Position numbers and translations under genes: made by a program. From NCBI RefSeq assembly GCF_015710975.1, contig NZ_CP049783.1, positions 5,528,001-5,592,000 of the forward strand: a stretch of DNA of 64,000 nucleotides, written 5' to 3'. Below, piece after piece: positions 1 to 64,000 of this stretch. The stretch's first letter is position 1. The number at the start of each line of letters is the position of its first letter. The notes under the pieces are model-generated. The model was given only the letters and a program-made list of their open reading frames with translations. It was not told the origin of the DNA and searched no databases. This DNA is from Paenibacillus polymyxa. Its GTDB lineage: Bacteria > Bacillota > Bacilli > Paenibacillales > Paenibacillaceae.

Positions 1-1133
1 TGCAGTTCTGATACAAGCAGTTCATTACGATAATTTCGCCCTGCAGTATCCATGAGGATCAAGTCACAATGCTCCAGACGTTGAATAGCCCTTTGGACGT
101 CACCGGGAGATTGCACAACTTCAAGCGGTACATTCAAAATCGTAGCGTATGTACGCAGTTGCTCGACGGCTGAAATCCGGTACGTGTCAGAAGTAATAAA
201 TCCAACTTTGCGATGATGTTTGAACAACTGTTCCGCTGCCAACTTTGCAATGGTTGTCGTTTTTCCTACTCCGGTAGGTCCTGCAACATACACAATTTTG
301 GTATCTTGGGAGATCCCTTTATCCAGTCTTGTCTGTATAAAACTGGTCACTTCCTCACGAAAGGCTTGTTCCCAATCAAAAGTTTCAGGCGCAAAAGGAT
401 GCTCACTTCGACGCACATGTACCTGTTCGATCCAATATTCCAGTAAATCACGTGCCACTTCCTGTTCCAACACATGCTCACAAATCTCTTGTAGCGCCTC
501 AGGCCAAGTACTTTCCATTGAAGAGTTTCTGGAGAACCGAGTCATCATCGCTTTCATTTCCCGCAATTCATTAAGCAATGCCTGATTTTCCTCAGCTCCA
601 CTCTTGTCTGGAACACTTGCTTCGATTGGCCGTTTATGCAGCTCACTGGATGATTTCAGGTTCGAAAGCAATACTTCTTGATCAAATGCCTGAGATAGAG
701 TCTCCAGGTTATTAGCAGACCTTGGCGACAAATGCTCCGTTGCTGATGCAACTTGTTCTGTATTAACCGTTAATTCAGCTTGTTCTTCTTTGGAACTACC
801 GGTTATCTGTTGTGAAACCCGTCGATAAGCTTCTGGAGCTGCTTGTCTGGGGACTACAGGTACTGATGGTTTTTCCAGCTTCTCAGGGGTGTTCATTAGA
901 GGCGAAGCAGCCCGGGCAAGCTGGTGTGACGAGCGTTCAGTCCGCCGAGGCTTTTGAGGTTGCTGCTCCTCAACTGCAGCAACCACTTCAATTTTCTTTT
1001 TACTGAACATCCCCATAAAACCGCCGACCTTCACTTCCTTGGTACTTAAAATGACGGCATCTGTTCCTAAGTCACCCCTGATTTGCAGCATGGCTTCTGG
1101 CATGGTATCCACTAGATATCGTTTCACTCTCAT
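1..1133 (-). CDS. flhF: Flagellar biosynthesis GTPase FlhF (C-terminus cut by window edge)
   Basis: FlhF is an SRP-family GTPase that helps set where and how many flagella are built, acting at the membrane with FlhA and FlhG. The start is the ATG at 1133, overlapping the flhA stop by 4 nt (ATGA), so the two are translationally coupled. The N-terminal half is a long charged linker. The P-loop GPTGVGKTT lies near residue 284, followed by DTYRISAVEQLRTYA and LMDTAGR, the G-motifs shared with Ffh and FtsY. The reading frame stays open to base 1, so the last part of the GTPase domain is missing. Identification is secure from the GTPase motifs and position. Confidence 0.95.
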   Translation of the reverse strand, partial: MRVKRYLVDTMPEAMLQIRGDLGTDAVILSTKEVKVGGFMGMFSKKKIEVVAAVEEQQPQKPRRTERSSHQLARAASPLMNTPEKLEKPSVPVVPRQAAPEAYRRVSQQITGSSKEEQAELTVNTEQVASATEHLSPRSANNLETLSQAFDQEVLLSNLKSSSELHKRPIEASVPDKSGAEENQALLNELREMKAMMTRFSRNSSMESTWPEALQEICEHVLEQEVARDLLEYWIEQVHVRRSEHPFAPETFDWEQAFREEVTSFIQTRLDKGISQDTKIVYVAGPTGVGKTTTIAKLAAEQLFKHHRKVGFITSDTYRISAVEQLRTYATILNVPLEVVQSPGDVQRAIQRLEHCDLILMDTAGRNYRNELLVSEL

Positions 1134-3163
1134 AAGTTCACCACCCCGACACTTTGAATTTCAACGTTCGGCTCCAGCTCACTGTACGACAGCACCGGGA
1201 CATCTTGCATCGTCCGCTCCATCACTTGCCGCAAATACATACGTATTGTCGGTGACGTTAACACAATAGGCTGCTGTCCCGATTGAATAAGACGGTTGAT
1301 TTGCTCCATCATCCTTTGATACACCGTTTGCGTTGACACCGGATCAAGAGCCAAATAGCTACCTTGCTCCGACTGCTGCACGCTCTCAGCAATTTTCTTC
1401 TCCAATCCTGGTCCCACGGTAATAACACGCAACGTTTCTCCTTGCTGTGCAAATTGCTGCGTAATCTGACGTGATAACGCTTGACGAACATATTCAGTCA
1501 GCACGTCTGGATCTTTTGTATAAGTACCATAGTCAGCCAGCGTCTCGAATATAGTCACCATATCGCGAATAGAGATTTTTTCTTTCAACAGCTTGGCCAG
1601 CACTTTTTGTACGTCCCCAATCGCAAGCACAGAAGGAATAAGATCGTCCACCAGCACTGGATAATTCTCCTTGAGATTGTCAACCAACGAACGTGTTTCC
1701 TGTCTGCCAAGCAACTCATGGGCATGTTTCTTGATCGTTTCTGTTAGATGAGTAGCTACAACTGAAGGTGGATCAACCACCGTATAACCTGACAGTTCAG
1801 CAACATCCTTCGTGTTCTCGTCAATCCAGAGCGCAGGCAGTCCGAAGGCCGGTTCTGTCGTTTCAATCCCTGTAATGGAGTCGTCGTCGTATCCCGGACT
1901 CATAGCCAGATAATGATTCAACAACAGTTCTCCACCGCCTACCGTATTGCCTTTAATTTTAATTACATATTCGTTAGGCTTGAGCTGAATGTTATCCCGA
2001 ATACGAATAACCGGCACAACCAACCCCAGCTCCAAGGCGCATTGACGGCGAATCATAATAATCCGATCCAGTAGATCACCGCCTTGCTGTGTATCCGCCA
2101 ACGGAATCAACCCGTACCCAAACTCAAATTCAATCGGATCTACTTGAAGCAAATTAATGACACTTTCCGGACTACGCACCTCTTCGATTTGTTGCTCCTC
2201 CTCCAGCTGTTCATCAGCAATTTGCTTGCGTTCCATATTGCCCTGCATTCTTCGGGCTGCAAAAAACAATAGAATCGCAAGTGGAAGAGTTGTAATAATA
2301 TGAATAGGTGTGAAAAGGCCCAATAATGCAATGGTGGCAGCCACTATGTAGATCAATTTTGGATATGAAAAGAGCTGTCCGGTTAAATCTTCTGCCAAGT
2401 TGCCATCCGACGTAGCCCGCGTAACAATCAAGCCTGAAGCCGTGGATATGAGCAGCGCGGGAATCTGGCTGACCAATCCATCACCGATCGTGAGAACAGA
2501 ATACGTTGACAGCGCTTCTTGAAATCCTTTTCCCTGAACGGCCATACCGATAATAAAGCCGCCCACCAGGTTAATGATCAAAATGATAATACTGGCGATC
2601 GCATCGCCTTTAACGAATTTACTCGCACCATCCATAACTCCGTAAAAATCCGCTTCCCGTTCGATTTTACTGCGTCGTTCACGGGCTTGCTGCTCATTAA
2701 TTAGACCTGCATTCAAATCAGCATCAATACTCATTTGTTTACCTGGCATCGCATCCAATGTAAACCGGGCGCCCACCTCTGCTACCCGCTCCGATCCTTT
2801 GGTAATAACAATGAACTGTACGACCACAAGAATGAGGAAGACAACAAAGCCGACGGCAATTTGGCCACCTGCAATCCAGCTACCAAACGTAGCAACTACT
2901 TCGCCGGCATGACCCTCACCTAAAATAAGTTTGGTCGTAGAAATGTTGAGCGCCAAACGAAACAACGTTGTAATGAGCAGCAATGAAGGAAAGATAGAGA
3001 ACTGTAAAGCTTCCTTCGTGTTCATTGAAACAAGTAGAATCATCAAAGCAATAGAAATATTAATGACGAGCAGAATATCCAGCAGCCATGAAGGGATCGG
3101 GAGAATCATCATAAGAACGATACCGATGACGCCTGCAAGGACGGTTATTTCTTTTATTTTCAC
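1130..3163 (-). CDS. flhA: Flagellar type III export gate protein FlhA
   Basis: FlhA (677 aa) is the large membrane protein of the flagellar export gate, using proton motive force and docking chaperone-substrate complexes through its C-terminal cytoplasmic domain. The first ~330 residues are strongly hydrophobic (multiple membrane helices). The FHIPEP family signature spans about residues 125-153 (RVAEVGARFTLDAMPG and onward), and the remainder is a soluble domain. The start is a GTG with a GGAGG about 11 nt upstream. It sits 23 nt after flhB and overlaps flhF by 4 nt. Length and layout are normal for the family. Confidence 0.97.
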   Translation of the reverse strand: MKIKEITVLAGVIGIVLMMILPIPSWLLDILLVINISIALMILLVSMNTKEALQFSIFPSLLLITTLFRLALNISTTKLILGEGHAGEVVATFGSWIAGGQIAVGFVVFLILVVVQFIVITKGSERVAEVGARFTLDAMPGKQMSIDADLNAGLINEQQARERRSKIEREADFYGVMDGASKFVKGDAIASIIILIINLVGGFIIGMAVQGKGFQEALSTYSVLTIGDGLVSQIPALLISTASGLIVTRATSDGNLAEDLTGQLFSYPKLIYIVAATIALLGLFTPIHIITTLPLAILLFFAARRMQGNMERKQIADEQLEEEQQIEEVRSPESVINLLQVDPIEFEFGYGLIPLADTQQGGDLLDRIIMIRRQCALELGLVVPVIRIRDNIQLKPNEYVIKIKGNTVGGGELLLNHYLAMSPGYDDDSITGIETTEPAFGLPALWIDENTKDVAELSGYTVVDPPSVVATHLTETIKKHAHELLGRQETRSLVDNLKENYPVLVDDLIPSVLAIGDVQKVLAKLLKEKISIRDMVTIFETLADYGTYTKDPDVLTEYVRQALSRQITQQFAQQGETLRVITVGPGLEKKIAESVQQSEQGSYLALDPVSTQTVYQRMMEQINRLIQSGQQPIVLTSPTIRMYLRQVMERTMQDVPVLSYSELEPNVEIQSVGVVNL

Positions 3164-3186
3164 GGGTCTCTTGGCCTCCGATCCCT

Positions 3187-4299
3187 TTATTTCACTTTAC
3201 CTTTTAATTTATATACATACGCCAGCACTTCAGCAACGGCCTGAAAAAGATCAGCTGGTATCGCATCCCCGATTTCGGCTCTTTGAAACAGCGCCCGCGC
3301 CAGCGGCTTGTTTTCCATCGTTATAACGCCGTTTTGCTTGGCAATTTCCTTAATTCGGAGCGCGACATAATCTTGTCCTTTCGCAATAATCTGCGGCGCC
3401 TCCATCTCCGAACCGTCATATTTCAAAGCCACAGCAAAGTGCGTAGGGTTGGTGATGATGACATCTGCATTAGGAACCTCCTGCATCATGCGCTGCATAG
3501 CCATACGGCGCTGCCGCTCGCGAATTTTCCCTTTGATCAGCGGGTCACCCTCCATTTTCTTGTACTCATCTTTGATGTCCTGTTTGGACATTTTCAGATT
3601 TTTCTCATGCTCATAACGTTGATACATATAATCCAATATTGCTAAAATGAACAGCACCACACCAATTTTGAGTCCCAGTTCCATTGTTAATGAAGCGGTA
3701 AAACTCAACATCTGGTCGCCGGACATCTCAGCCAGTTTGGGTAGGTCAGCCTTTGTTTTCCAAAGTACGCTGTACACCAGATAACCAATTACGGTCATTT
3801 TTAAAACAGATTTCAGGAATTCAACTAATGACCTCATGGAAAAAATATTTTTGAATCCTTTAATCGGGTCAATCTTGCTAAACTTGGGTGTAATGCCCTC
3901 TCCGGTTAATAAAAAACCGATCTGCATGTAATTCGCTGCGATCCCGATGACAATGGCACCCACAAAAATAGGAGCCAGCATAATCAAGATTTGCACACCA
4001 TACTCACCCATCATCAGTAGCGTTGTATTCGGTGTTACTTCCATAGACAGCCGATTCACAAAAATATCCCGAAACAAGCGGACCGCATGATCCTTAAAAT
4101 ACCCGCCGAAAATCATGAGGCAAAAAAACGTAACTAGCAGGACACCAGCAGCGGGCAACTCCATGCTCTTGGCAACCTGCCCTTTTTGTCTTGCATCCTG
4201 TTTCTTCTTGGGTGTAGCTTTTTCCGTTTTTTCCCCTGAGAACAACTGCAGGTTCATAGCATATTTAAATGACAAACTACGTTCCTCCAGACCAGACAT
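3187..4299 (-). CDS. flhB: Flagellar export switch protein FlhB
   Basis: FlhB sets substrate specificity of the flagellar export apparatus, switching from rod/hook to filament substrates after autocleavage and interaction with FliK. Four hydrophobic segments are followed by a cytoplasmic domain with the autocleavage motif NPTH at residues 284-287. The ATG at 4299 overlaps the fliR stop (TAATG). However, a strong GGAGGAA lies 8 nt before an in-frame TTG at codon 9, and the family-like N-terminus (SGEKTEKATPKKK) begins near residue 21, so the true start could be that TTG. About 370 aa, as expected. Confidence 0.96.
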   Translation of the reverse strand: MSGLEERSLSFKYAMNLQLFSGEKTEKATPKKKQDARQKGQVAKSMELPAAGVLLVTFFCLMIFGGYFKDHAVRLFRDIFVNRLSMEVTPNTTLLMMGEYGVQILIMLAPIFVGAIVIGIAANYMQIGFLLTGEGITPKFSKIDPIKGFKNIFSMRSLVEFLKSVLKMTVIGYLVYSVLWKTKADLPKLAEMSGDQMLSFTASLTMELGLKIGVVLFILAILDYMYQRYEHEKNLKMSKQDIKDEYKKMEGDPLIKGKIRERQRRMAMQRMMQEVPNADVIITNPTHFAVALKYDGSEMEAPQIIAKGQDYVALRIKEIAKQNGVITMENKPLARALFQRAEIGDAIPADLFQAVAEVLAYVYKLKGKVK

Positions 4300-5087
4300 T
4301 AAGGACGATTACCCATAACATCCAACAAGTTGCGCATGGATTCGAACATCACAGAAAACAATCTTTCGAATATAAAAGCAAAACCTGGCATAAGAAGCAG
4401 TAACATGAACAATCCCACAATTATTTTTAGCGGCACGCCAATGACAAAAATATTAAATTGCGGTGCTGTTTTAGCTAAAAAACCGAGTCCCACATCCGTT
4501 AAAAAGGTAGCTACTACAATGGGAGCAGCAATTTGAAAGGCCAGCATAAACGATTCCGCAAAAGAACGTACCAGGAATTCAGTTACACTGCCACCATACA
4601 GCTTTATAAAAAAATCATTTGTCAGCGGTACCCAATCATAACTGTATAAAATAGCGTTTAGCAGATGATGGTGCCCGTTTATGCTCAAAAAGAACAATAC
4701 AGCTATGGCGAACTTGAAATTACCCGTAAGAGGCGTTGAAGCCCCTGTCATGGGATCAAATACACTGGCCATTCCGAATCCCACCTGTAGGTCTATAAAT
4801 GAACCTGCGGTTTGGATCGCTGTCATGAACAAATATGCAGTAAATCCCAGCAACAACCCAATCAGCACCTCACGCCCTACTAACAGCACATATGCTACAT
4901 CGGTCGGCACCTGTTGATGCGTACCATATGTAAGATACACGACCAAAGCTAGAAATCCTGAAATTCCGACCTTAAAGATATTAGGTACCCCTCGGGTTGA
5001 AAAAATAGGCGCTACTACAAAAAACGAGGTAATCCGACAAAAAATCAGCAAAAAAACAGGAAAACTCTGCAACAATATGTTCATCAC
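4299..5087 (-). CDS. fliR: Flagellar export gate protein FliR
   Basis: FliR (262 aa) is a polytopic component of the FliPQR export channel in the basal body. The protein is hydrophobic along most of its length with about six predicted membrane segments, and carries family-typical stretches such as QTAGSFIDLQVGFGMA near residue 90. The start is GTG at 5087 directly followed by an ATG at 5084; either could be used. fliQ ends 7 nt upstream, and the fliR stop overlaps the flhB start by 1 nt. The fliP-fliQ-fliR-flhB order is the standard one. Confidence 0.96.
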   Translation of the reverse strand: MMNILLQSFPVFLLIFCRITSFFVVAPIFSTRGVPNIFKVGISGFLALVVYLTYGTHQQVPTDVAYVLLVGREVLIGLLLGFTAYLFMTAIQTAGSFIDLQVGFGMASVFDPMTGASTPLTGNFKFAIAVLFFLSINGHHHLLNAILYSYDWVPLTNDFFIKLYGGSVTEFLVRSFAESFMLAFQIAAPIVVATFLTDVGLGFLAKTAPQFNIFVIGVPLKIIVGLFMLLLLMPGFAFIFERLFSVMFESMRNLLDVMGNRP

Positions 5088-5094
5088 TTTCAGC

Positions 5095-5364
5095 CTAACC
5101 TATATATTTGTACAGATTGTCCAGAATGTTATACGTAAAGTCCACTAATGTGGTCAATATCCAGGGCCCGAACAAAAGCAATGCCAGCAATACGGCGACA
5201 ATCTTCGGAACAAAGGCCAGTGTCTGCTCCTGAATTTGAGTTGTCGCTTGAAAAATACTGATGATCAAACCCACGACTAGCCCCAAAATCAGCATCGGAG
5301 CACTCACCTTGAGTACAATGTACACCGCTTGCCCAGCCAGGGAAATAATAAACTCCGAAGTCAT
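5095..5364 (-). CDS. fliQ: Flagellar export gate protein FliQ
   Basis: FliQ (89 aa) is a small export-channel subunit forming a membrane hairpin in the FliPQR complex. Two hydrophobic helices (about residues 15-38 and 50-75) are separated by a short loop with ATTQIQEQTLAFVPK, characteristic of the family. The ATG is preceded by AAGGAGGAC at good spacing. It lies 37 nt after fliP and 7 nt before fliR. Confidence 0.96.
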   Translation of the reverse strand: MTSEFIISLAGQAVYIVLKVSAPMLILGLVVGLIISIFQATTQIQEQTLAFVPKIVAVLLALLLFGPWILTTLVDFTYNILDNLYKYIG

Positions 5365-5401
5365 TGCCGTCCTCCTTGATTGCTGTCCTTGCAGAAAGTA
5401 T

Positions 5402-6157
5402 TCATGTATTAAAACTCAGAAGTAATGATTTGACGACCAAATACCAACCATCTACAAGTACGAAGAGCAGTATTTTAAAAGGAAGCGAGATCATTACTGG
5501 TGGTAGCATCATCATCCCCATAGCCATGAGTGTACTGGACACTACAATATCTATAACTAAAAAGGGTATGAAAATCATAAAGCCCATCTGAAATGCCGTT
5601 TTCAACTCACTGATTGCATAAGCCGGAACCATCACCGTTAGTGGAATATCTTGATAATTCTTTGGTTTTTCCATCTTGGTGTATTTCATAAAGAGCAGTA
5701 GATCCTTCTCACGTGTATGAGAGAACATAAAGGTCTTAATGGGTACCGATGCCTTATCCAGTGCCTGAGACTGTGTTATATCCCCCTTGAGATACGGCTG
5801 AAGCGCAGTTTCGTTCATAGCGGAGAAGGTCGGTGCCATAATAAATAAGGTGAGAAACAAGGCCAGTCCAACAAGCACCTGATTGGGCGGCATCTGCTGA
5901 GTTCCCAGTGAAGTTCGCACAAAGCCAAGTACAATCACGATACGCGTAAAACTTGTCATAAGTACAAGCAACGCGGGCGCTACACTAATGACAGTAATAA
6001 GTAAAATAATAGACAGCGAGGTGGCACCGGGCTGTCCTTTGTCCGAATTGCCGACTTGAATATCAATGTTCGGAATCGGTTCCGCAGAGGCCGCCGTCAC
6101 CGAAATGAAGCTGAATAAGACAAGTAGCAAACATGCTAGTATAATCTTTTTTCTCAT
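5402..6157 (-). CDS. fliP: Flagellar export gate protein FliP
   Basis: FliP (251 aa) forms the core of the type III export pore with FliQ and FliR. It begins with a cleavable-looking signal sequence (KK, then a hydrophobic run ending in ASA near residue 25), as is usual for FliP. Four further membrane segments and conserved stretches such as TSFTRIVIVLGFVR and LGTQQMPPNQVLVGLALFLT identify it. The start ATG overlaps the stop of fliO by 4 nt, indicating translational coupling. Confidence 0.97.
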   Translation of the reverse strand: MRKKIILACLLLVLFSFISVTAASAEPIPNIDIQVGNSDKGQPGATSLSIILLITVISVAPALLVLMTSFTRIVIVLGFVRTSLGTQQMPPNQVLVGLALFLTLFIMAPTFSAMNETALQPYLKGDITQSQALDKASVPIKTFMFSHTREKDLLLFMKYTKMEKPKNYQDIPLTVMVPAYAISELKTAFQMGFMIFIPFLVIDIVVSSTLMAMGMMMLPPVMISLPFKILLFVLVDGWYLVVKSLLLSFNT

Positions 6158-6690
6158 GAATCTCCCGACCGATCTGTAGTATTCTCCTCATTGCGCAGCT
6201 TTTCAAGTTTATCCTTGCGATTCGGCATCTGCCGGAGCTTGGATTCAAACATCTCATGAAAAGACGTCTCCTCTTCAGACTGCTGCTGCTGTGCCGCGTT
6301 GTTCCGGCGAAGCTTATCCGCAATTTTAGCGAATAGCGGGGCAATCGGGCCGCGCTGCAGAGAAGCTTCCTGCTCCAGTGCGGCCAAAATTTGCTCCACT
6401 TCTTCAGGATCGGATACTTTGTCAACAAGCCGGATATCTTCTCCCACACCAATGAGGTACACACTGCTACCAACTTCAACAAGCTGAAGGGATTTATTGG
6501 GGCCAAGCCCCACGCCTCCCAGTATGCGAACGGAGCGGTTGCTGAACCAGCTCTGATTTCTTTTACTCAAAAACCGTATCAAGTACACGATCAGTACGAT
6601 GATAAAGATTAGCACGAAAAGGACCCAAGCAATGTTTCCTATATTGCTGGATGTACTCAAAGCGTCAGAGGCACCCTGTTGTGTATCCAT
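6154..6690 (-). CDS. fliO: Flagellar biosynthesis protein FliO/FliZ family
   Basis: This 178-aa protein has one membrane helix (about residues 18-40), then a cytoplasmic domain with the FliO-like pattern VRILGGVGLGPNKSLQLVEVGSSVYLIGVGEDI. FliO assists assembly of the FliP ring. In B. subtilis the same locus is called fliZ. The C-terminal third is charged and Gln-rich (QQQQSEEE) and looks disordered. It sits between cheY and fliP and overlaps fliP by 4 nt. The assignment rests on fold pattern and position; FliO proteins diverge quickly. Confidence 0.9.
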   Translation of the reverse strand: MDTQQGASDALSTSSNIGNIAWVLFVLIFIIVLIVYLIRFLSKRNQSWFSNRSVRILGGVGLGPNKSLQLVEVGSSVYLIGVGEDIRLVDKVSDPEEVEQILAALEQEASLQRGPIAPLFAKIADKLRRNNAAQQQQSEEETSFHEMFESKLRQMPNRKDKLEKLRNEENTTDRSGDS

Positions 6691-6702
6691 ACTGGATGCG
6701 CC

Positions 6703-7068
6703 TTACACACCCAGTGTTTTGTTGATGGCTTCGATAACCCGATCCGATTGGAATGGCTTAACGATAAAATCTTTTGCACCAGCTTGAATGGCATCAATTA
6801 CCATAGCTTGCTGCCCCATCGCGGAACACATGATAACCTTTGCATTCGGGTCAATTTGTTTGATTTCCTTCAGAGCGGCAATGCCGTCCATCTCAGGCAT
6901 CGTGATATCCATCGTAATCAGGTCCGGACGAAGCTCCTTGAATTTTTCAATGGCCTGTGATCCATCCTGGGCCTCTCCTACTACTTCAAATCCATTTTTG
7001 GACAGGATGTCCCGAATCATCATTCTCATAAATGCAGCATCGTCCACGATCAAAATACGGTTTGCCAT
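6703..7068 (-). CDS. cheY: Chemotaxis response regulator CheY
   Basis: CheY (121 aa) is a single-domain receiver. When phosphorylated by CheA it binds FliM and FliY at the motor to bias rotation. All active-site residues are visible: acidic pair D9-D10, phospho-acceptor D54, S82, and K104 before a cis-proline. The start ATG has AGGGAGGA upstream. Its place between fliY and fliO matches Bacillus, where the CheY-P phosphatase gene fliY is the upstream neighbour. No output domain is present. Confidence 0.97.
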   Translation of the reverse strand: MANRILIVDDAAFMRMMIRDILSKNGFEVVGEAQDGSQAIEKFKELRPDLITMDITMPEMDGIAALKEIKQIDPNAKVIMCSAMGQQAMVIDAIQAGAKDFIVKPFQSDRVIEAINKTLGV

Positions 7069-7097
7069 CTGAAATAAATCCTCCCTAAATTATGCTT

Positions 7098-8408
7098 TTA
7101 TTGTAATTTTTGAATTCGGTCCCATTGGCTTACAATATCCGTTACACGCACGCCAAAGTTCTCGTCGATTACGACAACCTCGCCCTTGGCAATCAGTTTG
7201 TTGTTAACCATAATGTCCACCGGCTCCCCGGCAAGCTTGTCCAGTTCAATAATTGAACCTTGTGAGAGCTCCAGAATATCTTTAATTTGCTTTTGGGTCC
7301 TTCCTAATTCTACGGTGACTCTAAGGGGAATGTCCATCAATAAATTTAAATTGTTTTCATCCACTTGCGGAAATCCACCGGACTGCAAGTTAGAAAATTG
7401 TACAGGCTGCACATTTACATTGCGCCCTGGCGGTACGGCCCCGTAATGATGAGGCGTTCCATAAGGCACTTGCGGCGGTACACCTGCTGGCATTCCATAA
7501 CCCGGCGTTCCATACCCTGGAGCGCCCTGCTGCCCATATCCCGGGTCTTGCGGATACATCGGCGGTTGTTGCCCATAGCCTACATCTTGCGGCACCTGCG
7601 CGGCTGCAGGCGGCTGTTGGTAGGCTGGTGACGGCGGCTGCGGAGTACTAGCTTGTGTCGGCGCTTCGGGAGCAGCTGTTGCAGCTGCCTGCTGTACGGA
7701 TGCTTGCGGTTGCTCGTCATCCTCTCCGCCATTCATTAAGATGCTCACCATCTTCTTGGCGAAATTAACAGGTAACAGTTGCATCAGCGTAGAGTCAATC
7801 AGATCTCCAATCAATAACCGGAAGGATACTGTAATCAACGTCTCTTCATCTGGCAGGCTGGATACTCCATCACCGTGCAGAGGATCCAAAATATCAATCC
7901 CTGGTGGAGAGATATTAACAAAACGATTAAACATGGTAGACATAGAGGTCGCAGACGATCCCATCATCTGGTTCATCGCTTCCTGCACAGCACTGATGTG
8001 AATTTCATTCAATTCTTCATCTGCCGGATTTCCTCCACCACCAAGCATTAAATCCGCTATAACCTGCGCATCACGCTTTTTAATTACGAGCGAGTTAATG
8101 CCTTCAAATCCATCGACATAATTTACATGTACGGCTACGTGCGGCTTTGGAAATGCAGTTTCAAATTCAGAACGTGTAATAATTGAAACTTTAGGTGTCG
8201 TAATATCCACCTTTTGACCGAGCAGTGTGGAAAGAGCCGTAGCTGCGCTGCCGAACGTTATATTACCGATTTCCCCGAGAGCATCTTGCTCCAGGGAAGT
8301 CAGAAAATCGTCAACGGTCTTGCCTGCGGGAGTAGAATCCGTCCCCGCTTCAGACTGTTTCAGCAAGGCATCAATTTCCTCCTGGGACAAATAGTCTTTA
8401 CTCGTCAA
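7098..8408 (-). CDS. fliY: Flagellar motor switch phosphatase FliY
   Basis: FliY is a rotor protein that combines CheC-type CheY-P phosphatase activity with a FliN-like C-ring domain. Two phosphatase motifs of the form (D/S)-x3-E-x2-N are present: DALGEIGN and SAVQEAMN. A Pro/Gln/Gly/Tyr-rich linker (roughly residues 245-340, with repeated PGYG units) leads to a C-terminal SpoA/FliN domain (about 358-430). The start chosen is TTG at 8408: AAGGAG precedes it by about 9 nt inside the end of fliM. An in-frame ATG at 8456 would overlap fliM by 59 nt and lacks a site. An N-terminal LSQEEIDALL motif, as in FliM, should bind CheY-P. Confidence 0.94.
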   Translation of the reverse strand: MTSKDYLSQEEIDALLKQSEAGTDSTPAGKTVDDFLTSLEQDALGEIGNITFGSAATALSTLLGQKVDITTPKVSIITRSEFETAFPKPHVAVHVNYVDGFEGINSLVIKKRDAQVIADLMLGGGGNPADEELNEIHISAVQEAMNQMMGSSATSMSTMFNRFVNISPPGIDILDPLHGDGVSSLPDEETLITVSFRLLIGDLIDSTLMQLLPVNFAKKMVSILMNGGEDDEQPQASVQQAAATAAPEAPTQASTPQPPSPAYQQPPAAAQVPQDVGYGQQPPMYPQDPGYGQQGAPGYGTPGYGMPAGVPPQVPYGTPHHYGAVPPGRNVNVQPVQFSNLQSGGFPQVDENNLNLLMDIPLRVTVELGRTQKQIKDILELSQGSIIELDKLAGEPVDIMVNNKLIAKGEVVVIDENFGVRVTDIVSQWDRIQKLQ

Positions 8409-9396
8409 TTTCTTCAACTCCTTCGTTGACAATTTCATCAATTTGTACGGCAACACGATCTCTTACCATGCCGGGACTTCCCATAAACTTCAATCTCTCG
8501 CCTACCCGGATGGATAGTCCTTCTTTGACTGGCTTGTTCAATGAAATGACATCCCCTACCGAAAGGCCTAAAAACTCAGCTACATTTATCCGGGATTCAC
8601 CCAACTCCGCAATAATAGGAAGCTCTGCTTTGGTGACCCGTAATCTCAAGGCGTCTATCTCTTCAGGCGCCCTTGATTTCTTTTCGGATGTAAACCACTG
8701 GTGCGTGGACAGTCTGGCCATAATAGGTTCCAATACCACGTGCGGGATACAGAGGTTAATCATCCCTGTGGTATCACCAATTTTGGTGCTAAGCGAAATC
8801 AGAGCAATCGTCTCATTCGGCGAAACAATCTGCATGAACTGCGGATTTGTTTCCATAGCCTCTAGACGTGGTTCAATGTCCAGTACCGTTTTCCAAGCCT
8901 CTTGCAGGCTATCAAAGGTACGGCTGAAAATTCGCTCCATGATCGTCGTCTCGATTTCGGTCAATGCGGTAACCTTAGTTGGTGCCGAACCTGTTCCTCC
9001 GAGAAGCCTGTCCAGCATGGCATAAGCTACGTTCGGGTGAACCTCAAGCACCATTCGGCCTTCCAGTGGTTCAGCTTCAAAAATGTTTAGAATGGTCATT
9101 TTCGGAATGGAGCGAATGAATTCATCATATGGAAGCTGCTCCACCTGAACGACATTAATCTGGACAAAAGTACGAAGCTGTGCTGAAAAATAAGTGGTCA
9201 GATACCGTGCAAAGTTCTCGTGTATCCGCGTCAGACTTCGTATGTGGTCCTTGGAAAACCTAAGCGCTCTCTTGAAATCATAAGCGCGAACTTTCTTTTG
9301 GGTTTCTTCCTTTTTGAGTTCTTCCGCATCCATTTCACCGGACGAGAGAGCTGCTAAAAGGGCATCAATTTCCCCTTGTGACAGTACATCCACCAA
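8398..9396 (-). CDS. fliM: Flagellar motor switch protein FliM
   Basis: FliM (332 aa) is the C-ring protein that receives CheY-P and changes rotation sense. The N-terminal CheY-binding motif LSQGEIDALL is at residues 5-14, followed by a CheC-like middle domain and a C-terminal SpoA domain. The start is a TTG at 9396, preceded by GGGGGTGA with 7 nt spacing; a GTG one codon later is an alternative. The 3' end overlaps the fliY start, which draws its ribosome binding site from within fliM. Confidence 0.97.
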   Translation of the reverse strand: MVDVLSQGEIDALLAALSSGEMDAEELKKEETQKKVRAYDFKRALRFSKDHIRSLTRIHENFARYLTTYFSAQLRTFVQINVVQVEQLPYDEFIRSIPKMTILNIFEAEPLEGRMVLEVHPNVAYAMLDRLLGGTGSAPTKVTALTEIETTIMERIFSRTFDSLQEAWKTVLDIEPRLEAMETNPQFMQIVSPNETIALISLSTKIGDTTGMINLCIPHVVLEPIMARLSTHQWFTSEKKSRAPEEIDALRLRVTKAELPIIAELGESRINVAEFLGLSVGDVISLNKPVKEGLSIRVGERLKFMGSPGMVRDRVAVQIDEIVNEGVEEIDE

Positions 9397-9439
9397 TGTT
9401 ATTCACCCCCTTACGTGTTCCTGACAAGATCACCTGGAA

Positions 9440-9913
9440 TCAAATGGCTGCCAGCAAAAAGTCTGTAATTTTGGCGTTCCCCAGGTGACCTTCAGGGAGC
9501 GACTTGTTGATGAGATCCGTCAGTTTGTCACTGAACTGATCCCGGCCTTTAGCCGTTCTGAGCTCATCAGGTTTGGTGTCTGCAAGTAATTGAATAACGA
9601 TGGGCTTAATACTGATGTCCTTAATTTTTTCAAAAGCTTCTTTTGCTTTGGCATCATTCAATTGAAAAGCAAGATTCATCTGTACAATGTAATCTGCGTC
9701 TGCCAAATTCGTTTTGATACCGGTAATTTCAGAGCTTACTTCCACCAATTCATCCGCTGACAATCTTGGAAGTTGTTCTGCTTGAGCGGCTTGCGCATTC
9801 GGTATGACTTCCGACTTCTTCCCGCTAAGCGCTGGTATAAGTACAAAGGCCGCGCCTGCAATCAAAGTAATCGCGAGTAAAATTGTAATGAGCCATGGCA
9901 GCATCTTCTTCAT
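9440..9913 (-). CDS. fliL: Flagellar basal body-associated protein FliL
   Basis: FliL (157 aa) is a single-pass membrane protein around the stator that supports motor output. It has one N-terminal hydrophobic helix (residues 6-29) with KK before it. The periplasm-facing domain holds the family pattern IVQMNLAFQLNDAKAKEAFE and GRDQFSDKLTDLINKSLPEG. The ATG overlaps the flbD stop by 4 nt (ATGA). Confidence 0.94.
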   Translation of the reverse strand: MKKMLPWLITILLAITLIAGAAFVLIPALSGKKSEVIPNAQAAQAEQLPRLSADELVEVSSEITGIKTNLADADYIVQMNLAFQLNDAKAKEAFEKIKDISIKPIVIQLLADTKPDELRTAKGRDQFSDKLTDLINKSLPEGHLGNAKITDFLLAAI

Positions 9914-10134
9914 TCGTCTTCCTCCATTTGTTGCACTTTTATCGTGGCGGCATGCATGCCGATTTCACGGCTGTAACTCTTGATCAAGGAGACGACATCT
10001 GCCGCTTTTTCCAATACAATCAACCGTTTCCCCGTCACCAAAGTGACGTATGTATCCGGTGTTTCCTCCACAGTCTCAATGAGCAGCGCATTAAGCCACA
10101 TAGGCGAGCCGTTCAGCCGCGTTAACGGGATCAT
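9910..10134 (-). CDS. swrD: FlbD/SwrD family flagellar protein
   Basis: A 74-aa protein of the FlbD family (ylzI/swrD in B. subtilis, where it is reported to affect motor power and swarming). Family features are the start MIPLTRLNGSPMWLNALLIE and a TGKRLIVLEKA segment. It is small, soluble and without membrane segments. It follows the hook gene and overlaps fliL by 4 nt. Function is known only by homology. Confidence 0.9.
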   Translation of the reverse strand: MIPLTRLNGSPMWLNALLIETVEETPDTYVTLVTGKRLIVLEKAADVVSLIKSYSREIGMHAATIKVQQMEEDE

Positions 10135-10194
10135 CGTAACACCAACCTCCTGATAGGTGCGGAGGAGCCTCTACTCCTCCGCGTTTAAATGAGA

Positions 10195-11004
10195 TTATCG
10201 TTTCAAGTTTACAACTTCCTGAAGCACTTCATCCGAAGTCGTAATGATACGTGAGTTCGCTTGGAATCCACGCTGAGCTACGATCATTTCGGTAAATTCG
10301 CCTGTCAGGTCAACGTTGGACATTTCCAGCTGACCCGCGATGATAGCTCCACGCCCCTCTGAGTTGGCTGCTCCAGGCTCAAGTTCATCAATGTTGGAGT
10401 TGACCGTTGTACGATACAGGCTGCCTCCAATTTTCTCCAAACCTTCCGGGTTAGTAACTCTGGCTATACCAATTTGCGTGCCATTATTCACTGTACCATC
10501 ATCTAATTGCTGTACAATCGTGCCATCCTGTGAGATAGAGACTGCCGTAACATTGTCTTCAAGTGTGATTGGATCTCCATCCAAATTTCCCACAAAAAAT
10601 CCATCGGAAGTCACCAGATTCCGGTTTGCATCTATGTGGAAATCACCCGCACGAGTCAGATAGGGAACTTCCTGTGCATCATTCATTTTGACCAGGAAAA
10701 ATCCGTCACCATTAATCCGCAAATCCGTTGGGTTATTTGTGGTCATCGCACTACCTGGAAGATGCAGTGTATCAATTGAGCTAACCGAGACCCCCAAACC
10801 TACCTGCTTGGCATTTTGACCTGCAGTTGTCGTAGCATCAGGTGCACTTGCGCCCGAGCTGGTTTGGCTCAAAATATCCTTGAACATCACTCGGCTGGAC
10901 TTGAAGCCTGTAGTATTTACGTTTGCAATGTTGTTACCGATAACGTCCAGCTTTGTTTGAAAGCCCTTCATGCCCGATACACCTGAATACATTGATCTCA
11001 ACAT
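10195..11004 (-). CDS. flgG: Flagellar hook/distal-rod protein, FlgG type (hook protein FlgE by position)
   Basis: A 269-aa axial protein. The N-terminal rod signature (residues 1-40, GNNIANVNTTGFKSSR) and the C-terminal motif EMIVAQRGFQANSRIITTSDEVLQE mark it as a hook-basal body protein. By length it is FlgG-like. In B. subtilis the gene in this slot, after flgD, is a short FlgG-type protein that serves as the hook (now named FlgE), and I infer the same role here. It is exported by the type III apparatus and polymerises on the FlgD scaffold. It starts with ATG; a 93-nt gap separates it from the upstream gene. Confidence 0.9.
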   Translation of the reverse strand: MLRSMYSGVSGMKGFQTKLDVIGNNIANVNTTGFKSSRVMFKDILSQTSSGASAPDATTTAGQNAKQVGLGVSVSSIDTLHLPGSAMTTNNPTDLRINGDGFFLVKMNDAQEVPYLTRAGDFHIDANRNLVTSDGFFVGNLDGDPITLEDNVTAVSISQDGTIVQQLDDGTVNNGTQIGIARVTNPEGLEKIGGSLYRTTVNSNIDELEPGAANSEGRGAIIAGQLEMSNVDLTGEFTEMIVAQRGFQANSRIITTSDEVLQEVVNLKR

Positions 11005-11097
11005 TGAGTATAAATCCTCCTCTGATTGGTTGCTTAGTTGGCCGCATCAGTCGATCCGCGGCTTTTTCATGGCTTTCCTATTCGGGCCAGCCACTTT

Positions 11098-11478
11098 TTA
11101 TGAAATAATTACAGCACTATCTATCTGCGTAAATACGTTATCCTCCATGGACTGCTTGTCCATCGCAGTAACAACTGTTCGATTAGGCACACTAACAATC
11201 AAAGCCATATCTTGCATTAAAATCAAAGATTCTTTAGCGCCCTTGGCAGCAGCCTTATCCACAGCAGAGTTAATTTTCGCCATTTGGTCACTTCTCAACT
11301 CTATTCCTCGCTGCTCCAGTCGCTTGGCTGCATGGTTGCTGAGCTTGAGCACCTGTTCCTGCAACACCTGACCAAACGGCTTGGTGTCCTTAATTACCGA
11401 ATTTACTCGGTTTTGAGAAATCGCTGCCGGAGGAACGTTGGTAGGAAAAAGGCGTCCGACCGTTATCCTGTCATTCAT
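11098..11478 (-). CDS. Flagellar operon protein, TIGR02530-like
   Basis: A 126-aa soluble protein matching the uncharacterised family seen between flgD and the hook gene in many Firmicutes. Visible features are a central charged stretch (KLSNHAAKRLEQRGIEL) and a C-terminal segment with AAAKGAKESLILMQDMALIVSV and a TVVTAMDK motif. B. subtilis has no gene in this slot. The start ATG overlaps the flgD stop by 4 nt, so expression is tied to hook assembly. Molecular function is unknown. Confidence 0.85.
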   Translation of the reverse strand: MNDRITVGRLFPTNVPPAAISQNRVNSVIKDTKPFGQVLQEQVLKLSNHAAKRLEQRGIELRSDQMAKINSAVDKAAAKGAKESLILMQDMALIVSVPNRTVVTAMDKQSMEDNVFTQIDSAVIIS

Positions 11479-12008
11479 GAGTTCTCACCGCTTCCAGTAG
11501 AGGAAGAAGATGTAGTATCTGACGTATCAGTAACAGGAGCCGTTGTGTTAGCCTGGCTTACTGATGTTACATCTTTTAATGCCACCTCAGCCGCTCCCAT
11601 TTTGGCATACTGCACACCGTCGCGAATAACGATGGAATCTACGATTCCACTTTTCACTGTACCTGCGCCTGCTTCACCTGTAATGGAATCCTTTTTACCC
11701 GGCTCAATCCAGCTAACTTCTTTTCCTATCAAACCAGAAGCTGTACCCAAAGACTGTCCCAATGCAGTCAACTGCGTAGATATGTTCATCAGTTGTTCCA
11801 CCGAGGAAAACTGTGCCATTTGAGCGACAAATTCTTTATCCTCCAAAGGCTGCATTGGATCCTGATTTTGTAGCTGAGTGATCAATATCTTTAAAAATTG
11901 ATCTTTACCCATCGTCTTAGTATCCTTGGCGCTTGCTGTTTTGACATTATTCACATTGTAATTCGGCCAGACGTTACTGGTGGATACATTGTTGTCTGTA
12001 GTCGTCAT
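11475..12008 (-). CDS. flgD: Flagellar hook capping/assembly protein FlgD
   Basis: FlgD (177 aa) caps the growing hook and promotes addition of hook subunits. The conserved N-terminal block MGKDQFLKILITQLQNQDPMQPLEDKEF (about residues 34-61, only part of it cited here as a landmark) and QMAQFSSVEQL are diagnostic. The C-terminus is a low-complexity Ser/Thr tail. The ATG is preceded by GGAGGTGAG. It lies 19 nt after fliK and overlaps the next gene by 4 nt. Confidence 0.95.
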   Translation of the reverse strand: MTTTDNNVSTSNVWPNYNVNNVKTASAKDTKTMGKDQFLKILITQLQNQDPMQPLEDKEFVAQMAQFSSVEQLMNISTQLTALGQSLGTASGLIGKEVSWIEPGKKDSITGEAGAGTVKSGIVDSIVIRDGVQYAKMGAAEVALKDVTSVSQANTTAPVTDTSDTTSSSSTGSGENS

Positions 12009-12027
12009 TGTGTTCTCACCTCCATCA

Positions 12028-13482
12028 TTACGCTTGTGCTGTAAAGGAGCCTGTCCGATTCATGTCATCTGCGCGTTGTTCTGCTGTCCAGTTACGAAGC
12101 TCTTCTGTCATTTCAGCTACCTTCAAAGCATCCTCGCTCTCTTCTCTACCTCGAGCTTTAGAACGTTGGTTAGATTGCTGCTGCTGATTAGCTCCAGAAC
12201 CGCGTCCATCCTGATACATATGGGAGGATAGCGACTCATTGTGCGTTACTTCTACTTTATCCACTTGAATACCTTGACTCTGAAGACTCGTACGCAACTG
12301 AGACATTTGCTGTTCCAGCAGATCCTTCGCCCCGCTATGCTCAGTCATAAACTGGGCAACCAGATGGCCGTTTTGCATCGTCAGCTTAACCTCCAGCTGG
12401 CCCAGATGATCTGGACGAAGCATGATGGTCGCTTCTGTCAAACCAGTGTGCTTTACAATATCAAGTTTCTGCACTACAAACTCAGTCATCTCCTTGGCAA
12501 ATTGTCGTACATGTACGACTGGTTGAACCGGAGCCGAAGGTGTTGTTCCCTGCGTTTGTACCGAAAGCTGCCCCGCAGTCGTGATCACCGGAGTCTGATT
12601 ATCAGTTGCCGACGGATCCGCTTGCTCAGCTGCATCTACGAATGTACCCGCTTCATCCGTTACAGTCGTTTTAACTGCGGACTGAACGAGAAGATTCGTT
12701 GATGAACGTTGTCCTTCTGAGCCTTGCTGGCTAGTTTCACCCTGACTTGCTTGCTGCTGAGGAGTAACCTGTTTGTTTGTAGATGCTGCAGTTAATGTCT
12801 GAGCACCGTTTGCCCGTTGTGCAGAAGGCTGAACCACTTGTGAATCTCCACTATCAGCAAGTTCCACAGCTTTCAATACTCCATTCCACTGTTCATCGGA
12901 AATAGCTCCAGTCCCAGCTGTTGCGCTTTGAAGCGATTGTAGTAACTGTGTCACCTTAGCCTTTTGGTCGCCCGAAGCCTGCTCTGCTACATTGGCAAGT
13001 TGTGACAAAGCGTCCTGTAATGCAAACCGAAGAGTTGCCGGATTAGCTGCCAAGGCTGTTAAGCCTGTAGCCTCTGCCGTTTCCCCGCCGTCTGCCTTTT
13101 GATTGGTTCCATTGCCTTGCAAAAACTGTTGTACTTGCTGAATCCATGATTGTAAAGCTGCAAGCAGCGCAGGATCGGCAACTACCTGATCATCCAACTT
13201 TTCGAGATTTTGCAGCAAAGGAGCCAATGTTTCAACAAGCGGCTCGGTTGGAGCTTCCGCAGATTCTCCGTTTGCAATAAGCGGTAGTACCATAACTAAT
13301 GGAGAACCATTCGCATCTGTTCCAGCCGAGCCTGTTTGCCCGCCTGTCATCATTTGCGTTAGTGTTTGATTAAAGGCACCCGTGGTTGCTCCAGCAGCCG
13401 TGGTTGTACTTGTTGCTGACGCTGTCGTACTGCTAGCTGTTGGGCTAGAGCTAAGAGATACACTTTGAGAAATAAGGGTCAT
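12028..13482 (-). CDS. fliK: Flagellar hook-length control protein FliK
   Basis: FliK measures hook length and triggers the FlhB specificity switch. The long N-terminal region is Ser/Thr/Ala/Gln-rich and low complexity. The compact C-terminal hook domain (about residues 340-420) contains ATIMLRPDHLGQLEVKL and QLRTSLQSQGIQVDKVEV. The start is ATG at 13482 because GGGAGGTG lies 8 nt upstream; a TTG at 13503 that extends the frame would place that site inside the gene. Resulting length 484 aa. Confidence 0.92.
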   Translation of the reverse strand: MTLISQSVSLSSSPTASSTTASATSTTTAAGATTGAFNQTLTQMMTGGQTGSAGTDANGSPLVMVLPLIANGESAEAPTEPLVETLAPLLQNLEKLDDQVVADPALLAALQSWIQQVQQFLQGNGTNQKADGGETAEATGLTALAANPATLRFALQDALSQLANVAEQASGDQKAKVTQLLQSLQSATAGTGAISDEQWNGVLKAVELADSGDSQVVQPSAQRANGAQTLTAASTNKQVTPQQQASQGETSQQGSEGQRSSTNLLVQSAVKTTVTDEAGTFVDAAEQADPSATDNQTPVITTAGQLSVQTQGTTPSAPVQPVVHVRQFAKEMTEFVVQKLDIVKHTGLTEATIMLRPDHLGQLEVKLTMQNGHLVAQFMTEHSGAKDLLEQQMSQLRTSLQSQGIQVDKVEVTHNESLSSHMYQDGRGSGANQQQQSNQRSKARGREESEDALKVAEMTEELRNWTAEQRADDMNRTGSFTAQA

Positions 13483-13510
13483 ATATTTTTCACCTCCCTT
13501 CAATTTTAAA

Positions 13511-14512
13511 TTACTTACTGCCCATCAGTTTATTCAAAATTTTCGCGGTCTGACCTGCATCCTTCGCAGACATATTTTGCAGTAAAGAAGCACGTGTCGA
13601 ATCATCTACTGTATTTAATATGTTTAATGCCTTATCTGGACTGATTTTGTAAGTTTGTAAAATAAGTTCGGCACCACTTTTCTTGTCCATGGAAGCAAAT
13701 GTGCTGCTGATTTGAGTACTTTGCAGACTTTTACTCGTCGTTCCAGCTGTACTACCCTGATCCTTTTCCAAACGGGACTGCAACGCCGCTACCGATAAAT
13801 CCGTAGATGGCGTTACGTTTTTCAGAGCCATTGTAATATCCGCTGCTTTTTTAGCGTCCATCTTTTGCAAAATCTTCGCACTATTGGCAGGGTCCATATA
13901 ACTTAACAGCTGCACGGTCTCTTCCGTAGTCAAATTCTCCATAATCGGTGCAGCTTTACTTGCCGTCATTCCTTCATACATGCTGGCAAGTTCTCTGGTC
14001 TGTTTTACATAAGGATCTTCATTTGTTGTTCCATCTGTAGTTTGCGTACCTGCTTGTCCCTGCTGCCCGACCTGTCCCTGTTGACCCGTCTGCGACTGTT
14101 GTTCCTGTTGCGTTTGCAGTGTATTGACCTGATTCTGAAGTTCAGTAACCTTTTTATCTTGTGTCGTCTTAGCAGCCGTAGCCTTTTTGAGTTCTTCCGT
14201 CTGCTTGGCTAAATCCGCTTTTAACTGCTGAATGGTTGCTTCAGAGCTTTCAGACTGTGCCTTCTGATCTGCCTCTTTTGTCTGGGTTGCCTTATCCTTC
14301 GGTTCAGGAATCCAATTTTTAACAATTGGTATTTTATTCCCCAATGAGATCATTTCGCTTCTGAAGTCCATGTTGAACAGTGTGAGCAAGACCCCGACCA
14401 GAACAATTGTGAAAACAATCGGAATCAGGAAAAACATAAACCGTTCAAATCCCCCGCCTGATTCTTTCCCTAAATCCATATCCAGTTCATTTTCTGCTAA
14501 CTTCTGTGCCAT
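13511..14512 (-). CDS. ylxF: Motility chaperone-like protein, YlxF/MotE type
   Basis: A 333-aa protein in the ylxF slot between fliJ and fliK. One membrane helix (about residues 27-48) is followed by a coiled coil (residues ~80-140), a Gln/Gly-rich linker, and a C-terminal MgtE-N-like repeat region (TTEETVQLLSYMDPANSAKILQ and two further related units). The MgtE-N-like family MotE is known as a motor/stator-related protein; whether this homologue acts that way is inference. Start ATG with GGAGGA upstream. Confidence 0.8.
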   Translation of the reverse strand: MAQKLAENELDMDLGKESGGGFERFMFFLIPIVFTIVLVGVLLTLFNMDFRSEMISLGNKIPIVKNWIPEPKDKATQTKEADQKAQSESSEATIQQLKADLAKQTEELKKATAAKTTQDKKVTELQNQVNTLQTQQEQQSQTGQQGQVGQQGQAGTQTTDGTTNEDPYVKQTRELASMYEGMTASKAAPIMENLTTEETVQLLSYMDPANSAKILQKMDAKKAADITMALKNVTPSTDLSVAALQSRLEKDQGSTAGTTSKSLQSTQISSTFASMDKKSGAELILQTYKISPDKALNILNTVDDSTRASLLQNMSAKDAGQTAKILNKLMGSK

Positions 14513-14559
14513 CGTCTTCCTCCTCAGGCAGCTGATATGCGTATCCTATGACGTTCCGC

Positions 14560-15003
14560 TTACCGGGCTTTCATGGCAAATCGCACGGAAGCCATTTCAT
14601 CCAGCTCATTCTGCTCGCGCAGGAGCATTTCCTGTTGGAATTTCACGTTGGCCTTCTCTCTCGCTTTCAGCCAAACTTGTTCATCCAGCATTTTATCGGT
14701 CAAAACGGTTTGTTTGCTTTGCACATTTTGCTGCGCATATTGAACATCCCTATGCTTGCGTGTAATACATTGATCCAGATGATTGACATAAGCTTGTAAT
14801 TCCTGAATGCTAGAGAGTGGCGCGCAATCTTCGGCAGCCTTTTGAATAGCTGATATGACCCGATTCCTTTCGCCTATAAGCTGTGTTAATGTCTGCTCCT
14901 CAACCTGCAATTGTCCAACAGCACTGGAAAGCAGCCATTCGGCCTGTGACTTTTCGTTCGTTTTCAAGTCTACAACTTTTTGAAAGGAATACTGAAATCT
15001 CAT
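14560..15003 (-). CDS. fliJ: Flagellar export chaperone FliJ
   Basis: FliJ (147 aa) is the coiled-coil stalk subunit of the FliH-FliI-FliJ ATPase complex, comparable to the gamma subunit of F-ATPase. The sequence is almost wholly helical and charged (MRFQYSFQKVVDLKTNEKSQ at the start). No membrane segment is present. It starts 10 nt after fliI. Sequence conservation is low in this family, so position carries weight. Confidence 0.88.
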   Translation of the reverse strand: MRFQYSFQKVVDLKTNEKSQAEWLLSSAVGQLQVEEQTLTQLIGERNRVISAIQKAAEDCAPLSSIQELQAYVNHLDQCITRKHRDVQYAQQNVQSKQTVLTDKMLDEQVWLKAREKANVKFQQEMLLREQNELDEMASVRFAMKAR

Positions 15004-15013
15004 CGTTCAACCT

Positions 15014-16333
15014 TCATCTCCTCGTAAATTCAGAAATCAAACGTTCTCGTACTTCGTCCAGCTCAGCCTTTTCATCCGTTCTTTGTCTTGTAAAATCCCA
15101 TATATCCCGTATGCGCTCCATAGATTCGTCAATTTCTGCATTCGAACCCTGTTGATAAGCCCCAATGTTAATCAGGTCCTCTGAATCTTTGTAAATGGCC
15201 ATCAAGCGCTTAATGTTTTCGGCAGCATCTATCTGATCTCGTGGTGCAATGTCCTTCATGACCCGGCTAATACTTGCTAACACATCAATTGCAGGAAAAT
15301 GTCCTTTGTTCGCAATCCCGCGATTCAAGACAATGTGTCCATCCAATATCCCACGCACCGCATCCGCGATGGGCTCGTTCATGTCGTCACCATCAACCAA
15401 CACCGTATAAAAGGCGGTTATAGAGCCAGTAGGTCCTGTCCCTGCGCGTTCCAGCAGCTTAGGCAGACTAGCGAACACAGATGGAGTGTATCCTCTCATT
15501 GCTGGTGGTTCCCCTACTGCTAGACCGACTTCACGCTGAGCCATCGCATACCGGGTAACTGAATCCATCATTAGCATGACATTCAACCCGCGATCCCGAA
15601 AATACTCCGCTATCGTCGTTGCAATAAGTGCACCCTTAATGCGGATCAACGCAGGTTGGTCGGAAGTTGCCACAATGACTACAGAGCGTTCTAGTCCCTC
15701 TGGGCCCAAATCCCGTTCAATAAAGTCCAGCACCTCGCGTCCACGTTCTCCGATCAGGGCAATTACGTTCACATCTGCTTCCGTATTACGGGCAATCATC
15801 CCCATCAAAGTACTCTTACCTACACCCGAACCCGCAAAAATACCAACCCGTTGTCCTTTACCAATCGTAAGCAACCCGTCAATTGCACGTACTCCGATAC
15901 TAATGGGTTCCTGCACACGCGGACGATTCAGCGGATTGGACGGTATATTGAAGGTTGAATATCTCGCCATTCGCGAGGGAATCAGTGATCCGTCCAAAGG
16001 CTGGCCCAAACCATCCAGCACCTTGCCTAAGAGCTCCGATCCAACCTGCACGTTCAGCGGCTTCCCTGTTCCTACGACATCACAACCAGGACCAATGGAT
16101 TGTAGTTCTCCAAGTGGCATCAGAAGCACTTTATTGTCTCTGAAGCCAACAACCTCTGCCTGCAATGGCTTTGCCGCTTTGCCCGGATAAATATAACAAA
16201 CATCCCCGATACTAGCGTCTGGACCTTCCGATTCAACCATCAAGCCGATAACCTGTGTAACCTTGCCATTCACCCGAACTGGGTCCAACTGTCGCAAATG
16301 ATCCATGTAGCGCTGCGCATTAAGCCCCTTCAT
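15014..16333 (-). CDS. fliI: Flagellum-specific ATP synthase FliI
   Basis: FliI (439 aa) is the hexameric ATPase that unfolds and delivers export substrates. The Walker A motif AGSGVGKS is at about residues 167-174; the Walker B region follows (VMLMMDSVTRYAMAQREVGLA). The ATG at 16333 is chosen because GGAG lies 7 nt upstream; the frame extends to 16354 without a site. It overlaps the fliH stop by 14 nt. Length equals that of Bacillus FliI. Confidence 0.96.
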   Translation of the reverse strand: MKGLNAQRYMDHLRQLDPVRVNGKVTQVIGLMVESEGPDASIGDVCYIYPGKAAKPLQAEVVGFRDNKVLLMPLGELQSIGPGCDVVGTGKPLNVQVGSELLGKVLDGLGQPLDGSLIPSRMARYSTFNIPSNPLNRPRVQEPISIGVRAIDGLLTIGKGQRVGIFAGSGVGKSTLMGMIARNTEADVNVIALIGERGREVLDFIERDLGPEGLERSVVIVATSDQPALIRIKGALIATTIAEYFRDRGLNVMLMMDSVTRYAMAQREVGLAVGEPPAMRGYTPSVFASLPKLLERAGTGPTGSITAFYTVLVDGDDMNEPIADAVRGILDGHIVLNRGIANKGHFPAIDVLASISRVMKDIAPRDQIDAAENIKRLMAIYKDSEDLINIGAYQQGSNAEIDESMERIRDIWDFTRQRTDEKAELDEVRERLISEFTRR

Positions 16334-17156
16334 GTCTTCGCTCCTCATTTTCATGTGCCAGACGCAGAAGTTCCTTTTTAATCTCAGCTAATTGCGTATC
16401 GATCCGAGCGTCCACACTTCCAAAGGAAGAGCGAATGACGCAACCGCGATCCTTTACAGTACCATCAGGAATAATTTGCAGTTCTGCCTGCGAATCGACA
16501 GTTAATGACAATTCTTCCCGTGCACCTTGCACAAATGCGAAATGCTGAGGCGACACACACAATGTAATGATTCCTTTTTCTCGCTTACGAGCCAAATTTT
16601 TGCGAATTAACTCAATCGTATATTCCGGTTCAAGACTAAGCTGTTTTTCAATCACCTTCTCGGCAATCGCACTACTCAGTTCAACCAGAAAAGGCTCGGC
16701 TTCCTGAATCAGTTGTTCCTTAATCTCATAGGCCTGACGCAGAATATCTTGTGCTTCTTCCATCATCTGCTCCGATTTCGTCTGAAGCTCAGCCTCGGCC
16801 AGCTTCTGGCCTTCTTCATATCCTTGCTGAAATCCATCTGCTTTTATCGACTGAATCAACTGATCGTCATGCTCGCGTCGTTCCTGCCACCAATCTTCAA
16901 TCTGCTGCTGTGCTTCCTGAAGCATTCGTTCCGCTTCTTCAGCCGCCTCGCGCACCTGACGTTCGGCAAAGTCCTTAGCATCATTCAGCATTTCATCTCG
17001 GAGCCGTTCTGCCTCATAATCTCGCTGAGGCTCCGGCTCCGTATATTCGGTTGTGATTTCTTCATCCGTCGTTTCTGACACGTACGTATGTGCCACATCA
17101 ATCGTTTTCAAAGCCTCTACAGGCACATATTGGAAAGATTTAATCAAGTTAGACAA
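16320..17156 (-). CDS. fliH: Flagellar assembly protein FliH
   Basis: FliH regulates FliI and anchors it to the C-ring. The protein is Glu/Gln-rich and helical from ~45 to 170 (long coiled coil), then has a V-ATPase-subunit-E-like C-terminal domain (CVSPQHFAFVQGAREELSL). TTG at 17156 is favoured as the start since GGAGGAG lies 9 nt upstream; an ATG at 17165 overlaps that site. It overlaps the end of fliG by 8 nt. Confidence 0.9.
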   Translation of the reverse strand: MSNLIKSFQYVPVEALKTIDVAHTYVSETTDEEITTEYTEPEPQRDYEAERLRDEMLNDAKDFAERQVREAAEEAERMLQEAQQQIEDWWQERREHDDQLIQSIKADGFQQGYEEGQKLAEAELQTKSEQMMEEAQDILRQAYEIKEQLIQEAEPFLVELSSAIAEKVIEKQLSLEPEYTIELIRKNLARKREKGIITLCVSPQHFAFVQGAREELSLTVDSQAELQIIPDGTVKDRGCVIRSSFGSVDARIDTQLAEIKKELLRLAHENEERRHEGA

Positions 17157-18165
17157 TGATGTCATCTCCTCCGCCGCGTGCGATTATAATCTCACCGGCC
17201 TCTTCCAATCTGCGGATCGTTGATACGATACGTGTTTGTGCTTCTTCCACATCACGCAGCCGCACCGGTCCCATGTACTCCATTTCCTCTTTGAAGGTTT
17301 CTGCCATACGTTTCGACATATTTCGGAAAATCACATCGCGTACTTCTTCACTGGACACTTTAAGCGCCAATTGCAAGTCTGCATTGTCGATATCGCGGAT
17401 AATACGTTGAATGGACCGGTTGTCCACATTGACGATATCCTCGAAAACAAACATTCTTTTCTTGATTTCCTCAGCCAGTTCAGGGTCTTGAATTTCAAGG
17501 GAGTCGAGAATTGTACGCTCAGTTCCGCGGTCTACGCCATTCAAAATCTGAACGATAGACTCGATACCGCCTGCATTCGTGTAATCCTGCGTCGCAGTTG
17601 CCGAGAGCTTTTGCTCCAATACTCTCTCCACTTGAGAAATGACTTCCGGAGATGTACTGTCCATGACAGCAACACGCCGGGCCACATCTGCCTGCTTTTC
17701 CTGTGGCAGGGATGATAGAATTGCCGCCGCTTGCTCGAACTGCAAGTATGAAAGCACAAGAGCAATGGTTTGCGGATTCTCATTTTGTATAAAATTCAAT
17801 ATCTGGTTCGGATCCGCCTTACGAGCAAAATCGAAAGGTCTCACCTGTAATGTCGCTGTCAAACGGTTAATGACCTCAACTGCTTTTTGCGATCCGAGCG
17901 CTTTTTCCAATATTTCTTTGGCGTAATTAATACCGCCTTGTGAAATGTACTCCTGAGCCAGGCAAATTTGATGAAACTCGGCCATAATGGAGTCCTTTTC
18001 AATGGCATCGACCTTCCGTACATTGGCAATTTCCAATGTAAGTTGCTCGATCTCTTCATCACGCAAATGCTTGAATATTTGAGCAGATACTTCTGGCCCC
18101 ATTGTGATCAAAAGAATAGCTGCTTTCTGTCTTCCCGTTAAACCTTGACTGCTTGCCTTTGCCAA
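17149..18165 (-). CDS. fliG: Flagellar motor switch protein FliG
   Basis: FliG couples the MS ring to the stators and generates torque. Middle and C-terminal ARM-type domains are visible (LSYLQFEQAAAILSSLPQEKQ; MSKRMAETFKEEMEYMGPVR with the charged torque helix). The start is placed at TTG 18165, with GAGGTGA 5 nt upstream; the GTG at 18174 is part of that site. This gives 338 aa, the Bacillus length. fliF ends 11 nt upstream of this start. Confidence 0.96.
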   Translation of the reverse strand: MAKASSQGLTGRQKAAILLITMGPEVSAQIFKHLRDEEIEQLTLEIANVRKVDAIEKDSIMAEFHQICLAQEYISQGGINYAKEILEKALGSQKAVEVINRLTATLQVRPFDFARKADPNQILNFIQNENPQTIALVLSYLQFEQAAAILSSLPQEKQADVARRVAVMDSTSPEVISQVERVLEQKLSATATQDYTNAGGIESIVQILNGVDRGTERTILDSLEIQDPELAEEIKKRMFVFEDIVNVDNRSIQRIIRDIDNADLQLALKVSSEEVRDVIFRNMSKRMAETFKEEMEYMGPVRLRDVEEAQTRIVSTIRRLEEAGEIIIARGGGDDIIV

Positions 18166-18176
18166 TGAACTCACCT

Positions 18177-19760
18177 CTATTCGTCAGCCAGCCATGTACG
18201 AAGCAGATTGACGAATTCGTCGGGTTTCTTTTTCGCCAGACTTTCAAGCTGTTTACGCACTTGACTTTCATTTGTCACACTTTCCATAGTAATGGACGGG
18301 AATTCCGTCGGCGTTGGCATAAGTTGCAATTCTTCATCCAACTCTTCTTCCTGATTACGACGACTGCGTACGATGAAGAAGATTACACCCGCCAACAGTG
18401 CCAGAACTGCAGCTCCGATGCCCCACATCCACGGGTTGGAAGCTGAGAAGAATGTATTGGTACTCGTAGGCGCCGGAGCAGCTTGCGAGAACACTGAAAC
18501 CTTTTTAGCCAAATCAGCGTCTGTAAAAGTAGTACCGGAATTCGCTAGCGATGCTCTTACAATATTAACCAAAATGTTTTGAATTGCTGTCTGAGTTGCA
18601 GTATCCAACGTTTGCTGACCTGTTGGTGGTTCAACTGCTACATTAATGGTTAAATCTTTTACAGTGTACGGACTTTGGATAATATCCCTTGCAATTCGGT
18701 TAACTTCGTAGTTAATCGTACTTGAGCTCTTATCCGAACTGGTATTGCCGGAATTGGCTCCTCCAGGGTAACCCGGGACATCCTGCGTTCCTGTCCCTGC
18801 AACTCCTCCAGTCTGTCCACTACTGCCCGTATAACTTTCCTGAATTTGTTGGGCACTGATTTCAATACCCTTCATTTTCGTTTGGTCAACAGGTGTGACC
18901 ATTTGTTCCTTTGATGTTACTTTGTCGAAATTTAGCTGTGACATAACCAGCACGTTTACCTTGTCGTCTCCAACAATTTTCGACAAAAATTGTTGGACAT
19001 TATTCCTTACATCGCTCTCAAACTTCTTCTGTAGAGCCATGTTTTCCTGAACACCACTCGTGAGTCCGCCTTGGCCGCCCTTGGCCGTTGGAATTAACTC
19101 ATATTCCTTATTGGTGATCGTAATGTTTTCTACTGGCAAATTCGGTACAGCCGTTTTTACCAGGTTAAAATATCCGTCGATCGCTTGTTGATTGGGAGTA
19201 AAACCAGGTTCGAATTCCATTTGAACCGAAGCAGAGGCTTTGTCCTTTTCTTCAAGTCCGGCAAAGATGTTTTCCTTTGGCATATTAATGACAGCTTTGG
19301 AGCTTTGGACACCGTCCATCCGTTCCAACAGTTGCTGTACTTCGCCGTTCAATGCGTTATTGTACTTCACATTGAACTCGTTCTCCGTCATGCCAATGGC
19401 CGAGGAGGACTGGTCAAAGGCGCTCATGCCGATTGACCCCTTTTGTATCAGCCCTTGGGACCCAACATCTACCTTCGCCTTATCTGCACTAGCGGTTGGG
19501 ACTGAAATTTGTGTCCCACCAGCATTAAGCTGATACGGTATACCCGCAGAATCGAGATATTTAATGACCCCAGCGGCATCATTTGCATTTAAATCCCGGA
19601 AGGCCACTTCATATTCGGTTTTGGTAAACTGCATCGTTAGCACTACAATGGCGATAATGATGAATGCTAGTGTCGAAACAAGTAATATCTTCTGTTTTTT
19701 GCTGAAATTATTCCAATACCCGGAAATCCTATCCCGGTATTGGGCGATTCTCTCGTTCAC
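18177..19760 (-). CDS. fliF: Flagellar MS-ring protein FliF
   Basis: FliF (527 aa) forms the membrane-embedded MS ring on which the rotor is built. It has two transmembrane helices (about residues 25-45 and 445-465) flanking a large periplasmic region with ring-building motifs (NAGGTQISVPTASADKAKVD; ENITITNKEYELIP). A short cytoplasmic tail (after ~468) should bind FliG. The start is GTG with GGGGTGA upstream. An unstructured Gly/Ser/Thr-rich loop lies near residues 300-340. Confidence 0.97.
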   Translation of the reverse strand: MNERIAQYRDRISGYWNNFSKKQKILLVSTLAFIIIAIVVLTMQFTKTEYEVAFRDLNANDAAGVIKYLDSAGIPYQLNAGGTQISVPTASADKAKVDVGSQGLIQKGSIGMSAFDQSSSAIGMTENEFNVKYNNALNGEVQQLLERMDGVQSSKAVINMPKENIFAGLEEKDKASASVQMEFEPGFTPNQQAIDGYFNLVKTAVPNLPVENITITNKEYELIPTAKGGQGGLTSGVQENMALQKKFESDVRNNVQQFLSKIVGDDKVNVLVMSQLNFDKVTSKEQMVTPVDQTKMKGIEISAQQIQESYTGSSGQTGGVAGTGTQDVPGYPGGANSGNTSSDKSSSTINYEVNRIARDIIQSPYTVKDLTINVAVEPPTGQQTLDTATQTAIQNILVNIVRASLANSGTTFTDADLAKKVSVFSQAAPAPTSTNTFFSASNPWMWGIGAAVLALLAGVIFFIVRSRRNQEEELDEELQLMPTPTEFPSITMESVTNESQVRKQLESLAKKKPDEFVNLLRTWLADE

Positions 19761-19797
19761 TCCGTCACCCCATCCGAAACTTTGCTAAACCCTCACT

Positions 19798-20112
19798 TTA
19801 CATCTGTGTACGCATGATCTCCTGATAGGCTTCGATCGCTTTGTTTCGGACCTGTGTAGTAAGCTGCAGGGAAAGCAGCGCTTGTTGTGAAGTGATCATG
19901 ACTTGATCTACATCAACTTTGCCTGCCATGAATTGGTCGGACATCTGGTGTGTAGCGGCTTCCTGCTGCCCTACTTCATTGAGAGCATCCTTTAGGAAGG
20001 ACCCAAAATCCTTCAAGGATTCGGAAGGCGTCGCTTTCGTCAACTCATTGTTAGGCGATTGAATCTGCTGTATTACCGGTGTCTGTACGTTAAACATGGC
20101 GTTCTGAATCAT
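19798..20112 (-). CDS. fliE: Flagellar hook-basal body protein FliE
   Basis: FliE (104 aa) links the MS ring to the rod and is the first rod substrate exported. The C-terminal half carries the family pattern DQFMAGKVDVDQVMITSQQA followed by LSLQLTTQVRNKAIEAYQEI. Start ATG with GGGAGAG 6 nt upstream. It lies between flgC and fliF as in Bacillus. Confidence 0.96.
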   Translation of the reverse strand: MIQNAMFNVQTPVIQQIQSPNNELTKATPSESLKDFGSFLKDALNEVGQQEAATHQMSDQFMAGKVDVDQVMITSQQALLSLQLTTQVRNKAIEAYQEIMRTQM

Positions 20113-20151
20113 GTTTTACTCTCCCTATTAAGTAGTTAGTAGTCCTGGAAC

Positions 20152-20604
20152 TTAGCGGCCGATTTCAAGCGCTTTGGAAACCATCGCCTTTGAAGCATTC
20201 AGAGCTGTTACATTGGCTTCGTATGAGCGTGTTGCGGAAATCATGTCGACCATTTCTTTCATTATGTCTACATTAGGCATATATACATAGCCATCTTTAT
20301 CAGCGTCCGGATGACCCGGATTGTACACTGGCTTCAAAGGTGACTGATCTTCCTGAATTTGCGAAACCTTAACGCCAGCGGCGCTTGTACTACTTCCTTC
20401 CATTTGAGCCTTCAAAACATCGGCAAAGCCAGATTGGTTCGGCTCCAAAACAACCGTTTTTCTCCGATATGGAATTGCTTGTCCATTCTCTACCTTCGCC
20501 CGAGTCGTCTCTGCGTTGGCAATGTTGCTCGATATAACGTCCATCCGCAACCGCTGGGCCGTAAGAGCAGATGCACTAATATCAAAGCCGTTGTTAATCT
20601 TCAC
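20152..20604 (-). CDS. flgC: Flagellar basal-body rod protein FlgC
   Basis: FlgC (150 aa) is a proximal rod subunit. It shows the N-terminal rod signature LRMDVISSNIANAETTRA and the C-terminal motif YVYMPNVDIMKEMVDMISATRSY (partly quoted as a landmark). The start is GTG at 20604 with AGGAC upstream. It follows flgB by 6 nt. Confidence 0.97.
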   Translation of the reverse strand: MKINNGFDISASALTAQRLRMDVISSNIANAETTRAKVENGQAIPYRRKTVVLEPNQSGFADVLKAQMEGSSTSAAGVKVSQIQEDQSPLKPVYNPGHPDADKDGYVYMPNVDIMKEMVDMISATRSYEANVTALNASKAMVSKALEIGR

Positions 20605-20610
20605 CTCGTC

Positions 20611-21018
20611 CTATCTCCCTTCTACCGCTGTTCTCATCATTTTGATGCGCTCATTAATTTCTTGGATGTAGGTATTATATCTTAGTTGATTTTCAGCCAT
20701 AAGACTCATTTCTCTGTCTATATCTACGTTGTTCATGTTGTTATTCATGACTGAGTACCCATCTTTGGTGACCGTGGCATCAGGAATGGAGTTCACAGGT
20801 CCTATTTGGAAATGTCTTGAATTGGTTACTTTTCCACGCAATGGCGTGACATCACCGTCCATTTGCTGCTGAAGCAGTTCTTCAAATGAAACCTCCGAAC
20901 GCTTAAAATACGGGGTATCCGCATTGGAAATATTATCGGCCATCACACGTTGTCTCGTATTGGCCGCCTGTACACCTGCCTGAAGCTTTTGAAAGCTTAC
21001 ATCACCCAGCAGATTCAT
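20611..21018 (-). CDS. flgB: Flagellar basal-body rod protein FlgB
   Basis: FlgB (135 aa) is a proximal rod subunit and the first gene of the long flagellar operon that runs to flhF and beyond the window. The rod signature RQRVMADNISNADTPYFKR is at residues 22-40, and NNVDIDREMSLMAENQLRYN is near the C-terminus. The ATG is preceded by GGAGGGAGGAGC, one of the strongest ribosome binding sites in the window, fitting a leading gene. Confidence 0.97.
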   Translation of the reverse strand: MNLLGDVSFQKLQAGVQAANTRQRVMADNISNADTPYFKRSEVSFEELLQQQMDGDVTPLRGKVTNSRHFQIGPVNSIPDATVTKDGYSVMNNNMNNVDIDREMSLMAENQLRYNTYIQEINERIKMMRTAVEGR

Positions 21019-21102
21019 TTAGCTCCTCCCTCCAGCGTCTACTCCAAAGTAAGATTCAATAAAACAAGATTTTTCACTTTTTTTCGACAATAAAATTTCA
21101 TA

Positions 21103-21108
21103 ATTATA
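21103..21108 (-). promoter_or_regulatory. Possible -10 element for the flagellar operon
   Basis: On the minus strand a TATAAT lies about 85 nt upstream of the flgB start codon, downstream of the hslU terminator. No good -35 is seen at 16-18 nt, and I see no sigma-D type box (GCCGATAT) in the 170 nt upstream of flgB. It is the best vegetative promoter candidate for the operon, but weak. Confidence 0.35.
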
Positions 21109-21190
21109 CATTTCTTTTAGGTCTTAAGTAGAAAATCTTAACTTTCTGTCATATATTCTAAGTTTCGTAGAGTTGGGACCTAATTACAAT

Positions 21191-21228
21191 AAGAAAAAAG
21201 CCCTATCTTTTTTAAAAAAGAGGGCTTT
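21191..21228 (-). terminator. Rho-independent terminator between hslU and flgB
   Basis: On the minus strand an AAAGCCCTCTTTTTT arm pairs with AAAAAAGATAGGGCTTT (one bulged base) and is followed by a T-rich tail. It should end transcripts from the trmFO-hslV-hslU side and separate them from the flagellar operon. Confidence 0.8.
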
Positions 21229-21425
21229 AGATGCATAAAATGTTAAATTTTTCAGGTTTTTTTCAAGAAAATGAATGTTTTCTTAGCACTTTACACCTGT
21301 AAAAGATTATACGTCCTACTTTTGGAATAGACAGAAAAATCATCAACTTAACCTGTGTCTAGGACTAAACGACGGTGCAAGATAGTGTTATTCTGGACCA
21401 CACACCCTATTTTTAGACACTCAGT
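21229..21425. other. Intergenic region downstream of hslU, no gene seen
   Basis: About 200 nt between the hslU stop and the terminator. No credible open reading frame with a ribosome binding site is present. A minus-strand TATAAT at about 21310 lies roughly 90 nt before the terminator, so a short untranslated RNA is conceivable, but the -35 is poor. In B. subtilis codY sits here. Confidence 0.4.
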
Positions 21426-22826
21426 TCACAAAATATACTGACTAAGGTCCCTGTTTTGGGCAATATCTCCCAGCTTCTCACGGACATATTCCGGGGTGAT
21501 AATCATACGATCCAATGTAAGCTCTGGTGCTTCAAATGACAGATCCTCCAGCAGCTTCTCTAGGATGGTATGCAAACGCCGTGCGCCGATATTTTCGGTG
21601 TTGCGATTAACGGACTCGGCAATACTAGCGATCTCACGGATCGCTTCCGTAGAAAATTCGACTTCTATTTCCTCGGTGCGGAGCAGTTCAGTGTATTGCT
21701 TGGTCAGCGCATTTTTAGGCTCCGTCAATATCGACACAAACTCATCCAAGGTCAGGCTACTTAGCTCCACCCGGATGGGGAAACGACCTTGAAGCTCTGG
21801 GATCAGGTCTGATGGTTTAGCCACATGAAAAGCCCCTGCAGCAATAAACAGAATGTAATCTGTTCTTACCGGGCCGTATTTGGTCATAATGGTAGAGCCC
21901 TCGACAATAGGTAAAATATCGCGCTGGACTCCTTCTCTCGACACATCTGGGCCACTTCCCTTGCCTTGGCTGGCAATCTTATCTATTTCATCAATAAAAA
22001 TAATACCCGATTGCTCAGCACGCTTCACAGACTCCTGAATCACATCATCCATATCGATCAGCTTGGCTGCTTCATCTTGAATCAGTACCTTGCGGGCTTC
22101 CTTGATTGGTAGCTTGCGCTTCTTCGTCCGCTTAGGCAGGAAACTCCCGAACATCTCCTGCATATTCATACCCATTTGTTCATTCCCTTGCCCAGCAAAC
22201 ATATCGAGCATATTGGGTGCGGTATCCTCCACATCAATCTCTATGACATCATCCTCAAGCTTACCGGACAACAGATCAAATTTAACCTTACGTCGCTTCT
22301 CTGCTAAGGTTCCGTCCTGTTGTGGCGGTTCTTCTTCTACCGAAGTCCCTGTGTTATTGCCAAACAGCATTTCAAAAGGGTTTCGTTGTGATTTATTTGA
22401 CTTTTCTGCAGGTACAAGGATATTGACAATCCGTTCATTTGCCATGTCCTCTGCTTTGTCTTTCACATTCTCTGTTCGTTCCGACTTGACGATACGGATA
22501 GATGTTTCCATCAGATCCCGCACCATGGATTCCACATCACGACCGACGTAACCCACTTCCGTAAATTTGGTCGCCTCTACCTTGACAAAAGGAGCCCCCA
22601 CTAGCCGCGCAAGTCTACGTGCAATTTCAGTTTTACCCACACCTGTCGGTCCGATCATCAAAATATTTTTGGGCACAATTTCATCCCGAATATCATCCGG
22701 CAGTTTACTACGCCGATAACGGTTGCGCAAGGCAACAGCAACAGATTTTTTAGCTTCCTTTTGTCCGACAATATACTTATCCAGCTCGGATACCACTTGT
22801 CTGGGCGTCAACGATTGATTATTCAT
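21426..22826 (-). CDS. hslU: ATP-dependent protease ATPase subunit HslU (ClpY)
   Basis: HslU (466 aa) is the AAA+ unfoldase of the HslUV (ClpYQ) protease. Walker A GPTGVGKT is at residues 59-66 and Walker B is [11 protein letters not shown]. The inserted I-domain (~130-250) holds low-complexity residues, and the sensor/C-terminal part is complete ([20 protein letters not shown]). ATG at 22826 is used because GGAGGA lies 7 nt upstream; an upstream GTG at 22841 contains that site. It follows hslV by 36 nt. Confidence 0.97.
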
Positions 22827-22862
22827 TTTGCATTCCTCCACCCTTGAATACTCAGAGCCGAT

Positions 22863-23405
22863 TTACAATTCTTCCACGATAATCTGACTGTTCGTATACA
22901 CGCATATTTCCGAAGCAACCTCTAACGCTTCCCGTGCCATGTCCTTTGCTTCCATACCAGAGCCATGACGTTTGAAAGCACGGGCAGCTGCCAATGCAAA
23001 ATTACCACCTGAGCCAATGGCCAACACATCATCGTCAGGTTCAATAATTTCTCCGCCTCCAGAGATGAGCAGCATCCCGGACGAGTCCATCACAATCATT
23101 AACGCTTCCAGCTTGCGTAGTACACGATCCTGCCGCCAGTCCTTAGCCAGTTCTACAGCAGCCCTTTGAAGATTGCCGTGATGTTCCTCCAGCTTATTTT
23201 CAAACTTTTCAAACAATGTGATAGCATCGGCCACCGAACCCGCAAATCCCGCAACGACCTGACCACGATACAATCTACGTACTTTTTTAGCCGTCTGCTT
23301 CATCACAACACTGTTGCCGAACGTTACCTGCCCATCACCCGCAATAGCTCCTTTGCCATTATGGCGTACAGCACAGATGGTGGTAGCATGAAAGGACATA
23401 TCCAT
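22863..23405 (-). CDS. hslV: ATP-dependent protease proteolytic subunit HslV (ClpQ)
   Basis: HslV (180 aa) is the N-terminal nucleophile peptidase of HslUV. The conserved block [21 protein letters not shown] and [13 protein letters not shown] place it firmly. ATG at 23405 (MDMSFHATT) is chosen for its AAGGAGGAGC site; the frame opens 8 codons earlier. Mature HslV begins at a Thr or, in B. subtilis ClpQ, a Ser a few residues in. Here both Ser4 and Thr7/Thr8 are available, so the true nucleophile cannot be fixed from sequence. Confidence 0.96.
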
Positions 23406-23431
23406 AACGCGCTCCTCCTTTTCCTTCATTC

Positions 23432-24772
23432 TTATGCCTGTACTTCTGTTGACATAACTCCCGTTTGGTTGATATAACCGCGCAAACTTTCCAACGCGCG
23501 ATTTGCGAGAGCTTCATTCTTTTCCTTTTTGTTACGAATGCGTGTCTCCAGCTTTGGAAGAAGACCAAAGTTTGCATTCATCGGTTGGAAATGTTTGAAG
23601 TCAGCAGTTGTAATATATCGTGCCATACTGCCTAGTGTCGTTTCCGCAGGAAATACGAACATTTCCTGTCCACGTGCTGCTCGTGCTGCATTTATACCAG
23701 CCAGCAAACCTGAGGCCGCCGACTCCACATAACCCTCTACACCTGTCATTTGTCCGGCAAAGAACAGATTACTTCTTCCCTTGAACTGATAAGTTGGGTG
23801 AAGCTGTTGTGGAGAATTAATAAAGGTATTGCGATGCATCACACCGTAACGTACAAACTCTGCCTCTTCGAGTCCCGGAATCATTGAAAACACACGCTTT
23901 TGCTCCCCCCATTTGAGGTGAGTCTGGAAACCAACCAGATTATATAGCGTACCTGCAGCGTTGTCTTGTCGAAGCTGAACAACTGCATAGGGTAGTTCCC
24001 CTGTATGTGGATTTACAAGACCTACAGGTTTCATCGGTCCGAACAATGCCGTTTGTTTCCCGCGCTGCATCATCACTTCGATAGGCATACAGCCTTCGAA
24101 GTAGATTTCTTTTTCGAACTCCTTGACTTGTGCCACCTCAGCAGTAATTAAAGCCTCATAGAAAGCATCAAATTCCGCTTCGTTCATCGGACAATTTAAG
24201 TAAGCTGCTTCTCCTTTATCATAACGGGAAGCCAGATAGACCTTGCTCATATCGATGGAGTCCTTCTCTACAATCGGAGCTGCCGCATCGTAGAAATAAA
24301 AATACTCCTCTCCCATCAGCGTTTTGATCTGTTCTGACAAAGCTGGAGAAGTTAATGGTCCCGTGGCAACGACCACAATACCGTCCTCTGGGAGTTCCTG
24401 AAGTTCTTCATTAACGACTTCGATCAAAGGATGTTGATGAAGCGTATCTGTAATATGACCGGAAAATCCATCACGATCCACTGCCAATGCCCCACCAGCT
24501 GGAACAGCATGGAGATCTGCCGCACTCAGAACCAAAGAGTTTAGTATTCTCATTTCTTCCTTCAATACGCCTACTGCATTCGTCAGACCGTTCGCGCGCA
24601 AGGAATTACTACATACAAGTTCGGCAAATTTATCTGTATGATGTGCGGGCGTTTTTACAACCGGTCTCATTTCATATAATTTAACTGGCACTCCACGGCT
24701 TGCAATTTGCCAGGCAGCTTCGCTGCCCGCCAAACCTGCTCCGATGACCGTTACCTTTTGTAGTTCACTCAC
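23432..24772 (-). CDS. trmFO: Methylenetetrahydrofolate-tRNA-(uracil-5-)-methyltransferase TrmFO
   Basis: TrmFO (446 aa; Gid) makes 5-methyluridine at position 54 of tRNA using methylene-THF and FADH2. The FAD-binding [11 protein letters not shown] is at residues 11-21. Family blocks such as [20 protein letters not shown] and [15 protein letters not shown] are present, and the C-terminal [18 protein letters not shown] completes the flavin site. The start is GTG with AGGGGGA 7 nt upstream. It directly precedes hslV; the codV (xerC) gene found between these two in B. subtilis is missing. Confidence 0.97.
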
Positions 24773-24799
24773 TTTTAAATCCCCCTGCTATCTTTGTTC

Positions 24800-26902
24800 T
24801 TAAGAAGTCTCTACACTCTCATCGCTCTCTTCCAGCATTTCGCTGTGATCGCAGACGGTGCAGTTGAGCTTCGTCCCCTGTTTAGTACGTTTTTCGACCA
24901 TTAGGCCACTGCAACTTGGACAAGGCTTAATGGACGGTTTATCCCAGGATACAAAATCACATTCTGGATAGCGGTCACATCCGTAAAAGACACGTCCTTT
25001 TTTACTTCGTCGTTCGACGACATGTCCCTCACCGCATGTAGGACAATTCATCCCGATATCCTTGACAATTGGCTTGGTGTTACGGCAATCCGGGAAGGCA
25101 GAGCAAGCCAGGAATTTACCAAAACGACCCAGCTTATATACCATTTGACTGCCACACTTGTCACAGATGACGTCGGATACTTCATCCTTGATTTCAATTT
25201 CTTTCATTTCTTCTTCAGCCACTTCCAGACGCTTTTCGAATGACTCATAAAAGTCACTCAACACCTTGACCCAATCACCTTCGCCCTCTTCGACGTGGTC
25301 AAGATCACCTTCCATATTCGCAGTAAATTCTACATTCAGAATCTCTGGAAAAAATTCTTCCATCTGCTCAATGACCAACTCTCCCAGCTCGGTTGGGAAG
25401 AACTTCTTTTCCTCAATAGCGACGTAACCGCGCTTCTGAATGGTTTCCAGGGTCGGTGCATACGTACTCGGGCGTCCTATACCCAATTCCTCCAGTGTCT
25501 TCACCAGTCGTGCTTCCGTATAACGAGGAGGCGGTTGTGTAAAATGCTGCTTCGGTTCAACCGATTCCTTTTTCAGCTTATCGCCCGGCTGAAGTGGCGG
25601 CAACAGCTTATCTTCTTCGGTTTTACCGTCGTCATTCCCCTCCACATACACTTTCATGAAGCCTGGAAAGCGAACCTTCGAACCGGCTGCCCGGAATATC
25701 GTCTCGCCTGCTTCAATATCAACGGACAAAGTATCCATAATAGCGGAAGCCATCTGACTCGCCATAAAACGTTCCCATATCAGTTTGTACAATCGGAACT
25801 GGTCTCTACTCATAAAAGGCTTAACGGTTTCCGGATCACGCAAGGCGGAGGTTGGACGAATCGCTTCATGCGCATCCTGAGCATTAGCCGATTTTTTTGA
25901 ATACTGACGAGGACTTTCAGGCACAAAATCTTCGCCATATTTTTGAATAATGACCTCTTTCGCTTCCTCTTGAGCCGAAGTAGCGATCCGTGTGGAATCC
26001 GTACGCATATACGTAATCAGACCCACAGTCCCTTCTTTACCTAAATCCACACCTTCATACAGCTGCTGCGCTACAGACATGGTTTTAGATGCCCGGAAGT
26101 TGAGCTTTCGAGCCGCCTCTTGCTGCAAGGAACTTGTTGTGAATGGAGGAGACGGATTGCGTAAACGCTCCTTCTCTTTCACATCGCGCACCTTGTAAGA
26201 CGATTTTCCGATAGCTTCTAACACTTCTTGTACATCCGCTTCGCTAGAGAGCTCTTTCTTTTCGCCGCGTAGCTTATGGAATTTCGCTTCAAAAGTGCTG
26301 TCCTTAATAGCTAGTTTAGCTGTTATCGTCCAGTATTCTTCCGGTACAAACTCATTGATCTCGTTTTCCCGGTCCAAAATAATTTTCACTGCAACCGACT
26401 GTACACGCCCAGCTGACAGACCCTTTTTTACCTTTTTCCAGAGCAATGGACTAATTTTGTAGCCGACAAGTCGATCCAATATCCGTCGTGCCTGCTGCGC
26501 ATTGACCAAATCCATATTGATCTTGCGTGGGGTTTTAAAAGCATCTTTGACGGCCTGCTTCGTAATTTCATTAAACACCACACGACAATCCGCCGTATCG
26601 TCCAGTTCCAGCGCATGCGCCAGATGCCAAGCAATAGCCTCACCTTCGCGATCCGGGTCAGCCGCCAGATATACTTTTTTTACTTTTTTTCGGGCATCCT
26701 TTAACTCTTTTAGAATGGAGCCTTTACCTCGAATGGTAATATATTTGGGATTAAAATCATTTTCGACCTCTACGCCGATCTGGCTCTTAGGTAAATCCCT
26801 GATATGACCCATGGAAGCCTTGACGATATATTTGCTGCCTAAGTATTTGCCGATCGTCTTCGCCTTGGAAGGCGATTCCACGATGACGAGTGAATCCGCC
26901 AT
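24800..26902 (-). CDS. topA: DNA topoisomerase I
   Basis: TopA (700 aa) relaxes negative supercoils through a transient 5'-phosphotyrosine link. The N-terminal TOPRIM domain shows [16 protein letters not shown] and [15 protein letters not shown]. The catalytic tyrosine is in [13 protein letters not shown] (about residue 300). The C-terminus has three four-cysteine zinc ribbons (CDKCGSQMV...; CPTCGEGHV...; CPSCSGLMV...), the usual Gram-positive arrangement. ATG with GAGGAGGAAG upstream. trmFO follows after 27 nt. Confidence 0.98.
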
Positions 26903-26943
26903 AGGCTCTTCCTCCTCTCAATTACTCACATGAATATGATAGA

Positions 26944-27007
26944 CTTCCTGAAATGTGGTGAGTATAGTTCGTTAGTACGAGCTATAAATTCAACACATTT
27001 CAGGAAG
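26944..27007. repeat. Long inverted repeat between dprA and topA
   Basis: Perfect 14-nt arms CTTCCTGAAATGTG (26944-26957) and CACATTTCAGGAAG (26994-27007) enclose a 36-nt loop that itself pairs (TATAGTTCG with CGAGCTATA, one mismatch). There is no U-run on either strand, so it is not a typical terminator. It lies 42-105 nt upstream of topA and would form a two-storey hairpin in the topA leader or dprA-topA mRNA. Role unknown. Confidence 0.75.
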
Positions 27008-27117
27008 TGGGGAAGGAGTAGGTATCCGCGATGCGGATAAACGCCATGTTTCCCTCCACCTATGTTTAAAATTGAATTTTGCGCATTTACTAACTAAGGA
27101 TTTGACAAAAACAACTA

Positions 27118-28236
27118 CTAAATAAGCTTGTATTTTGTGCCCGCTAGTTGAGCGATCCTTTTTTTTATGATTAACGATAACAGAACTGCGTGTAAAAGTC
27201 CAAAATCCCATGCCGTAGCATCAAGCAGTTCATCCAGTGTCATGGTTCCTTGTTCCAGCAGCACCACCACACGATTTTCCTCAGAAGTCTCACTTTCTGA
27301 TGCTTTGGAGACCTTCTTAAGATTAAGACTCTGTTCTCTATTGTATGAAGAAACCTGCCTTGTACGCAAATCTGCTTCATACTCCTCAATAATATCCGAA
27401 GCCTCAGTGACCGTTTTGGCTCCTTGCTTAATCAAGTTCAGCGTGCCTCTACTCTTCGGTGACGTAATGGGCCCAGGAACAGCAAACACATCTCGATTTG
27501 CCTCCAGCGCAGCATCCGCTGTAATCAAGGAACCGCTCCTAGCGTCTGCTTCGACAACGAGTGTCCCCTTCGTTAAACCGGCAATAATGCGATTACGTTG
27601 TGGAAACATCCCGGGATGCGACCTCGTACCTGGAGGATACTCCGATACGATCAGACCTTTACTAACCATCTCTGCAAACAAAGAGGCATTTTGGGGAGGA
27701 TAAATTTGATCAATCGCTGTTCCAAGCACACCAATCGTGTTGCCTCCCCGGCGTAGGGCTGTTTCATGGCAAATGCTGTCAATTCCTCTCGCTAATCCAC
27801 TCACTACTGTAATCCCTGCATTACATAATTCCTCTGTTAGTATCTCCGCTGCTCTTCGACCATACGCAGTAGGAACGCGAGTTCCTACCATGGCTACAGA
27901 ACATGTGTGCAAAAGTGATTTATCCCCTTTTGTATACATTACCCAAGGTGGGTCAACTGTTTCCTTCATTAATAGGGGGTAATCTTCGTCCACATAAGTT
28001 ACCATACCAATATCACTCGATTGAATTCGCTGATATCGTTCATGTACCCATTCTTCATCGTAACACTGTGCCGCAATGCGTGCCTGGTTGGGACTTAAGC
28101 CTATCTCAATCCACTTTTGTTCGCTAAAATGCAGTAGCTCATGCAATCGATAATCACTCGACCAAATACGCTGAATTGTTCTTCTTCCGATTCCTTCTAA
28201 CTCATGTAGACCTAATAAAAGCCATCTTTCTTCCAA
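27118..28236 (-). CDS. dprA: DNA processing protein DprA (Smf)
   Basis: DprA loads RecA onto incoming single-stranded DNA during natural transformation and protects it. The Rossmann-type core is visible (ARGIDSICHETALRRGGNTIG; LAGTAIDQIYPPQNASLF-like segment; SEYPPGTRSHPGMFPQRNRIIAGL in part). A C-terminal winged-helix-like domain (about 300-372) follows. I favour TTG at 28236 (GGGGGA upstream), giving 372 aa. The open frame reaches a TTG at 28320 but without a site. topA lies downstream in the same orientation. Confidence 0.93.
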   Translation of the reverse strand: MEERWLLLGLHELEGIGRRTIQRIWSSDYRLHELLHFSEQKWIEIGLSPNQARIAAQCYDEEWVHERYQRIQSSDIGMVTYVDEDYPLLMKETVDPPWVMYTKGDKSLLHTCSVAMVGTRVPTAYGRRAAEILTEELCNAGITVVSGLARGIDSICHETALRRGGNTIGVLGTAIDQIYPPQNASLFAEMVSKGLIVSEYPPGTRSHPGMFPQRNRIIAGLTKGTLVVEADARSGSLITADAALEANRDVFAVPGPITSPKSRGTLNLIKQGAKTVTEASDIIEEYEADLRTRQVSSYNREQSLNLKKVSKASESETSEENRVVVLLEQGTMTLDELLDATAWDFGLLHAVLLSLIIKKRIAQLAGTKYKLI

Positions 28237-28276
28237 ACTGTGGTTCCCCCATTCATGGAAGAGTGAACCCTTCCTT

Positions 28277-28305
28277 ATTTTGTGGCACAATGAATCATTT
28301 TGCAA
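28277..28305 (-). promoter_or_regulatory. Candidate vegetative promoter for dprA
   Basis: On the minus strand TTGCAA (28300-28305) and CAAAAT (28277-28282) are separated by 17 nt. They lie between the sucD terminator and the favoured dprA start. If used, transcription begins about 35 nt before TTG 28236, which also supports that start over the longer frame. Confidence 0.4.
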
Positions 28306-28332
28306 GCGTTTCCCTGACAAGCCTGTCTTAAC

Positions 28333-28385
28333 GCAAAAAAAAGCAACCTTTTCATCCCCTGTTTCAGAAGATAAAAAGGTTGCTT
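28333..28385 (-). terminator. Terminator after sucD
   Basis: On the minus strand AAGCAACCTTTTT pairs with AAAAGGTTGCTT, followed by TTTTTTT. It closes the sucCD operon; note that it lies about 80 nt beyond the sucD stop, just before the dprA promoter. Confidence 0.88.
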
Positions 28386-28464
28386 ACCTTTCTTTCATTA
28401 TACACTAGCCAGCAGCAAATTTCGATGCTGATTTACAGGCTGTATATTAATGAAGAAACACGAT

Positions 28465-29394
28465 TTAATGTGTCGTACACAGATTCAAAATACCACGCGC
28501 TTCCAACACACTTACCAGTGTCGAGCCCATTTCGGAAGGAGTCGGCGCCACCTTGATCCCGCAGGCTTCAAGCGTAGCAATCTTCTCTTTTGCCGTTCCC
28601 TTTCCGCCAGAAATAATGGCGCCTGCATGCCCCATCCGTTTGCCTGGAGGCGCAGTCACCCCACCGATAAAGCCAACCACCGGCTTCGTCATATTGTCCC
28701 TGATCCACTCGGCAGCCTCTTCTTCGGCTGTACCACCGATTTCTCCGATCATAATGACAGCATGAGTGTTGGGGTCCTCATTAAAGCGATGTAAAATATC
28801 AATAAATTCTGAACCTTTAACTGGGTCACCACCAATACCAACCGCGGAAGATTGACCTATACCTCTAGTGGTTAACTGATGCACTGCCTCATAGGTCAAA
28901 GTACCACTACGTGACACAACGCCTACATGACCTGGCAGATGAATGTAACCTGGCATGATACCAATCTTACACTCTCCTGGCGTAATAACACCCGGACAGT
29001 TAGGGCCAATCAGAACGGTCTTTTTGCCTTCCATAAAACGTTTGACCTTGATCATATCAAGCACCGGAATCCCCTCTGTGATACAAATCACGAGGTCCAG
29101 TTCCGCATCCACAGCCTCCAAAATGGAATCCGCTGCGAAAGCCGGCGGCACGTAAATGACGCTAGCAGTTGCGCCTGTAGCTTCCTTGGCTTCGCTTACT
29201 GTATTAAACACTGGCAGTTTGACCTGTTGCCCGTTTTCCAGTGTAATTTCTACCTCGGTGCCTCCCTTACCTGGAGAGGTGCCACCTACCATTTGTGTAC
29301 CGTAATCAAGTGCACCTTTGGCATGGAACAACGCCGTTTTTCCCGTAATCCCCTGTGTAATCACCTTTGTATGCTTATCGACCAAAATACTCAC
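28465..29394 (-). CDS. sucD: Succinyl-CoA ligase, alpha subunit
   Basis: SucD (309 aa) binds CoA and carries the phospho-histidine of succinyl-CoA synthetase in the TCA cycle. The CoA-binding Rossmann start ([20 protein letters not shown]) and the active-site [12 protein letters not shown] (His near residue 256) are present. GTG at 29394 is chosen: AGGGGAT lies about 10 nt upstream and the product begins [11 protein letters not shown] as in the family. The in-frame GTG at 29403 is too close to that site. It follows sucC by about 50 nt. Confidence 0.96.
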
Positions 29395-29443
29395 GATCTT
29401 CACATCCCCTATCGTTTATTCGGCATATCGGAATGCAAACAGG

Positions 29444-30604
29444 CTATTGAACAAGTTCAACGATTTTTTGGGCACCATCCGCCATGGAATCAGCTGCCAC
29501 AATATTCAAACCGGATTCCGCTAAAATCTGTTTGCCGAGCTCAACATTCGTTCCTTCAAGACGGACAACAAGCGGTCGAGTCAGCCCCAACTGCTTGGCA
29601 GCCTCCACGACGCCGTTCGCAATGATGTCACACTGCATAATCCCGCCGAAAATGTTGACGAAAATACCTTCTACCTTCGGATCGGACAAAATGATTTTGA
29701 ACGCTTCGGTTACCTTTTCCGTTGTTGCACCGCCTCCAACGTCCAGGAAATTGGCCGGATCGCCACCGTAATATTTGATAATATCCATCGTGGCCATCGC
29801 CAAACCTGCACCATTGACCATACAGCCAATATTGCCGTCCAGAGCGATATAGCTTAGATCATATTTAGATGCCTCAATTTCCTTCTCGTCCTCTTCATCC
29901 AAATCACGCAATTCCAGAATATCCTTATGACGGAACAATGCATTGGAATCAAAATTCAATTTGGCATCCAGCGCCATTACATTCCCATCACCCGTAACGA
30001 CTAGGGGATTAATTTCTGCAATCGAACAGTCCTTGTCCACAAATGCTTCGTAAAGCGCCAGCATAAACTTGACCGCTTTATTTACCAGCTCATTGGGAAT
30101 ATTAATCTCATACGCCAGCTTACGAGCTTGATACACCTGAAGCCCAATTGCTGGATCAACAACTGCTTTAAAAATCTTCTCCGGAGTAGCCGCAGCCACC
30201 TCTTCGATTTCCGTACCGCCTTCTTCGGAGGCCATCAATACGATGCGTCCAGTCGCGCGATCCACGACAACGCCTACGTAATATTCTTTGCGAATATCAC
30301 AGCCTTCCTCAATCAAAAGGCGTTTGACTTCTTTACCTTCAGGTCCGGTCTGATGTGTCACAAGCACCTTACCCAAAATTTCAGAAGCAAAAGTACGCAC
30401 CTCATCCAAACCTTTGGCAACTTTTACTCCACCCGCTTTACCGCGTCCACCAGCATGAATTTGTGCTTTTACGACCGTAACAGCGCTTCCAAGCGTTTCT
30501 GCCGCAGCAACGGCTTCTTCCACCGTGTAGGCAACCTTGCCGTTCGGTACAGCCACTCCGTATTGCTTTAATACTTCTTTACCCTGATATTCATGGATAT
30601 TCAT
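29444..30604 (-). CDS. sucC: Succinyl-CoA ligase, beta subunit
   Basis: SucC (386 aa) is the ATP-grasp subunit that binds nucleotide and succinate. The N-terminal [34 protein letters not shown], and the C-terminal [19 protein letters not shown] are diagnostic. ATG with GGAGG upstream. First gene of the sucCD pair, with a cre-like site in its leader/promoter region. Confidence 0.97.
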
Positions 30605-30688
30605 TCTGGAATCCTCCTATCAACATGACTGCAACAAGGGCGGTTCACAAGGAAATCTATACTAAACCTACATCATTGTAACATGTTT

Positions 30689-30702
30689 TTAAAACGCTTT
30701 CC
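30689..30702 (-). promoter_or_regulatory. cre-like site upstream of sucC
   Basis: Minus-strand GGAAAGCGTTTTAA matches the CcpA consensus TGWAARCGYTWNCW at 12 of 14 positions. It is about 85-100 nt before the sucC start and just upstream of a minus-strand TACAAT (30675-30680). Carbon catabolite control of TCA genes by CcpA is established in Bacillus; its action here is inferred. Confidence 0.4.
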
Positions 30703-30804
30703 TTATAATTTAACCTCATGAATTACAGTATTTTGATATCATTATCATTCCCAAAATCGAATGTTTGGATATTATTGGATTTTATTTTTTAATACAAATT
30801 CACA

Positions 30805-30863
30805 CAAAAAAAGCACCTCCGCAAAATGGGATTACCTAATCCGCAATGAGAGGTACTTTATTT
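30805..30863 (-). terminator. Terminator after ohrR
   Basis: On the minus strand AAGTACCTC pairs with GAGGTGCTT (one G-U), with an inner GGATTA/AATCC stem, followed by TTTTTTTG. It ends the ohrR transcript. The remaining ~200 nt to sucC hold only the sucC promoter region. Confidence 0.75.
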
Positions 30864-30944
30864 CATTAGAATTCAAGGGCATTTTTCTTTCAGTTTAGAA
30901 CAACTCATGTCGTAAGAATTCGCAAGAGCAACTGAAAGTACCTG

Positions 30945-31415
30945 TTATGATTTTTCAATTTGTACATTCGCTTGATGAACACGATCAAGCAGATCATTAA
31001 ACTGAAGCAGAAGCGACCCAAATTGATCATGAGTCATACTTGTTTTTTCCTGTATACATCCTGGTACAGACAGGGCTTTATCCCGCAACGCTCTTCCCTC
31101 TGTCGTCAAAGAAATCAGCACCTTACGCTCATCTTGAGTGGAACGCTTTCGATCGATCAACCCGGCATTCTGTAACCTCTTTAATAGTGGTGTTAGTGTG
31201 CCAGAATCCAAATATAACGCCTCACCCAATTCCTTCACTGTACACTCTTCACGCTCCCAAAGCACGATGAGCACCAAATATTGCGAGTACGTTACACCAA
31301 GCTTTTCCAGATAAGGCTGGTACAGCTTTGTAATCTCTCTGGAGCATGCATATATGGCAAAGCATAACTGATTATCAAGTTTCAACGCTGCATCTTTATT
31401 AAAATTGTTTTCCAT
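30945..31415 (-). CDS. ohrR: Organic hydroperoxide-sensing repressor OhrR (MarR family)
   Basis: A 156-aa MarR-family winged-helix repressor. The redox cysteine is C18 in LDNQLCFAIYACSREITKLY, aligned with Cys15 of B. subtilis OhrR; the two tyrosines that hydrogen-bond it (in LYQPYLEKLGVTYSQYLVL) are present. A second cysteine, C24, is close by. The helix-turn-helix spans about residues 58-100. It is divergent from ohr, with the operator between. Oxidation of C18 by organic peroxides should release DNA. Confidence 0.95.
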   Translation of the reverse strand: MENNFNKDAALKLDNQLCFAIYACSREITKLYQPYLEKLGVTYSQYLVLIVLWEREECTVKELGEALYLDSGTLTPLLKRLQNAGLIDRKRSTQDERKVLISLTTEGRALRDKALSVPGCIQEKTSMTHDQFGSLLLQFNDLLDRVHQANVQIEKS

Positions 31416-31508
31416 GCTGTCTAGTCACCTGCTTTCGTCATTATTTTAGCACATTATATAACAAAATACATTCTAATTGCCTAAAATACTTTACAAACAA
31501 TAATTATT

Positions 31509-31540
31509 TTGATAAATTAAATTGTGTAAAATATAAATTG
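31509..31540 (+). promoter_or_regulatory. ohr promoter with probable OhrR operator
   Basis: TTGATA (31509-31514) and TATAAA (31532-31537) are 17 nt apart, a good sigma-A promoter whose start would fall about 20 nt before the ohr ATG. The spacer is the AT-rich TAAATTAAATTGTGTAAAA, resembling the AATTAAATTGT half-site of B. subtilis OhrR operators. A repressor here would block RNA polymerase directly. Confidence 0.6.
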
Positions 31541-31562
31541 AGCGAGAGGCAGTGATTGGATT

Positions 31563-31991
31563 ATGATGACCATTCAACAAAAAATGTATGAAACAACAGT
31601 AAAAGCAGTTGGTGGGCGTAACGGTTATATCGAGTCTTCTTCCCCTGAACTTCGTTTAGATATTGATACTCCAAAAGAAATGGGTGGCGCTGGTGGCGCA
31701 GGTACAAATCCAGAGCAGCTGTTCGCCGCAGGCTATTCTGCTTGCTTTGACAGTGCTTTAAATATGGTGGCTCGCATGCAGCGTGTTAAACATGAAGGTA
31801 CCGAAGTCACAGCTACGGTCCATTTTGGCAAAGTCGAAGACGGCGGCTTCGGAATCGGAGTAAACCTCGACGTTCTGGTCAAAGGCGTAGATCATGAAAC
31901 TGCGGTAAAACTGGTGGAAGGCGCACATGAACAATGCCCATACTCCCGCGCTACCCGCGGTAATATTGAAGTGAAACTGAACGTTTTGTAA
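31563..31991 (+). CDS. ohr: Organic hydroperoxide resistance protein Ohr
   Basis: Ohr (142 aa) is a thiol peroxidase of the OsmC/Ohr family that reduces fatty-acid and other organic peroxides. Both catalytic cysteines are present: C61 in AAGYSACFDSAL and C125 in HEQCPYSRATRGN. GGAGGAGTNPEQLF precedes the first. It is the only plus-strand gene in a 60-kb minus-strand block, paired divergently with its regulator ohrR. Start ATG at 31563 or the adjacent 31566. Confidence 0.97.
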   Translation: MMTIQQKMYETTVKAVGGRNGYIESSSPELRLDIDTPKEMGGAGGAGTNPEQLFAAGYSACFDSALNMVARMQRVKHEGTEVTATVHFGKVEDGGFGIGVNLDVLVKGVDHETAVKLVEGAHEQCPYSRATRGNIEVKLNVL

Positions 31992-32012
31992 CTTAGAGTT
32001 AGAATGAAATTC

Positions 32013-32056
32013 ACAACAAGCCCTCAACCGTATTGGTCAAGGGGCTTGTTGTTTTT
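32013..32056 (+). terminator. Terminator after ohr
   Basis: ACAACAAGCCCT pairs with AGGGGCTTGTTGT around a 15-nt loop and is followed by TTTTT. It lies 21 nt after the ohr stop. Confidence 0.9.
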
Positions 32057-32268
32057 CCATCAAGTAACATGGGAGATGATGCATAATCGTATATACGAAA
32101 TTGATATACTCATAGTATAATCACTATTGTCATAATCTTTTTTTCTTCTCCAGGTCTTTTTGCCTGGAGCTTTTTTTGTCCTTTTTTCCGTTTTCTCTCG
32201 TACACATATCCTTTGGAAAACTTTTCCGTAAAAATGATCGTACTGTATCTGCTAATTTTATCGCCTTT
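32057..32268. other. Intergenic region between ohr and comM with a plus-strand hairpin
   Basis: No gene seen. CTCCAGG (32148-32154) and CCTGGAG (32163-32169) form a hairpin followed by seven T on the plus strand only, so it could stop plus-strand transcription. A TATAAT lies at 32116-32121 on the plus strand without a good -35. No minus-strand terminator is visible for comM. Confidence 0.45.
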
Positions 32269-33888
32269 TTACATTTCGGATAAATTGGCGCTTGCTTTAT
32301 CCATATGGCGGTATTGAATAGCTTCAGCCACATGTGAAGTCGTAATTTTCTCTGACTCATGTAAGTCTGCAATGGTGCGGGACAGCTTGAGAATTCGATC
32401 ATACGCACGCATGCTTAAACCAAGTGCATCCATCGTCTGATTAAGCAGCTCCGCTGCATTTTGATCTAATACTGCATATTTACGCAGCATCTGACCGGAC
32501 AGCTCACTATTCCATGAAAAAGGAAGCTTACTGTATCTGCGGATTTGTATTGCTCGAGCAACCAACACCTGCTTTCTCATGTCAGCAGACGACAGGGATT
32601 CTTTTTCCTCCCGCCAGTCCTTTGGTTGTGATACCTCAAGCTGAAGATCAATTCGATCCAGCAATGGACCGGAAATACGTGAACGGTATCGAGCTACTGC
32701 TGTAGGTGAACAGGTACAGCGCTGATGTTCCGTGTTATTGCCGAAAAAGCCACAGTGACACGGATTCAAAGAAGCTGCAAGTAAAAAATGCGCCGGATAC
32801 TTAAATACAGCACGTGAACGACTGATTGTCACATGGTGGTCTTCCAGGGGCTGCCGCAGCACTTCTAGCACATGGCGGCTAAACTCTGGCAACTCATCTA
32901 GAAATAAAATCCCTCGGTGTGCAAGACTGATTTCTCCTGGTTTGGGTATGCCTCCTCCGCCCACCAATCCAGCAGCAGAGATTGTATGATGAGGCGCACG
33001 GAAGGGACGAACATGCATGAGATGAGGCGAGGACTCCTTCCATTTTCCTGCTGCGCTGTATACCTTGGTCACTTCTAGCGACTCCTTTTCAGTCAAAGGC
33101 GGTAGGATAGAGGGCAACCTGCGGATGAGCATCGTTTTTCCAGCACCCGGTGGTCCCATAAGAAGAATATTGTGCATTCCTGCTGCAGCGATAACTAATG
33201 CACGTTTGGCGTGTAGCTGACCCAGCACATCGCTGTAATCCTCCATATTACTGGCTAGTTCTTCTTGCTCGCACAACGGTATATGCTCTGCTTGAGGTAA
33301 ATGGTCATAGGAATGGATTATAACTTGCTTACTGGCAGTACAATTTTGATCGGTCACTTGGCCGTCTGGGATGCCTTGTGCATGATCATTAACTGGGATA
33401 AGATCCGCCAGATGGTGTATAGCGTAAATACGTATATCCGTAATTAGACGTGCCTCGCTTGCGTTTTCCTGAGGAAGCAGCACGGAATCGAATCCCTCTC
33501 GCTTGGCCAGATCAACCATGGACAACACCCCATTTACAGAACGAATGCTGCCATCCAGCGCCAGTTCGCCAATAAACAGCGTTCGTTCCCCCACTGGCAA
33601 AACAATCTGTTCACTGGTTGTCAGCAAGCCTAAAGCGATGGCAAGATCAAAAGATGAGCCTTCCTTACGCAAATCAGCAGGAGCTAAGTTAATCGTGATA
33701 CGCTGGGATGGATATTTGAATCCGCAGTTTTTGATTGCTGCTCTCACACGCTCTACTGCCTCTCGAATGGCTGAATCCGGCAATCCGATTATCGCAGTTT
33801 GAGGCAAGCCATTGGACAAATCAGTCTCAACTTCGATCAGAACGCCATCTATCCCATATAGACACGCTCCATGTAATTTTCCATACAT
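32269..33888 (-). CDS. comM: ComM/YifB family Mg-chelatase-like AAA+ ATPase
   Basis: A 539-aa protein of the YifB/ComM family. In naturally transformable bacteria ComM is a helicase that promotes branch migration during integration of incoming DNA; that role here is by homology. The N-terminal Lon-like/ChlI domain covers residues 1-165, Walker A GPPGAGKT is at 245-252, Walker B is GILFLDELPEF, and a small Cys cluster (CHCGFFGN...CTC) follows. The C-terminal lid is intact. The ATG at 33888 has its ribosome binding site inside a strong hairpin (33892-33960). Its 5' third is repeated as a pseudogene at 35419-35953. Confidence 0.94.
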   Translation of the reverse strand: MYGKLHGACLYGIDGVLIEVETDLSNGLPQTAIIGLPDSAIREAVERVRAAIKNCGFKYPSQRITINLAPADLRKEGSSFDLAIALGLLTTSEQIVLPVGERTLFIGELALDGSIRSVNGVLSMVDLAKREGFDSVLLPQENASEARLITDIRIYAIHHLADLIPVNDHAQGIPDGQVTDQNCTASKQVIIHSYDHLPQAEHIPLCEQEELASNMEDYSDVLGQLHAKRALVIAAAGMHNILLMGPPGAGKTMLIRRLPSILPPLTEKESLEVTKVYSAAGKWKESSPHLMHVRPFRAPHHTISAAGLVGGGGIPKPGEISLAHRGILFLDELPEFSRHVLEVLRQPLEDHHVTISRSRAVFKYPAHFLLAASLNPCHCGFFGNNTEHQRCTCSPTAVARYRSRISGPLLDRIDLQLEVSQPKDWREEKESLSSADMRKQVLVARAIQIRRYSKLPFSWNSELSGQMLRKYAVLDQNAAELLNQTMDALGLSMRAYDRILKLSRTIADLHESEKITTSHVAEAIQYRHMDKASANLSEM

Positions 33889-33891
33889 ATC

Positions 33892-33960
33892 AAAAAAGCA
33901 CCTCTCCTCATATTGAAATGTCCCTCTCGGGAATCATTGCCTATATGAAAAAAGGTGCTT
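33892..33960 (-). promoter_or_regulatory. Terminator-like hairpin sequestering the comM ribosome binding site
   Basis: On the minus strand an 18-nt arm (33960-33943, AAGCACCTTTTTTCATAT) pairs along its whole length, with several G-U pairs, with ATATGAGGAGAGGTGCTT (33913-33896). Six T follow (33897-33892) and the comM ATG is 3 nt later. The loop holds a second small hairpin (TCCC/GGGA). The 3' arm contains AGGAGAGGTG, the only ribosome binding site for comM. It may end the nitroreductase transcript, act as an attenuator of comM, or both. Confidence 0.75.
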
Positions 33961-34049
33961 CCAAATTTTCATTCATTGCAAATATAATGTTTTAAATTTA
34001 GCTCTCAATCCTAATTTCAAACCCTCAACTAAGCTTATCTGACGACAGA

Positions 34050-34107
34050 TTATTTGTCAATCAAGGTTAGCTTATCGGCTGCTGGAGTACGTGGTCTTGA
34101 TTCCGGG
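34050..34107 (-). pseudogene. 3' remnant of the nitroreductase gene
   Basis: The last ~19 codons and stop of the nitroreductase found intact at 36119-36670 (compare the end ADKLTLIDK). The sequence breaks off at TTCCGGG and joins a fragment of ylqH. It is not expressed as a functional protein. Confidence 0.85.
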
Positions 34108-34270
34108 GTTCGTCCAAATCAAGTTTGGACAGCACTTCAACCAGCGCAGCATCCTCCTGAACAGGAACCATGTTCTTTGGCTTTTTCTAAAATGCTATCC
34201 GCAATGCGACCGCTCCCCTTGGCAACGACAATCGGCGCTTCGCTCTCACCGGGCGTATATTTAAGGGCGA
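34108..34270 (-). pseudogene. Fragment of the FlhB-C-like gene ylqH
   Basis: About 160 bp closely matching 37288-37462 within the intact ylqH/flhX gene, including the AAGTTTGGACAG and CACCGGGCGTATATTT blocks. A 2-nt deletion (ACAGGAACCA versus ACAGGCACACCA) shifts the frame. Both ends join unrelated sequence, so it is a broken copy. Confidence 0.85.
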
Positions 34271-34335
34271 CCTGCGGATGAGCATCGTTTTTCTAGCACC
34301 CGGCCGTCCCATAAGAAGGATATTATGATACATTT
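34268..34335 (-). pseudogene. Fragment of comM around Walker A
   Basis: About 65 bp matching 33116-33175 of the intact comM, the segment that encodes the Walker A region, with several substitutions. It directly abuts the ylqH fragment and ends at a unique sequence, a third duplicated local gene piece in this patchwork. Confidence 0.8.
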
Positions 34336-34854
34336 TCACGCATTGAAAAACCAAGTAATATCAAGGGTTTGACGATACTAAGCGGTTTTCCTTTCGGTGG
34401 GAGATCGCTTTTTTCTTTTAGGCTCTATTAAACACATTTGTGATTTTCTTATAATTTCATAAATACTATTAATTTAAAATTTATCAGGAATGATGTATTG
34501 TCGAGTTTACTTTCCACGATGATGTAACTCTAAAAAGAAGACAAGTAAGCCGTCTCCCTTTCGGTCGGCGCGAAGAGGAGAAGCCGAAGGCTTGACGAGC
34601 GTTTCCTATTGCCGTACGCGAGAGTGCGATTTCCATTCTTTATTGATTTTCTTTACCCTAACTAAAGGATGGATCATCATGGATAACTGCGTTCTCCGAT
34701 AGATAAGTCTGATGAGAAATTGAAGGAACAAAAAAACCTGAGAGGTCAGGACTTTTTGCTCTGTGCGCTGCCGCGAATTCGACATTTTATTTCCACGTAG
34801 TGGCGGGAGTTTTCAGTTTTCACCCGTGAGAAGTGCGTTCAGCAGGTCTAACGA
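34336..34854. other. Unique segment inside the duplicated region, no gene recognised
   Basis: About 520 nt, AT-rich at first (34430-34500) with short open frames only. No terminal inverted repeats or transposase were recognised. A plus-strand frame at 34336-34435 is open for about 30 codons to a TAA and may be the tail of a lost gene, but I do not recognise it. The right part holds a minus-strand terminator for the downstream small gene. Confidence 0.5.
34730..34755 (-). terminator. Terminator after the 110-aa orphan gene
   Basis: On the minus strand CCTGA-cctc-TCAGG is followed by TTTTTTTG. It lies about 100 nt downstream of the small gene at 34855-35187 and suggests a complete transcription unit inside the inserted DNA. 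Confidence 0.7.
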
Positions 34855-35187
34855 TTAGAAAACCACGACTGAAAGTCGTATATTGAGGGGACTACCCCAG
34901 CCAGTATTCCCACGTACAATTACTATACCGTCGTCATGCGGAACGACGTTATGGATCGTCATGGTAGCAGCTCCTTGAAACGGCTTAACTTGACCGCCAA
35001 AAATACCAATTTCCGTGATCGAGACAAGTACCCTACTTGAGGAATTAACAAACCCAGCCAGGTTCAAGCGACTTTGGAACAAATTCGGACCTACATTGTT
35101 GATACTAAAAATGAATGCGGTACCTGCTTTAGTTCTTAGGCGACGCGTAGGTTTCAGAATTTTTCTAGAAGAATTTACTTTTCCCAT
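34855..35187 (-). CDS. Unrecognised 110-aa protein in the duplicated region
   Basis: I do not recognise this protein. The start ATG at 35187 has AAGGGAAG 9 nt upstream; the frame extends 30 codons further without a better site. A basic N-terminus (KVNSSRKILKPTRRLRTK) is followed by a sequence that alternates hydrophobic and polar residues and is rich in Val, Ile, Gly and Asn, suggesting a beta-sandwich. There is no signal peptide, Cys or His cluster. It has its own terminator, so it may be a functional cargo gene brought in with the insertion. Confidence 0.6.
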   Translation of the reverse strand: MGKVNSSRKILKPTRRLRTKAGTAFIFSINNVGPNLFQSRLNLAGFVNSSSRVLVSITEIGIFGGQVKPFQGAATMTIHNVVPHDDGIVIVRGNTGWGSPLNIRLSVVVF

Positions 35188-35418
35188 TCGAATCAACTTC
35201 CCTTCTTTTGTAATAATATAGAATATGCTAGTTTTTATAGAATCGAAACAGACAAACAGATTGGAAAAGATGACCATCTTTATCAGTAGGCAATAAAAAA
35301 AAACCGCGATGTCAGGGCTATGCTCGTAAACTTGATTGAAGTGAGCGAACGAAAAACGACGGAGAGCTGCTCAAGCGGATTGCCACGCTACAAATGAAGA
35401 TCAAGGAACTCCATCACG
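35188..35418. other. Upstream region of the orphan gene and junction sequence
   Basis: AT-rich sequence probably holding the orphan gene promoter (a minus-strand TATATT lies about 20 nt before its start). From 35345 to 35418 a plus-strand frame reads SERTKNDGELLKRIATLQMK, a helical, charged stretch that looks like the remnant of a coding gene; it is cut at 35419 by the start of the comM pseudogene. I cannot assign it. Confidence 0.4.
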
Positions 35419-35953
35419 TGGCCGTCCGGAGTGCCTTGTGCATGATCATTAACCGGAATAAGATGCACTAGATGGCGTATGACGTATAGCGTAAATACGT
35501 ATATCCGTAATTAGACGTGCCTCGCTTGCGTTTTCTTGAGGAAGCAGCACGGAATCGAATCCCTCTCACTTGGCCAGATCAACCATGGACAACACCCCAT
35601 CACAGGACGCATGCTGCCATCCAGCGCCAGCTCGCCAATAAACAGCGTTCGTTCCCCCACCGGTAAAACACCTGCTCACTGGTTGTCAGCAAGCCTAAAG
35701 CGATGGCAAGATCAAAAGATGAACCTTCCTTACGCAAATCAGCAGGAGCTAAGTTAATCGTGACACGCTGGGATGGATATTTGAATCCGCAGTTTTTGAT
35801 TGCTGCTCTCACACGCTCTACTGCCTCTCGAATCGCTGAATCCGGCAATCCGATAATCGCGGTTTGAGGCAAGCCATTGGACAAATCAGTCTCAACTTCG
35901 ATCAGAACGCCATCTATCCCATATAGACACGCTCCATGTAATTTTCCATACAT
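35419..35953 (-). pseudogene. Truncated, frameshifted copy of comM
   Basis: It corresponds to about codons 1-178 of the intact comM (32269-33888). Single- or few-base indels near 35600 and 35669 break the frame, and the 3' two thirds are absent. The upstream hairpin is also duplicated. It sits immediately downstream of the intact nitroreductase gene, the place where an intact comM would be expected. Confidence 0.9.
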
Positions 35954-36176
35954 ATCAAAAAGCACCTCTTCCTCATATTGAAATGTTCCTCTCGGGAATC
36001 ATTGCCTATATGAAAAAAGGTGCTTCCAAATTTTCATTCATTGCAAAAAAATATAATGTTCTAAATTTAGCTCTCAACCCTAATTTCAGATCCTCAACTA
36101 AGCTTATCTGACGACAGATTATTTGTCAATCAAGGTTAACTTATCGGCTACTGGAGTACGGGATCTTGATTCCGGG
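35419..36176. repeat. Right copy of the ~750-bp direct repeat
   Basis: The partner of 33359-34107, differing by scattered substitutions and small indels (visibly several percent). It contains the comM pseudogene, the duplicated hairpin (about 35958-36025, with a 5-T run and one extra base in the 3' arm), and the last codons of the intact nitroreductase. Confidence 0.9.
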
Positions 36177-36670
36177 ATAACATCAGGATAGCCTGCATAT
36201 ATCATTCCAATTACCTTCTCACCTGGTTGAATTCCCAAGCATTTACGGAATTTAGGCGAATACAAAAATGGTTTTGTTACCCAAAACGTTCCGATTCCTT
36301 TGCTCCATGCAGCAAGCATAAAGTTCTGTACAAGCGCGCTGACCGCTGCAAAATCTTCATCCCAAACTGCTTGACGCGGGTCTTCTTCCATCACTACTAA
36401 AAGCTGAATCGGGTTGTGTAAAATCCCACTTTCAAACTTGTTATCCTTACCGATATCGGCGGCAATTGCCTCTGCAAGCTTTCTCCGTCCCTCACCAGCA
36501 AACAACAGAAAGCGCCACGGTTCACGCATTTTATGATTAGGAGCCCATACCGCGACGTCCAGTAGTTCTTTAATCGTATCTACCGGGATAGAGTCAGATT
36601 TGAATCGTTTAATCGTCCGGCGTTCCTGAATTACATCTATGACATGTTCACTAAAGGTATGCTTTGTCAC
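36119..36670 (-). CDS. Nitroreductase family FMN oxidoreductase
   Basis: A 183-aa nitroreductase of the YdjA-like short group. The FMN-phosphate site RRTIKRFKSD is at residues 17-26; WAPNHKMREPWRF and the C-terminal GYPDVIPESRSRTPVADK are typical. Such enzymes use NAD(P)H to reduce nitro, quinone or related substrates; the natural substrate is unknown. The start is GTG with GGAGGATT upstream. A strong Fur-box match lies 53-67 nt upstream, hinting at iron-responsive expression. The stop is followed by the comM pseudogene copy. Confidence 0.9.
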   Translation of the reverse strand: MTKHTFSEHVIDVIQERRTIKRFKSDSIPVDTIKELLDVAVWAPNHKMREPWRFLLFAGEGRRKLAEAIAADIGKDNKFESGILHNPIQLLVVMEEDPRQAVWDEDFAAVSALVQNFMLAAWSKGIGTFWVTKPFLYSPKFRKCLGIQPGEKVIGMIYAGYPDVIPESRSRTPVADKLTLIDK

Positions 36671-36722
36671 GTAAATCCTCCTTCACAGGTACAACGACTA
36701 GATATTCATTATAGAATGAAAA

Positions 36723-36737
36723 TGATAACTATTCTCA
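36723..36737. promoter_or_regulatory. Probable Fur box upstream of the nitroreductase
   Basis: TGATAACTATTCTCA matches the 7-1-7 Fur consensus TGATAATNATTATCA at 12 of the 14 specified bases. A minus-strand TATAAT lies at 36708-36713 and a weak TTGAGA overlaps the box, so bound Fur would cover the -35. Fur recognition of 7-1-7 motifs is established in Bacillus; regulation here is inferred. Confidence 0.6.
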
Positions 36738-36823
36738 ATAAAATATACCTGCAGCTTTCCTTTCTGTCAACCTGTACATATGAATTCAGTCCTGCGCTCC
36801 AACCTTCGTAAGTTCTTACTCTT

Positions 36824-37210
36824 TTAAAATGCATCTATAAAATGGTCCGTAACCACAGCCGTTTCATCAGATAATCGTACAGAAATCATATCAAAACGAA
36901 TTGGAGCATCTCCAATTCCGTTCATATGCAAGTATACTGCGGCTGTTTGACGAACCTGGGTGATTTTACGCGGAGTAACTGATTCTGCTGGTGTTCCATA
37001 TTTGGAGCTACTTCGGCTACGTACTTCAATAAACACGAGTATATGCTCCTGCCTGGCAATCAGATCTATTTCCCCGCTGCGGCATCGCCAATTGCGGTCT
37101 AGGATACGATAACCCAGGGTTTCTAAAAACAAAGCTGCAGCCTCTTCTCCCATTGCTCCTTTGGCTTTCCGTTGATCCTTACCTCTCGTCTTCATGTCAT
37201 ACCCCATCAC
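36824..37210 (-). CDS. yraN: UPF0102 protein, YraN endonuclease-like
   Basis: A 128-aa member of the YraN/UPF0102 family with a predicted restriction-endonuclease fold. The core motifs are GEEAAALFLETLGYRILDRNWR, GEIDLIAR, and VFIEVRSRSSSKYG. The family lysine-bearing E-x-K is here E-V-R. Function is not established. The start ATG at 37210 overlaps ylqH by 4 nt; an ATG at 37195 (MKTRGKDQRKAKG) is an alternative start. It ends about 150 nt before the nitroreductase. Confidence 0.88.
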   Translation of the reverse strand: MMGYDMKTRGKDQRKAKGAMGEEAAALFLETLGYRILDRNWRCRSGEIDLIARQEHILVFIEVRSRSSSKYGTPAESVTPRKITQVRQTAAVYLHMNGIGDAPIRFDMISVRLSDETAVVTDHFIDAF

Positions 37211-37506
37211 CAGTCATCTCTTGGAGCAAGCCGATCCATTTGATAAATATAGGTTAGCACCTCTGCTACCAACTGATAGAGTTCAGCTGGGATTTGCTCG
37301 TCCAAATCAAGTTTGGACAGTACTTCAACCAGCGCAGCATCCTCCTGAACAGGCACACCATGCTCTTTGGCTTTTTCTAAAATACTGTCCGCAATGCGGC
37401 CGCTTCCCTTGGCAACAACAATCGGCGCTTCGCTCTCACCGGGCGTATATTTTAGGGCGACCGCCTTCTTCATGGAAGGAGAGGGAGGGTCCAAGGGCTC
37501 TTTCAT
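37207..37506 (-). CDS. ylqH: FlhB C-terminal-domain-like protein (YlqH/FlhX family)
   Basis: A 99-aa soluble protein homologous to the cytoplasmic domain of FlhB: KKAVALKYTPGESEAPIVVAKG aligns with the region right after the NPTH site of FlhB, and AELYQLVAEVLTYIYQMD with its end. The NPTH autocleavage motif and all membrane helices are absent, so it resembles the already cleaved FlhB fragment. B. subtilis has the same pair, ylqG-ylqH, at this place. It overlaps ylqG and yraN by 4 nt each. It is a real gene, not a flhB remnant. A partial copy lies at 34108-34270. Confidence 0.88.
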   Translation of the reverse strand: MKEPLDPPSPSMKKAVALKYTPGESEAPIVVAKGSGRIADSILEKAKEHGVPVQEDAALVEVLSKLDLDEQIPAELYQLVAEVLTYIYQMDRLAPRDDW

Positions 37507-39626
37507 ATTTTAAGATCGACTCCTTTATATGGCTGAGGTACATAGCTTTGTACCTCTGAAGAGACGGAACTGCTCTGTTCAGTCCTTATGGGCATTGGCT
37601 CGGTTCGCAGTGTTAGAAGTTGGTAGCCTAGCGACTCCAGCGCGGTGCGAATGGACTCACGTCCACTGGTTAACAGCGAAGCCGCCCATTCCTGATCATT
37701 ATGAAGCTTGAGGCTTACTATCCGATCTACAACCTGTACATCCACTAACGTCGGACCAAGCCCTTTCATGTCCAAATCAAACCAAAGTCGACAGTTGGAG
37801 GCATCCAGTTCTCCGCGTTTGCCGCGGCGGGACTGAATCTGGATTGTAGCTGTTTCACGACCGTCCGGCCCAATAAACGGTATAAACATATGCACTTGTG
37901 CAAAAGGTGCCGTTCGGTCTGTATTGAGCAGCAGCTGCTGGCCTGTCAGGTGCTGTACAACCTGCTGTGCCGCCTCTTTCAAAGCAGGCGGCAGGTCGTC
38001 ACTGCTCATTAGCTGGAGTAGTGCCCCTTTTACGGTGTCTGCGGCCGCTGACACGGAGTCGTCTGCCGTAGCCGCTAATCCCGGCAGCGTCTGCGGCACT
38101 CCCTCGGGCGGCTCTGTACGTGCCGCCGTCCCTTGCGCGAGCTGTGCAGTCGAGCGGTGTACCTGCTGCTCGTGCTCAGCACCGAGTAGCTTCAGCACGC
38201 GGCCTACCCACGGATCCTCCATAGGGCTGATCTTCGTGCTCGTCGCCGTAGGCTGTGAAGCGGCAGCATCTGCCGTACGCGAAGCGCCAGCCGCTGGCTG
38301 CGCTACCTCTCCCTTGGACTGATCTGGCGCAGCCGTGCTCAGTTCGGGTGGCACTGCTGCACGCAGCTCTTGCAGAAGGAGACGCAGCCGCTGGATCGGA
38401 GCCTCTAGCGTAGCAGCGTTGCCCTCCGCGGAGGGCGGCGCAGAGCCAGCTGCTGACTGTGCAGAAGGACGGTCTGCCATGACTACGTTTAAGGCAGACT
38501 TCGCCCCCGCAGGCTCTGCCGTGGCCGGAGATGGAGCACCATCGGCATCCTTAAACTGCATACCTGCCGCAGTAGCTTGCTGTGGTTGCTCCACTTTAGT
38601 ACGGGAGCCGTTTAATGCGTCAGCAGCATCCGATTCAGGCGCATTTGCACCAGCGTCCAATACCACTGTCGCTCCTCGTCCGTTAACTGCTTCCGGCTCT
38701 TTTGAGGCAGTCCCGTTGGCTGCATATGCAGTAGATCCCGCCGGAGTATCCGAATCGGTAGCCAAAACACTCGCTTCGCTCACTGTAGCAGCAAGATTGG
38801 CTGCCTGAGTCCCTTTTAACAATTCCTTGCCACCTGTGGCTTGTTGTCCCGTTTCTGCCTGTTTTGCAGCGGCAGAGCCAGAGGGCTCCTTGGACAATGT
38901 AAGAGTTTGGCCTTCCTGTCCATCTGCAATCATCACAGAAGAAGTGCCTGTTGGACTAGCTGATGTTCGGTCAGCGCTTTTTATTGTTGCTTCCCCAACT
39001 GAACGGTCAGTGGGCGTTCCCTGCCCTTGCTGCTTTAACACCGCTTCAAGTTCTTGCTCCAACGATGACAACAGATCATTTAAAGGAGGCCCAAACATCG
39101 TTTGGCGCAATCCATTTATGCTTTCGGCTGTTAATGGGAGTCCCCGCTGAAAGGCAACTGCCGCTGCCTGTACAAATGTGCCCAATTGCACATTTCCGCT
39201 TTGCTTCGACAAGGCTTCTTGTAAAGAAGCCGCATTTTCAGATGTCAACGGCACACCATTCTTTTGCATTGCCTGTATAAGCTCTCTGTTCTGAGCTGTA
39301 TCCGGCAGTCCCACCGATTCCAATACATCTGTCAGCGCTACGGTTTGCTGTGGCATATTGGCAGCATCATTCAGAGGCTTAAGCACAGTCATTCCACTGG
39401 AAGAAGCCGGCTGTACCTGAAACGTTGCAGTCTGTCCAGGTTGAAGAGGGGTCTCCAGCTTTGCCCTAACCTGAGAACCCTGTATTTGCAACACTGCCTC
39501 GTCGCCGTCCTCAGACACCTTTAATACGACTCCTCTTACGACCTGGCCTGGCTGCATATCAAGTTTTTTCGCCTCTCCCGCCTTCACATCTCCAAGTAAT
39601 CCACGGAATACAGATCCGATGTTCAT
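37503..39626 (-). CDS. ylqG: FliK-like protein of unknown role (YlqG family)
   Basis: A 707-aa protein. The N-terminal ~100 residues include an OB-like segment (GQVVRGVVLKVSEDGDEAVLQIQG). The middle (about 220-520) is Ala/Thr/Ser/Gln/Glu-rich, low complexity and higher in GC than its neighbours. The C-terminal ~130 residues (HMFIPFIGPDGRETATIQIQ; CRLWFDLDMKGLGPTLVDVQ) resemble the FliK hook-length domain. With ylqH next to it, this mirrors the fliK/flhB pair of the flagellar switch. Its function is not known. ATG with ATGA overlap to ylqH. Confidence 0.82.
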   Translation of the reverse strand: MNIGSVFRGLLGDVKAGEAKKLDMQPGQVVRGVVLKVSEDGDEAVLQIQGSQVRAKLETPLQPGQTATFQVQPASSSGMTVLKPLNDAANMPQQTVALTDVLESVGLPDTAQNRELIQAMQKNGVPLTSENAASLQEALSKQSGNVQLGTFVQAAAVAFQRGLPLTAESINGLRQTMFGPPLNDLLSSLEQELEAVLKQQGQGTPTDRSVGEATIKSADRTSASPTGTSSVMIADGQEGQTLTLSKEPSGSAAAKQAETGQQATGGKELLKGTQAANLAATVSEASVLATDSDTPAGSTAYAANGTASKEPEAVNGRGATVVLDAGANAPESDAADALNGSRTKVEQPQQATAAGMQFKDADGAPSPATAEPAGAKSALNVVMADRPSAQSAAGSAPPSAEGNAATLEAPIQRLRLLLQELRAAVPPELSTAAPDQSKGEVAQPAAGASRTADAAASQPTATSTKISPMEDPWVGRVLKLLGAEHEQQVHRSTAQLAQGTAARTEPPEGVPQTLPGLAATADDSVSAAADTVKGALLQLMSSDDLPPALKEAAQQVVQHLTGQQLLLNTDRTAPFAQVHMFIPFIGPDGRETATIQIQSRRGKRGELDASNCRLWFDLDMKGLGPTLVDVQVVDRIVSLKLHNDQEWAASLLTSGRESIRTALESLGYQLLTLRTEPMPIRTEQSSSVSSEVQSYVPQPYKGVDLKI

Positions 39627-39716
39627 ATCGCCCCTCCCCTCGCTCTTCCCCTATCAAAAGGGCCTGTAATATTAGATATATTTTATATCGGTATTGTCCT
39701 GATTCATAATAAGTAC

Positions 39717-40403
39717 CTACAGATCAAACAACGTCGGTTGCTCGGTTAACAAATTGCCCAGAAAGCTGCGTCTATGCATTTCTGTAGGCCCTAGCGCCAA
39801 AATTTGTTCTCTATGCAACTTGGTAGCATAACCTTTATGTATACCAATCCCATATTCCGGATATTTCGCATCCCATTCACCTTTGCATAGCCGATCACGG
39901 GTCACCTTGGCAATGATAGAAGCTGCTGCAATAGACTGACTGTTCGCATCCCCCTTAATGATGGATAGCTGAGGAATAGGCACATCTACCTTTTCTGCAT
40001 CCACAAGTAAATAATCGGGAGACACATGCAAAGCCTCAATAGCCTTTTTCATAGCTAAACGAGCCGCTTGTTTAATATTGATATCATCAATCATCCGCGC
40101 GTCTACATGACCAATTCCTACTGCGATTGCCTTCTCCATAATCAGTTCGTAGTAGGCTTCTCTTTTCTTGTCCGTCAATTTTTTGGAATCGTCTACACCC
40201 TCCAATAACTCACCTACTGGCAGAATAACTGCTGCCGCCACAACATCTCCAAACAGACATCCACGCCCCACCTCGTCAATACCTGCAATCCGCTCACAAG
40301 ATTGCTCCCAGCATTTTTTTTCATAGTGTAGCATGTCCTTTACTGCATTCTCTTTAGCTTCCACATTCAATACCTGCCCATCTTTACGTAGTTTAAGCTT
40401 CAC
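39717..40403 (-). CDS. rnhB: Ribonuclease HII
   Basis: RNase HII (228 aa) cleaves RNA in RNA-DNA hybrids and starts removal of misincorporated ribonucleotides. Metal ligands D43 and E44 lie in RIAGIDEVGRGCLFGD; DYLLVDAEKV and the downstream SIIAKVTRDRLCKGE are present. The motif after GRG reads CLFGDVV, where most family members have PLxGPVV, an oddity that keeps the acidic residues. The GTG start at 40403 has no clear ribosome binding site; an ATG at 40334 (about 205 aa) is possible. Confidence 0.93.
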   Translation of the reverse strand: MKLKLRKDGQVLNVEAKENAVKDMLHYEKKCWEQSCERIAGIDEVGRGCLFGDVVAAAVILPVGELLEGVDDSKKLTDKKREAYYELIMEKAIAVGIGHVDARMIDDINIKQAARLAMKKAIEALHVSPDYLLVDAEKVDVPIPQLSIIKGDANSQSIAAASIIAKVTRDRLCKGEWDAKYPEYGIGIHKGYATKLHREQILALGPTEMHRRSFLGNLLTEQPTLFDL

Positions 40404-40485
40404 TCATGCCGTAGCTCTAGCGATTGAATTCAGCTTACCACAGACCTCTACCGTTCAAAACCCTTTTCTATCTACCTTTACATAC

Positions 40486-40526
40486 CAAAAAACCTTCCTC
40501 CTCTCCGGAGAGATGAGGAAGGTTCT
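40486..40526 (-). terminator. Terminator after rbgA
   Basis: On the minus strand AACCTTCCTC pairs with GAGGAAGGTT, with a CTCCGGAG inner stem, followed by TTTTTT. It separates rbgA from rnhB. No convincing promoter for rnhB was found in the 80 nt after it. Confidence 0.88.
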
Positions 40527-40572
40527 TCCTTGCCACAAAATGCAATCTTCTGTATCGGGTGTACTAGGATTA

Positions 40573-41442
40573 TCAGTATGGTGCTTCTAAACTGAATCGT
40601 CCCAGCTTGCCTGCACGCAGCTCACGCAAAATAATTTTTGACGCCTTTTCGAGATCTACACGCCCGCCACTCACAATACAGCCACGTTTACGTCCGATAG
40701 CCTCCATAACGCTCACAACATCATCTGGATTTTCTGTATCCTCAGGACGTTCGGTAAGCTCAAAACGCTCTGCCATGGTATCCCAATAATATTGGACAAA
40801 ATATTTTGTCGCGAAAAAGGCAATGTCCTCTACATTTAGAATTTCTTCCTTGATCGCGCCTGTAACTGCCAGACGATAGCCGACGTTCTGATCCTCAAAT
40901 TTAGGCCACAAAATACCTGGTGTATCCAGCAACTCAATTTCTCCGGTTTTGATCCACTGTTGTGCCTTCGTTACTCCTGGGCGATCGCCTGTAGCTGCAA
41001 TATTACGTCCTGCCATTCGGTTGATCAATGTCGATTTGCCGACATTTGGAATTCCGACAATCAAAGCACGTATAGGACGCGGATTCATTCCCTTCGAAAT
41101 CTGCCGGTCTATTTTTTCCTTAAGCAACAGCTTCGCCTGAACCGGAATTTCTTTGAGTCCCGTCCCTGTCGAGGCATCCACAGGAAAGGCTACATGCCCC
41201 TGCTCCTTAAAGTAGGCAATCCATTGCTGTGATACTACAGGGTCCGCCAAATCTGCCTTGTTCAAAATAATCATTCGCGGCTTGCCTTGCAAAATATCAT
41301 CAATCATCGGATTTCGGCTGGAAAGCGGCAACCGAGCATCAATCAGCTCAATAACCAAATCAATCAGCTTTAATTTTGCTTCAATTTGGCGGCGCGCTCT
41401 GGTCATGTGACCAGGAAACCATTGAATCGTCACCGTCATCAC
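40573..41442 (-). CDS. rbgA: Ribosome biogenesis GTPase RbgA (YlqF)
   Basis: RbgA (289 aa) is a circularly permuted GTPase needed for late 50S assembly. The motif order is permuted: G4 NKAD at residues 61-64, then G1 GIPNVGKST at 130-138, then G3 DTPG at 173-176. [15 protein letters not shown] at the N-terminus is typical. It shares the transcription block with lepB and rplS, although a terminator separates rplS from lepB. Confidence 0.96.
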
Positions 41443-41520
41443 CCCATTGAGCGTAACCCCTACATTTACCCTTAGGCTCCTAGTTAGGGTTACGGCAGCT
41501 ATGCTGCTTATTAGTTATTT

Positions 41521-42147
41521 CTAGTGGTTAATCCACTGCATATCTTTCACCGGCCAAAAAATGACATCAGCCCGGCCAACGACTTCCTTCAAATCAATGT
41601 ATCCAATCATCCGGCTATCTGTACTATTGGAACGGTTATCGCCCATAACAAAAATATGCCCTTCTGGCACTTTTCCATCCTTAAATTTCTCATTTGGAAA
41701 ATTGGTAAACTTGTTGTAAAGCTCGCCATTTTGATGTGCTTCTTCCAAAGAAGTCTTGAGATAAGGTTCTTGAATCGGCTTACCATTTACTGTAATCGTG
41801 TCACCTTCTACTTTGACCGTATCACCCGCAACGGCGATGACGCGCTTGATGAAGTCTCTCTTTTCTTCCGGGACATGGAACACAATTACTTCACCCGGTT
41901 TAGGAGCACGAAAATCATACAAAATCTCATTTACAATGACGCGTTCTCCGGTATGAAAGTTAGGCTGCATCGACGGGCCATCCACAATAAAAGGCTTAAA
42001 GAGAAGCCAGCGGATTAAAAAGACAAGCACTAACGCAATAATGATGGCCTTGAGCCACTCAAAAATCTCATTTTTTGGTTTACGCTTGGGCGTACCATCC
42101 TGATCAGTTGGCTGCTGTACAGCTCCTTGTCCTACTTCTTGTTCCAT
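41521..42147 (-). CDS. lepB: Signal peptidase I
   Basis: A 208-aa type I signal peptidase (Sip type) that removes Sec and Tat signal peptides at the outer membrane face. One membrane helix spans ~31-50. The catalytic serine is S59 in VDGPSMQPN and the general-base lysine is K101 in RDFIKRVIAVAGD. The C-terminal GDNRSNSTDSR box is complete. An N-terminal hydrophilic extension rich in Gln and Lys precedes the helix. Confidence 0.96.
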   Translation of the reverse strand: MEQEVGQGAVQQPTDQDGTPKRKPKNEIFEWLKAIIIALVLVFLIRWLLFKPFIVDGPSMQPNFHTGERVIVNEILYDFRAPKPGEVIVFHVPEEKRDFIKRVIAVAGDTVKVEGDTITVNGKPIQEPYLKTSLEEAHQNGELYNKFTNFPNEKFKDGKVPEGHIFVMGDNRSNSTDSRMIGYIDLKEVVGRADVIFWPVKDMQWINH

Positions 42148-42199
42148 AGCTCACTGTCCTCTCTTTACGGTCAATAATCCACAGTTCCCTATGTACGTA

Positions 42200-42238
42200 G
42201 AAAAAACGAAAGGAGCTTGTAACCAAGCCCCTTTCGTT
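42200..42238 (-). terminator. Terminator after rplS
   Basis: On the minus strand AACGAAAGGGGCTTG pairs with CAAGCTCCTTTCGTT (one mismatch) and is followed by TTTTTT. It lies 11 nt after the rplS stop. Confidence 0.9.
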
Positions 42239-42248
42239 ATTCGTTGTA

Positions 42249-42593
42249 TTAACGACGAATTTCTTTAATTCTCGCTGCTTTACCGCGCAGTTCACGAAGA
42301 TAATAAAGCTTCGCACGACGCACTTTACCACGGCGAGCCACTTCGATTTTATCGATTTTTGGGGAATGAAGCGGGAAAGTTCTTTCCACACCTACACCGT
42401 AAGAAATTTTACGAACTGTAAAAGTCTCACTGATTCCACCACCACGGCGTTTAATTACTACACCTTCAAACAACTGGATACGCTCACGAGTTCCCTCGAT
42501 AACTTTCACGTGCACTTTCAAAGTGTCACCAGGACGAAAGTTAGGCAAATCTTTACGCAGTTGTTCTTCAGTAATCGCTTGGACGATATTCAT
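42249..42593 (-). CDS. rplS: 50S ribosomal protein L19
   Basis: L19 (114 aa) sits at the 30S-50S interface. It is recognised by the N-terminal [20 protein letters not shown], the [20 protein letters not shown] block, and the basic C-terminus ([20 protein letters not shown]). ATG preceded by GGAGGGAG. A strong promoter and an untranslated leader of about 95 nt lie upstream. Confidence 0.98.
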
Positions 42594-42690
42594 CTATGAC
42601 TCCCTCCTTCCGTACAGGTGTTCATGTTTCTTCTGGAAACTCTTCCGTTTCCTTCATCATCCACAGAGGACCACCGTATTACACACAACA
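42594..42690 (-). ncRNA. Putative L19 mRNA leader
   Basis: The ~95-nt untranslated stretch between the predicted rplS transcription start and the ATG could fold (for example GGAAAC...GTTTCC on the minus strand around 42635-42655). Firmicutes commonly carry an L19-binding leader here. I infer this from position and folding only. Confidence 0.45.
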
Positions 42691-42695
42691 GATGT

Positions 42696-42724
42696 ATTGT
42701 ATCATGGAGGTTACCGCATTGCAA
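42696..42724 (-). promoter_or_regulatory. Promoter of rplS
   Basis: On the minus strand TTGCAA (42719-42724) and TACAAT (42696-42701) are exactly 17 nt apart, a near-consensus sigma-A promoter. Confidence 0.75.
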
Positions 42725-42820
42725 CAACAAAAAGGGATTTGACCAAACATTATTTAATTGACTTCATTATAAAACAGGTCACCGCCTGCTTTCAAATCCA
42801 CTCATGTTAATAGTGCTTTA

Positions 42821-43636
42821 TCACTTGCCCCCCGAACGGTCCGATTGGTGCTGCTCCTCAATCCACGCGCGCTCCTTGCTTGTCAGTTCAGCCTGTTCCA
42901 GCAAGTCCGGTCGACGTTCCATCGTCCGACGTAACGCCTCTTGTCGTCTCCAAGAGTCAATATTGACATGATGCCCTGATAAGAGTACATCTGGCACTTT
43001 CCAGCCCCGAAACTCAGCAGGCCGAGTATAATGGGGGTATTCCAACAGCCCTGTACTAAACGAATCTGTTACAGCACTCGTTTCATTACCTAGCACTCCT
43101 GGTAACAACCGTGTCACACTATCGATGACGACCATGGCTGGCAACTCGCCACCAGTCAATACATAATCTCCGATCGAAAGCTCATCCGTCACCAAATGCT
43201 CTCGAATACGCTCATCATAACCCTCATAATGTCCACATATAAAAATAAGATGCTCCTCTTTGGCCAGCTCTTCCGCTTTTTTTTGCGTAAAAGTCTCTCC
43301 TTGTGGACACATCAAAATAATACGCGGAGTTTTTATGTCTGCGTTACGTTCGGCATCTTCATGTAGAATACCTTCAACGGCAGTTTCAAATGCTGGTTGC
43401 TCTGATTTATCCAACAGCGCCTCCACGGCAGCAAAAATAGGGTCAGGCTTCAAAACCATGCCGCCCCCACCACCATAGGGCGTATCATCCACTTGCCCAT
43501 GCTTGTTACCAGCATACTGGCGAAAATTAACCGCTTGCAGTGATACAATCCCCTTATCCCTTGCTTTTCCCAGAATGCTTGCATTAAAAACTCCATCAAA
43601 CATCTCTGGAAACAGGGTCAGTACATCCATCCGCAT
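42821..43636 (-). CDS. trmD: tRNA (guanine-37-N1)-methyltransferase TrmD
   Basis: TrmD (271 aa) makes m1G37 in tRNA, preventing +1 frameshifts. The SPOUT trefoil-knot region contains [34 protein letters not shown] and [15 protein letters not shown]. The C-terminal tail is longer and more charged than the E. coli form. It overlaps the rimM stop by 1 nt (TAATG). Confidence 0.97.
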
Positions 43637-44151
43637 TACAGCAGACCTTCCATTAACCGTACTGTAACCCGTTTTTCACGCACGTTTACATCCAAAATAA
43701 CATCCTCTATATACGGCAATAGCAGTTCCTTACCTTTAGGCATTTGGACTACCCATACATCATTGGCTCCCGGTGTCAAAATTTCTTTTATCACACCGAG
43801 CTCAGCTCCGTCTTCCGTTACTACTTCCATACCAACTACTTCATGAAAATAGAACTCGTTTTCTTCCAATTCCCCTAGCCGCTCAGCAGAGACCTTTAAC
43901 AAAGTACCTTTATATTTTTCAACATCATTGATGTTGTGATATTCCTTAAATTTCACGATAACCATATTTTTTTGAAAACGCGCTGTTTCTACAGTTACGG
44001 GAATCGGTGCTTTGTCATCTGCTGGAAAGATCATTAGCTCGCTGCCTTTGGCAAAACGATCCTCAAGAAAATCAGTTGTCGTTAATATTTTTAGCTCACC
44101 GCGAATTCCATGTGTATTCACAATTTTCCCGACATTAAACATTTGCTGCAT
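43636..44151 (-). CDS. rimM: Ribosome maturation factor RimM
   Basis: RimM (171 aa) helps mature the 30S head with S19. The N-terminal part starts [18 protein letters not shown], and a C-terminal PRC-barrel holds [15 protein letters not shown] and [13 protein letters not shown]. It is 97 nt after khpA, separated by a hairpin, and coupled to trmD by TAATG. Confidence 0.96.
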
Positions 44152-44200
44152 CGTGTTCCTCCTGCATGTGATCGGTTCCGCTCCATATCATCTTCATCAT

Positions 44201-44243
44201 GTACGAAAAAGGGTTAGGACATACATCCTAACCCACTTTCGTA
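44201..44243 (-). terminator. Hairpin between khpA and rimM
   Basis: On the minus strand GGGTTAGGA pairs with TCCTAACCC around a 6-nt loop and is followed by TTTTT. The stem extends through TACGAAA/TTTCGTA with mismatches. It probably reduces read-through from rpsP-khpA into rimM-trmD. Confidence 0.65.
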
Positions 44244-44248
44244 TATCT

Positions 44249-44479
44249 TTAAGATATGATGTCTACGGTAACCCGTTTATCCATCTTAACGGCTGCTGAT
44301 GCAACCACAGTGCGAAGCGCCTTGGCGATACGTCCCTGCTTGCCAATGATCTTGCCCACATCCTCAGGATGTACACTAAGCTCATACACTACAAGTCGAT
44401 CCTTCTCCAAGGTCTTCACGGTCACATCATCCGGATGATCGACTAAAGCCTTAGCAATGATTATCACTAATTCTTCCAT
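44249..44479 (-). CDS. khpA: KH-domain RNA-binding protein (KhpA/YlqC)
   Basis: A 76-aa single KH-domain protein. The RNA-binding loop GKQGRIAKALRTVV (GxxG type) is at about residues 42-55. KhpA homologues bind many RNAs and affect cell elongation in other Gram-positives. It follows rpsP by 23 nt, the usual arrangement. Confidence 0.94.
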   Translation of the reverse strand: MEELVIIIAKALVDHPDDVTVKTLEKDRLVVYELSVHPEDVGKIIGKQGRIAKALRTVVASAAVKMDKRVTVDIIS

Positions 44480-44502
44480 GGTTGACCCTCCGTATCAGCA
44501 CC

Positions 44503-44775
44503 TTATTTCTGTGTTTTAAGCTCATGAAACTTTTTCAACACGCCCGCTTTGCTAAGCAAGTTGCGAACAGTGTCGGATGCTTGTGCACCATCTTGCAACC
44601 ATTTCAGCGCTTTATCTTCATCAATTTTTACAACCGCTGGTACTGTAATAGGGTTGTAGTAACCGATTTCTTCGATAAAACGACCGTCACGCGGGGAACG
44701 AGAATCAGATACCACGACGCGATAGAAAGGAGCTTTATGTGCACCCATACGTTTCAGACGAATACGAACTGCCAC
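44503..44775 (-). CDS. rpsP: 30S ribosomal protein S16
   Basis: S16 (90 aa). [20 protein letters not shown] at the N-terminus, then [19 protein letters not shown], are diagnostic. The ATG is preceded by GGAGGTG. It lies 69 nt after ffh. Confidence 0.98.
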
Positions 44776-44844
44776 GAAAATTCACCTCCTTCAAAAAGTA
44801 GACTGTATATTGCTATCCCATAAATCCAAAGGCCTATCGACCTT

Positions 44845-46221
44845 TTAACGGAAAGGAAACTTCATACCTTTGCCCATACTCTTCAGCTGCTTCAGAGCCT
44901 TGTTTTTGCCACCCTTAGGTCCCATCATATCTGAGAACTGCTTCATCATACGGCGCATTTCGTCAAATTGCTTAATGAGACGATTTACCTCAGCCAGCGA
45001 TGTTCCACTGCCTACAGCAATCCGCTTGCGACGGCTATGATTAATCATGTCCGGGTTTTGCTTTTCCTGTGTAGTCATCGAATGAACGATAGCCTCAATC
45101 CGGCCCATCTGTTTGTCATCCACTTTGATGTCTTTCATTTGCTTCATGTTGCCCATACCAGGAATCATATCGAGAATCTGGTCGATCGGGCCAAGCTTCT
45201 TAACCTGATCCATTTGCTCCAGAAAATCCTCGAAAGTAAACTCGGCATTGCGCATTTTCCGTTCCATTTCCTTCGCCTTATCAGCGTCGATGTTGGACTG
45301 CGCTTTTTCAATCAGGGACAACATGTCACCCATGCCTAAAATCCGTGAAGCCATTCGCTCAGGGTGAAACGGCTCCATCGCATCCAGCTTTTCACCCAAT
45401 GTAGCAAACTTGATCGGGCATCCCGTCACAGCTTTAACCGACAAGGCCGCGCCACCACGAGTGTCGCCATCCAGCTTTGTCAGTACAACTCCCGTTAACT
45501 CAAGGCTATTGTTAAAGTGCTCCGCAACGTTAACTGCGTCCTGTCCTGTCATGCTATCTACAACCAGCAGAACTTCATCCGGTTTGACATTAGTATGGAT
45601 CTGGCGCAACTCTTCCATGAGTTCTTCATCAACATGAAGACGACCGGCAGTATCTATAATAACGTAGTCATTACCATTATCCTTAGCATGCTGCATACCC
45701 TGTCTTGCGATTTCCACCGGGCTTGTCTGGTCTCCCAATGTAAATACAGGTGCATTAATCTGCTCACCGAGAATCTGAAGCTGCTTGATCGCGGCAGGTC
45801 TATAAATATCACCAGCTACAAGCAATGGACGATGGTTTTGCTTTTGCAGCAACTTCGCCAGCTTACCTGACGTCGTCGTCTTACCTGCGCCCTGGAGACC
45901 CACCATCATGATGACTGTAGGCGGTTTGTTTGCTTTGGCAAGCTTGGCCTGACTTCCACCCATCAACTCGGTCAATTCCTTGTTTACGATGTCGATAATG
46001 ACCATACCTGGCGTAAAGCTGTCCATCACTTCCTTACCAACGGATTTCTCCTTTACCTTGGCAATAAAGTCCTTTACAACCTTGAAGTTAACGTCCGCTT
46101 CAAGCAAAGCCAATCGCACTTCACGCATTGCCTGAGCCACATCATCCTCAGACACCTTTCCTTTGCCGCGCAATTTACTGAATACATTTTGCAAGCGAGT
46201 CGATAATCCTTCAAATGCCAT
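44845..46221 (-). CDS. ffh: Signal recognition particle protein Ffh
   Basis: Ffh (458 aa) binds the SRP RNA and nascent membrane proteins and docks with FtsY. The N domain leads to the G domain with P-loop GLQGAGKTT at 108-116, DTAGRL and TKLDGDTRGG. The C-terminal M domain is Met-rich (MRRMMKQFSDMMG) and ends in a basic tail. ylxM lies upstream and rpsP downstream, as in Bacillus. Confidence 0.98.
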   Translation of the reverse strand: MAFEGLSTRLQNVFSKLRGKGKVSEDDVAQAMREVRLALLEADVNFKVVKDFIAKVKEKSVGKEVMDSFTPGMVIIDIVNKELTELMGGSQAKLAKANKPPTVIMMVGLQGAGKTTTSGKLAKLLQKQNHRPLLVAGDIYRPAAIKQLQILGEQINAPVFTLGDQTSPVEIARQGMQHAKDNGNDYVIIDTAGRLHVDEELMEELRQIHTNVKPDEVLLVVDSMTGQDAVNVAEHFNNSLELTGVVLTKLDGDTRGGAALSVKAVTGCPIKFATLGEKLDAMEPFHPERMASRILGMGDMLSLIEKAQSNIDADKAKEMERKMRNAEFTFEDFLEQMDQVKKLGPIDQILDMIPGMGNMKQMKDIKVDDKQMGRIEAIVHSMTTQEKQNPDMINHSRRKRIAVGSGTSLAEVNRLIKQFDEMRRMMKQFSDMMGPKGGKNKALKQLKSMGKGMKFPFR

Positions 46222-46272
46222 ACTTTCGCACCTCCTTGTCTACCAGGGTTGTTAGTTCTTCATTTATATATC

Positions 46273-46641
46273 CTACAATTCCTGCAGGCGATTTACAATT
46301 TGTTGGACATGTTGCAATGTCCCCTCATCAGGCTTACCAACTTTACTGAATGCATCATATAGCGTCACATTCAGCTCCTCTAAATCTTGGAGTCTACGTT
46401 CATGCTTACTTAGCAATCCAAGCTTTTCCTCATACATTTCTAATACCTGTTCAGCACGTTTAATATGTTCATAGACTGCCTGACGGCTAATTTGGAATTC
46501 CGATGCAATTTCCCCTAAAGAAAAATCATCATGGAAGTAATATTTTAAAAACATCTGTTGCTTCTCTGTAAGTAGAGGTTCATAGAAGTCAAACAGTCGG
46601 TTAATCCGGTTTGTCTTTTCCAGCCGATTCTCCTGACTCAT
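46273..46641 (-). CDS. ylxM: Putative helix-turn-helix protein YlxM
   Basis: A 122-aa UPF0122 protein with a sigma-70-region-4-like helix-turn-helix ([25 protein letters not shown], about residues 33-57). In other Gram-positives the homologue associates with SRP. ATG at 46641 is chosen because GGAGGTA lies 8 nt upstream; the open frame runs back to 46689. It ends 52 nt before ffh. Confidence 0.92.
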
Positions 46642-46745
46642 CGTGTATACCTCCATCGTCAAGGAAAAACACTTTACAGTTCTTTTCAACGTTCCTTATC
46701 ATACATAAAAGAAAAGAAGATGTCAAGCGTTATCCCTTGTCATAT

Positions 46746-46797
46746 AAAAAAAAGCCGATCCGCTACCCTTAAACGGGAAAACAGATCGACTTTTTTG
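46746..46797 (-). terminator. Terminator after the hemolysin III gene
   Basis: On the minus strand AAAGTCGATC pairs with GATCGGCTTT (one G-U) around a loop with a small CCC/GGG stem and is followed by TTTTTTTT. The A-run on the other side makes it look bidirectional. Confidence 0.85.
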
Positions 46798-46807
46798 TCC
46801 CTCTCAC

Positions 46808-47458
46808 TCACACTCTTACCGGAGTAAGATACAGCAGAATAGCCAGAAAATGAAGTATGCTGCCTGCTAAAACAAACAGATGCCAGATCGCATGGTGATA
46901 TGGAAATGCTCGCCACACATAAAAAATCGTGCCCAGCGTATACATAAGACCACCTACGAACAGTAGCGTCATCCCTCCGGCGGGAACAATGGCCATCAGG
47001 GGATTCCAGGCAATGGTAATAAGCCAGCCCATTATAATGTAAAACACAGTAGACATAAACAGGAAGCGTTTGGTGAAGAACGCCTTGAACAGTACACCAA
47101 ACAAAGCGATCCCCCAAATCACTCCAAACAGCGTCCATCCCAGAGTACCTCGCAATGCAACGAGCATAAAAGGGGTGTAGCTACCTGCAATGAACAGGTA
47201 AATACAAGAATGATCGAATATTTCGAACAAATCCTTCAATTTTCCTTCACGCAGGCTATGAAGCAACGTGGAATTGGTATACAGCAACAGCATTGTAAAT
47301 CCGTAAATTGTAAAGCTTACGACATGCCAAGCAGTTCCTTTCATGCTAGCAAAAACAATGAGCAGCACAAGCGCCGCCACACTTAAAACGGCTCCAATAC
47401 CATGTGTAATCGCGTTAGCTACTTCTTCCCGTCGGGAATAAGTATAGGTGTTTGCCAT
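46808..47458 (-). CDS. Hemolysin III/YqfA family membrane protein (PAQR superfamily)
   Basis: A 216-aa protein with seven predicted membrane helices. Family motifs: ANAITHGIGAVLS, STLLHS, DHSCIYLFIAGSYTPF and HAIWHLFVLAGSILHF, whose His/Asp residues form the metal site of the PAQR fold. Despite the name, haemolytic activity is not established for most members; a membrane lipid or stress role is suggested. It has its own promoter and terminator and sits between ftsY and ylxM, where B. subtilis has no gene. Confidence 0.9.
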   Translation of the reverse strand: MANTYTYSRREEVANAITHGIGAVLSVAALVLLIVFASMKGTAWHVVSFTIYGFTMLLLYTNSTLLHSLREGKLKDLFEIFDHSCIYLFIAGSYTPFMLVALRGTLGWTLFGVIWGIALFGVLFKAFFTKRFLFMSTVFYIIMGWLITIAWNPLMAIVPAGGMTLLFVGGLMYTLGTIFYVWRAFPYHHAIWHLFVLAGSILHFLAILLYLTPVRV

Positions 47459-47532
47459 CGTTTTTTCACCCGGCTTCCTGAGTAATATTTTTTTACAAGA
47501 ATTTATCCGGCATCGCCAAACCTTTTGCTTTC

Positions 47533-47562
47533 ATTATACAGTTGGGCGGGCTTATGCAGCAA
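47533..47562 (-). promoter_or_regulatory. Candidate promoter of the hemolysin III gene
   Basis: On the minus strand TTGCTG (47557-47562) and TATAAT (47533-47538) are 18 nt apart, about 75 nt upstream of the start codon. Confidence 0.5.
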
Positions 47563-47611
47563 CAGGAGCACTGCTTAGTCCCAGACTTATAAGCAAGCCT
47601 AATCAAACGGA

Positions 47612-48628
47612 TTAGTTCTGCTCTTCCTCGCCAGTAGCAGTTGCTTCGACAGCCTCTTCTTGGATCAAACCGGCGAACAAGGCATGAACGAATTGTTCTG
47701 AATCAAACGGTTGTAGATCATTCACTTTTTCACCTAAGCCTACCAGCTTAACAGGCAAATTCAATTCCTGACGGATGGCCACAACAATCCCACCCTTTGC
47801 TGTACCATCCAATTTTGTCAGTACCAGACCGGTTACGCCGCTCTTCTCACCAAATAGCTTGGCTTGGTTAAGTGCATTTTGTCCAGTCGTCGCATCAAGT
47901 ACCAACAAAACTTCATGAGGTGCGTCTGGAATTTCACGCTGGATAACGCGGAATATTTTGTTCAATTCCTCCATCAGATTGCTTTTATTCTGAAGACGTC
48001 CTGCTGTATCGCACAACAAAACATCTACTTGACGCTGCTTGGCAGCCTGTACGGCATCAAACATAACCGCAGCTGGATCAGAACCAGATTGTTGTTTGAT
48101 AACCTCTACTCCTGCCCGCTGACCCCAAACCTCCAACTGTTCAATCGCGCCCGCTCGGAACGTATCTCCAGCGGCTAACAATACTTTTTTGCCCTCTTGT
48201 TTAAAACGGTGAGCCAACTTGCCAATGGTCGTTGTTTTGCCGACTCCATTAACGCCTACGAATAGAATGACTGTAATCCCGTCTGGATTCATTTTGAGCT
48301 GACTATTGTCATTGCCCCGCAGCAACTCAGACAGCTTTTCCGACAGTACAGGCTGTAACTCGGATGCATCCTCGATTTTGCGTTTTTTCACTTCTCCCCG
48401 CAAGTCTTCAATGAGGTTCATAACCGTATTGACGCCTACGTCCGCTCCGATCAGAATTTCTTCCAGTTCCTCATAAAATTCCTCATCAATTTTTTTACGG
48501 CGAATCATAAGGTCCGTTACTTTTTCAACAAAACCTTTACGTGTCTTTTCCAAGCCATCTTTGAACTGCTTTGTGACCGATTCCGTTTTGCTTGCGATGC
48601 TTTCCTTCAATTTTCTAAAGAAACTCAT
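47612..48628 (-). CDS. ftsY: SRP receptor FtsY
   Basis: FtsY (338 aa) receives SRP-ribosome complexes at the membrane. The N domain is helical (FFRKLKESIASKTESVTKQF), and the G domain has P-loop GVNGVGKTT at 125-133, LLCDTAGRLQNKSNLMEEL and TKLDGTAKGG. The acidic A domain of E. coli is missing, as usual in Firmicutes. It follows smc by 38 nt. Confidence 0.98.
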   Translation of the reverse strand: MSFFRKLKESIASKTESVTKQFKDGLEKTRKGFVEKVTDLMIRRKKIDEEFYEELEEILIGADVGVNTVMNLIEDLRGEVKKRKIEDASELQPVLSEKLSELLRGNDNSQLKMNPDGITVILFVGVNGVGKTTTIGKLAHRFKQEGKKVLLAAGDTFRAGAIEQLEVWGQRAGVEVIKQQSGSDPAAVMFDAVQAAKQRQVDVLLCDTAGRLQNKSNLMEELNKIFRVIQREIPDAPHEVLLVLDATTGQNALNQAKLFGEKSGVTGLVLTKLDGTAKGGIVVAIRQELNLPVKLVGLGEKVNDLQPFDSEQFVHALFAGLIQEEAVEATATGEEEQN

Positions 48629-48666
48629 GGATTCCCTCCGTTGATCTGAAAGTATGTTATTTGATG

Positions 48667-51600
48667 TCAGGCAATCTCAGCTTCATCGTTGTCCAGCTTG
48701 ACAGATACGAGTTTAGAAACCCCGCCTTCTTCCATTGTCACCCCGTACAGCACATCGGATTCTTCCATGGTGCCCTTACGGTGTGTAACTACGATAAACT
48801 GTGTCTGCTCTGAGAATTCCCGTAAATACTGAGCAAAACGCACCACATTTGCTTCGTCTAATGCTGCCTCTACTTCATCAAGTACACAGAATGGAACAGG
48901 TTTAACGTGTAAAATGGCAAATAATAAAGCCATTGCTGTTAGAGCCCGTTCACCGCCTGACAACAACTGCAGGTTTTGAAGTTTTTTGCCTGGAGGCTGA
49001 GCTACAATGTCAATACCCGTCTCCAGCAATCGTTCTGGATCAAGCAACACAAGGTCTGCACGTCCGCCTCCGAACAGCTTGGAAAAAACCGTTCCAAATT
49101 CGCGACGAATCGCATCGAACGTGGTCTTGAAGCGTTTGGACATTTCATCATCCATTTCACGAATAACCTGGTAGAGCGTTGTCTTGGCCTCTACCAAATC
49201 AGACTTTTGCTCATCCAGAAACGTATAACGCTCGTGTACACGCTGGTATTCCTCAATAGCACCCAGATTAACCTCACCCAGCGCAGAGATCCCGCGTTTG
49301 AGCCTTTCCACCTCACTCTGCGTACCTTCAATATCTTCCGGTATAGGGTAACGCTGCTTGGCCAGCTCATAGCTGAGTTCATAATCATCACTTAATTTTT
49401 TCAAAACATTTTCCAGTTCCACGTCAAGTCGGTTTACTCCAATTTCTGTTTGGCGAAGCAGTTCCTCCACCGACTTAAGCTGAATTCGCTGTTCTTTTGT
49501 ATCATTCTCAGCAGCTTCCAGTTTTTGGGATAAGCTGCTACGTGCAGCCCGTTTGAACTCCAATTGCTCTGCAGCTTCTTCCTTTTTCAAACGGTATTGA
49601 TTGAGATTTTCAATCTGTTTTACGGTCTCCTGCTCATTGGTGAGCAAATCGGCTTCAATGGAAGCAAGCAAGGTCTTGTTTTGTCTTGAATCCTTACCAA
49701 GGGTATCATAATCCCCACGCAATCTACGAATCTGCTCTTCCAATGAAAAACGCTCTTGGTCCAGCTTGCCTTCTCTTACCTTGAGATTCGTAAGCTCTCC
49801 CTGCAGCTGCTCTTTGGCTGATTCATTCGCTTTACGCGCAAATTCGGCAGCGTGAATGGCCTGATGCGTTTTCTTCTCTTCTTCCTCCAGCGCAGCCAAC
49901 TTTACCAGTGCTTCTGCACGGGAAGCTTCCAGCTCCTTGATTTCCTGGTCAAAGCCCTTTTTCTCCTGACCAGACGCTGCTACCTGCTCCAGTACATGAC
50001 GAAGTTCATGCTCGAGTTGTTTGAGCTCCATTGCCATCTGCTGCTCTTCGGTCCGCTTCACATCGCCACCCTGGCGCAGTTCGTCCAGACGGGTCTGTGT
50101 CTCCTCCAACTGCCGTTTGGTATCTATTGCACTCTGACGCAATCTTGCAATTTGCTGTTCCGTATCTAGAATGTCTTGATCTAACTGATCCAGCTGACGT
50201 TTACGGCCTAGCAGATTAGCATTTTTCTTGAACTGGCTCCCCCCAGTCATGGAACCACCTGCATTGACAACATCGCCCTCCAGCGTGACAACACGATATC
50301 TATATTGGCAACGGGCCGCAATGCGATTGGCATCTTCCAACGTACGAGCAATGACCACATTTCCCAAGAGACTGCCTACGATTCCGGCATATCGATCATC
50401 GTACTGAATAAGATCTGCACCGATCCCGACAAAGCCTTCTGCGCTTTCCACAATCTGGCGTTCCCCCGCACCGATCTGACGCGGACGAATAACATCCATA
50501 GGCAAGAATGTCGCTCTTCCCAATTGACGTTGCTTCAGAAAACTGATCGCCTGTCTGGATACCGATTCATTTTCCATCACAATATGCTGAACTGAAGCAC
50601 CCAAAGCAGTTTCCATTGCCTGCTCTAAATGCTCAGGTACTCGAATCAGCTCCGCTACCGCTCCATGCACACCGTGCAAAGTTCCCTTGCGTGAAGCCTT
50701 TAACACCTCTTTAACTCCGAGCATGAAGCCGTCAAAGTCATCCTGCATTTCTTTCATTGTATCTCGTCGTGAAATTTTGGCCTCTCGTTTTTGTTCCCAT
50801 TTACGAACTGTGCCCTGGTTTTCTTCCAGTAGTTTTTGCAAGGCCTGATATTGTTCACTTCCCTGAATATAGCCACTGCGCAAACTGCTAATTTCCTGTC
50901 CCAGCTTCTGAATCGCTGCTTCCAATCCTTTTTTTCGCTGTTCAAGCTCAGTTTTCTGGGCTTCCCATTTGCCGGATTCATCACTCACGCGATTCACTCG
51001 GCGTTCCAACGATTCCCTCTGTTGGTCGGTATAACGAATTTCGTTACGCGCCTGCGCCATCTGATTCATCAGCTCCAGCAGACCACCCTTAAGGCTCTCC
51101 TCTTGCTCCTGGCTGATTCCACCTGTGACGCCAATCAGTTTGGCTTCTTCGTCAGACAGTCGCGCACGCAACTCGTCCAACTCTACATTCAGCGCTGACA
51201 GCTTTTCATTTAGTTGATCCAGTTCGCTTTTGCGTTCGGAATGCCGTGATTCGCTTGTGCTGAGGGATAAGATCAATTGTTCCCGATTGGCCTCCAAATT
51301 GCGTGTGCGCTCTTTGAGCAATTCACCGTAGCCTTCACTTTTTTCCGTAGCTTCACTGTATTGCAGCAGATCCTTTTGCAGACGTTCTACTTGCTCTTCC
51401 AGTTGCCGTAATTCATTGCGGTCGTTTTCCAGCATTGCATCGTGGCGGGACACCACTGTAGACAATTGAAGTTGTTCCTGCTTCAACAAAGCTAGTTTGG
51501 AAGTTGCTTCGCTCCATGAAGAGTGAATTTGTTCGATTTGATGGACATACATCGAAATCTCTTTTGATTTTAATTCACTGCGCAGCTCTTTATAATGAAT

Positions 51601-52236
51601 CGCCTTTTCAGACTGTTCCTTAAGAGGTCCAATCTGATCCTCCAGTTCACTGACCAAATCGTGAATACGCAGCAAATTTTGCTCTGTTTCATCCAGCTTG
51701 CGAACCGCATCTTTTTTACGTGATTTATATTTTACAATACCCGAGGCTTCCTCAAAAATCCCCCGTCGATCCTCAGATCGGGTACTCAGAATTTCTTCAA
51801 TACGTCCTTGCCCAATAATCGAATAAGCTTCTTTACCAATCCCTGTATCCATAAACAGCTCTGTAATATCTCGAAGTCTGCATGATTGACGATTAATGAA
51901 ATATTCACTATCCCCACTCCGATGCACACGTCGCGTTACCGTCACTTCACCAAAATCCAGAGGCAACGCCTGATCTTCATTATCCAGCGTAAGCGATACT
52001 TCACCGTAATTAACAGCCTTACGAGCGTCACTACCTGCAAAGATAATGTCCTCCATCTTGCCGCCACGCAGTGATTTGGCACTCTGTTCGCCCAGCACCC
52101 AACGAATTCCGTCGGAAATATTACTTTTCCCGCTCCCATTGGGTCCGACGACTGCCGTAATGCCGCGGACAAATTCCATTTCCGTTTTATCTGCAAACGA
52201 TTTGAAGCCCGCCAGCTCAATGCGCTTTAAAAACAT
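48667..52236 (-). CDS. smc: Chromosome partition protein SMC
   Basis: SMC (1189 aa) forms the condensin ring with ScpA and ScpB. Walker A GPNGSGKS is at residues 31-38; two long coiled coils (about 165-500 and 680-1020) surround the hinge (GVHGAVAELIRVPEHLEQAM; DVVNAGGSMTGGS). The C-terminal head has the signature LLSGGERALTAMAL and Walker B FCVLDEVEAALDEANV. ATG at 52236 is used because GAGGTGA lies 8 nt upstream; the frame opens 7 codons earlier. Confidence 0.98.
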   Translation of the reverse strand: MFLKRIELAGFKSFADKTEMEFVRGITAVVGPNGSGKSNISDGIRWVLGEQSAKSLRGGKMEDIIFAGSDARKAVNYGEVSLTLDNEDQALPLDFGEVTVTRRVHRSGDSEYFINRQSCRLRDITELFMDTGIGKEAYSIIGQGRIEEILSTRSEDRRGIFEEASGIVKYKSRKKDAVRKLDETEQNLLRIHDLVSELEDQIGPLKEQSEKAIHYKELRSELKSKEISMYVHQIEQIHSSWSEATSKLALLKQEQLQLSTVVSRHDAMLENDRNELRQLEEQVERLQKDLLQYSEATEKSEGYGELLKERTRNLEANREQLILSLSTSESRHSERKSELDQLNEKLSALNVELDELRARLSDEEAKLIGVTGGISQEQEESLKGGLLELMNQMAQARNEIRYTDQQRESLERRVNRVSDESGKWEAQKTELEQRKKGLEAAIQKLGQEISSLRSGYIQGSEQYQALQKLLEENQGTVRKWEQKREAKISRRDTMKEMQDDFDGFMLGVKEVLKASRKGTLHGVHGAVAELIRVPEHLEQAMETALGASVQHIVMENESVSRQAISFLKQRQLGRATFLPMDVIRPRQIGAGERQIVESAEGFVGIGADLIQYDDRYAGIVGSLLGNVVIARTLEDANRIAARCQYRYRVVTLEGDVVNAGGSMTGGSQFKKNANLLGRKRQLDQLDQDILDTEQQIARLRQSAIDTKRQLEETQTRLDELRQGGDVKRTEEQQMAMELKQLEHELRHVLEQVAASGQEKKGFDQEIKELEASRAEALVKLAALEEEEKKTHQAIHAAEFARKANESAKEQLQGELTNLKVREGKLDQERFSLEEQIRRLRGDYDTLGKDSRQNKTLLASIEADLLTNEQETVKQIENLNQYRLKKEEAAEQLEFKRAARSSLSQKLEAAENDTKEQRIQLKSVEELLRQTEIGVNRLDVELENVLKKLSDDYELSYELAKQRYPIPEDIEGTQSEVERLKRGISALGEVNLGAIEEYQRVHERYTFLDEQKSDLVEAKTTLYQVIREMDDEMSKRFKTTFDAIRREFGTVFSKLFGGGRADLVLLDPERLLETGIDIVAQPPGKKLQNLQLLSGGERALTAMALLFAILHVKPVPFCVLDEVEAALDEANVVRFAQYLREFSEQTQFIVVTHRKGTMEESDVLYGVTMEEGGVSKLVSVKLDNDEAEIA

Positions 52237-52307
52237 CCTCAATCTCACCTCTAACATTCAAATATGCTTGTACAACACCATTGACCTGATTGATATGAAT
52301 TATCCCT

Positions 52308-52313
52308 ATTGTA
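52308..52313 (-). promoter_or_regulatory. Extended -10 promoter of smc
   Basis: Minus-strand TGCTACAAT (extended -10) lies about 75 nt before the smc ATG and after the rnc terminator. The -35 is T-rich and poor. This would make smc-ftsY a separate unit from rnc. Confidence 0.5.
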
Positions 52314-52376
52314 GCATAAGACTAATGTGGAAAAAGCACAGTATCGACGCTCACGTTATAGCAGTAAAGCCACGAA

Positions 52377-52446
52377 AAAAGAGCAAAACGCAGTCCATTC
52401 GCCATTACGGGCCGGGACTCCCCGCGGACTGCCCTTTGCTCTTACT
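52377..52446 (-). terminator. Terminator after rnc
   Basis: On the minus strand GAGCAAAGGGCAGTCC pairs with GGACTGCGTTTTGCTC (one mismatch), the loop holds extra GC-rich pairing, and TTTTTT follows. It ends the fatty-acid/rnc transcripts. Confidence 0.88.
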
Positions 52447-52492
52447 TTGTGTCCTCTGCTTGCGTCCCCCGTTCGGGTCGCTCAGGTACCGA

Positions 52493-53191
52493 TTACGATT
52501 CCGCCAGCTTCAAACGGTTTAAAGCAACTGCCGCCGCTTGCTGCTCAGCTTCTTTTTTAGAGCGTCCTGTACCTGCTCCCAACCGTTCACTGTCCATATA
52601 TACCTCGGCTACAAACTCGCGCTCATGGGCAGGTCCGCGTTCCTCGACAATTTTGTATTCAAGCATCCCCATGTTATGATGCTGTGTCAGTTCCTGAAGC
52701 TCTGTTTTGAAATCACTCATCTGAAGCTTACCATTTAATACAATTTGAGGAAAAATATAACGTTCTAGAAACGACCGGACGGCTTCCAGACCCTGATCCA
52801 AATAAAGCGCGCCTACGAACGCCTCGAACACATCAGCCAACAGAGCAGGACGAGTACGTCCGCCTGTCAGCTCTTCACCTTTTCCAAGCAGTACATACTG
52901 CCCGAACTCAAGCCCGACAGCAAACTTCACCAAAGAAGGCTCACAGACAATAGCTGCACGCAACTTGGTTAGTTCGCCTTCGGGCCGGTTAGGGTACTGA
53001 TTGTACAATTGCTCGGACACCGTCAGCTCCAGTACAGCGTCACCCAGAAATTCCAGACGCTCATTATCTGCATGCTGACTGAACCGATGTTCGTTTACGT
53101 AGGAAGCGTGCGTAAAGGCCTGCTTCAGAAGCTGCCGATTGTTGAATTGAATATGAAGTTTCTGCTGTAATTGCTTCAAGTCTCCACTCAA
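52493..53191 (-). CDS. rnc: Ribonuclease III
   Basis: RNase III (232 aa) cleaves double-stranded RNA, including rRNA precursors. The catalytic signature [15 protein letters not shown] is at about residues 43-57, [15 protein letters not shown] carries the second acidic pair, and a double-stranded RNA binding domain spans about 158-228. The start is TTG with AAGGGG 8 nt upstream. It follows fabF by 12 nt. Confidence 0.97.
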
Positions 53192-53203
53192 CGAACTGAC
53201 CCC

Positions 53204-54442
53204 TTACGCTTCATATTTTTTTAGAATAACCGTAGCATTGTGACCGCCAAAACCAAAGGAATTGGACATAACCACATTCAGTTCCGCTTTTCTTGGCTCA
53301 TTAGGCACATAATCAAGATCACAAGCCGGGTCTTGATTATCCAAATTAATTGTTGGCGGAATCGTCTGATGTTGAAGCGCAAGACCACAGATTACAGCTT
53401 CAACACCTCCCGCTGCACCCAGTAGATGCCCTGTCATCGACTTGGTTGAGCTGATCGCTACCTTATAGGCATGCTCTCCAAGCGTTTTCTTGACTGCTTC
53501 TGTTTCCGACTTGTCACCAACCGGTGTAGATGTACCGTGCGCATTGATATAATCGATATCTTCAGGATTCAACCCAGCATCACGGATCGCCATTCTAATG
53601 CAGCGTGCTGCTCCCTCTGGATCCGGCTCTGTCATATGATGGGCATCACCAGAAAGACCGTAGCCAATCACTTCGCCGTAAATATGTGCACCACGCTTCA
53701 AGGCATGATCCAACGATTCCAGAATCAGAACACCAGAGCCTTCGCCCATAACAAACCCGTCTCTTTCGGTGTCAAATGGACGACTTGCCTTTTCCGGCTC
53801 ATCGTTACGTGTGGACATCGCTCTCATGGAGCAAAATCCAGCAATACCAATCGGGCGAATCGTCGCTTCGGCACCGCCGCAAATCATAGCGTCAGCGTCA
53901 CCACGCTGAATCATGCGGAAGGAATCACCAATGGCATGACTACCTGTGGCACAAGCCGTAACTGGCGATGTATTGGGGCCCTTAGCACCGAGTGAAATCG
54001 AAACTTGACCGGAACCCATATTAGCAATCATCATCGGGATGAAGAAAGGGCTTACGCGTTTAGGTCCCTTTTCGATCAATGCATTATGCTGATCTTCCCA
54101 AGTACCCAATCCGCCAATACCAGAACCGACAGATACACCAACTCGCTCGGCATCCACATTTTCTCCGATTACGAGCTTACTGTCCTCAAGTGCCAATTTA
54201 CTAGCAGCAACCGCGAACTGCACAAATCGGTCCATTTTGCGCGCATCCTTACGATCGATATAATCCTCTGGATTAAAATCTTTAATGGAAGCGGCTATTT
54301 TCGTAGTGTACTCACTTGTATCGAAAGCTTCGATTTTACTGATACCAGATTTACCAGCCATCAGATTATCCCATAGTGTGTTCAAATCCTGTCCCAGCGA
54401 AGTGATTACACCCATTCCTGTTATGACAACACGTTGTTTCAA
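53204..54442 (-). CDS. fabF: 3-oxoacyl-[acyl-carrier-protein] synthase II FabF
   Basis: FabF (412 aa) elongates acyl-ACP with malonyl-ACP. The catalytic C164 lies in [15 protein letters not shown]; the two histidines lie in [13 protein letters not shown] and [14 protein letters not shown]. The start is TTG with GAGGTGA upstream. It is separated from acpP by 227 nt containing a hairpin and possible weak promoters. Confidence 0.97.
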
Positions 54443-54669
54443 AGATAATCACCTCTATGTCTACTGCAAATTGTATTTTTAGATCGCACACGCTTGTGTA
54501 CAAAAATAATATAGAATCAACTAAAGTTAGTAATGCCGCATTATACTCAGCCGTTGACGAAGTGAAGCTAAGCAAATTCAAAAACACACGACAATTCCGT
54601 CTTTAGTTCAATCTGTATAATTAGGAGAAAGTCCCGCCTGTAACAGAACGGGACTTTTGATGACATGAA
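54443..54669 (-). other. acpP-fabF intergenic region
   Basis: The 227 nt hold a hairpin just after acpP (see separate entry) and minus-strand TATAAT and TATATT elements near 54535 and 54510 without clear -35 partners. An imperfect palindrome ACTAAAGTTAGT lies at about 54519-54530. No gene seen. fabF may have its own weak promoter here. Confidence 0.4.
54630..54658 (-). terminator. Hairpin after acpP
   Basis: AAAGTCCCG and CGGGACTTT pair around a 12-nt loop, starting about 11 nt after the acpP stop. The U-run on the minus strand is short (TTT), so termination is likely partial, giving more acpP than fabF transcript. Confidence 0.55.
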
Positions 54670-54912
54670 TTAGGTATGAGATTGTATGTACTTCACAACT
54701 TCACCTACAGTTGTAATTTTCTCTGCATCTTCATCAGAGATTTCCATATCAAACTCATCTTCCAATTCCATAACCAATTCAACTACATCGAGAGAATCAG
54801 CGCCTAAATCATCTTTAAAAGATGCTTCAAGTGTAACTTCGGCTTCGTCGGCTCCCAAACGGTCAACGACAATGCGTTTTACGCGCTCCAATACATCGGA
54901 CATCCGGCTCAC
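54670..54912 (-). CDS. acpP: Acyl carrier protein
   Basis: ACP (80 aa) carries growing acyl chains on 4'-phosphopantetheine attached to S40 in [14 protein letters not shown]. The protein is strongly acidic. ATG with AGGAGGAGGTGAG upstream, an exceptionally strong site that fits the high abundance of ACP. It lies 100 nt after fabG with its own likely promoter. Confidence 0.98.
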
Positions 54913-54926
54913 CTCCTCCTTATGGT

Positions 54927-54956
54927 ATTATACGAAAATTACAATTAAAATGCCAT
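54927..54956 (-). promoter_or_regulatory. Candidate promoter of acpP
   Basis: On the minus strand ATGGCA (54951-54956) and TATAAT (54927-54932) are 18 nt apart. A GAGAGT/ACTCTC hairpin lies just upstream and may stop part of the fabG transcript. Confidence 0.5.
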
Positions 54957-55012
54957 AGAAGAGAGTTTTCATTAACTACTCTCCATCGGGGCATGCGGAT
55001 TGGCAACATGAA

Positions 55013-55762
55013 CTACATATACATGCCGCCATCCACATGCAAAGTCTGGCCCGTCATATATGAGGAAGCATCCGAGGCCAAGAATAGCACCACATCTGCA
55101 ATTTCCTCAGGCCGTCCAAGACGGGCCAGCGGAATACCGCTAAGCATATTGTCACGCAAATCATCAGCCAGCACCTGCGTCATTTCAGTATCAATGAATC
55201 CAGGAGCCACGCAGTTGACTGTAATTCCTCTTGAGGCAAGCTCTCTAGCAGAGGATTTAGTAAGACCAATCACTCCCGCTTTAGCAGCAACATAGTTGGC
55301 TTGTCCTGCGTTACCAAGCACACCAACAACGGAAGAGATATTGATAATTCGGCCGGAACGCTGCTTCATCATTGGACGTGTCGCCGCTTTGAGACAATTA
55401 AACACACCCTTGAGATTCGTTTCGATCACCTGATCGAATTCCTCTTCTTTCATCCGCATGATTAAATTATCTCTTGTTATGCCAGCATTATTCACCAGGA
55501 TATCAATCTTGTCCCAAGCGCCGACCACATCCTTGATCAACTGATCAGCTTCTTCAGCACGTCCCACATTAGCCTGAACTGTAATAGCTTCCACACCTTT
55601 GGCACGAATCAGCTCTGCTACCTCAGTCGCAGCCGCTTCACTACCAGCATAGTTTACTGCAACATTAGCGCCTGCTTCAGCCAGCGCCAGTGCGATGCTA
55701 CGGCCAATTCCGCGCGATGCTCCCGTAACCAGCGCTGTTTTTCCACTTAATGGCTTAGACAT
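55013..55762 (-). CDS. fabG: 3-oxoacyl-[acyl-carrier-protein] reductase FabG
   Basis: FabG (249 aa) reduces 3-oxoacyl-ACP with NADPH. It is a short-chain dehydrogenase: nucleotide-binding GASRGIGRS near residue 13, NNAG, catalytic Ser in NISSVVG, and YVAAKAG with the Tyr and Lys. GGAGG lies 6 nt before ATG 55762; the adjacent ATG 55765 is also possible. It follows fabD by about 50 nt. Confidence 0.97.
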
Positions 55763-55813
55763 CATTATCCTCCCTTGCAAGTATTTAACCCGTAAAGGTA
55801 ATCATTAATACTT

Positions 55814-56755
55814 TTAACGGGCCTCTAGGGCTTCTGTTATAGAAGCAAACGACTCCAGGCTACTCATGTTATACAGCTTAACCGTTTTGTCAATCTTTTT
55901 AACCAGTCCGGTCAAAACACTTCCCGGTCCGAACTCAACAAAGGTGTCCACCCCTTGTTCCAGCAGCCATGCTACGCTGTCTTCCCATAGTACCGGGGAA
56001 TAGACCTGTTCCACCAACAGTTGGCGAATTTCACTTCCCTCACGTACAGGTTTTGCTGTCACATTGGTCACAACCGGAATCTGGGCTTCAGCAAATTTCA
56101 CAGTCTCCAATTTATCGGAGAGCTTGTCTGCCGCTTCCTTCATCAATGACGAGTGAAAAGGTCCGCTGACCTCCAAAGTAATAGCACGCTTGCCGCCTGC
56201 TTCCTTCACACGTTCAGCGACAGCAGCTACGCCCGCCTGTGTACCGGATACAACAATCTGTCCGGGACAGTTGATGTTGGCCAGTTCAACCAGTTGACCA
56301 GATTCCGTAATATCACGGCACAATGCTGCCAATGCTTCACGATCAGCGCCCAGCACAGCAGCCATCCCGCCTTGTCCATCAGGAATGGCCTGCTCCATAA
56401 ACTGACCACGTGCACGAACAGTCTCAACTGCATCCTCAAATGTGAGAACACCGGAAGCCACTAGAGCACTGTACTCTCCTAGACTGTGCCCAGCCACATA
56501 ATCAGGGCGGATGCCCTTTTCCTTGAACGCTTCATACAACGCAATGCTCGCCGTTAACAGCGCAGGCTGCGTATTGGATGTTTGCTTCAAGGCTGTGTCA
56601 GGCCCTTCAAAGATCAGTGTGCTTAGCGCGAAACCCAAACGTTCGTCCGCTTTACGGAATACTTCTGTTGCAGCCGGAACTGCTTCATAAGCATCTTTAG
56701 CCATACCTACAGCTTGTGAACCCTGACCGGGAAATATAAATGCCGTTTTGCCCAT
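55814..56755 (-). CDS. fabD: Malonyl-CoA:ACP transacylase FabD
   Basis: FabD (313 aa) loads malonate onto ACP. The N-terminal FIFPGQGSQAVGMAKD, the nucleophile serine in GHSLGEYSALVASG, and GPFHSSLM with the catalytic histidine are visible. ATG 56755 has GAGAGGTG 8 nt upstream; the open frame extends 19 codons further without a site. fabH lies 81 nt upstream of this start. Confidence 0.97.
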   Translation of the reverse strand: MGKTAFIFPGQGSQAVGMAKDAYEAVPAATEVFRKADERLGFALSTLIFEGPDTALKQTSNTQPALLTASIALYEAFKEKGIRPDYVAGHSLGEYSALVASGVLTFEDAVETVRARGQFMEQAIPDGQGGMAAVLGADREALAALCRDITESGQLVELANINCPGQIVVSGTQAGVAAVAERVKEAGGKRAITLEVSGPFHSSLMKEAADKLSDKLETVKFAEAQIPVVTNVTAKPVREGSEIRQLLVEQVYSPVLWEDSVAWLLEQGVDTFVEFGPGSVLTGLVKKIDKTVKLYNMSSLESFASITEALEAR

Positions 56756-56836
56756 CGTGCATGCACCTCTCTGTATCCAATGCTTCTTCTGTAAAACACC
56801 AGACAAATTCAATATTATATCAAATCTTCCACTTAA

Positions 56837-57838
56837 TTACCAGATAAGAACCGACGCACCCCAAGTCAAACCGCCACCAAAGCCCACCATTAGTATACGG
56901 TCGCCTTCCTTCATGCGGCCTTCCTCAGCTGCTTCCACAAGAGCAAGAGGAATGGATGCTGCGGATGTATTCGCATATTTATTAACATTAATAACTACCT
57001 TTTCCTCTGGCAAATCCAAACGTTGCATTGCTGATTGGATAATTCGGATATTGGCTTGATGCGGAACGAACAGATCGATGTCGTCTTTGGACAATCCTGC
57101 TTTTTCCAACACATCAACCGTTGCTGTTCCCATAACGCGAACCGCGAACTTGAACACTTCGCGTCCATTCATGTAAATATAGTGCTGTTTATTTGCCAGT
57201 GTGTCCGCACTCGCAGGCAAACGTGAGCCTCCAGCTTCCAACTTGAGCAAGGTGCCTCCAGCGCCTTCAGCCCCCAGATCAAAGGATTGGAATCCTCTAC
57301 CTTCGGGTACTTCACCAATCACTACAGCTCCTGCTCCATCTCCGAAAAGAACGCAGGTGTTGCGGTCAGTATAATCTGTAATCCGGGAAAGGCAGTCTGC
57401 ACCAATGATTAATGCATTGTTATAAATACCTGTCTTAATGAAACTCGTTGCCGTAGCCAGCCCGTACACAAAACCCGAGCATGCAGCAGACAAATCGAAA
57501 GCCGCTGCGCCTTTGGCCCCCAACTTGTCCTGAAGAATGCAAGCAGTTGACGGAAACGCCATATCTGGTGTAACCGTAGCTACTATAATCAGGTCCAGAT
57601 CTTGTGCCGTCATACCCGCAGACTCCAACGCCTTAACTGCTGCTTCATAAGCCAAATCAGATGTAGCCTGCTCAGGAGCAGCAATATGGCGCTCCTGAAT
57701 CCCTGTACGGCTAACAATCCACTCATCACTTGTTTCAACGATTTCTTCCAAATCTTTATTGGTCAGAATTTTCTCAGGTACGTATTTCCCTGTTCCGATA
57801 ACACCAACCGGCCGTAATTTATTCATATCGTCACTCAC
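56837..57838 (-). CDS. fabH: 3-oxoacyl-[acyl-carrier-protein] synthase III FabH
   Basis: FabH (333 aa) starts fatty acid synthesis by condensing acyl-CoA with malonyl-ACP. The catalytic triad is visible: C120 in SAACSGFVYGL, His in FVPHQANIRI, and Asn in NKYANTSAAS. The GTG at 57838 overlaps the plsX stop by 4 nt. An ATG four codons later is an equally good start. Gram-positive FabH usually prefers branched-chain primers; this is not readable from sequence. Confidence 0.97.
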   Translation of the reverse strand: MSDDMNKLRPVGVIGTGKYVPEKILTNKDLEEIVETSDEWIVSRTGIQERHIAAPEQATSDLAYEAAVKALESAGMTAQDLDLIIVATVTPDMAFPSTACILQDKLGAKGAAAFDLSAACSGFVYGLATATSFIKTGIYNNALIIGADCLSRITDYTDRNTCVLFGDGAGAVVIGEVPEGRGFQSFDLGAEGAGGTLLKLEAGGSRLPASADTLANKQHYIYMNGREVFKFAVRVMGTATVDVLEKAGLSKDDIDLFVPHQANIRIIQSAMQRLDLPEEKVVINVNKYANTSAASIPLALVEAAEEGRMKEGDRILMVGFGGGLTWGASVLIW

Positions 57839-58827
57839 TTCCTGCTGATTTCCTTGGATATACTTTCCACCAACCGGTTTTGCAAGGCCGTACGAGCCTG
57901 CCTTACCGCATTTTTGACGGCAATGCCATCAGACGAACCGTGACTTTTTAAGACGAGTCCGCTCAACCCCAACAAAGGAGCCCCGCCGTGCTCTTTATAA
58001 TCGAGTTTCCCTTTCAGCCCCCGAAGTTCAGGCATAATCAAGGCTGCCGCAAGCTTGGTCTTTAAGGATTTGGTGAACTGCTCTTTAAGGAGAGAAAATA
58101 TCGCTCCGGCTGTTCCCTCTAGCGATTTTAGCATAATGTTTCCGGCGAATCCGTCGCACACCAGTACATCACAATTTCCGGTTAACACATCTCTGGATTC
58201 AACATTCCCCACAAAATTGACAGGTAACTGCTCAATAAGAGGATACGCCAGCTTTGTTAGTTCATTGCCTTTTCCTGCTTCAGTCCCAACATTCAGCAGA
58301 CCTACCCTTGGAGAAGCCACTCCGTGAACTTTCTGACGGTACAAGCTCCCCATCAGTGCGTACTGGGCAAGATGTTCAGGCTTAGCATCCATATTGGCCC
58401 CCAAGTCCAGCGCCAGAATACCTTGATCATCAATCGTCGGTATCATCGGCGCAAGAGCCGGACGCTCAATGCCCTCCATTCTTCCAACCACTAGTAATCC
58501 TGTAGTCATTAGAGCGCCTGTATTACCTGCGGAAATCATGGCATCCGCTTCGCCTTCTCTAACCATTCGACCCGCTACGACCATGGAGGCATCCTTTTTA
58601 CGCCGCACTGCCTTTACAGGTTCGTCTTGTGCATCTATCGTTTCGGACGCATGGCGAATGGTGAGGTTCGTCGGCAGCGCCCTCCCGTTCAAAACCGCTT
58701 CAATCCGTTCCCGGTCACCAACCAGCGTAATGTCTGTATCCTTCCATTCCGCCGCCGCAGATAACGCGCCCTCTACTGTCGCCTCAGGAGCATTATCTCC
58801 TCCCATGGCATCAATGGCGATCCGCAT
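57835..58827 (-). CDS. plsX: Phosphate acyltransferase PlsX
   Basis: PlsX (330 aa) makes acyl-phosphate from acyl-ACP, the first step of phospholipid synthesis. MRIAIDAMGGDNAPEATVEG at the N-terminus and SAGNTGALMTTGLLVVGRM are diagnostic. ATG 58827 has AAGGAGGA upstream, inside the end of fapR, which it overlaps by 17 nt. The frame opens 17 codons earlier. Confidence 0.97.
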   Translation of the reverse strand: MRIAIDAMGGDNAPEATVEGALSAAAEWKDTDITLVGDRERIEAVLNGRALPTNLTIRHASETIDAQDEPVKAVRRKKDASMVVAGRMVREGEADAMISAGNTGALMTTGLLVVGRMEGIERPALAPMIPTIDDQGILALDLGANMDAKPEHLAQYALMGSLYRQKVHGVASPRVGLLNVGTEAGKGNELTKLAYPLIEQLPVNFVGNVESRDVLTGNCDVLVCDGFAGNIMLKSLEGTAGAIFSLLKEQFTKSLKTKLAAALIMPELRGLKGKLDYKEHGGAPLLGLSGLVLKSHGSSDGIAVKNAVRQARTALQNRLVESISKEISRK

Positions 58828-59407
58828 GCTGACTTCCTCCTTCGCTATACTCTTCCTCCGTGGAGCGATAAATGACAAAGTTGCCTTGGAATACCATTTC
58901 TTCTCCTACGTAAGCAAACACTTCCACTTTGGCCTTCCCTTTTTGTTCTGGATTTGAGCGTACATATGCCTTGGCAATACATTTTTCACCCAAATGAACC
59001 GGACGAACAAAGCGAATATCCGCTGAAGCGGTCAATGCTATCTCATCGTTAATTACGGCAACGGCCAATGAATTGGCCTGTGCAAACACATAATGTCCTC
59101 GCGCAATGCCTGTACGTGAAAAAGTATGTTCCTCTTTGATTTCAAAAATCGAAATACCACTTTGATCCAACTGGAGATCAACGATGTCCCCAATTACTTC
59201 ATGTAAAGGCAAGGAACGAACCTGATCGTAGGAGCGTTCAGCCATCAGCTTTAGCCGCTCCCGTAATTCTGGGATTCCCAGTTCCATCCGGTCCAGCCGA
59301 ATGGTCTGAATGCTTACCTTCAACTGTCTTGTCAATTCCTGATCCGTCACGAACGGATTATCATCAATTAATTGAGTCAGCCGTTGCTGTCTCTGTCTCT
59401 TCGGCAA
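58811..59407 (-). CDS. fapR: Transcription factor FapR
   Basis: FapR (198 aa) represses fatty-acid and phospholipid genes and is released by malonyl-CoA. The helix-turn-helix (VTDQELTRQLKVSIQTIRLDR, about 20-40) is joined to a hot-dog-fold effector domain (GHYVFAQANSLAVAVIND). The TTG at 59407 lies 19 nt from its AAAGGAGG, which is long. An in-frame ATC at 59416 lies 10 nt from it and could be the real start. An FapR operator is upstream, so it should be autoregulated. Confidence 0.95.
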   Translation of the reverse strand: MPKRQRQQRLTQLIDDNPFVTDQELTRQLKVSIQTIRLDRMELGIPELRERLKLMAERSYDQVRSLPLHEVIGDIVDLQLDQSGISIFEIKEEHTFSRTGIARGHYVFAQANSLAVAVINDEIALTASADIRFVRPVHLGEKCIAKAYVRSNPEQKGKAKVEVFAYVGEEMVFQGNFVIYRSTEEEYSEGGSQHADRH

Positions 59408-59556
59408 ACGTTCGATATCAGTGACGCCTCCTTTCCTTTCCCTACAGTAAACTGCCGTTCAACCGACAGTTCAAGGTTACTTCACGTTCTAACGGCTAAA
59501 TTTCAAGCCGGTTTGTCTTCTTGTATGTATAAAGGAACCCTTTAGGCCCTTCTTTC

Positions 59557-59573
59557 TTAGAACCTGGTACTAA
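59557..59573. promoter_or_regulatory. FapR operator
   Basis: TTAGAACCTGGTACTAA is a 17-nt palindrome with one mismatch, close to the known FapR site (TTAGTACC half-sites). It lies immediately downstream of a minus-strand TATACT (59577-59582), over the likely transcription start of the fapR-plsX-fabH-fabD-fabG operon. Confidence 0.85.
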
Positions 59574-59583
59574 AACAGTATAT

Positions 59584-59614
59584 AGCATGCTGACGCAAAA
59601 AGAAAGCATGCTGA
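59584..59614. repeat. Two palindromic direct repeats upstream of fapR
   Basis: AGCATGCTGA occurs at 59584-59593 and 59605-59614, a 21-nt period (two helical turns). Each contains the palindrome AGCATGCT. They cover the spacer and -35 zone of the putative fapR promoter. No known regulator recognised. Confidence 0.6.
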
Positions 59615-59652
59615 TAAAAAAAGTAGCGCCTCACTGTAGTGAAGCGCTACTT
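59614..59652 (-). terminator. Terminator after rpmF
   Basis: On the minus strand AAAGTAGCGC pairs with GCGCTACTTT, with inner TCACT/AGTGA, followed by TTTTTTT. Very stable. Confidence 0.92.
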
Positions 59653-59689
59653 TCTCTGCGAATATTCCAAAGAATCCGCTTATCGGACA

Positions 59690-59863
59690 TTATTGAGAGA
59701 TGATCTCTCTAGCTTTGTACGTTCCGCAAACTTTGCACACATGGTGAGCAAGTTTCAATTCGCCGCATTCGGAGCATTTCACCATACCTGGTACTTCCAG
59801 TTTAAAGTGAGTACGACGTTTGTCGCGACGAGTTTTGGATGTTCTCCGTTGAGGTACTGCCAT
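59690..59863 (-). CDS. rpmF: 50S ribosomal protein L32
   Basis: L32 (57 aa). [19 protein letters not shown] at the N-terminus and two CxxC pairs (CSECGE and CKVCG) show the zinc-binding form. ATG 59863 has GGAGGTG 6 nt upstream; an ATG 9 nt earlier overlaps the site. It follows yceD by 190 nt, in which I see no other gene, and has its own terminator. Confidence 0.97.
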
Positions 59864-60053
59864 TATTCCCACCTCCTTAAACAGATCAACCCCGCATGAC
59901 GGGTATGACTTCTTATCTCATTCAAGACCGAAAGAAAATGCCAGAAGACAATGATCTTACAGCCGGTGAATCAAGCCTGCAACATCCACGTATCGGTTTA
60001 ATAACTTCCCGGCACAAGCGGATGATGATTTTTTTCAGAATTGAACTCAATTC

Positions 60054-60575
60054 TCATTTAAAAAAATCCTTAAGCCCTGCCAGACGCGGATCAATCTTTT
60101 CCGTATCACTATCGTTACTGTCGTCAGAGCCAAGGCTCCAGTCTTGTCCGGCCGCTGGCGCGATCCCCTGACAATCCTCACTGCATATAGGCGCAAACGG
60201 CACATGCAGTACAAACAGTTCTTCACAATACGGTGCAATGTCGAAGGAATCCTCCGGCACTGCGATAAAATCGCCATCTTCATCCTCCTCTTCAACATTT
60301 GAAGATGAGGTTTGCTTAAACCGTTCACGAAATTCAATATTCAAATCCTCGTGCATCGGGCTCAAACAGCGGGAGCAAAGCATGTCCAGACCTGCGGTCA
60401 ACGTGCCTTCCACACTCATCGAGCCTTGACCCAGACTAACGGCGACCAAGTCGGTCTCCAGCGGGGAAACGGCTGTAACATCAGCACGATCATCCACCAA
60501 TTCACTCACATTAAGAGATTCACAGATAGGAAAGGGACCGTCACTTGTTGCTACTTTGCGAAAAAATAGTTGCAT
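60054..60575 (-). CDS. yceD: DUF177/YceD family protein
   Basis: A 173-aa acidic protein (ylbN in B. subtilis). Family features: LDMLCSRCLSPM (a CxxC) in the middle and the C-terminal APICSEDCQGIAPAAGQDWS. YceD/DUF177 is linked to 23S rRNA accumulation in plants and E. coli. ATG 60575 has TTTGGAGTG upstream; the frame opens 20 codons earlier. It is co-oriented with rpmF, the classic pairing. Confidence 0.93.
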   Translation of the reverse strand: MQLFFRKVATSDGPFPICESLNVSELVDDRADVTAVSPLETDLVAVSLGQGSMSVEGTLTAGLDMLCSRCLSPMHEDLNIEFRERFKQTSSSNVEEEDEDGDFIAVPEDSFDIAPYCEELFVLHVPFAPICSEDCQGIAPAAGQDWSLGSDDSNDSDTEKIDPRLAGLKDFFK

Positions 60576-60602
60576 CACTATCACTCCAAACAAACAAAAA
60601 TT

Positions 60603-60632
60603 ATTATACCGACTGATCGAGTCGTTTGTCAA
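60603..60632 (-). promoter_or_regulatory. Consensus promoter of yceD-rpmF
   Basis: On the minus strand a perfect TTGACA (60627-60632) and a perfect TATAAT (60603-60608) are 18 nt apart, about 28 nt before the yceD ATG. The spacer contains CGACT-N5-AGTCG, an inverted repeat that could bind a regulator. Confidence 0.85.
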
Positions 60633-60635
60633 CAC

Positions 60636-60929
60636 CTTTCACTTTACACCACTTACAAATCCATCGATTTTCCAATGGTTCGGCAAGATCTATGCGGATG
60701 CAAAAATGTGTTGTATTTATCATGTACCTGTGAGTATTCGTACCCCCGCCACTCTTCGTGTACAATAATGCGAGTATAAAGCTTTTTGCTCCAGGTCTCA
60801 ATGGTCTTGTTCAAGTGCATGATGAAATATCAGATAGCTGCCCTGAAAACATGCATTCGCTAGTAGTAAACCACTCATTCAAAATAGTTATCAAATAAGT
60901 TACTTCAAGAAAGGAGCCGACATACAGTC
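60636..60929. other. Divergent intergenic region yceD/tmcAL
   Basis: No gene seen. It holds the yceD promoter at its left edge and probably a tmcAL promoter: a plus-strand TACAAT near 60761 lacks a clear -35. The tmcAL ribosome binding site AAGGAG is at 60911-60916. Confidence 0.4.
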
Positions 60930-62165
60930 TTGAAAACACTCGGTATCATTGTAGAGTATAATCCCCTGCATAACGGACATGTCCATCACTGGAAGGAGTC
61001 TCTTCGTATCACTGGTGCACAGCGAACGGTGGCTGTGATGAGCGGTCCCTTCCTTCAACGAGGCGAACCCGCGATTACAGACAAATGGTCACGCACCGAA
61101 ATGGCACTTGCTATGGGCGTAGACCTGGTTCTGGAGCTGCCTGTGGCCTATGCTGTCCAGCCCGCAGAATGGTTTGCCCGCGGCGCGGTGACCCTGCTCT
61201 GCGCGACGGGCATCGTCGACGCGCTCTGCTTCGGCAGCGAGAGCGGAGACATCGCCCAGCTGCACACGCTGGCCCGCGTGCTGGCGGCAGAGCCGGCCGA
61301 ACTCAAGGCCGGCATCGCCCAGCGCCTGAGCAAGGGCGCAAGTTATCCTGCCGCCTACGCAGGAGCCGCAGCCGCGCTGGCGGCCGAAGGAGCGGACGGT
61401 GCTGCGCTCGCCGCTCTCATGCAGCAGCCCAACAATACGCTCGGGCTGCATTACTTGATTGCGCTGGAACGGCTGGGCAGCACAATCAAGCCCTTTACGG
61501 TGGCCCGCACGGGATCGGGCTACCATGAGACGGTGGCGCCTGCGGACGGAGTCATCGCCAGCGCCACAGCCATCCGCCGTCTGCTGCTGGACGGCGGGCC
61601 GAAGGCCGCGTCGCCGTACGTACCTGCGGCGACCCTGGAGATTTTGCAGCGCGAGTGGCAAGAAGAACGTGCCCCGCTGCATTGGGAAGCGTTCTGCCAG
61701 CCGTTGCTGAACGCCCTGATCACGCGTAGCCCGCAGCAGCTGGCGGAGCTGCACGAGGTCACCGAAGGGCTGGAGCATCGCCTACAGCAATCGCTGTACA
61801 CGCTGCCTCATCCCTCTATGGAGGCCCTGTTTGCCGCTGTCAAGACAAAGCGCTATACTCGTACAAAGCTTCAGCGGATGTGTACACATATTTTGCTGAA
61901 TCATGCCAAAGCTGATATGACTCCCACTGAGCTGGCGAAAGGTCCCGGCTATATCCGCGTACTCGGCTTTAATAGGGCTGGACGCGACCTGCTGGCGCGA
62001 ATGAAAGACACCGCCACCCTGCCAGTATGGGTCAAGCCGTCTGCCGGATCACATGCCCATCTGGACTGGGATACTGCCGCAGCCGCCATACATGCAGTCG
62101 GGATGCCGCGTCCCGCCATACGTGACATGTATGCTGATTACTTGCGACCGCCCCTTATGGTTTAA
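60930..62165 (+). CDS. tmcAL: tRNA(Met) cytidine acetate ligase TmcAL (YlbM)
   Basis: A 411-aa nucleotidyltransferase-like enzyme. TmcAL forms ac4C at the wobble position of elongator tRNA-Met from acetate and ATP. The HIGH-type motif is in GIIVEYNPLHNGHVHHW, followed by MSGPFLQRGEPAITDKWSR. The start is TTG at 60930 with AAGGAG 13 nt upstream. Bases 61150-61760 are distinctly GC-richer than the flanks. Its 3' end overlaps the convergent ylbL by 11 nt. Earlier annotations call it YlbM. Confidence 0.95.
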   Translation: MKTLGIIVEYNPLHNGHVHHWKESLRITGAQRTVAVMSGPFLQRGEPAITDKWSRTEMALAMGVDLVLELPVAYAVQPAEWFARGAVTLLCATGIVDALCFGSESGDIAQLHTLARVLAAEPAELKAGIAQRLSKGASYPAAYAGAAAALAAEGADGAALAALMQQPNNTLGLHYLIALERLGSTIKPFTVARTGSGYHETVAPADGVIASATAIRRLLLDGGPKAASPYVPAATLEILQREWQEERAPLHWEAFCQPLLNALITRSPQQLAELHEVTEGLEHRLQQSLYTLPHPSMEALFAAVKTKRYTRTKLQRMCTHILLNHAKADMTPTELAKGPGYIRVLGFNRAGRDLLARMKDTATLPVWVKPSAGSHAHLDWDTAAAAIHAVGMPRPAIRDMYADYLRPPLMV

Positions 62166-63186
62166 TAGGCAGCTTTTCCATATAATTCAGCGCATCGCCA
62201 AGCTTGCGAACCGGGACAAGCTTCATCTGGGTTCCGATTTGCTCTGCTTTGGCTTTGGCCTCTTTATAATTATCCGCCGGGACGAAAAACAATTCCGCAC
62301 CCTGACGGTCAGCAGCGACGATTTTATACTTGGCGCCACCAATCGCTCCAACCTGACCGTCCTTATCAATAGTACCCGTACCGGCTACACGATATCCCTT
62401 ACTTAAGTCACCTGGCGTCAACTGGTTATAGATTTCCATAGTAAACATCAAACCTGCCGAAGGTCCGCCGACATCCGTGGATGTAAAATGAATCGTTTTA
62501 CGTCCATCCTTTGGCTCTACGTTCTGTACTGTAGCAATACTGACACCAAACCCGGAACGTTGTTTTCTCGTCTCACTGTCCGTGATGGTTGTTAATGGAG
62601 CTTGCACTGCCAGCAACTTTCCATCGCGCTTTAGTTTCACTTTAGCCAGCGTTCCGGGTTTCTCATCCTCCAATGCCTTCCGAATGGAATGATTATCAGT
62701 TACCCTCGTACCGTTTAACTCTAATATTTCATCTCCGGGCTCAAACACGCTGTTCGGTCCCGGAACCTTAAATACATACACATAATTCGGCACAATGCGA
62801 TAGGAAACATGGGCACGGGTATAGGCAGCCTCCATCGCGGAAGATTGGGAATCCCCCATATACCATACCTGCTCTGCTGCATATTCATCTTCACTTCTGC
62901 CATGCAGACGATCCTCTTTGCGCTGAATCTCCGAGTTGCTGTCCAGTTTGGACATAGCTAGCATGATGACATTGGCATATCGCGCCGATACCGTCGTCAT
63001 CATAAAGCTCCCCCGTTCGTTGCTATCACCTTCCTGTACTTTAACCATCGGTTTGATCTCGTTTGCCCCACCTGGTCCATAGATCAGATAAGGGGTTGGC
63101 ATATAAACCAGCACATAGACCATTGCAGCCAGCATTAAGACATAACCGGTTGTAAAAAAGGCTCTTTTCCGGTTAATTCGCATCAT
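62155..63186 (-). CDS. ylbL: SepM/YlbL family PDZ-Lon membrane protease
   Basis: A 343-aa membrane-anchored serine protease. One N-terminal membrane helix (about 12-32), a PDZ domain (~135-205), and a Lon-type S16 domain follow. The Ser-Lys dyad is S243 in GGPSAGLMFTME and K286 in GAIGGAKYKI. The streptococcal homologue SepM trims a competence peptide; B. subtilis YlbL is linked to SOS recovery. ATG 63186 has GGGGGAGAAG upstream; the frame opens 19 codons earlier. Confidence 0.94.
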   Translation of the reverse strand: MMRINRKRAFFTTGYVLMLAAMVYVLVYMPTPYLIYGPGGANEIKPMVKVQEGDSNERGSFMMTTVSARYANVIMLAMSKLDSNSEIQRKEDRLHGRSEDEYAAEQVWYMGDSQSSAMEAAYTRAHVSYRIVPNYVYVFKVPGPNSVFEPGDEILELNGTRVTDNHSIRKALEDEKPGTLAKVKLKRDGKLLAVQAPLTTITDSETRKQRSGFGVSIATVQNVEPKDGRKTIHFTSTDVGGPSAGLMFTMEIYNQLTPGDLSKGYRVAGTGTIDKDGQVGAIGGAKYKIVAADRQGAELFFVPADNYKEAKAKAEQIGTQMKLVPVRKLGDALNYMEKLPIKP

Positions 63187-63382
63187 TGCTTCTCCCCCTT
63201 GCAGCCTAACTTCTCTTATCTTACCCAAGTGCCTCTGCACCACCTGTTCTCAAGCCTTTCAAAAAAGCATACATTGTTTACGACAACATGTACGAGCAAC
63301 CTATATCCAGACAATGAAGGTGAATAACGCTGGAGACAGCATCCGACTCTCCTTAGTATATTTATGAGAGGTGAAATCTTTG

Positions 63383-64000
63383 ATGCAAAAGGAAGCCCGC
63401 CCTGCTCCTTACTGGACAACCTTGCTGCTTGGCCTCGGAGCCATTTTGCTTGTAATGGCTATTGTTGCCTCACCAGAAGAAGTATTTCAAGCCTCTACCC
63501 AGGGACTTAAATTATGGTGGAGCATTATTTTCCCGGCCATGCTGCCTTTTTTGATGCTATCTGAAATGCTCATCGCCTTTGGTCTGGTACATGGTCTAGG
63601 TGTTCTGCTGGAGCCGTTCATGCGATCCTGGTTTCGGCTGCCGGGACGAAGCGGCTGGGTATTGGCCCTCGGTCTAACTGCGGGATTCCCGGCTGCTGCG
63701 GAAGCGGTACGCCAATGGGCACAACAGGAGGATATGACCGCGCTTCAGCTTCGACGTCTGACCGCTATCGCTCATTTCTGCAATCCGATTACGATCCTGC
63801 TCGTCATTGGCACAGGACTGCTGCACAATGCTGCTGTAGGTGGGCTGTTACTTGCCGTTCACTGGATTTCCGGGCTGCTGGCAGGCTGGATCACAGCCAG
63901 AATACCTGATTCGTCCAAAAAATCGAAAAAACGGGAAACGCCAGCTGCCATCCGGCGCGCTTCTGTTTCCCGCACTACCACCTCCCTGATCCGATCCGCA
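63383..64000 (+). CDS. ylbJ: Sporulation integral membrane protein YlbJ (C-terminus cut by window edge)
   Basis: The first 206 codons of a polytopic membrane protein. Hydrophobic segments start at about residues 12, 42 and 85, with KLWWSIIFPAMLPFLMLSEM, LGLTAGFPAAAEAVRQWAQQ and AHFCNPITILLVIGTG, typical of YlbJ/SpoIIM-like transporter families needed for spore cortex formation. ATG at 63383 has GAGAGGTG about 10 nt upstream; in-frame GTG 63371 overlaps that site. It is not closed by a stop within the window. Confidence 0.92.
   Translation, partial: MQKEARPAPYWTTLLLGLGAILLVMAIVASPEEVFQASTQGLKLWWSIIFPAMLPFLMLSEMLIAFGLVHGLGVLLEPFMRSWFRLPGRSGWVLALGLTAGFPAAAEAVRQWAQQEDMTALQLRRLTAIAHFCNPITILLVIGTGLLHNAAVGGLLLAVHWISGLLAGWITARIPDSSKKSKKRETPAAIRRASVSRTTTSLIRSA

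Follow-up and report, generated by a model that had tools for sequence, protein, structure and literature searches.

Probable decayed tandem duplication, with an imported gene, between comM and a nitroreductase gene of Paenibacillus polymyxa

Organization of the comM–nitroreductase region

The window analysed here is a 64,000-nucleotide stretch of Paenibacillus polymyxa contig NZ_CP049783.1. Between its comM and nitroreductase genes lie a direct repeat, pieces of ylqH and comM and an insert, and a search of 75 genomes of the genus (the window's own included) with the 1086-base insert detected it only in the window genome and in one other, G026. The genes, copies, pieces (marked by primes) and joints of the region are as follows:

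32269–33888, minus strand: comM (Mg-chelatase-like ATPase), intact original; 539-aa ORF with PF01078, PF13541 and PF13335
33359–34107: copy 1, comprising the 5' part of comM, intergenic DNA and the truncated 3' end of the nitroreductase gene; matches 35419–36176 at about 94–95%
34105–34110: joint nitroreductase'/ylqH'; GGGAT at both source sites (36174–36178 and 37289–37293), identical joint in G026
34110–34272, minus strand: ylqH' piece, 163 bp, homologous to 37298–37462 (93% identity)
34264–34272: joint ylqH'/comM'; AGGGC(G/A)ACC in both sources (37454–37462 and 33111–33119), 8/9 identical; the G026 joint differs
34264–34327, minus strand: comM' piece, 64 bp, homologous to 33111–33174 (91%); the 33127–33174 part is present in G026 too
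35419–36176: copy 2, comprising the broken 5' part of comM (comM''), intergenic DNA and the 3' end of the intact nitroreductase gene; matches copy 1, with frameshifts
36119–36670, minus strand: nitroreductase, intact, 183 aa; PF00881 (E 8.8e-29)
36824–37210, minus strand: yraN (UPF0102; PF02021), presumed member of the duplicated unit, now single-copy
37207–37506, minus strand: ylqH (FlhB C-terminal-like; PF01312), native, P. ottowii-like allele according to the tree

The original prediction described a 749-bp block (33359–34107) found again at 35419–36176 in the same orientation, with copies several percent apart, and the alignment agreed with this, giving 94.2% identity over 274 aligned bases and 94.9% over 473 aligned bases, with indels besides. 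Comparison with relatives assigned the indels to copy 2, in which comM'' begins near the comM equivalent of position 33354 and is frameshifted (1-bp and 7-bp indels), so that the damage is unequal between the copies. One copy appears to be broken, with frameshifts in comM'' and a truncated nitroreductase', and the intact state claimed for comM and the nitroreductase gene was upheld by their frames (539 and 183 aa) and Pfam matches.

The DNA between the copies had been described as a piece of ylqH, a 65-bp piece of comM and about 1.1 kb of unique DNA with one small gene. Both pieces were present, the comM piece being 64 bp long, and they overlap by 9 bp in a joint that reads AGGGCGACC in the window, the sources reading AGGGCGACC (37454–37462) and AGGGCAACC (33111–33119). 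The two GGGAT sites at 36174–36178 and 37289–37293 are spaced 1115 bp apart in native coordinates. The search of the window's own genome with 34100–35420 returned, besides the query itself, only the sources of the two pieces, ylqH and comM, with E values of 7e-65 and 8e-18 that are far from chance. No second copy of 34328–35413 (~1.09 kb) was found in this genome (5.96 Mb, two contigs), and one open frame was present there, in accordance with the description. The overall order of the segments, nitroreductase', ylqH', comM' and then comM''–nitroreductase, is the order expected of a tandem copy.

The locus in G026 and in other relatives

The G026 contig is 5,864,546 bases long. Its match to the insert query had 94% identity over 377–1085 and 96% over 1–225, and its segments ran in the order comM, a nitroreductase truncated at the equivalent of 34107, ylqH', comM', insert, a part of comM, nitroreductase, yraN and ylqH. 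Two joints were common to both genomes, nitroreductase'/ylqH' (34105–34110) and comM'/insert (33174/34328). The joint between ylqH' and comM' was different in G026, with little clear microhomology, and ylqH' extended to the equivalent of 37501 there and ended at 37462 in the window. The G026 insert was devoid of most of 34553–34703, with a 14-bp stretch (34579–34592) kept, and about 75 bp longer at the right. The comM'' of G026 ran from about 33158 to 33369 and was then joined to 33834 onwards; therefore comM'' formerly covered more of comM than remains in the window. The ancestor probably held more of ylqH', the insert and comM'' than either present genome. Either both genomes have the patchwork from a common ancestor, or one lineage received it later from the other.

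The ancestral arrangement had been predicted to be a single nitroreductase–comM junction, and the synteny comparison bore this out, since an insert-free single junction was found in 13 of 13 close relatives other than G026 (13 of 14 counting it), so the arrangement of the window is not common to all relatives. The comparison covered 14 close-relative loci, each set against probes for comM 5', the nitroreductase gene and the insert, with the remaining 60 genomes of the genus, of lower identity, lying outside this set; the single-junction genomes were G027, G019, G025, G007, G045, G013, G060, G008, G059, G061, G062, G063 and G018. Eight of eight Paenibacillus comM loci (L007–L014) likewise placed both window copies on one site with no insert; L015 and L016 were left out of this mapping, and two of the eight are genomes already in the 13-genome set, as others may be. 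Among the 10 loci returned, from which the records nearest the window were possibly omitted, the comM amino-acid identity in the best segment was 94% for P. ottowii and 83% for P. brasilensis.

In the tree of the 274-bp block (15 rows), both copies of the window genome and of G026 clustered together (84/82), with the remaining 11 rows outside, and within this cluster the two window copies paired at 81/78 with no further resolution; both trees come from short blocks (274 and 165 bp), and the four-copy group and its inner order stay below the star level of the tree tool. The 81/78 pairing would fit gene conversion or a window-specific duplication equally well as an ancestral duplication. The native ylqH of the window grouped with P. 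ottowii (98/96), and the ylqH' piece (34110–34272) was nearest to the native ylqH of G026 (96.9%). With the native gene P. ottowii-like and the fossil piece G026-like, the native gene was therefore probably replaced by recombination after the duplication. In a 475-bp comM block, G026 was 98.3% identical to G027 versus 93.5% to the window, a likeness that also points to exchange.

The synonymous divergence (dS) between the window and G026 was 0.17 for comM, 0.27 for the nitroreductase gene, 0.40 for yraN, 0.28 for ylqH and 0.16 for rnhB. For the insert gene dS was 0.065, and the insert DNA was 94–96% identical, so that the insert was less diverged than the synonymous sites of the five flanking genes. 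Such values would mean that either the locus moved between lineages after their split or the flanks were replaced from more distant relatives.

The insert and its 110-aa gene

The features of the insert and its left border are as follows:

34317–34327: left copy of an 11-bp comM sequence (candidate target-site duplication), repeated with one mismatch at the right insert end in G026
34328–35413 (right end approximate): foreign insert, present in two of 75 genus genomes
34737–34750: hairpin resembling a terminator on either strand, located 3' of the 110-aa gene
34855–35187, minus strand: 110-aa gene; the listed ORF extends to 35277 (140 aa), the likely start being 35187
35328–35413, plus strand: remnant of a second reading frame, with one stop in the window; longer in G026, with two stops

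The G026 insert was flanked by AGGATATTATG on the left and AGAATATTATG on the right, and at the insertion point native comM reads AGAATATTGTG in the window, the G026 version being AGAATATTATG. The arrangement resembles a target-DNA repeat of 11 bp in direct orientation, with one mismatch, preserved in G026 only; the window could not reveal it because the right end of its insert is missing. The second reading frame at the right was found at this place in the window genome and G026 only, among the 75 genus genomes. The absence of a transposase and of inverted ends, noted previously, was corroborated: no transposase was seen in the insert, no terminal inverted repeats of at least 20 bp were detected at its ends in the window, and no inverted repeat was present at the G026 ends (9 of 40 positions agreeing in register, best ungapped 20-mer 10/20).

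A structured RNA element was rejected, as Rfam gave no match up to E 1 within 32000–38000. A phage or plasmid origin of the insert was also rejected, as phage records yielded no match at the DNA or protein level and plasmid records yielded a single distant one, covering 16% of the insert and lying inside the gene.

A promoter scan of 34300–35450 gave three promoter-like sites versus 2.2 expected, none of them placed before the 110-aa gene. In both genomes the frame is uninterrupted, and the two versions differ by 10 nonsynonymous and 5 synonymous changes; with dN/dS of about 0.64, recent constraint on the gene is therefore not demonstrated. Compared with the copy in the genome G326, dN/dS was about 0.48, which suggests some longer-term constraint. 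The gene occurred in three of 394 genomes of the family, one copy in each (the window's, G026 and G326), and within an even draw of 392 genomes from the order it was found only in the window genome and G026; G326 was not among these matches and may be outside the draw. The G326 copy lies on a 62,141-base contig and has the same sequence as P0004, a hypothetical protein of Paenibacillus alkaliterrae. The DNA alignment to G326 spans 34729–35291 at 75% identity, encompassing the gene and both flanks, and ends inside the insert, short of its ends. The G326 gene region is near DNA read by eye as a transposase fragment, and in a Methylocaldum plasmid a relative adjoins a recombinase gene.

The protein search with the insert gene returned 16 proteins, of which 15 (P0001–P0015) were aligned and P0016 was left out; the family ranges from 88 to 162 aa, with 27 invariant columns among the 15. 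The best Pfam E value across these 15 members was 0.16, and three proteins each gave no match in NCBIfam and PHROGs. The structure predicted from the 15 sequences, with P0001 as the first row (140 aa, two residues unlike the window's frame), had a mean pLDDT of 71.7 and a pTM of 0.64, and the fold search with it found no PDB structure at E under 0.001, the best hit having E 0.02 and TM 0.30.

Proposed history of the locus and alternatives

The locus is probably a decayed tandem duplication that carries an imported gene, an old event of a known kind. The data show which segments are present, where each came from, which joints the two genomes do or do not share and that the examined relatives have a single junction; from these we infer an order of events and a mechanism mediated by short repeats. 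First, illegitimate recombination at a short shared sequence (the AGGGC region) would have joined the 5' part of ylqH to mid-comM, resulting in a tandem duplication of comM'-nitroreductase-yraN-ylqH', a unit no smaller than 2.3 kb; its size of 2313 bp is arithmetic on joint positions, with the later 2.07 kb excluded. Second, about 1.1 kb would have been deleted from the first copy between GGGAT repeats, fusing the truncated nitroreductase' to ylqH'. Third, foreign DNA of about 1.1–1.2 kb with the 110-aa gene may have entered the second comM copy at 33164–33174, leaving the 11-bp direct repeat. Finally, the window lineage and G026 would have undergone different further losses, and homologous recombination with related species would have altered the native flanks.

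Duplication is supported by the segment map, the same patchwork in G026, the single junction in the relatives, the clustering of the four copies in the 274-bp tree, the apparent short direct repeats at the joints and the frameshifts in the comM of copy 2. Counting against it are the ylqH'/comM' joint of G026, poor in clear microhomology, and the limited support in the two short trees; an intermediate with the full tandem duplication was seen in no genome. The original prediction envisaged insertion with duplication of the flanks. Insertion is retained, but the ylqH and comM pieces, by occurring at all and by their succession, fit a simpler account than flank duplication, namely a tandem duplication after which the first copy suffered a deletion and the second comM received the insert. 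The event had been called either old or due to homologous recombination; its age was supported, and recombination has a part too, indicated by the contrast between native and fossil ylqH and by the low divergence of the insert. The latter is not predicted by a simple vertical history.

A variant of this explanation, in which the patchwork, instead of descending from a shared ancestor, arose in one lineage and the other acquired the entire locus through homologous recombination, is a serious contender at somewhat below even chances, its odds overlapping those of the duplication reading itself. It would account for insert DNA differing by about 4–6% beside dS values of 0.16–0.40 in the five flanking genes, and the P. 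ottowii-like native ylqH of the window and the G027-like comM block of G026 point the same way. However, the flanks may themselves be replaced, which would inflate dS, and there was time enough in both lineages for several separate deletions.

Single-crossover (Campbell-type) integration, in which circular or concatenated DNA with nitroreductase'-ylqH'-comM'-insert recombined via the comM–nitroreductase stretch and duplicated it, is unlikely. It yields direct repeats around foreign DNA and agrees with flanks that display exchange with relatives and with an insert less diverged than these flanks, but it requires a pre-built patchwork, and the phage and plasmid searches offered no more than the one match inside the gene. 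The chromosomal ylqH lies just past the nitroreductase gene and yraN, which tandem duplication accounts for without extra steps.

Slightly less likely still is a rearrangement caused by the insert itself, as a mobile element or gene cassette that a specific enzyme had moved. The 11-bp repeat around the G026 insert, the recurrence of the gene and its flanks in G326 near the possible transposase fragment and the recombinase gene beside the Methylocaldum relative speak for it; against it are the insert ends, devoid of inverted repeats, the insert gene without a family match, the single copy per genome in three of 394 family genomes and the G326 homology that stops short of the insert ends. Very improbable is the fuller version, a small transposase-less cassette of an undescribed protein family, with its own promoter and terminators, that moves between Paenibacillaceae, leaves a direct repeat of ~11 bp and, on arriving, set off the duplication around it. 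Assemblers can be misled by repeats that are nearly identical, but an assembly artefact was rejected as having a negligible probability, since G026, an independent genome, shows this patchwork too, sharing two of the joints at about 5% divergence and having deletions of its own, and the two copies themselves differ by 5%.

Under the tandem-duplication reading, the region is probably neutral debris, because comM and the nitroreductase gene each survive as an intact copy. The fossil ylqH piece preserves an allele apparently lost from the native ylqH of the window through recombination. The small-protein family of the insert gene may merit its own study; otherwise the locus is an ordinary genome fossil.

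Transposase-less insertion cassettes include mobile insertion cassettes and MITEs. The insert resembles them in having a passenger gene without a transposase and an apparent direct repeat of the target, and differs in that neither terminal inverted repeats nor clear further copies were found; its gene belongs by sequence to the 88–162 aa family P0001–P0015, for which Pfam, NCBIfam and PHROGs gave no match. Tandem duplication by illegitimate (short-homology) recombination, with subsequent deletion and pseudogene decay, is established in bacteria, and the locus is similar to it in its directly repeated neighbouring genes, the short sequences apparently shared at the joints and the presence of one intact and one decaying copy. 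Unlike in that process, the second copy here also acquired foreign DNA and two genomes carry different later deletions, which makes the locus a well-resolved example of stepwise duplication, uptake of foreign DNA and loss, with different stages frozen in two lineages.

Alleles of native ylqH and of its fossil piece

34110-34272, fossil piece of ylqH within the probable decayed tandem duplication
37207-37506, minus strand, native ylqH

Sequence comparison revealed that native ylqH (37298-37462) was closest to that of the related species P. ottowii, with 96.4% identity versus 92.7% to G026, the one other Paenibacillus genome carrying the same patchwork. According to the comparison and the tree, a G026-like allele was retained in the fossil piece. 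Because the native copy is P. ottowii-like while the fossil is G026-like, the native allele was probably replaced via recombination, leaving a trace.

Neighboring frame and a second comM-like stretch

Inside the frame 37503-39626, analyzed in 300-bp bins, the lowest identity among relatives was found in 38100-38999, where individual bins matched G026 at 86-91% and P. brasilensis at 72.7-79.2%.

In G062, a close relative with a single comM-nitroreductase junction and lacking the insert, a second comM-like stretch (G062:C16:859491-859674; 80% over 184 bases) was located on a different contig from this locus.

Protein family of the insert gene

34855-35187, minus strand, 110-aa gene in the foreign insert

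The family of its product had no matches in Pfam, NCBIfam or PHROGs. Aligned members were 88-162 aa long and showed strong conservation in the C-terminal part, where the majority pattern reads NLAG.VNSSS...HNVVPHDDG. Searches identified members in Paenibacillaceae, one Methylocaldum plasmid and further public sources listed without taxa.

The relative in the Paenibacillaceae genome G326 lies near a contig end (locus L051, G326:C98:55000-62141, right end). Read by eye, the last bases of this locus resemble, on the opposite strand, what we take to be a candidate IS3-type transposase fragment.
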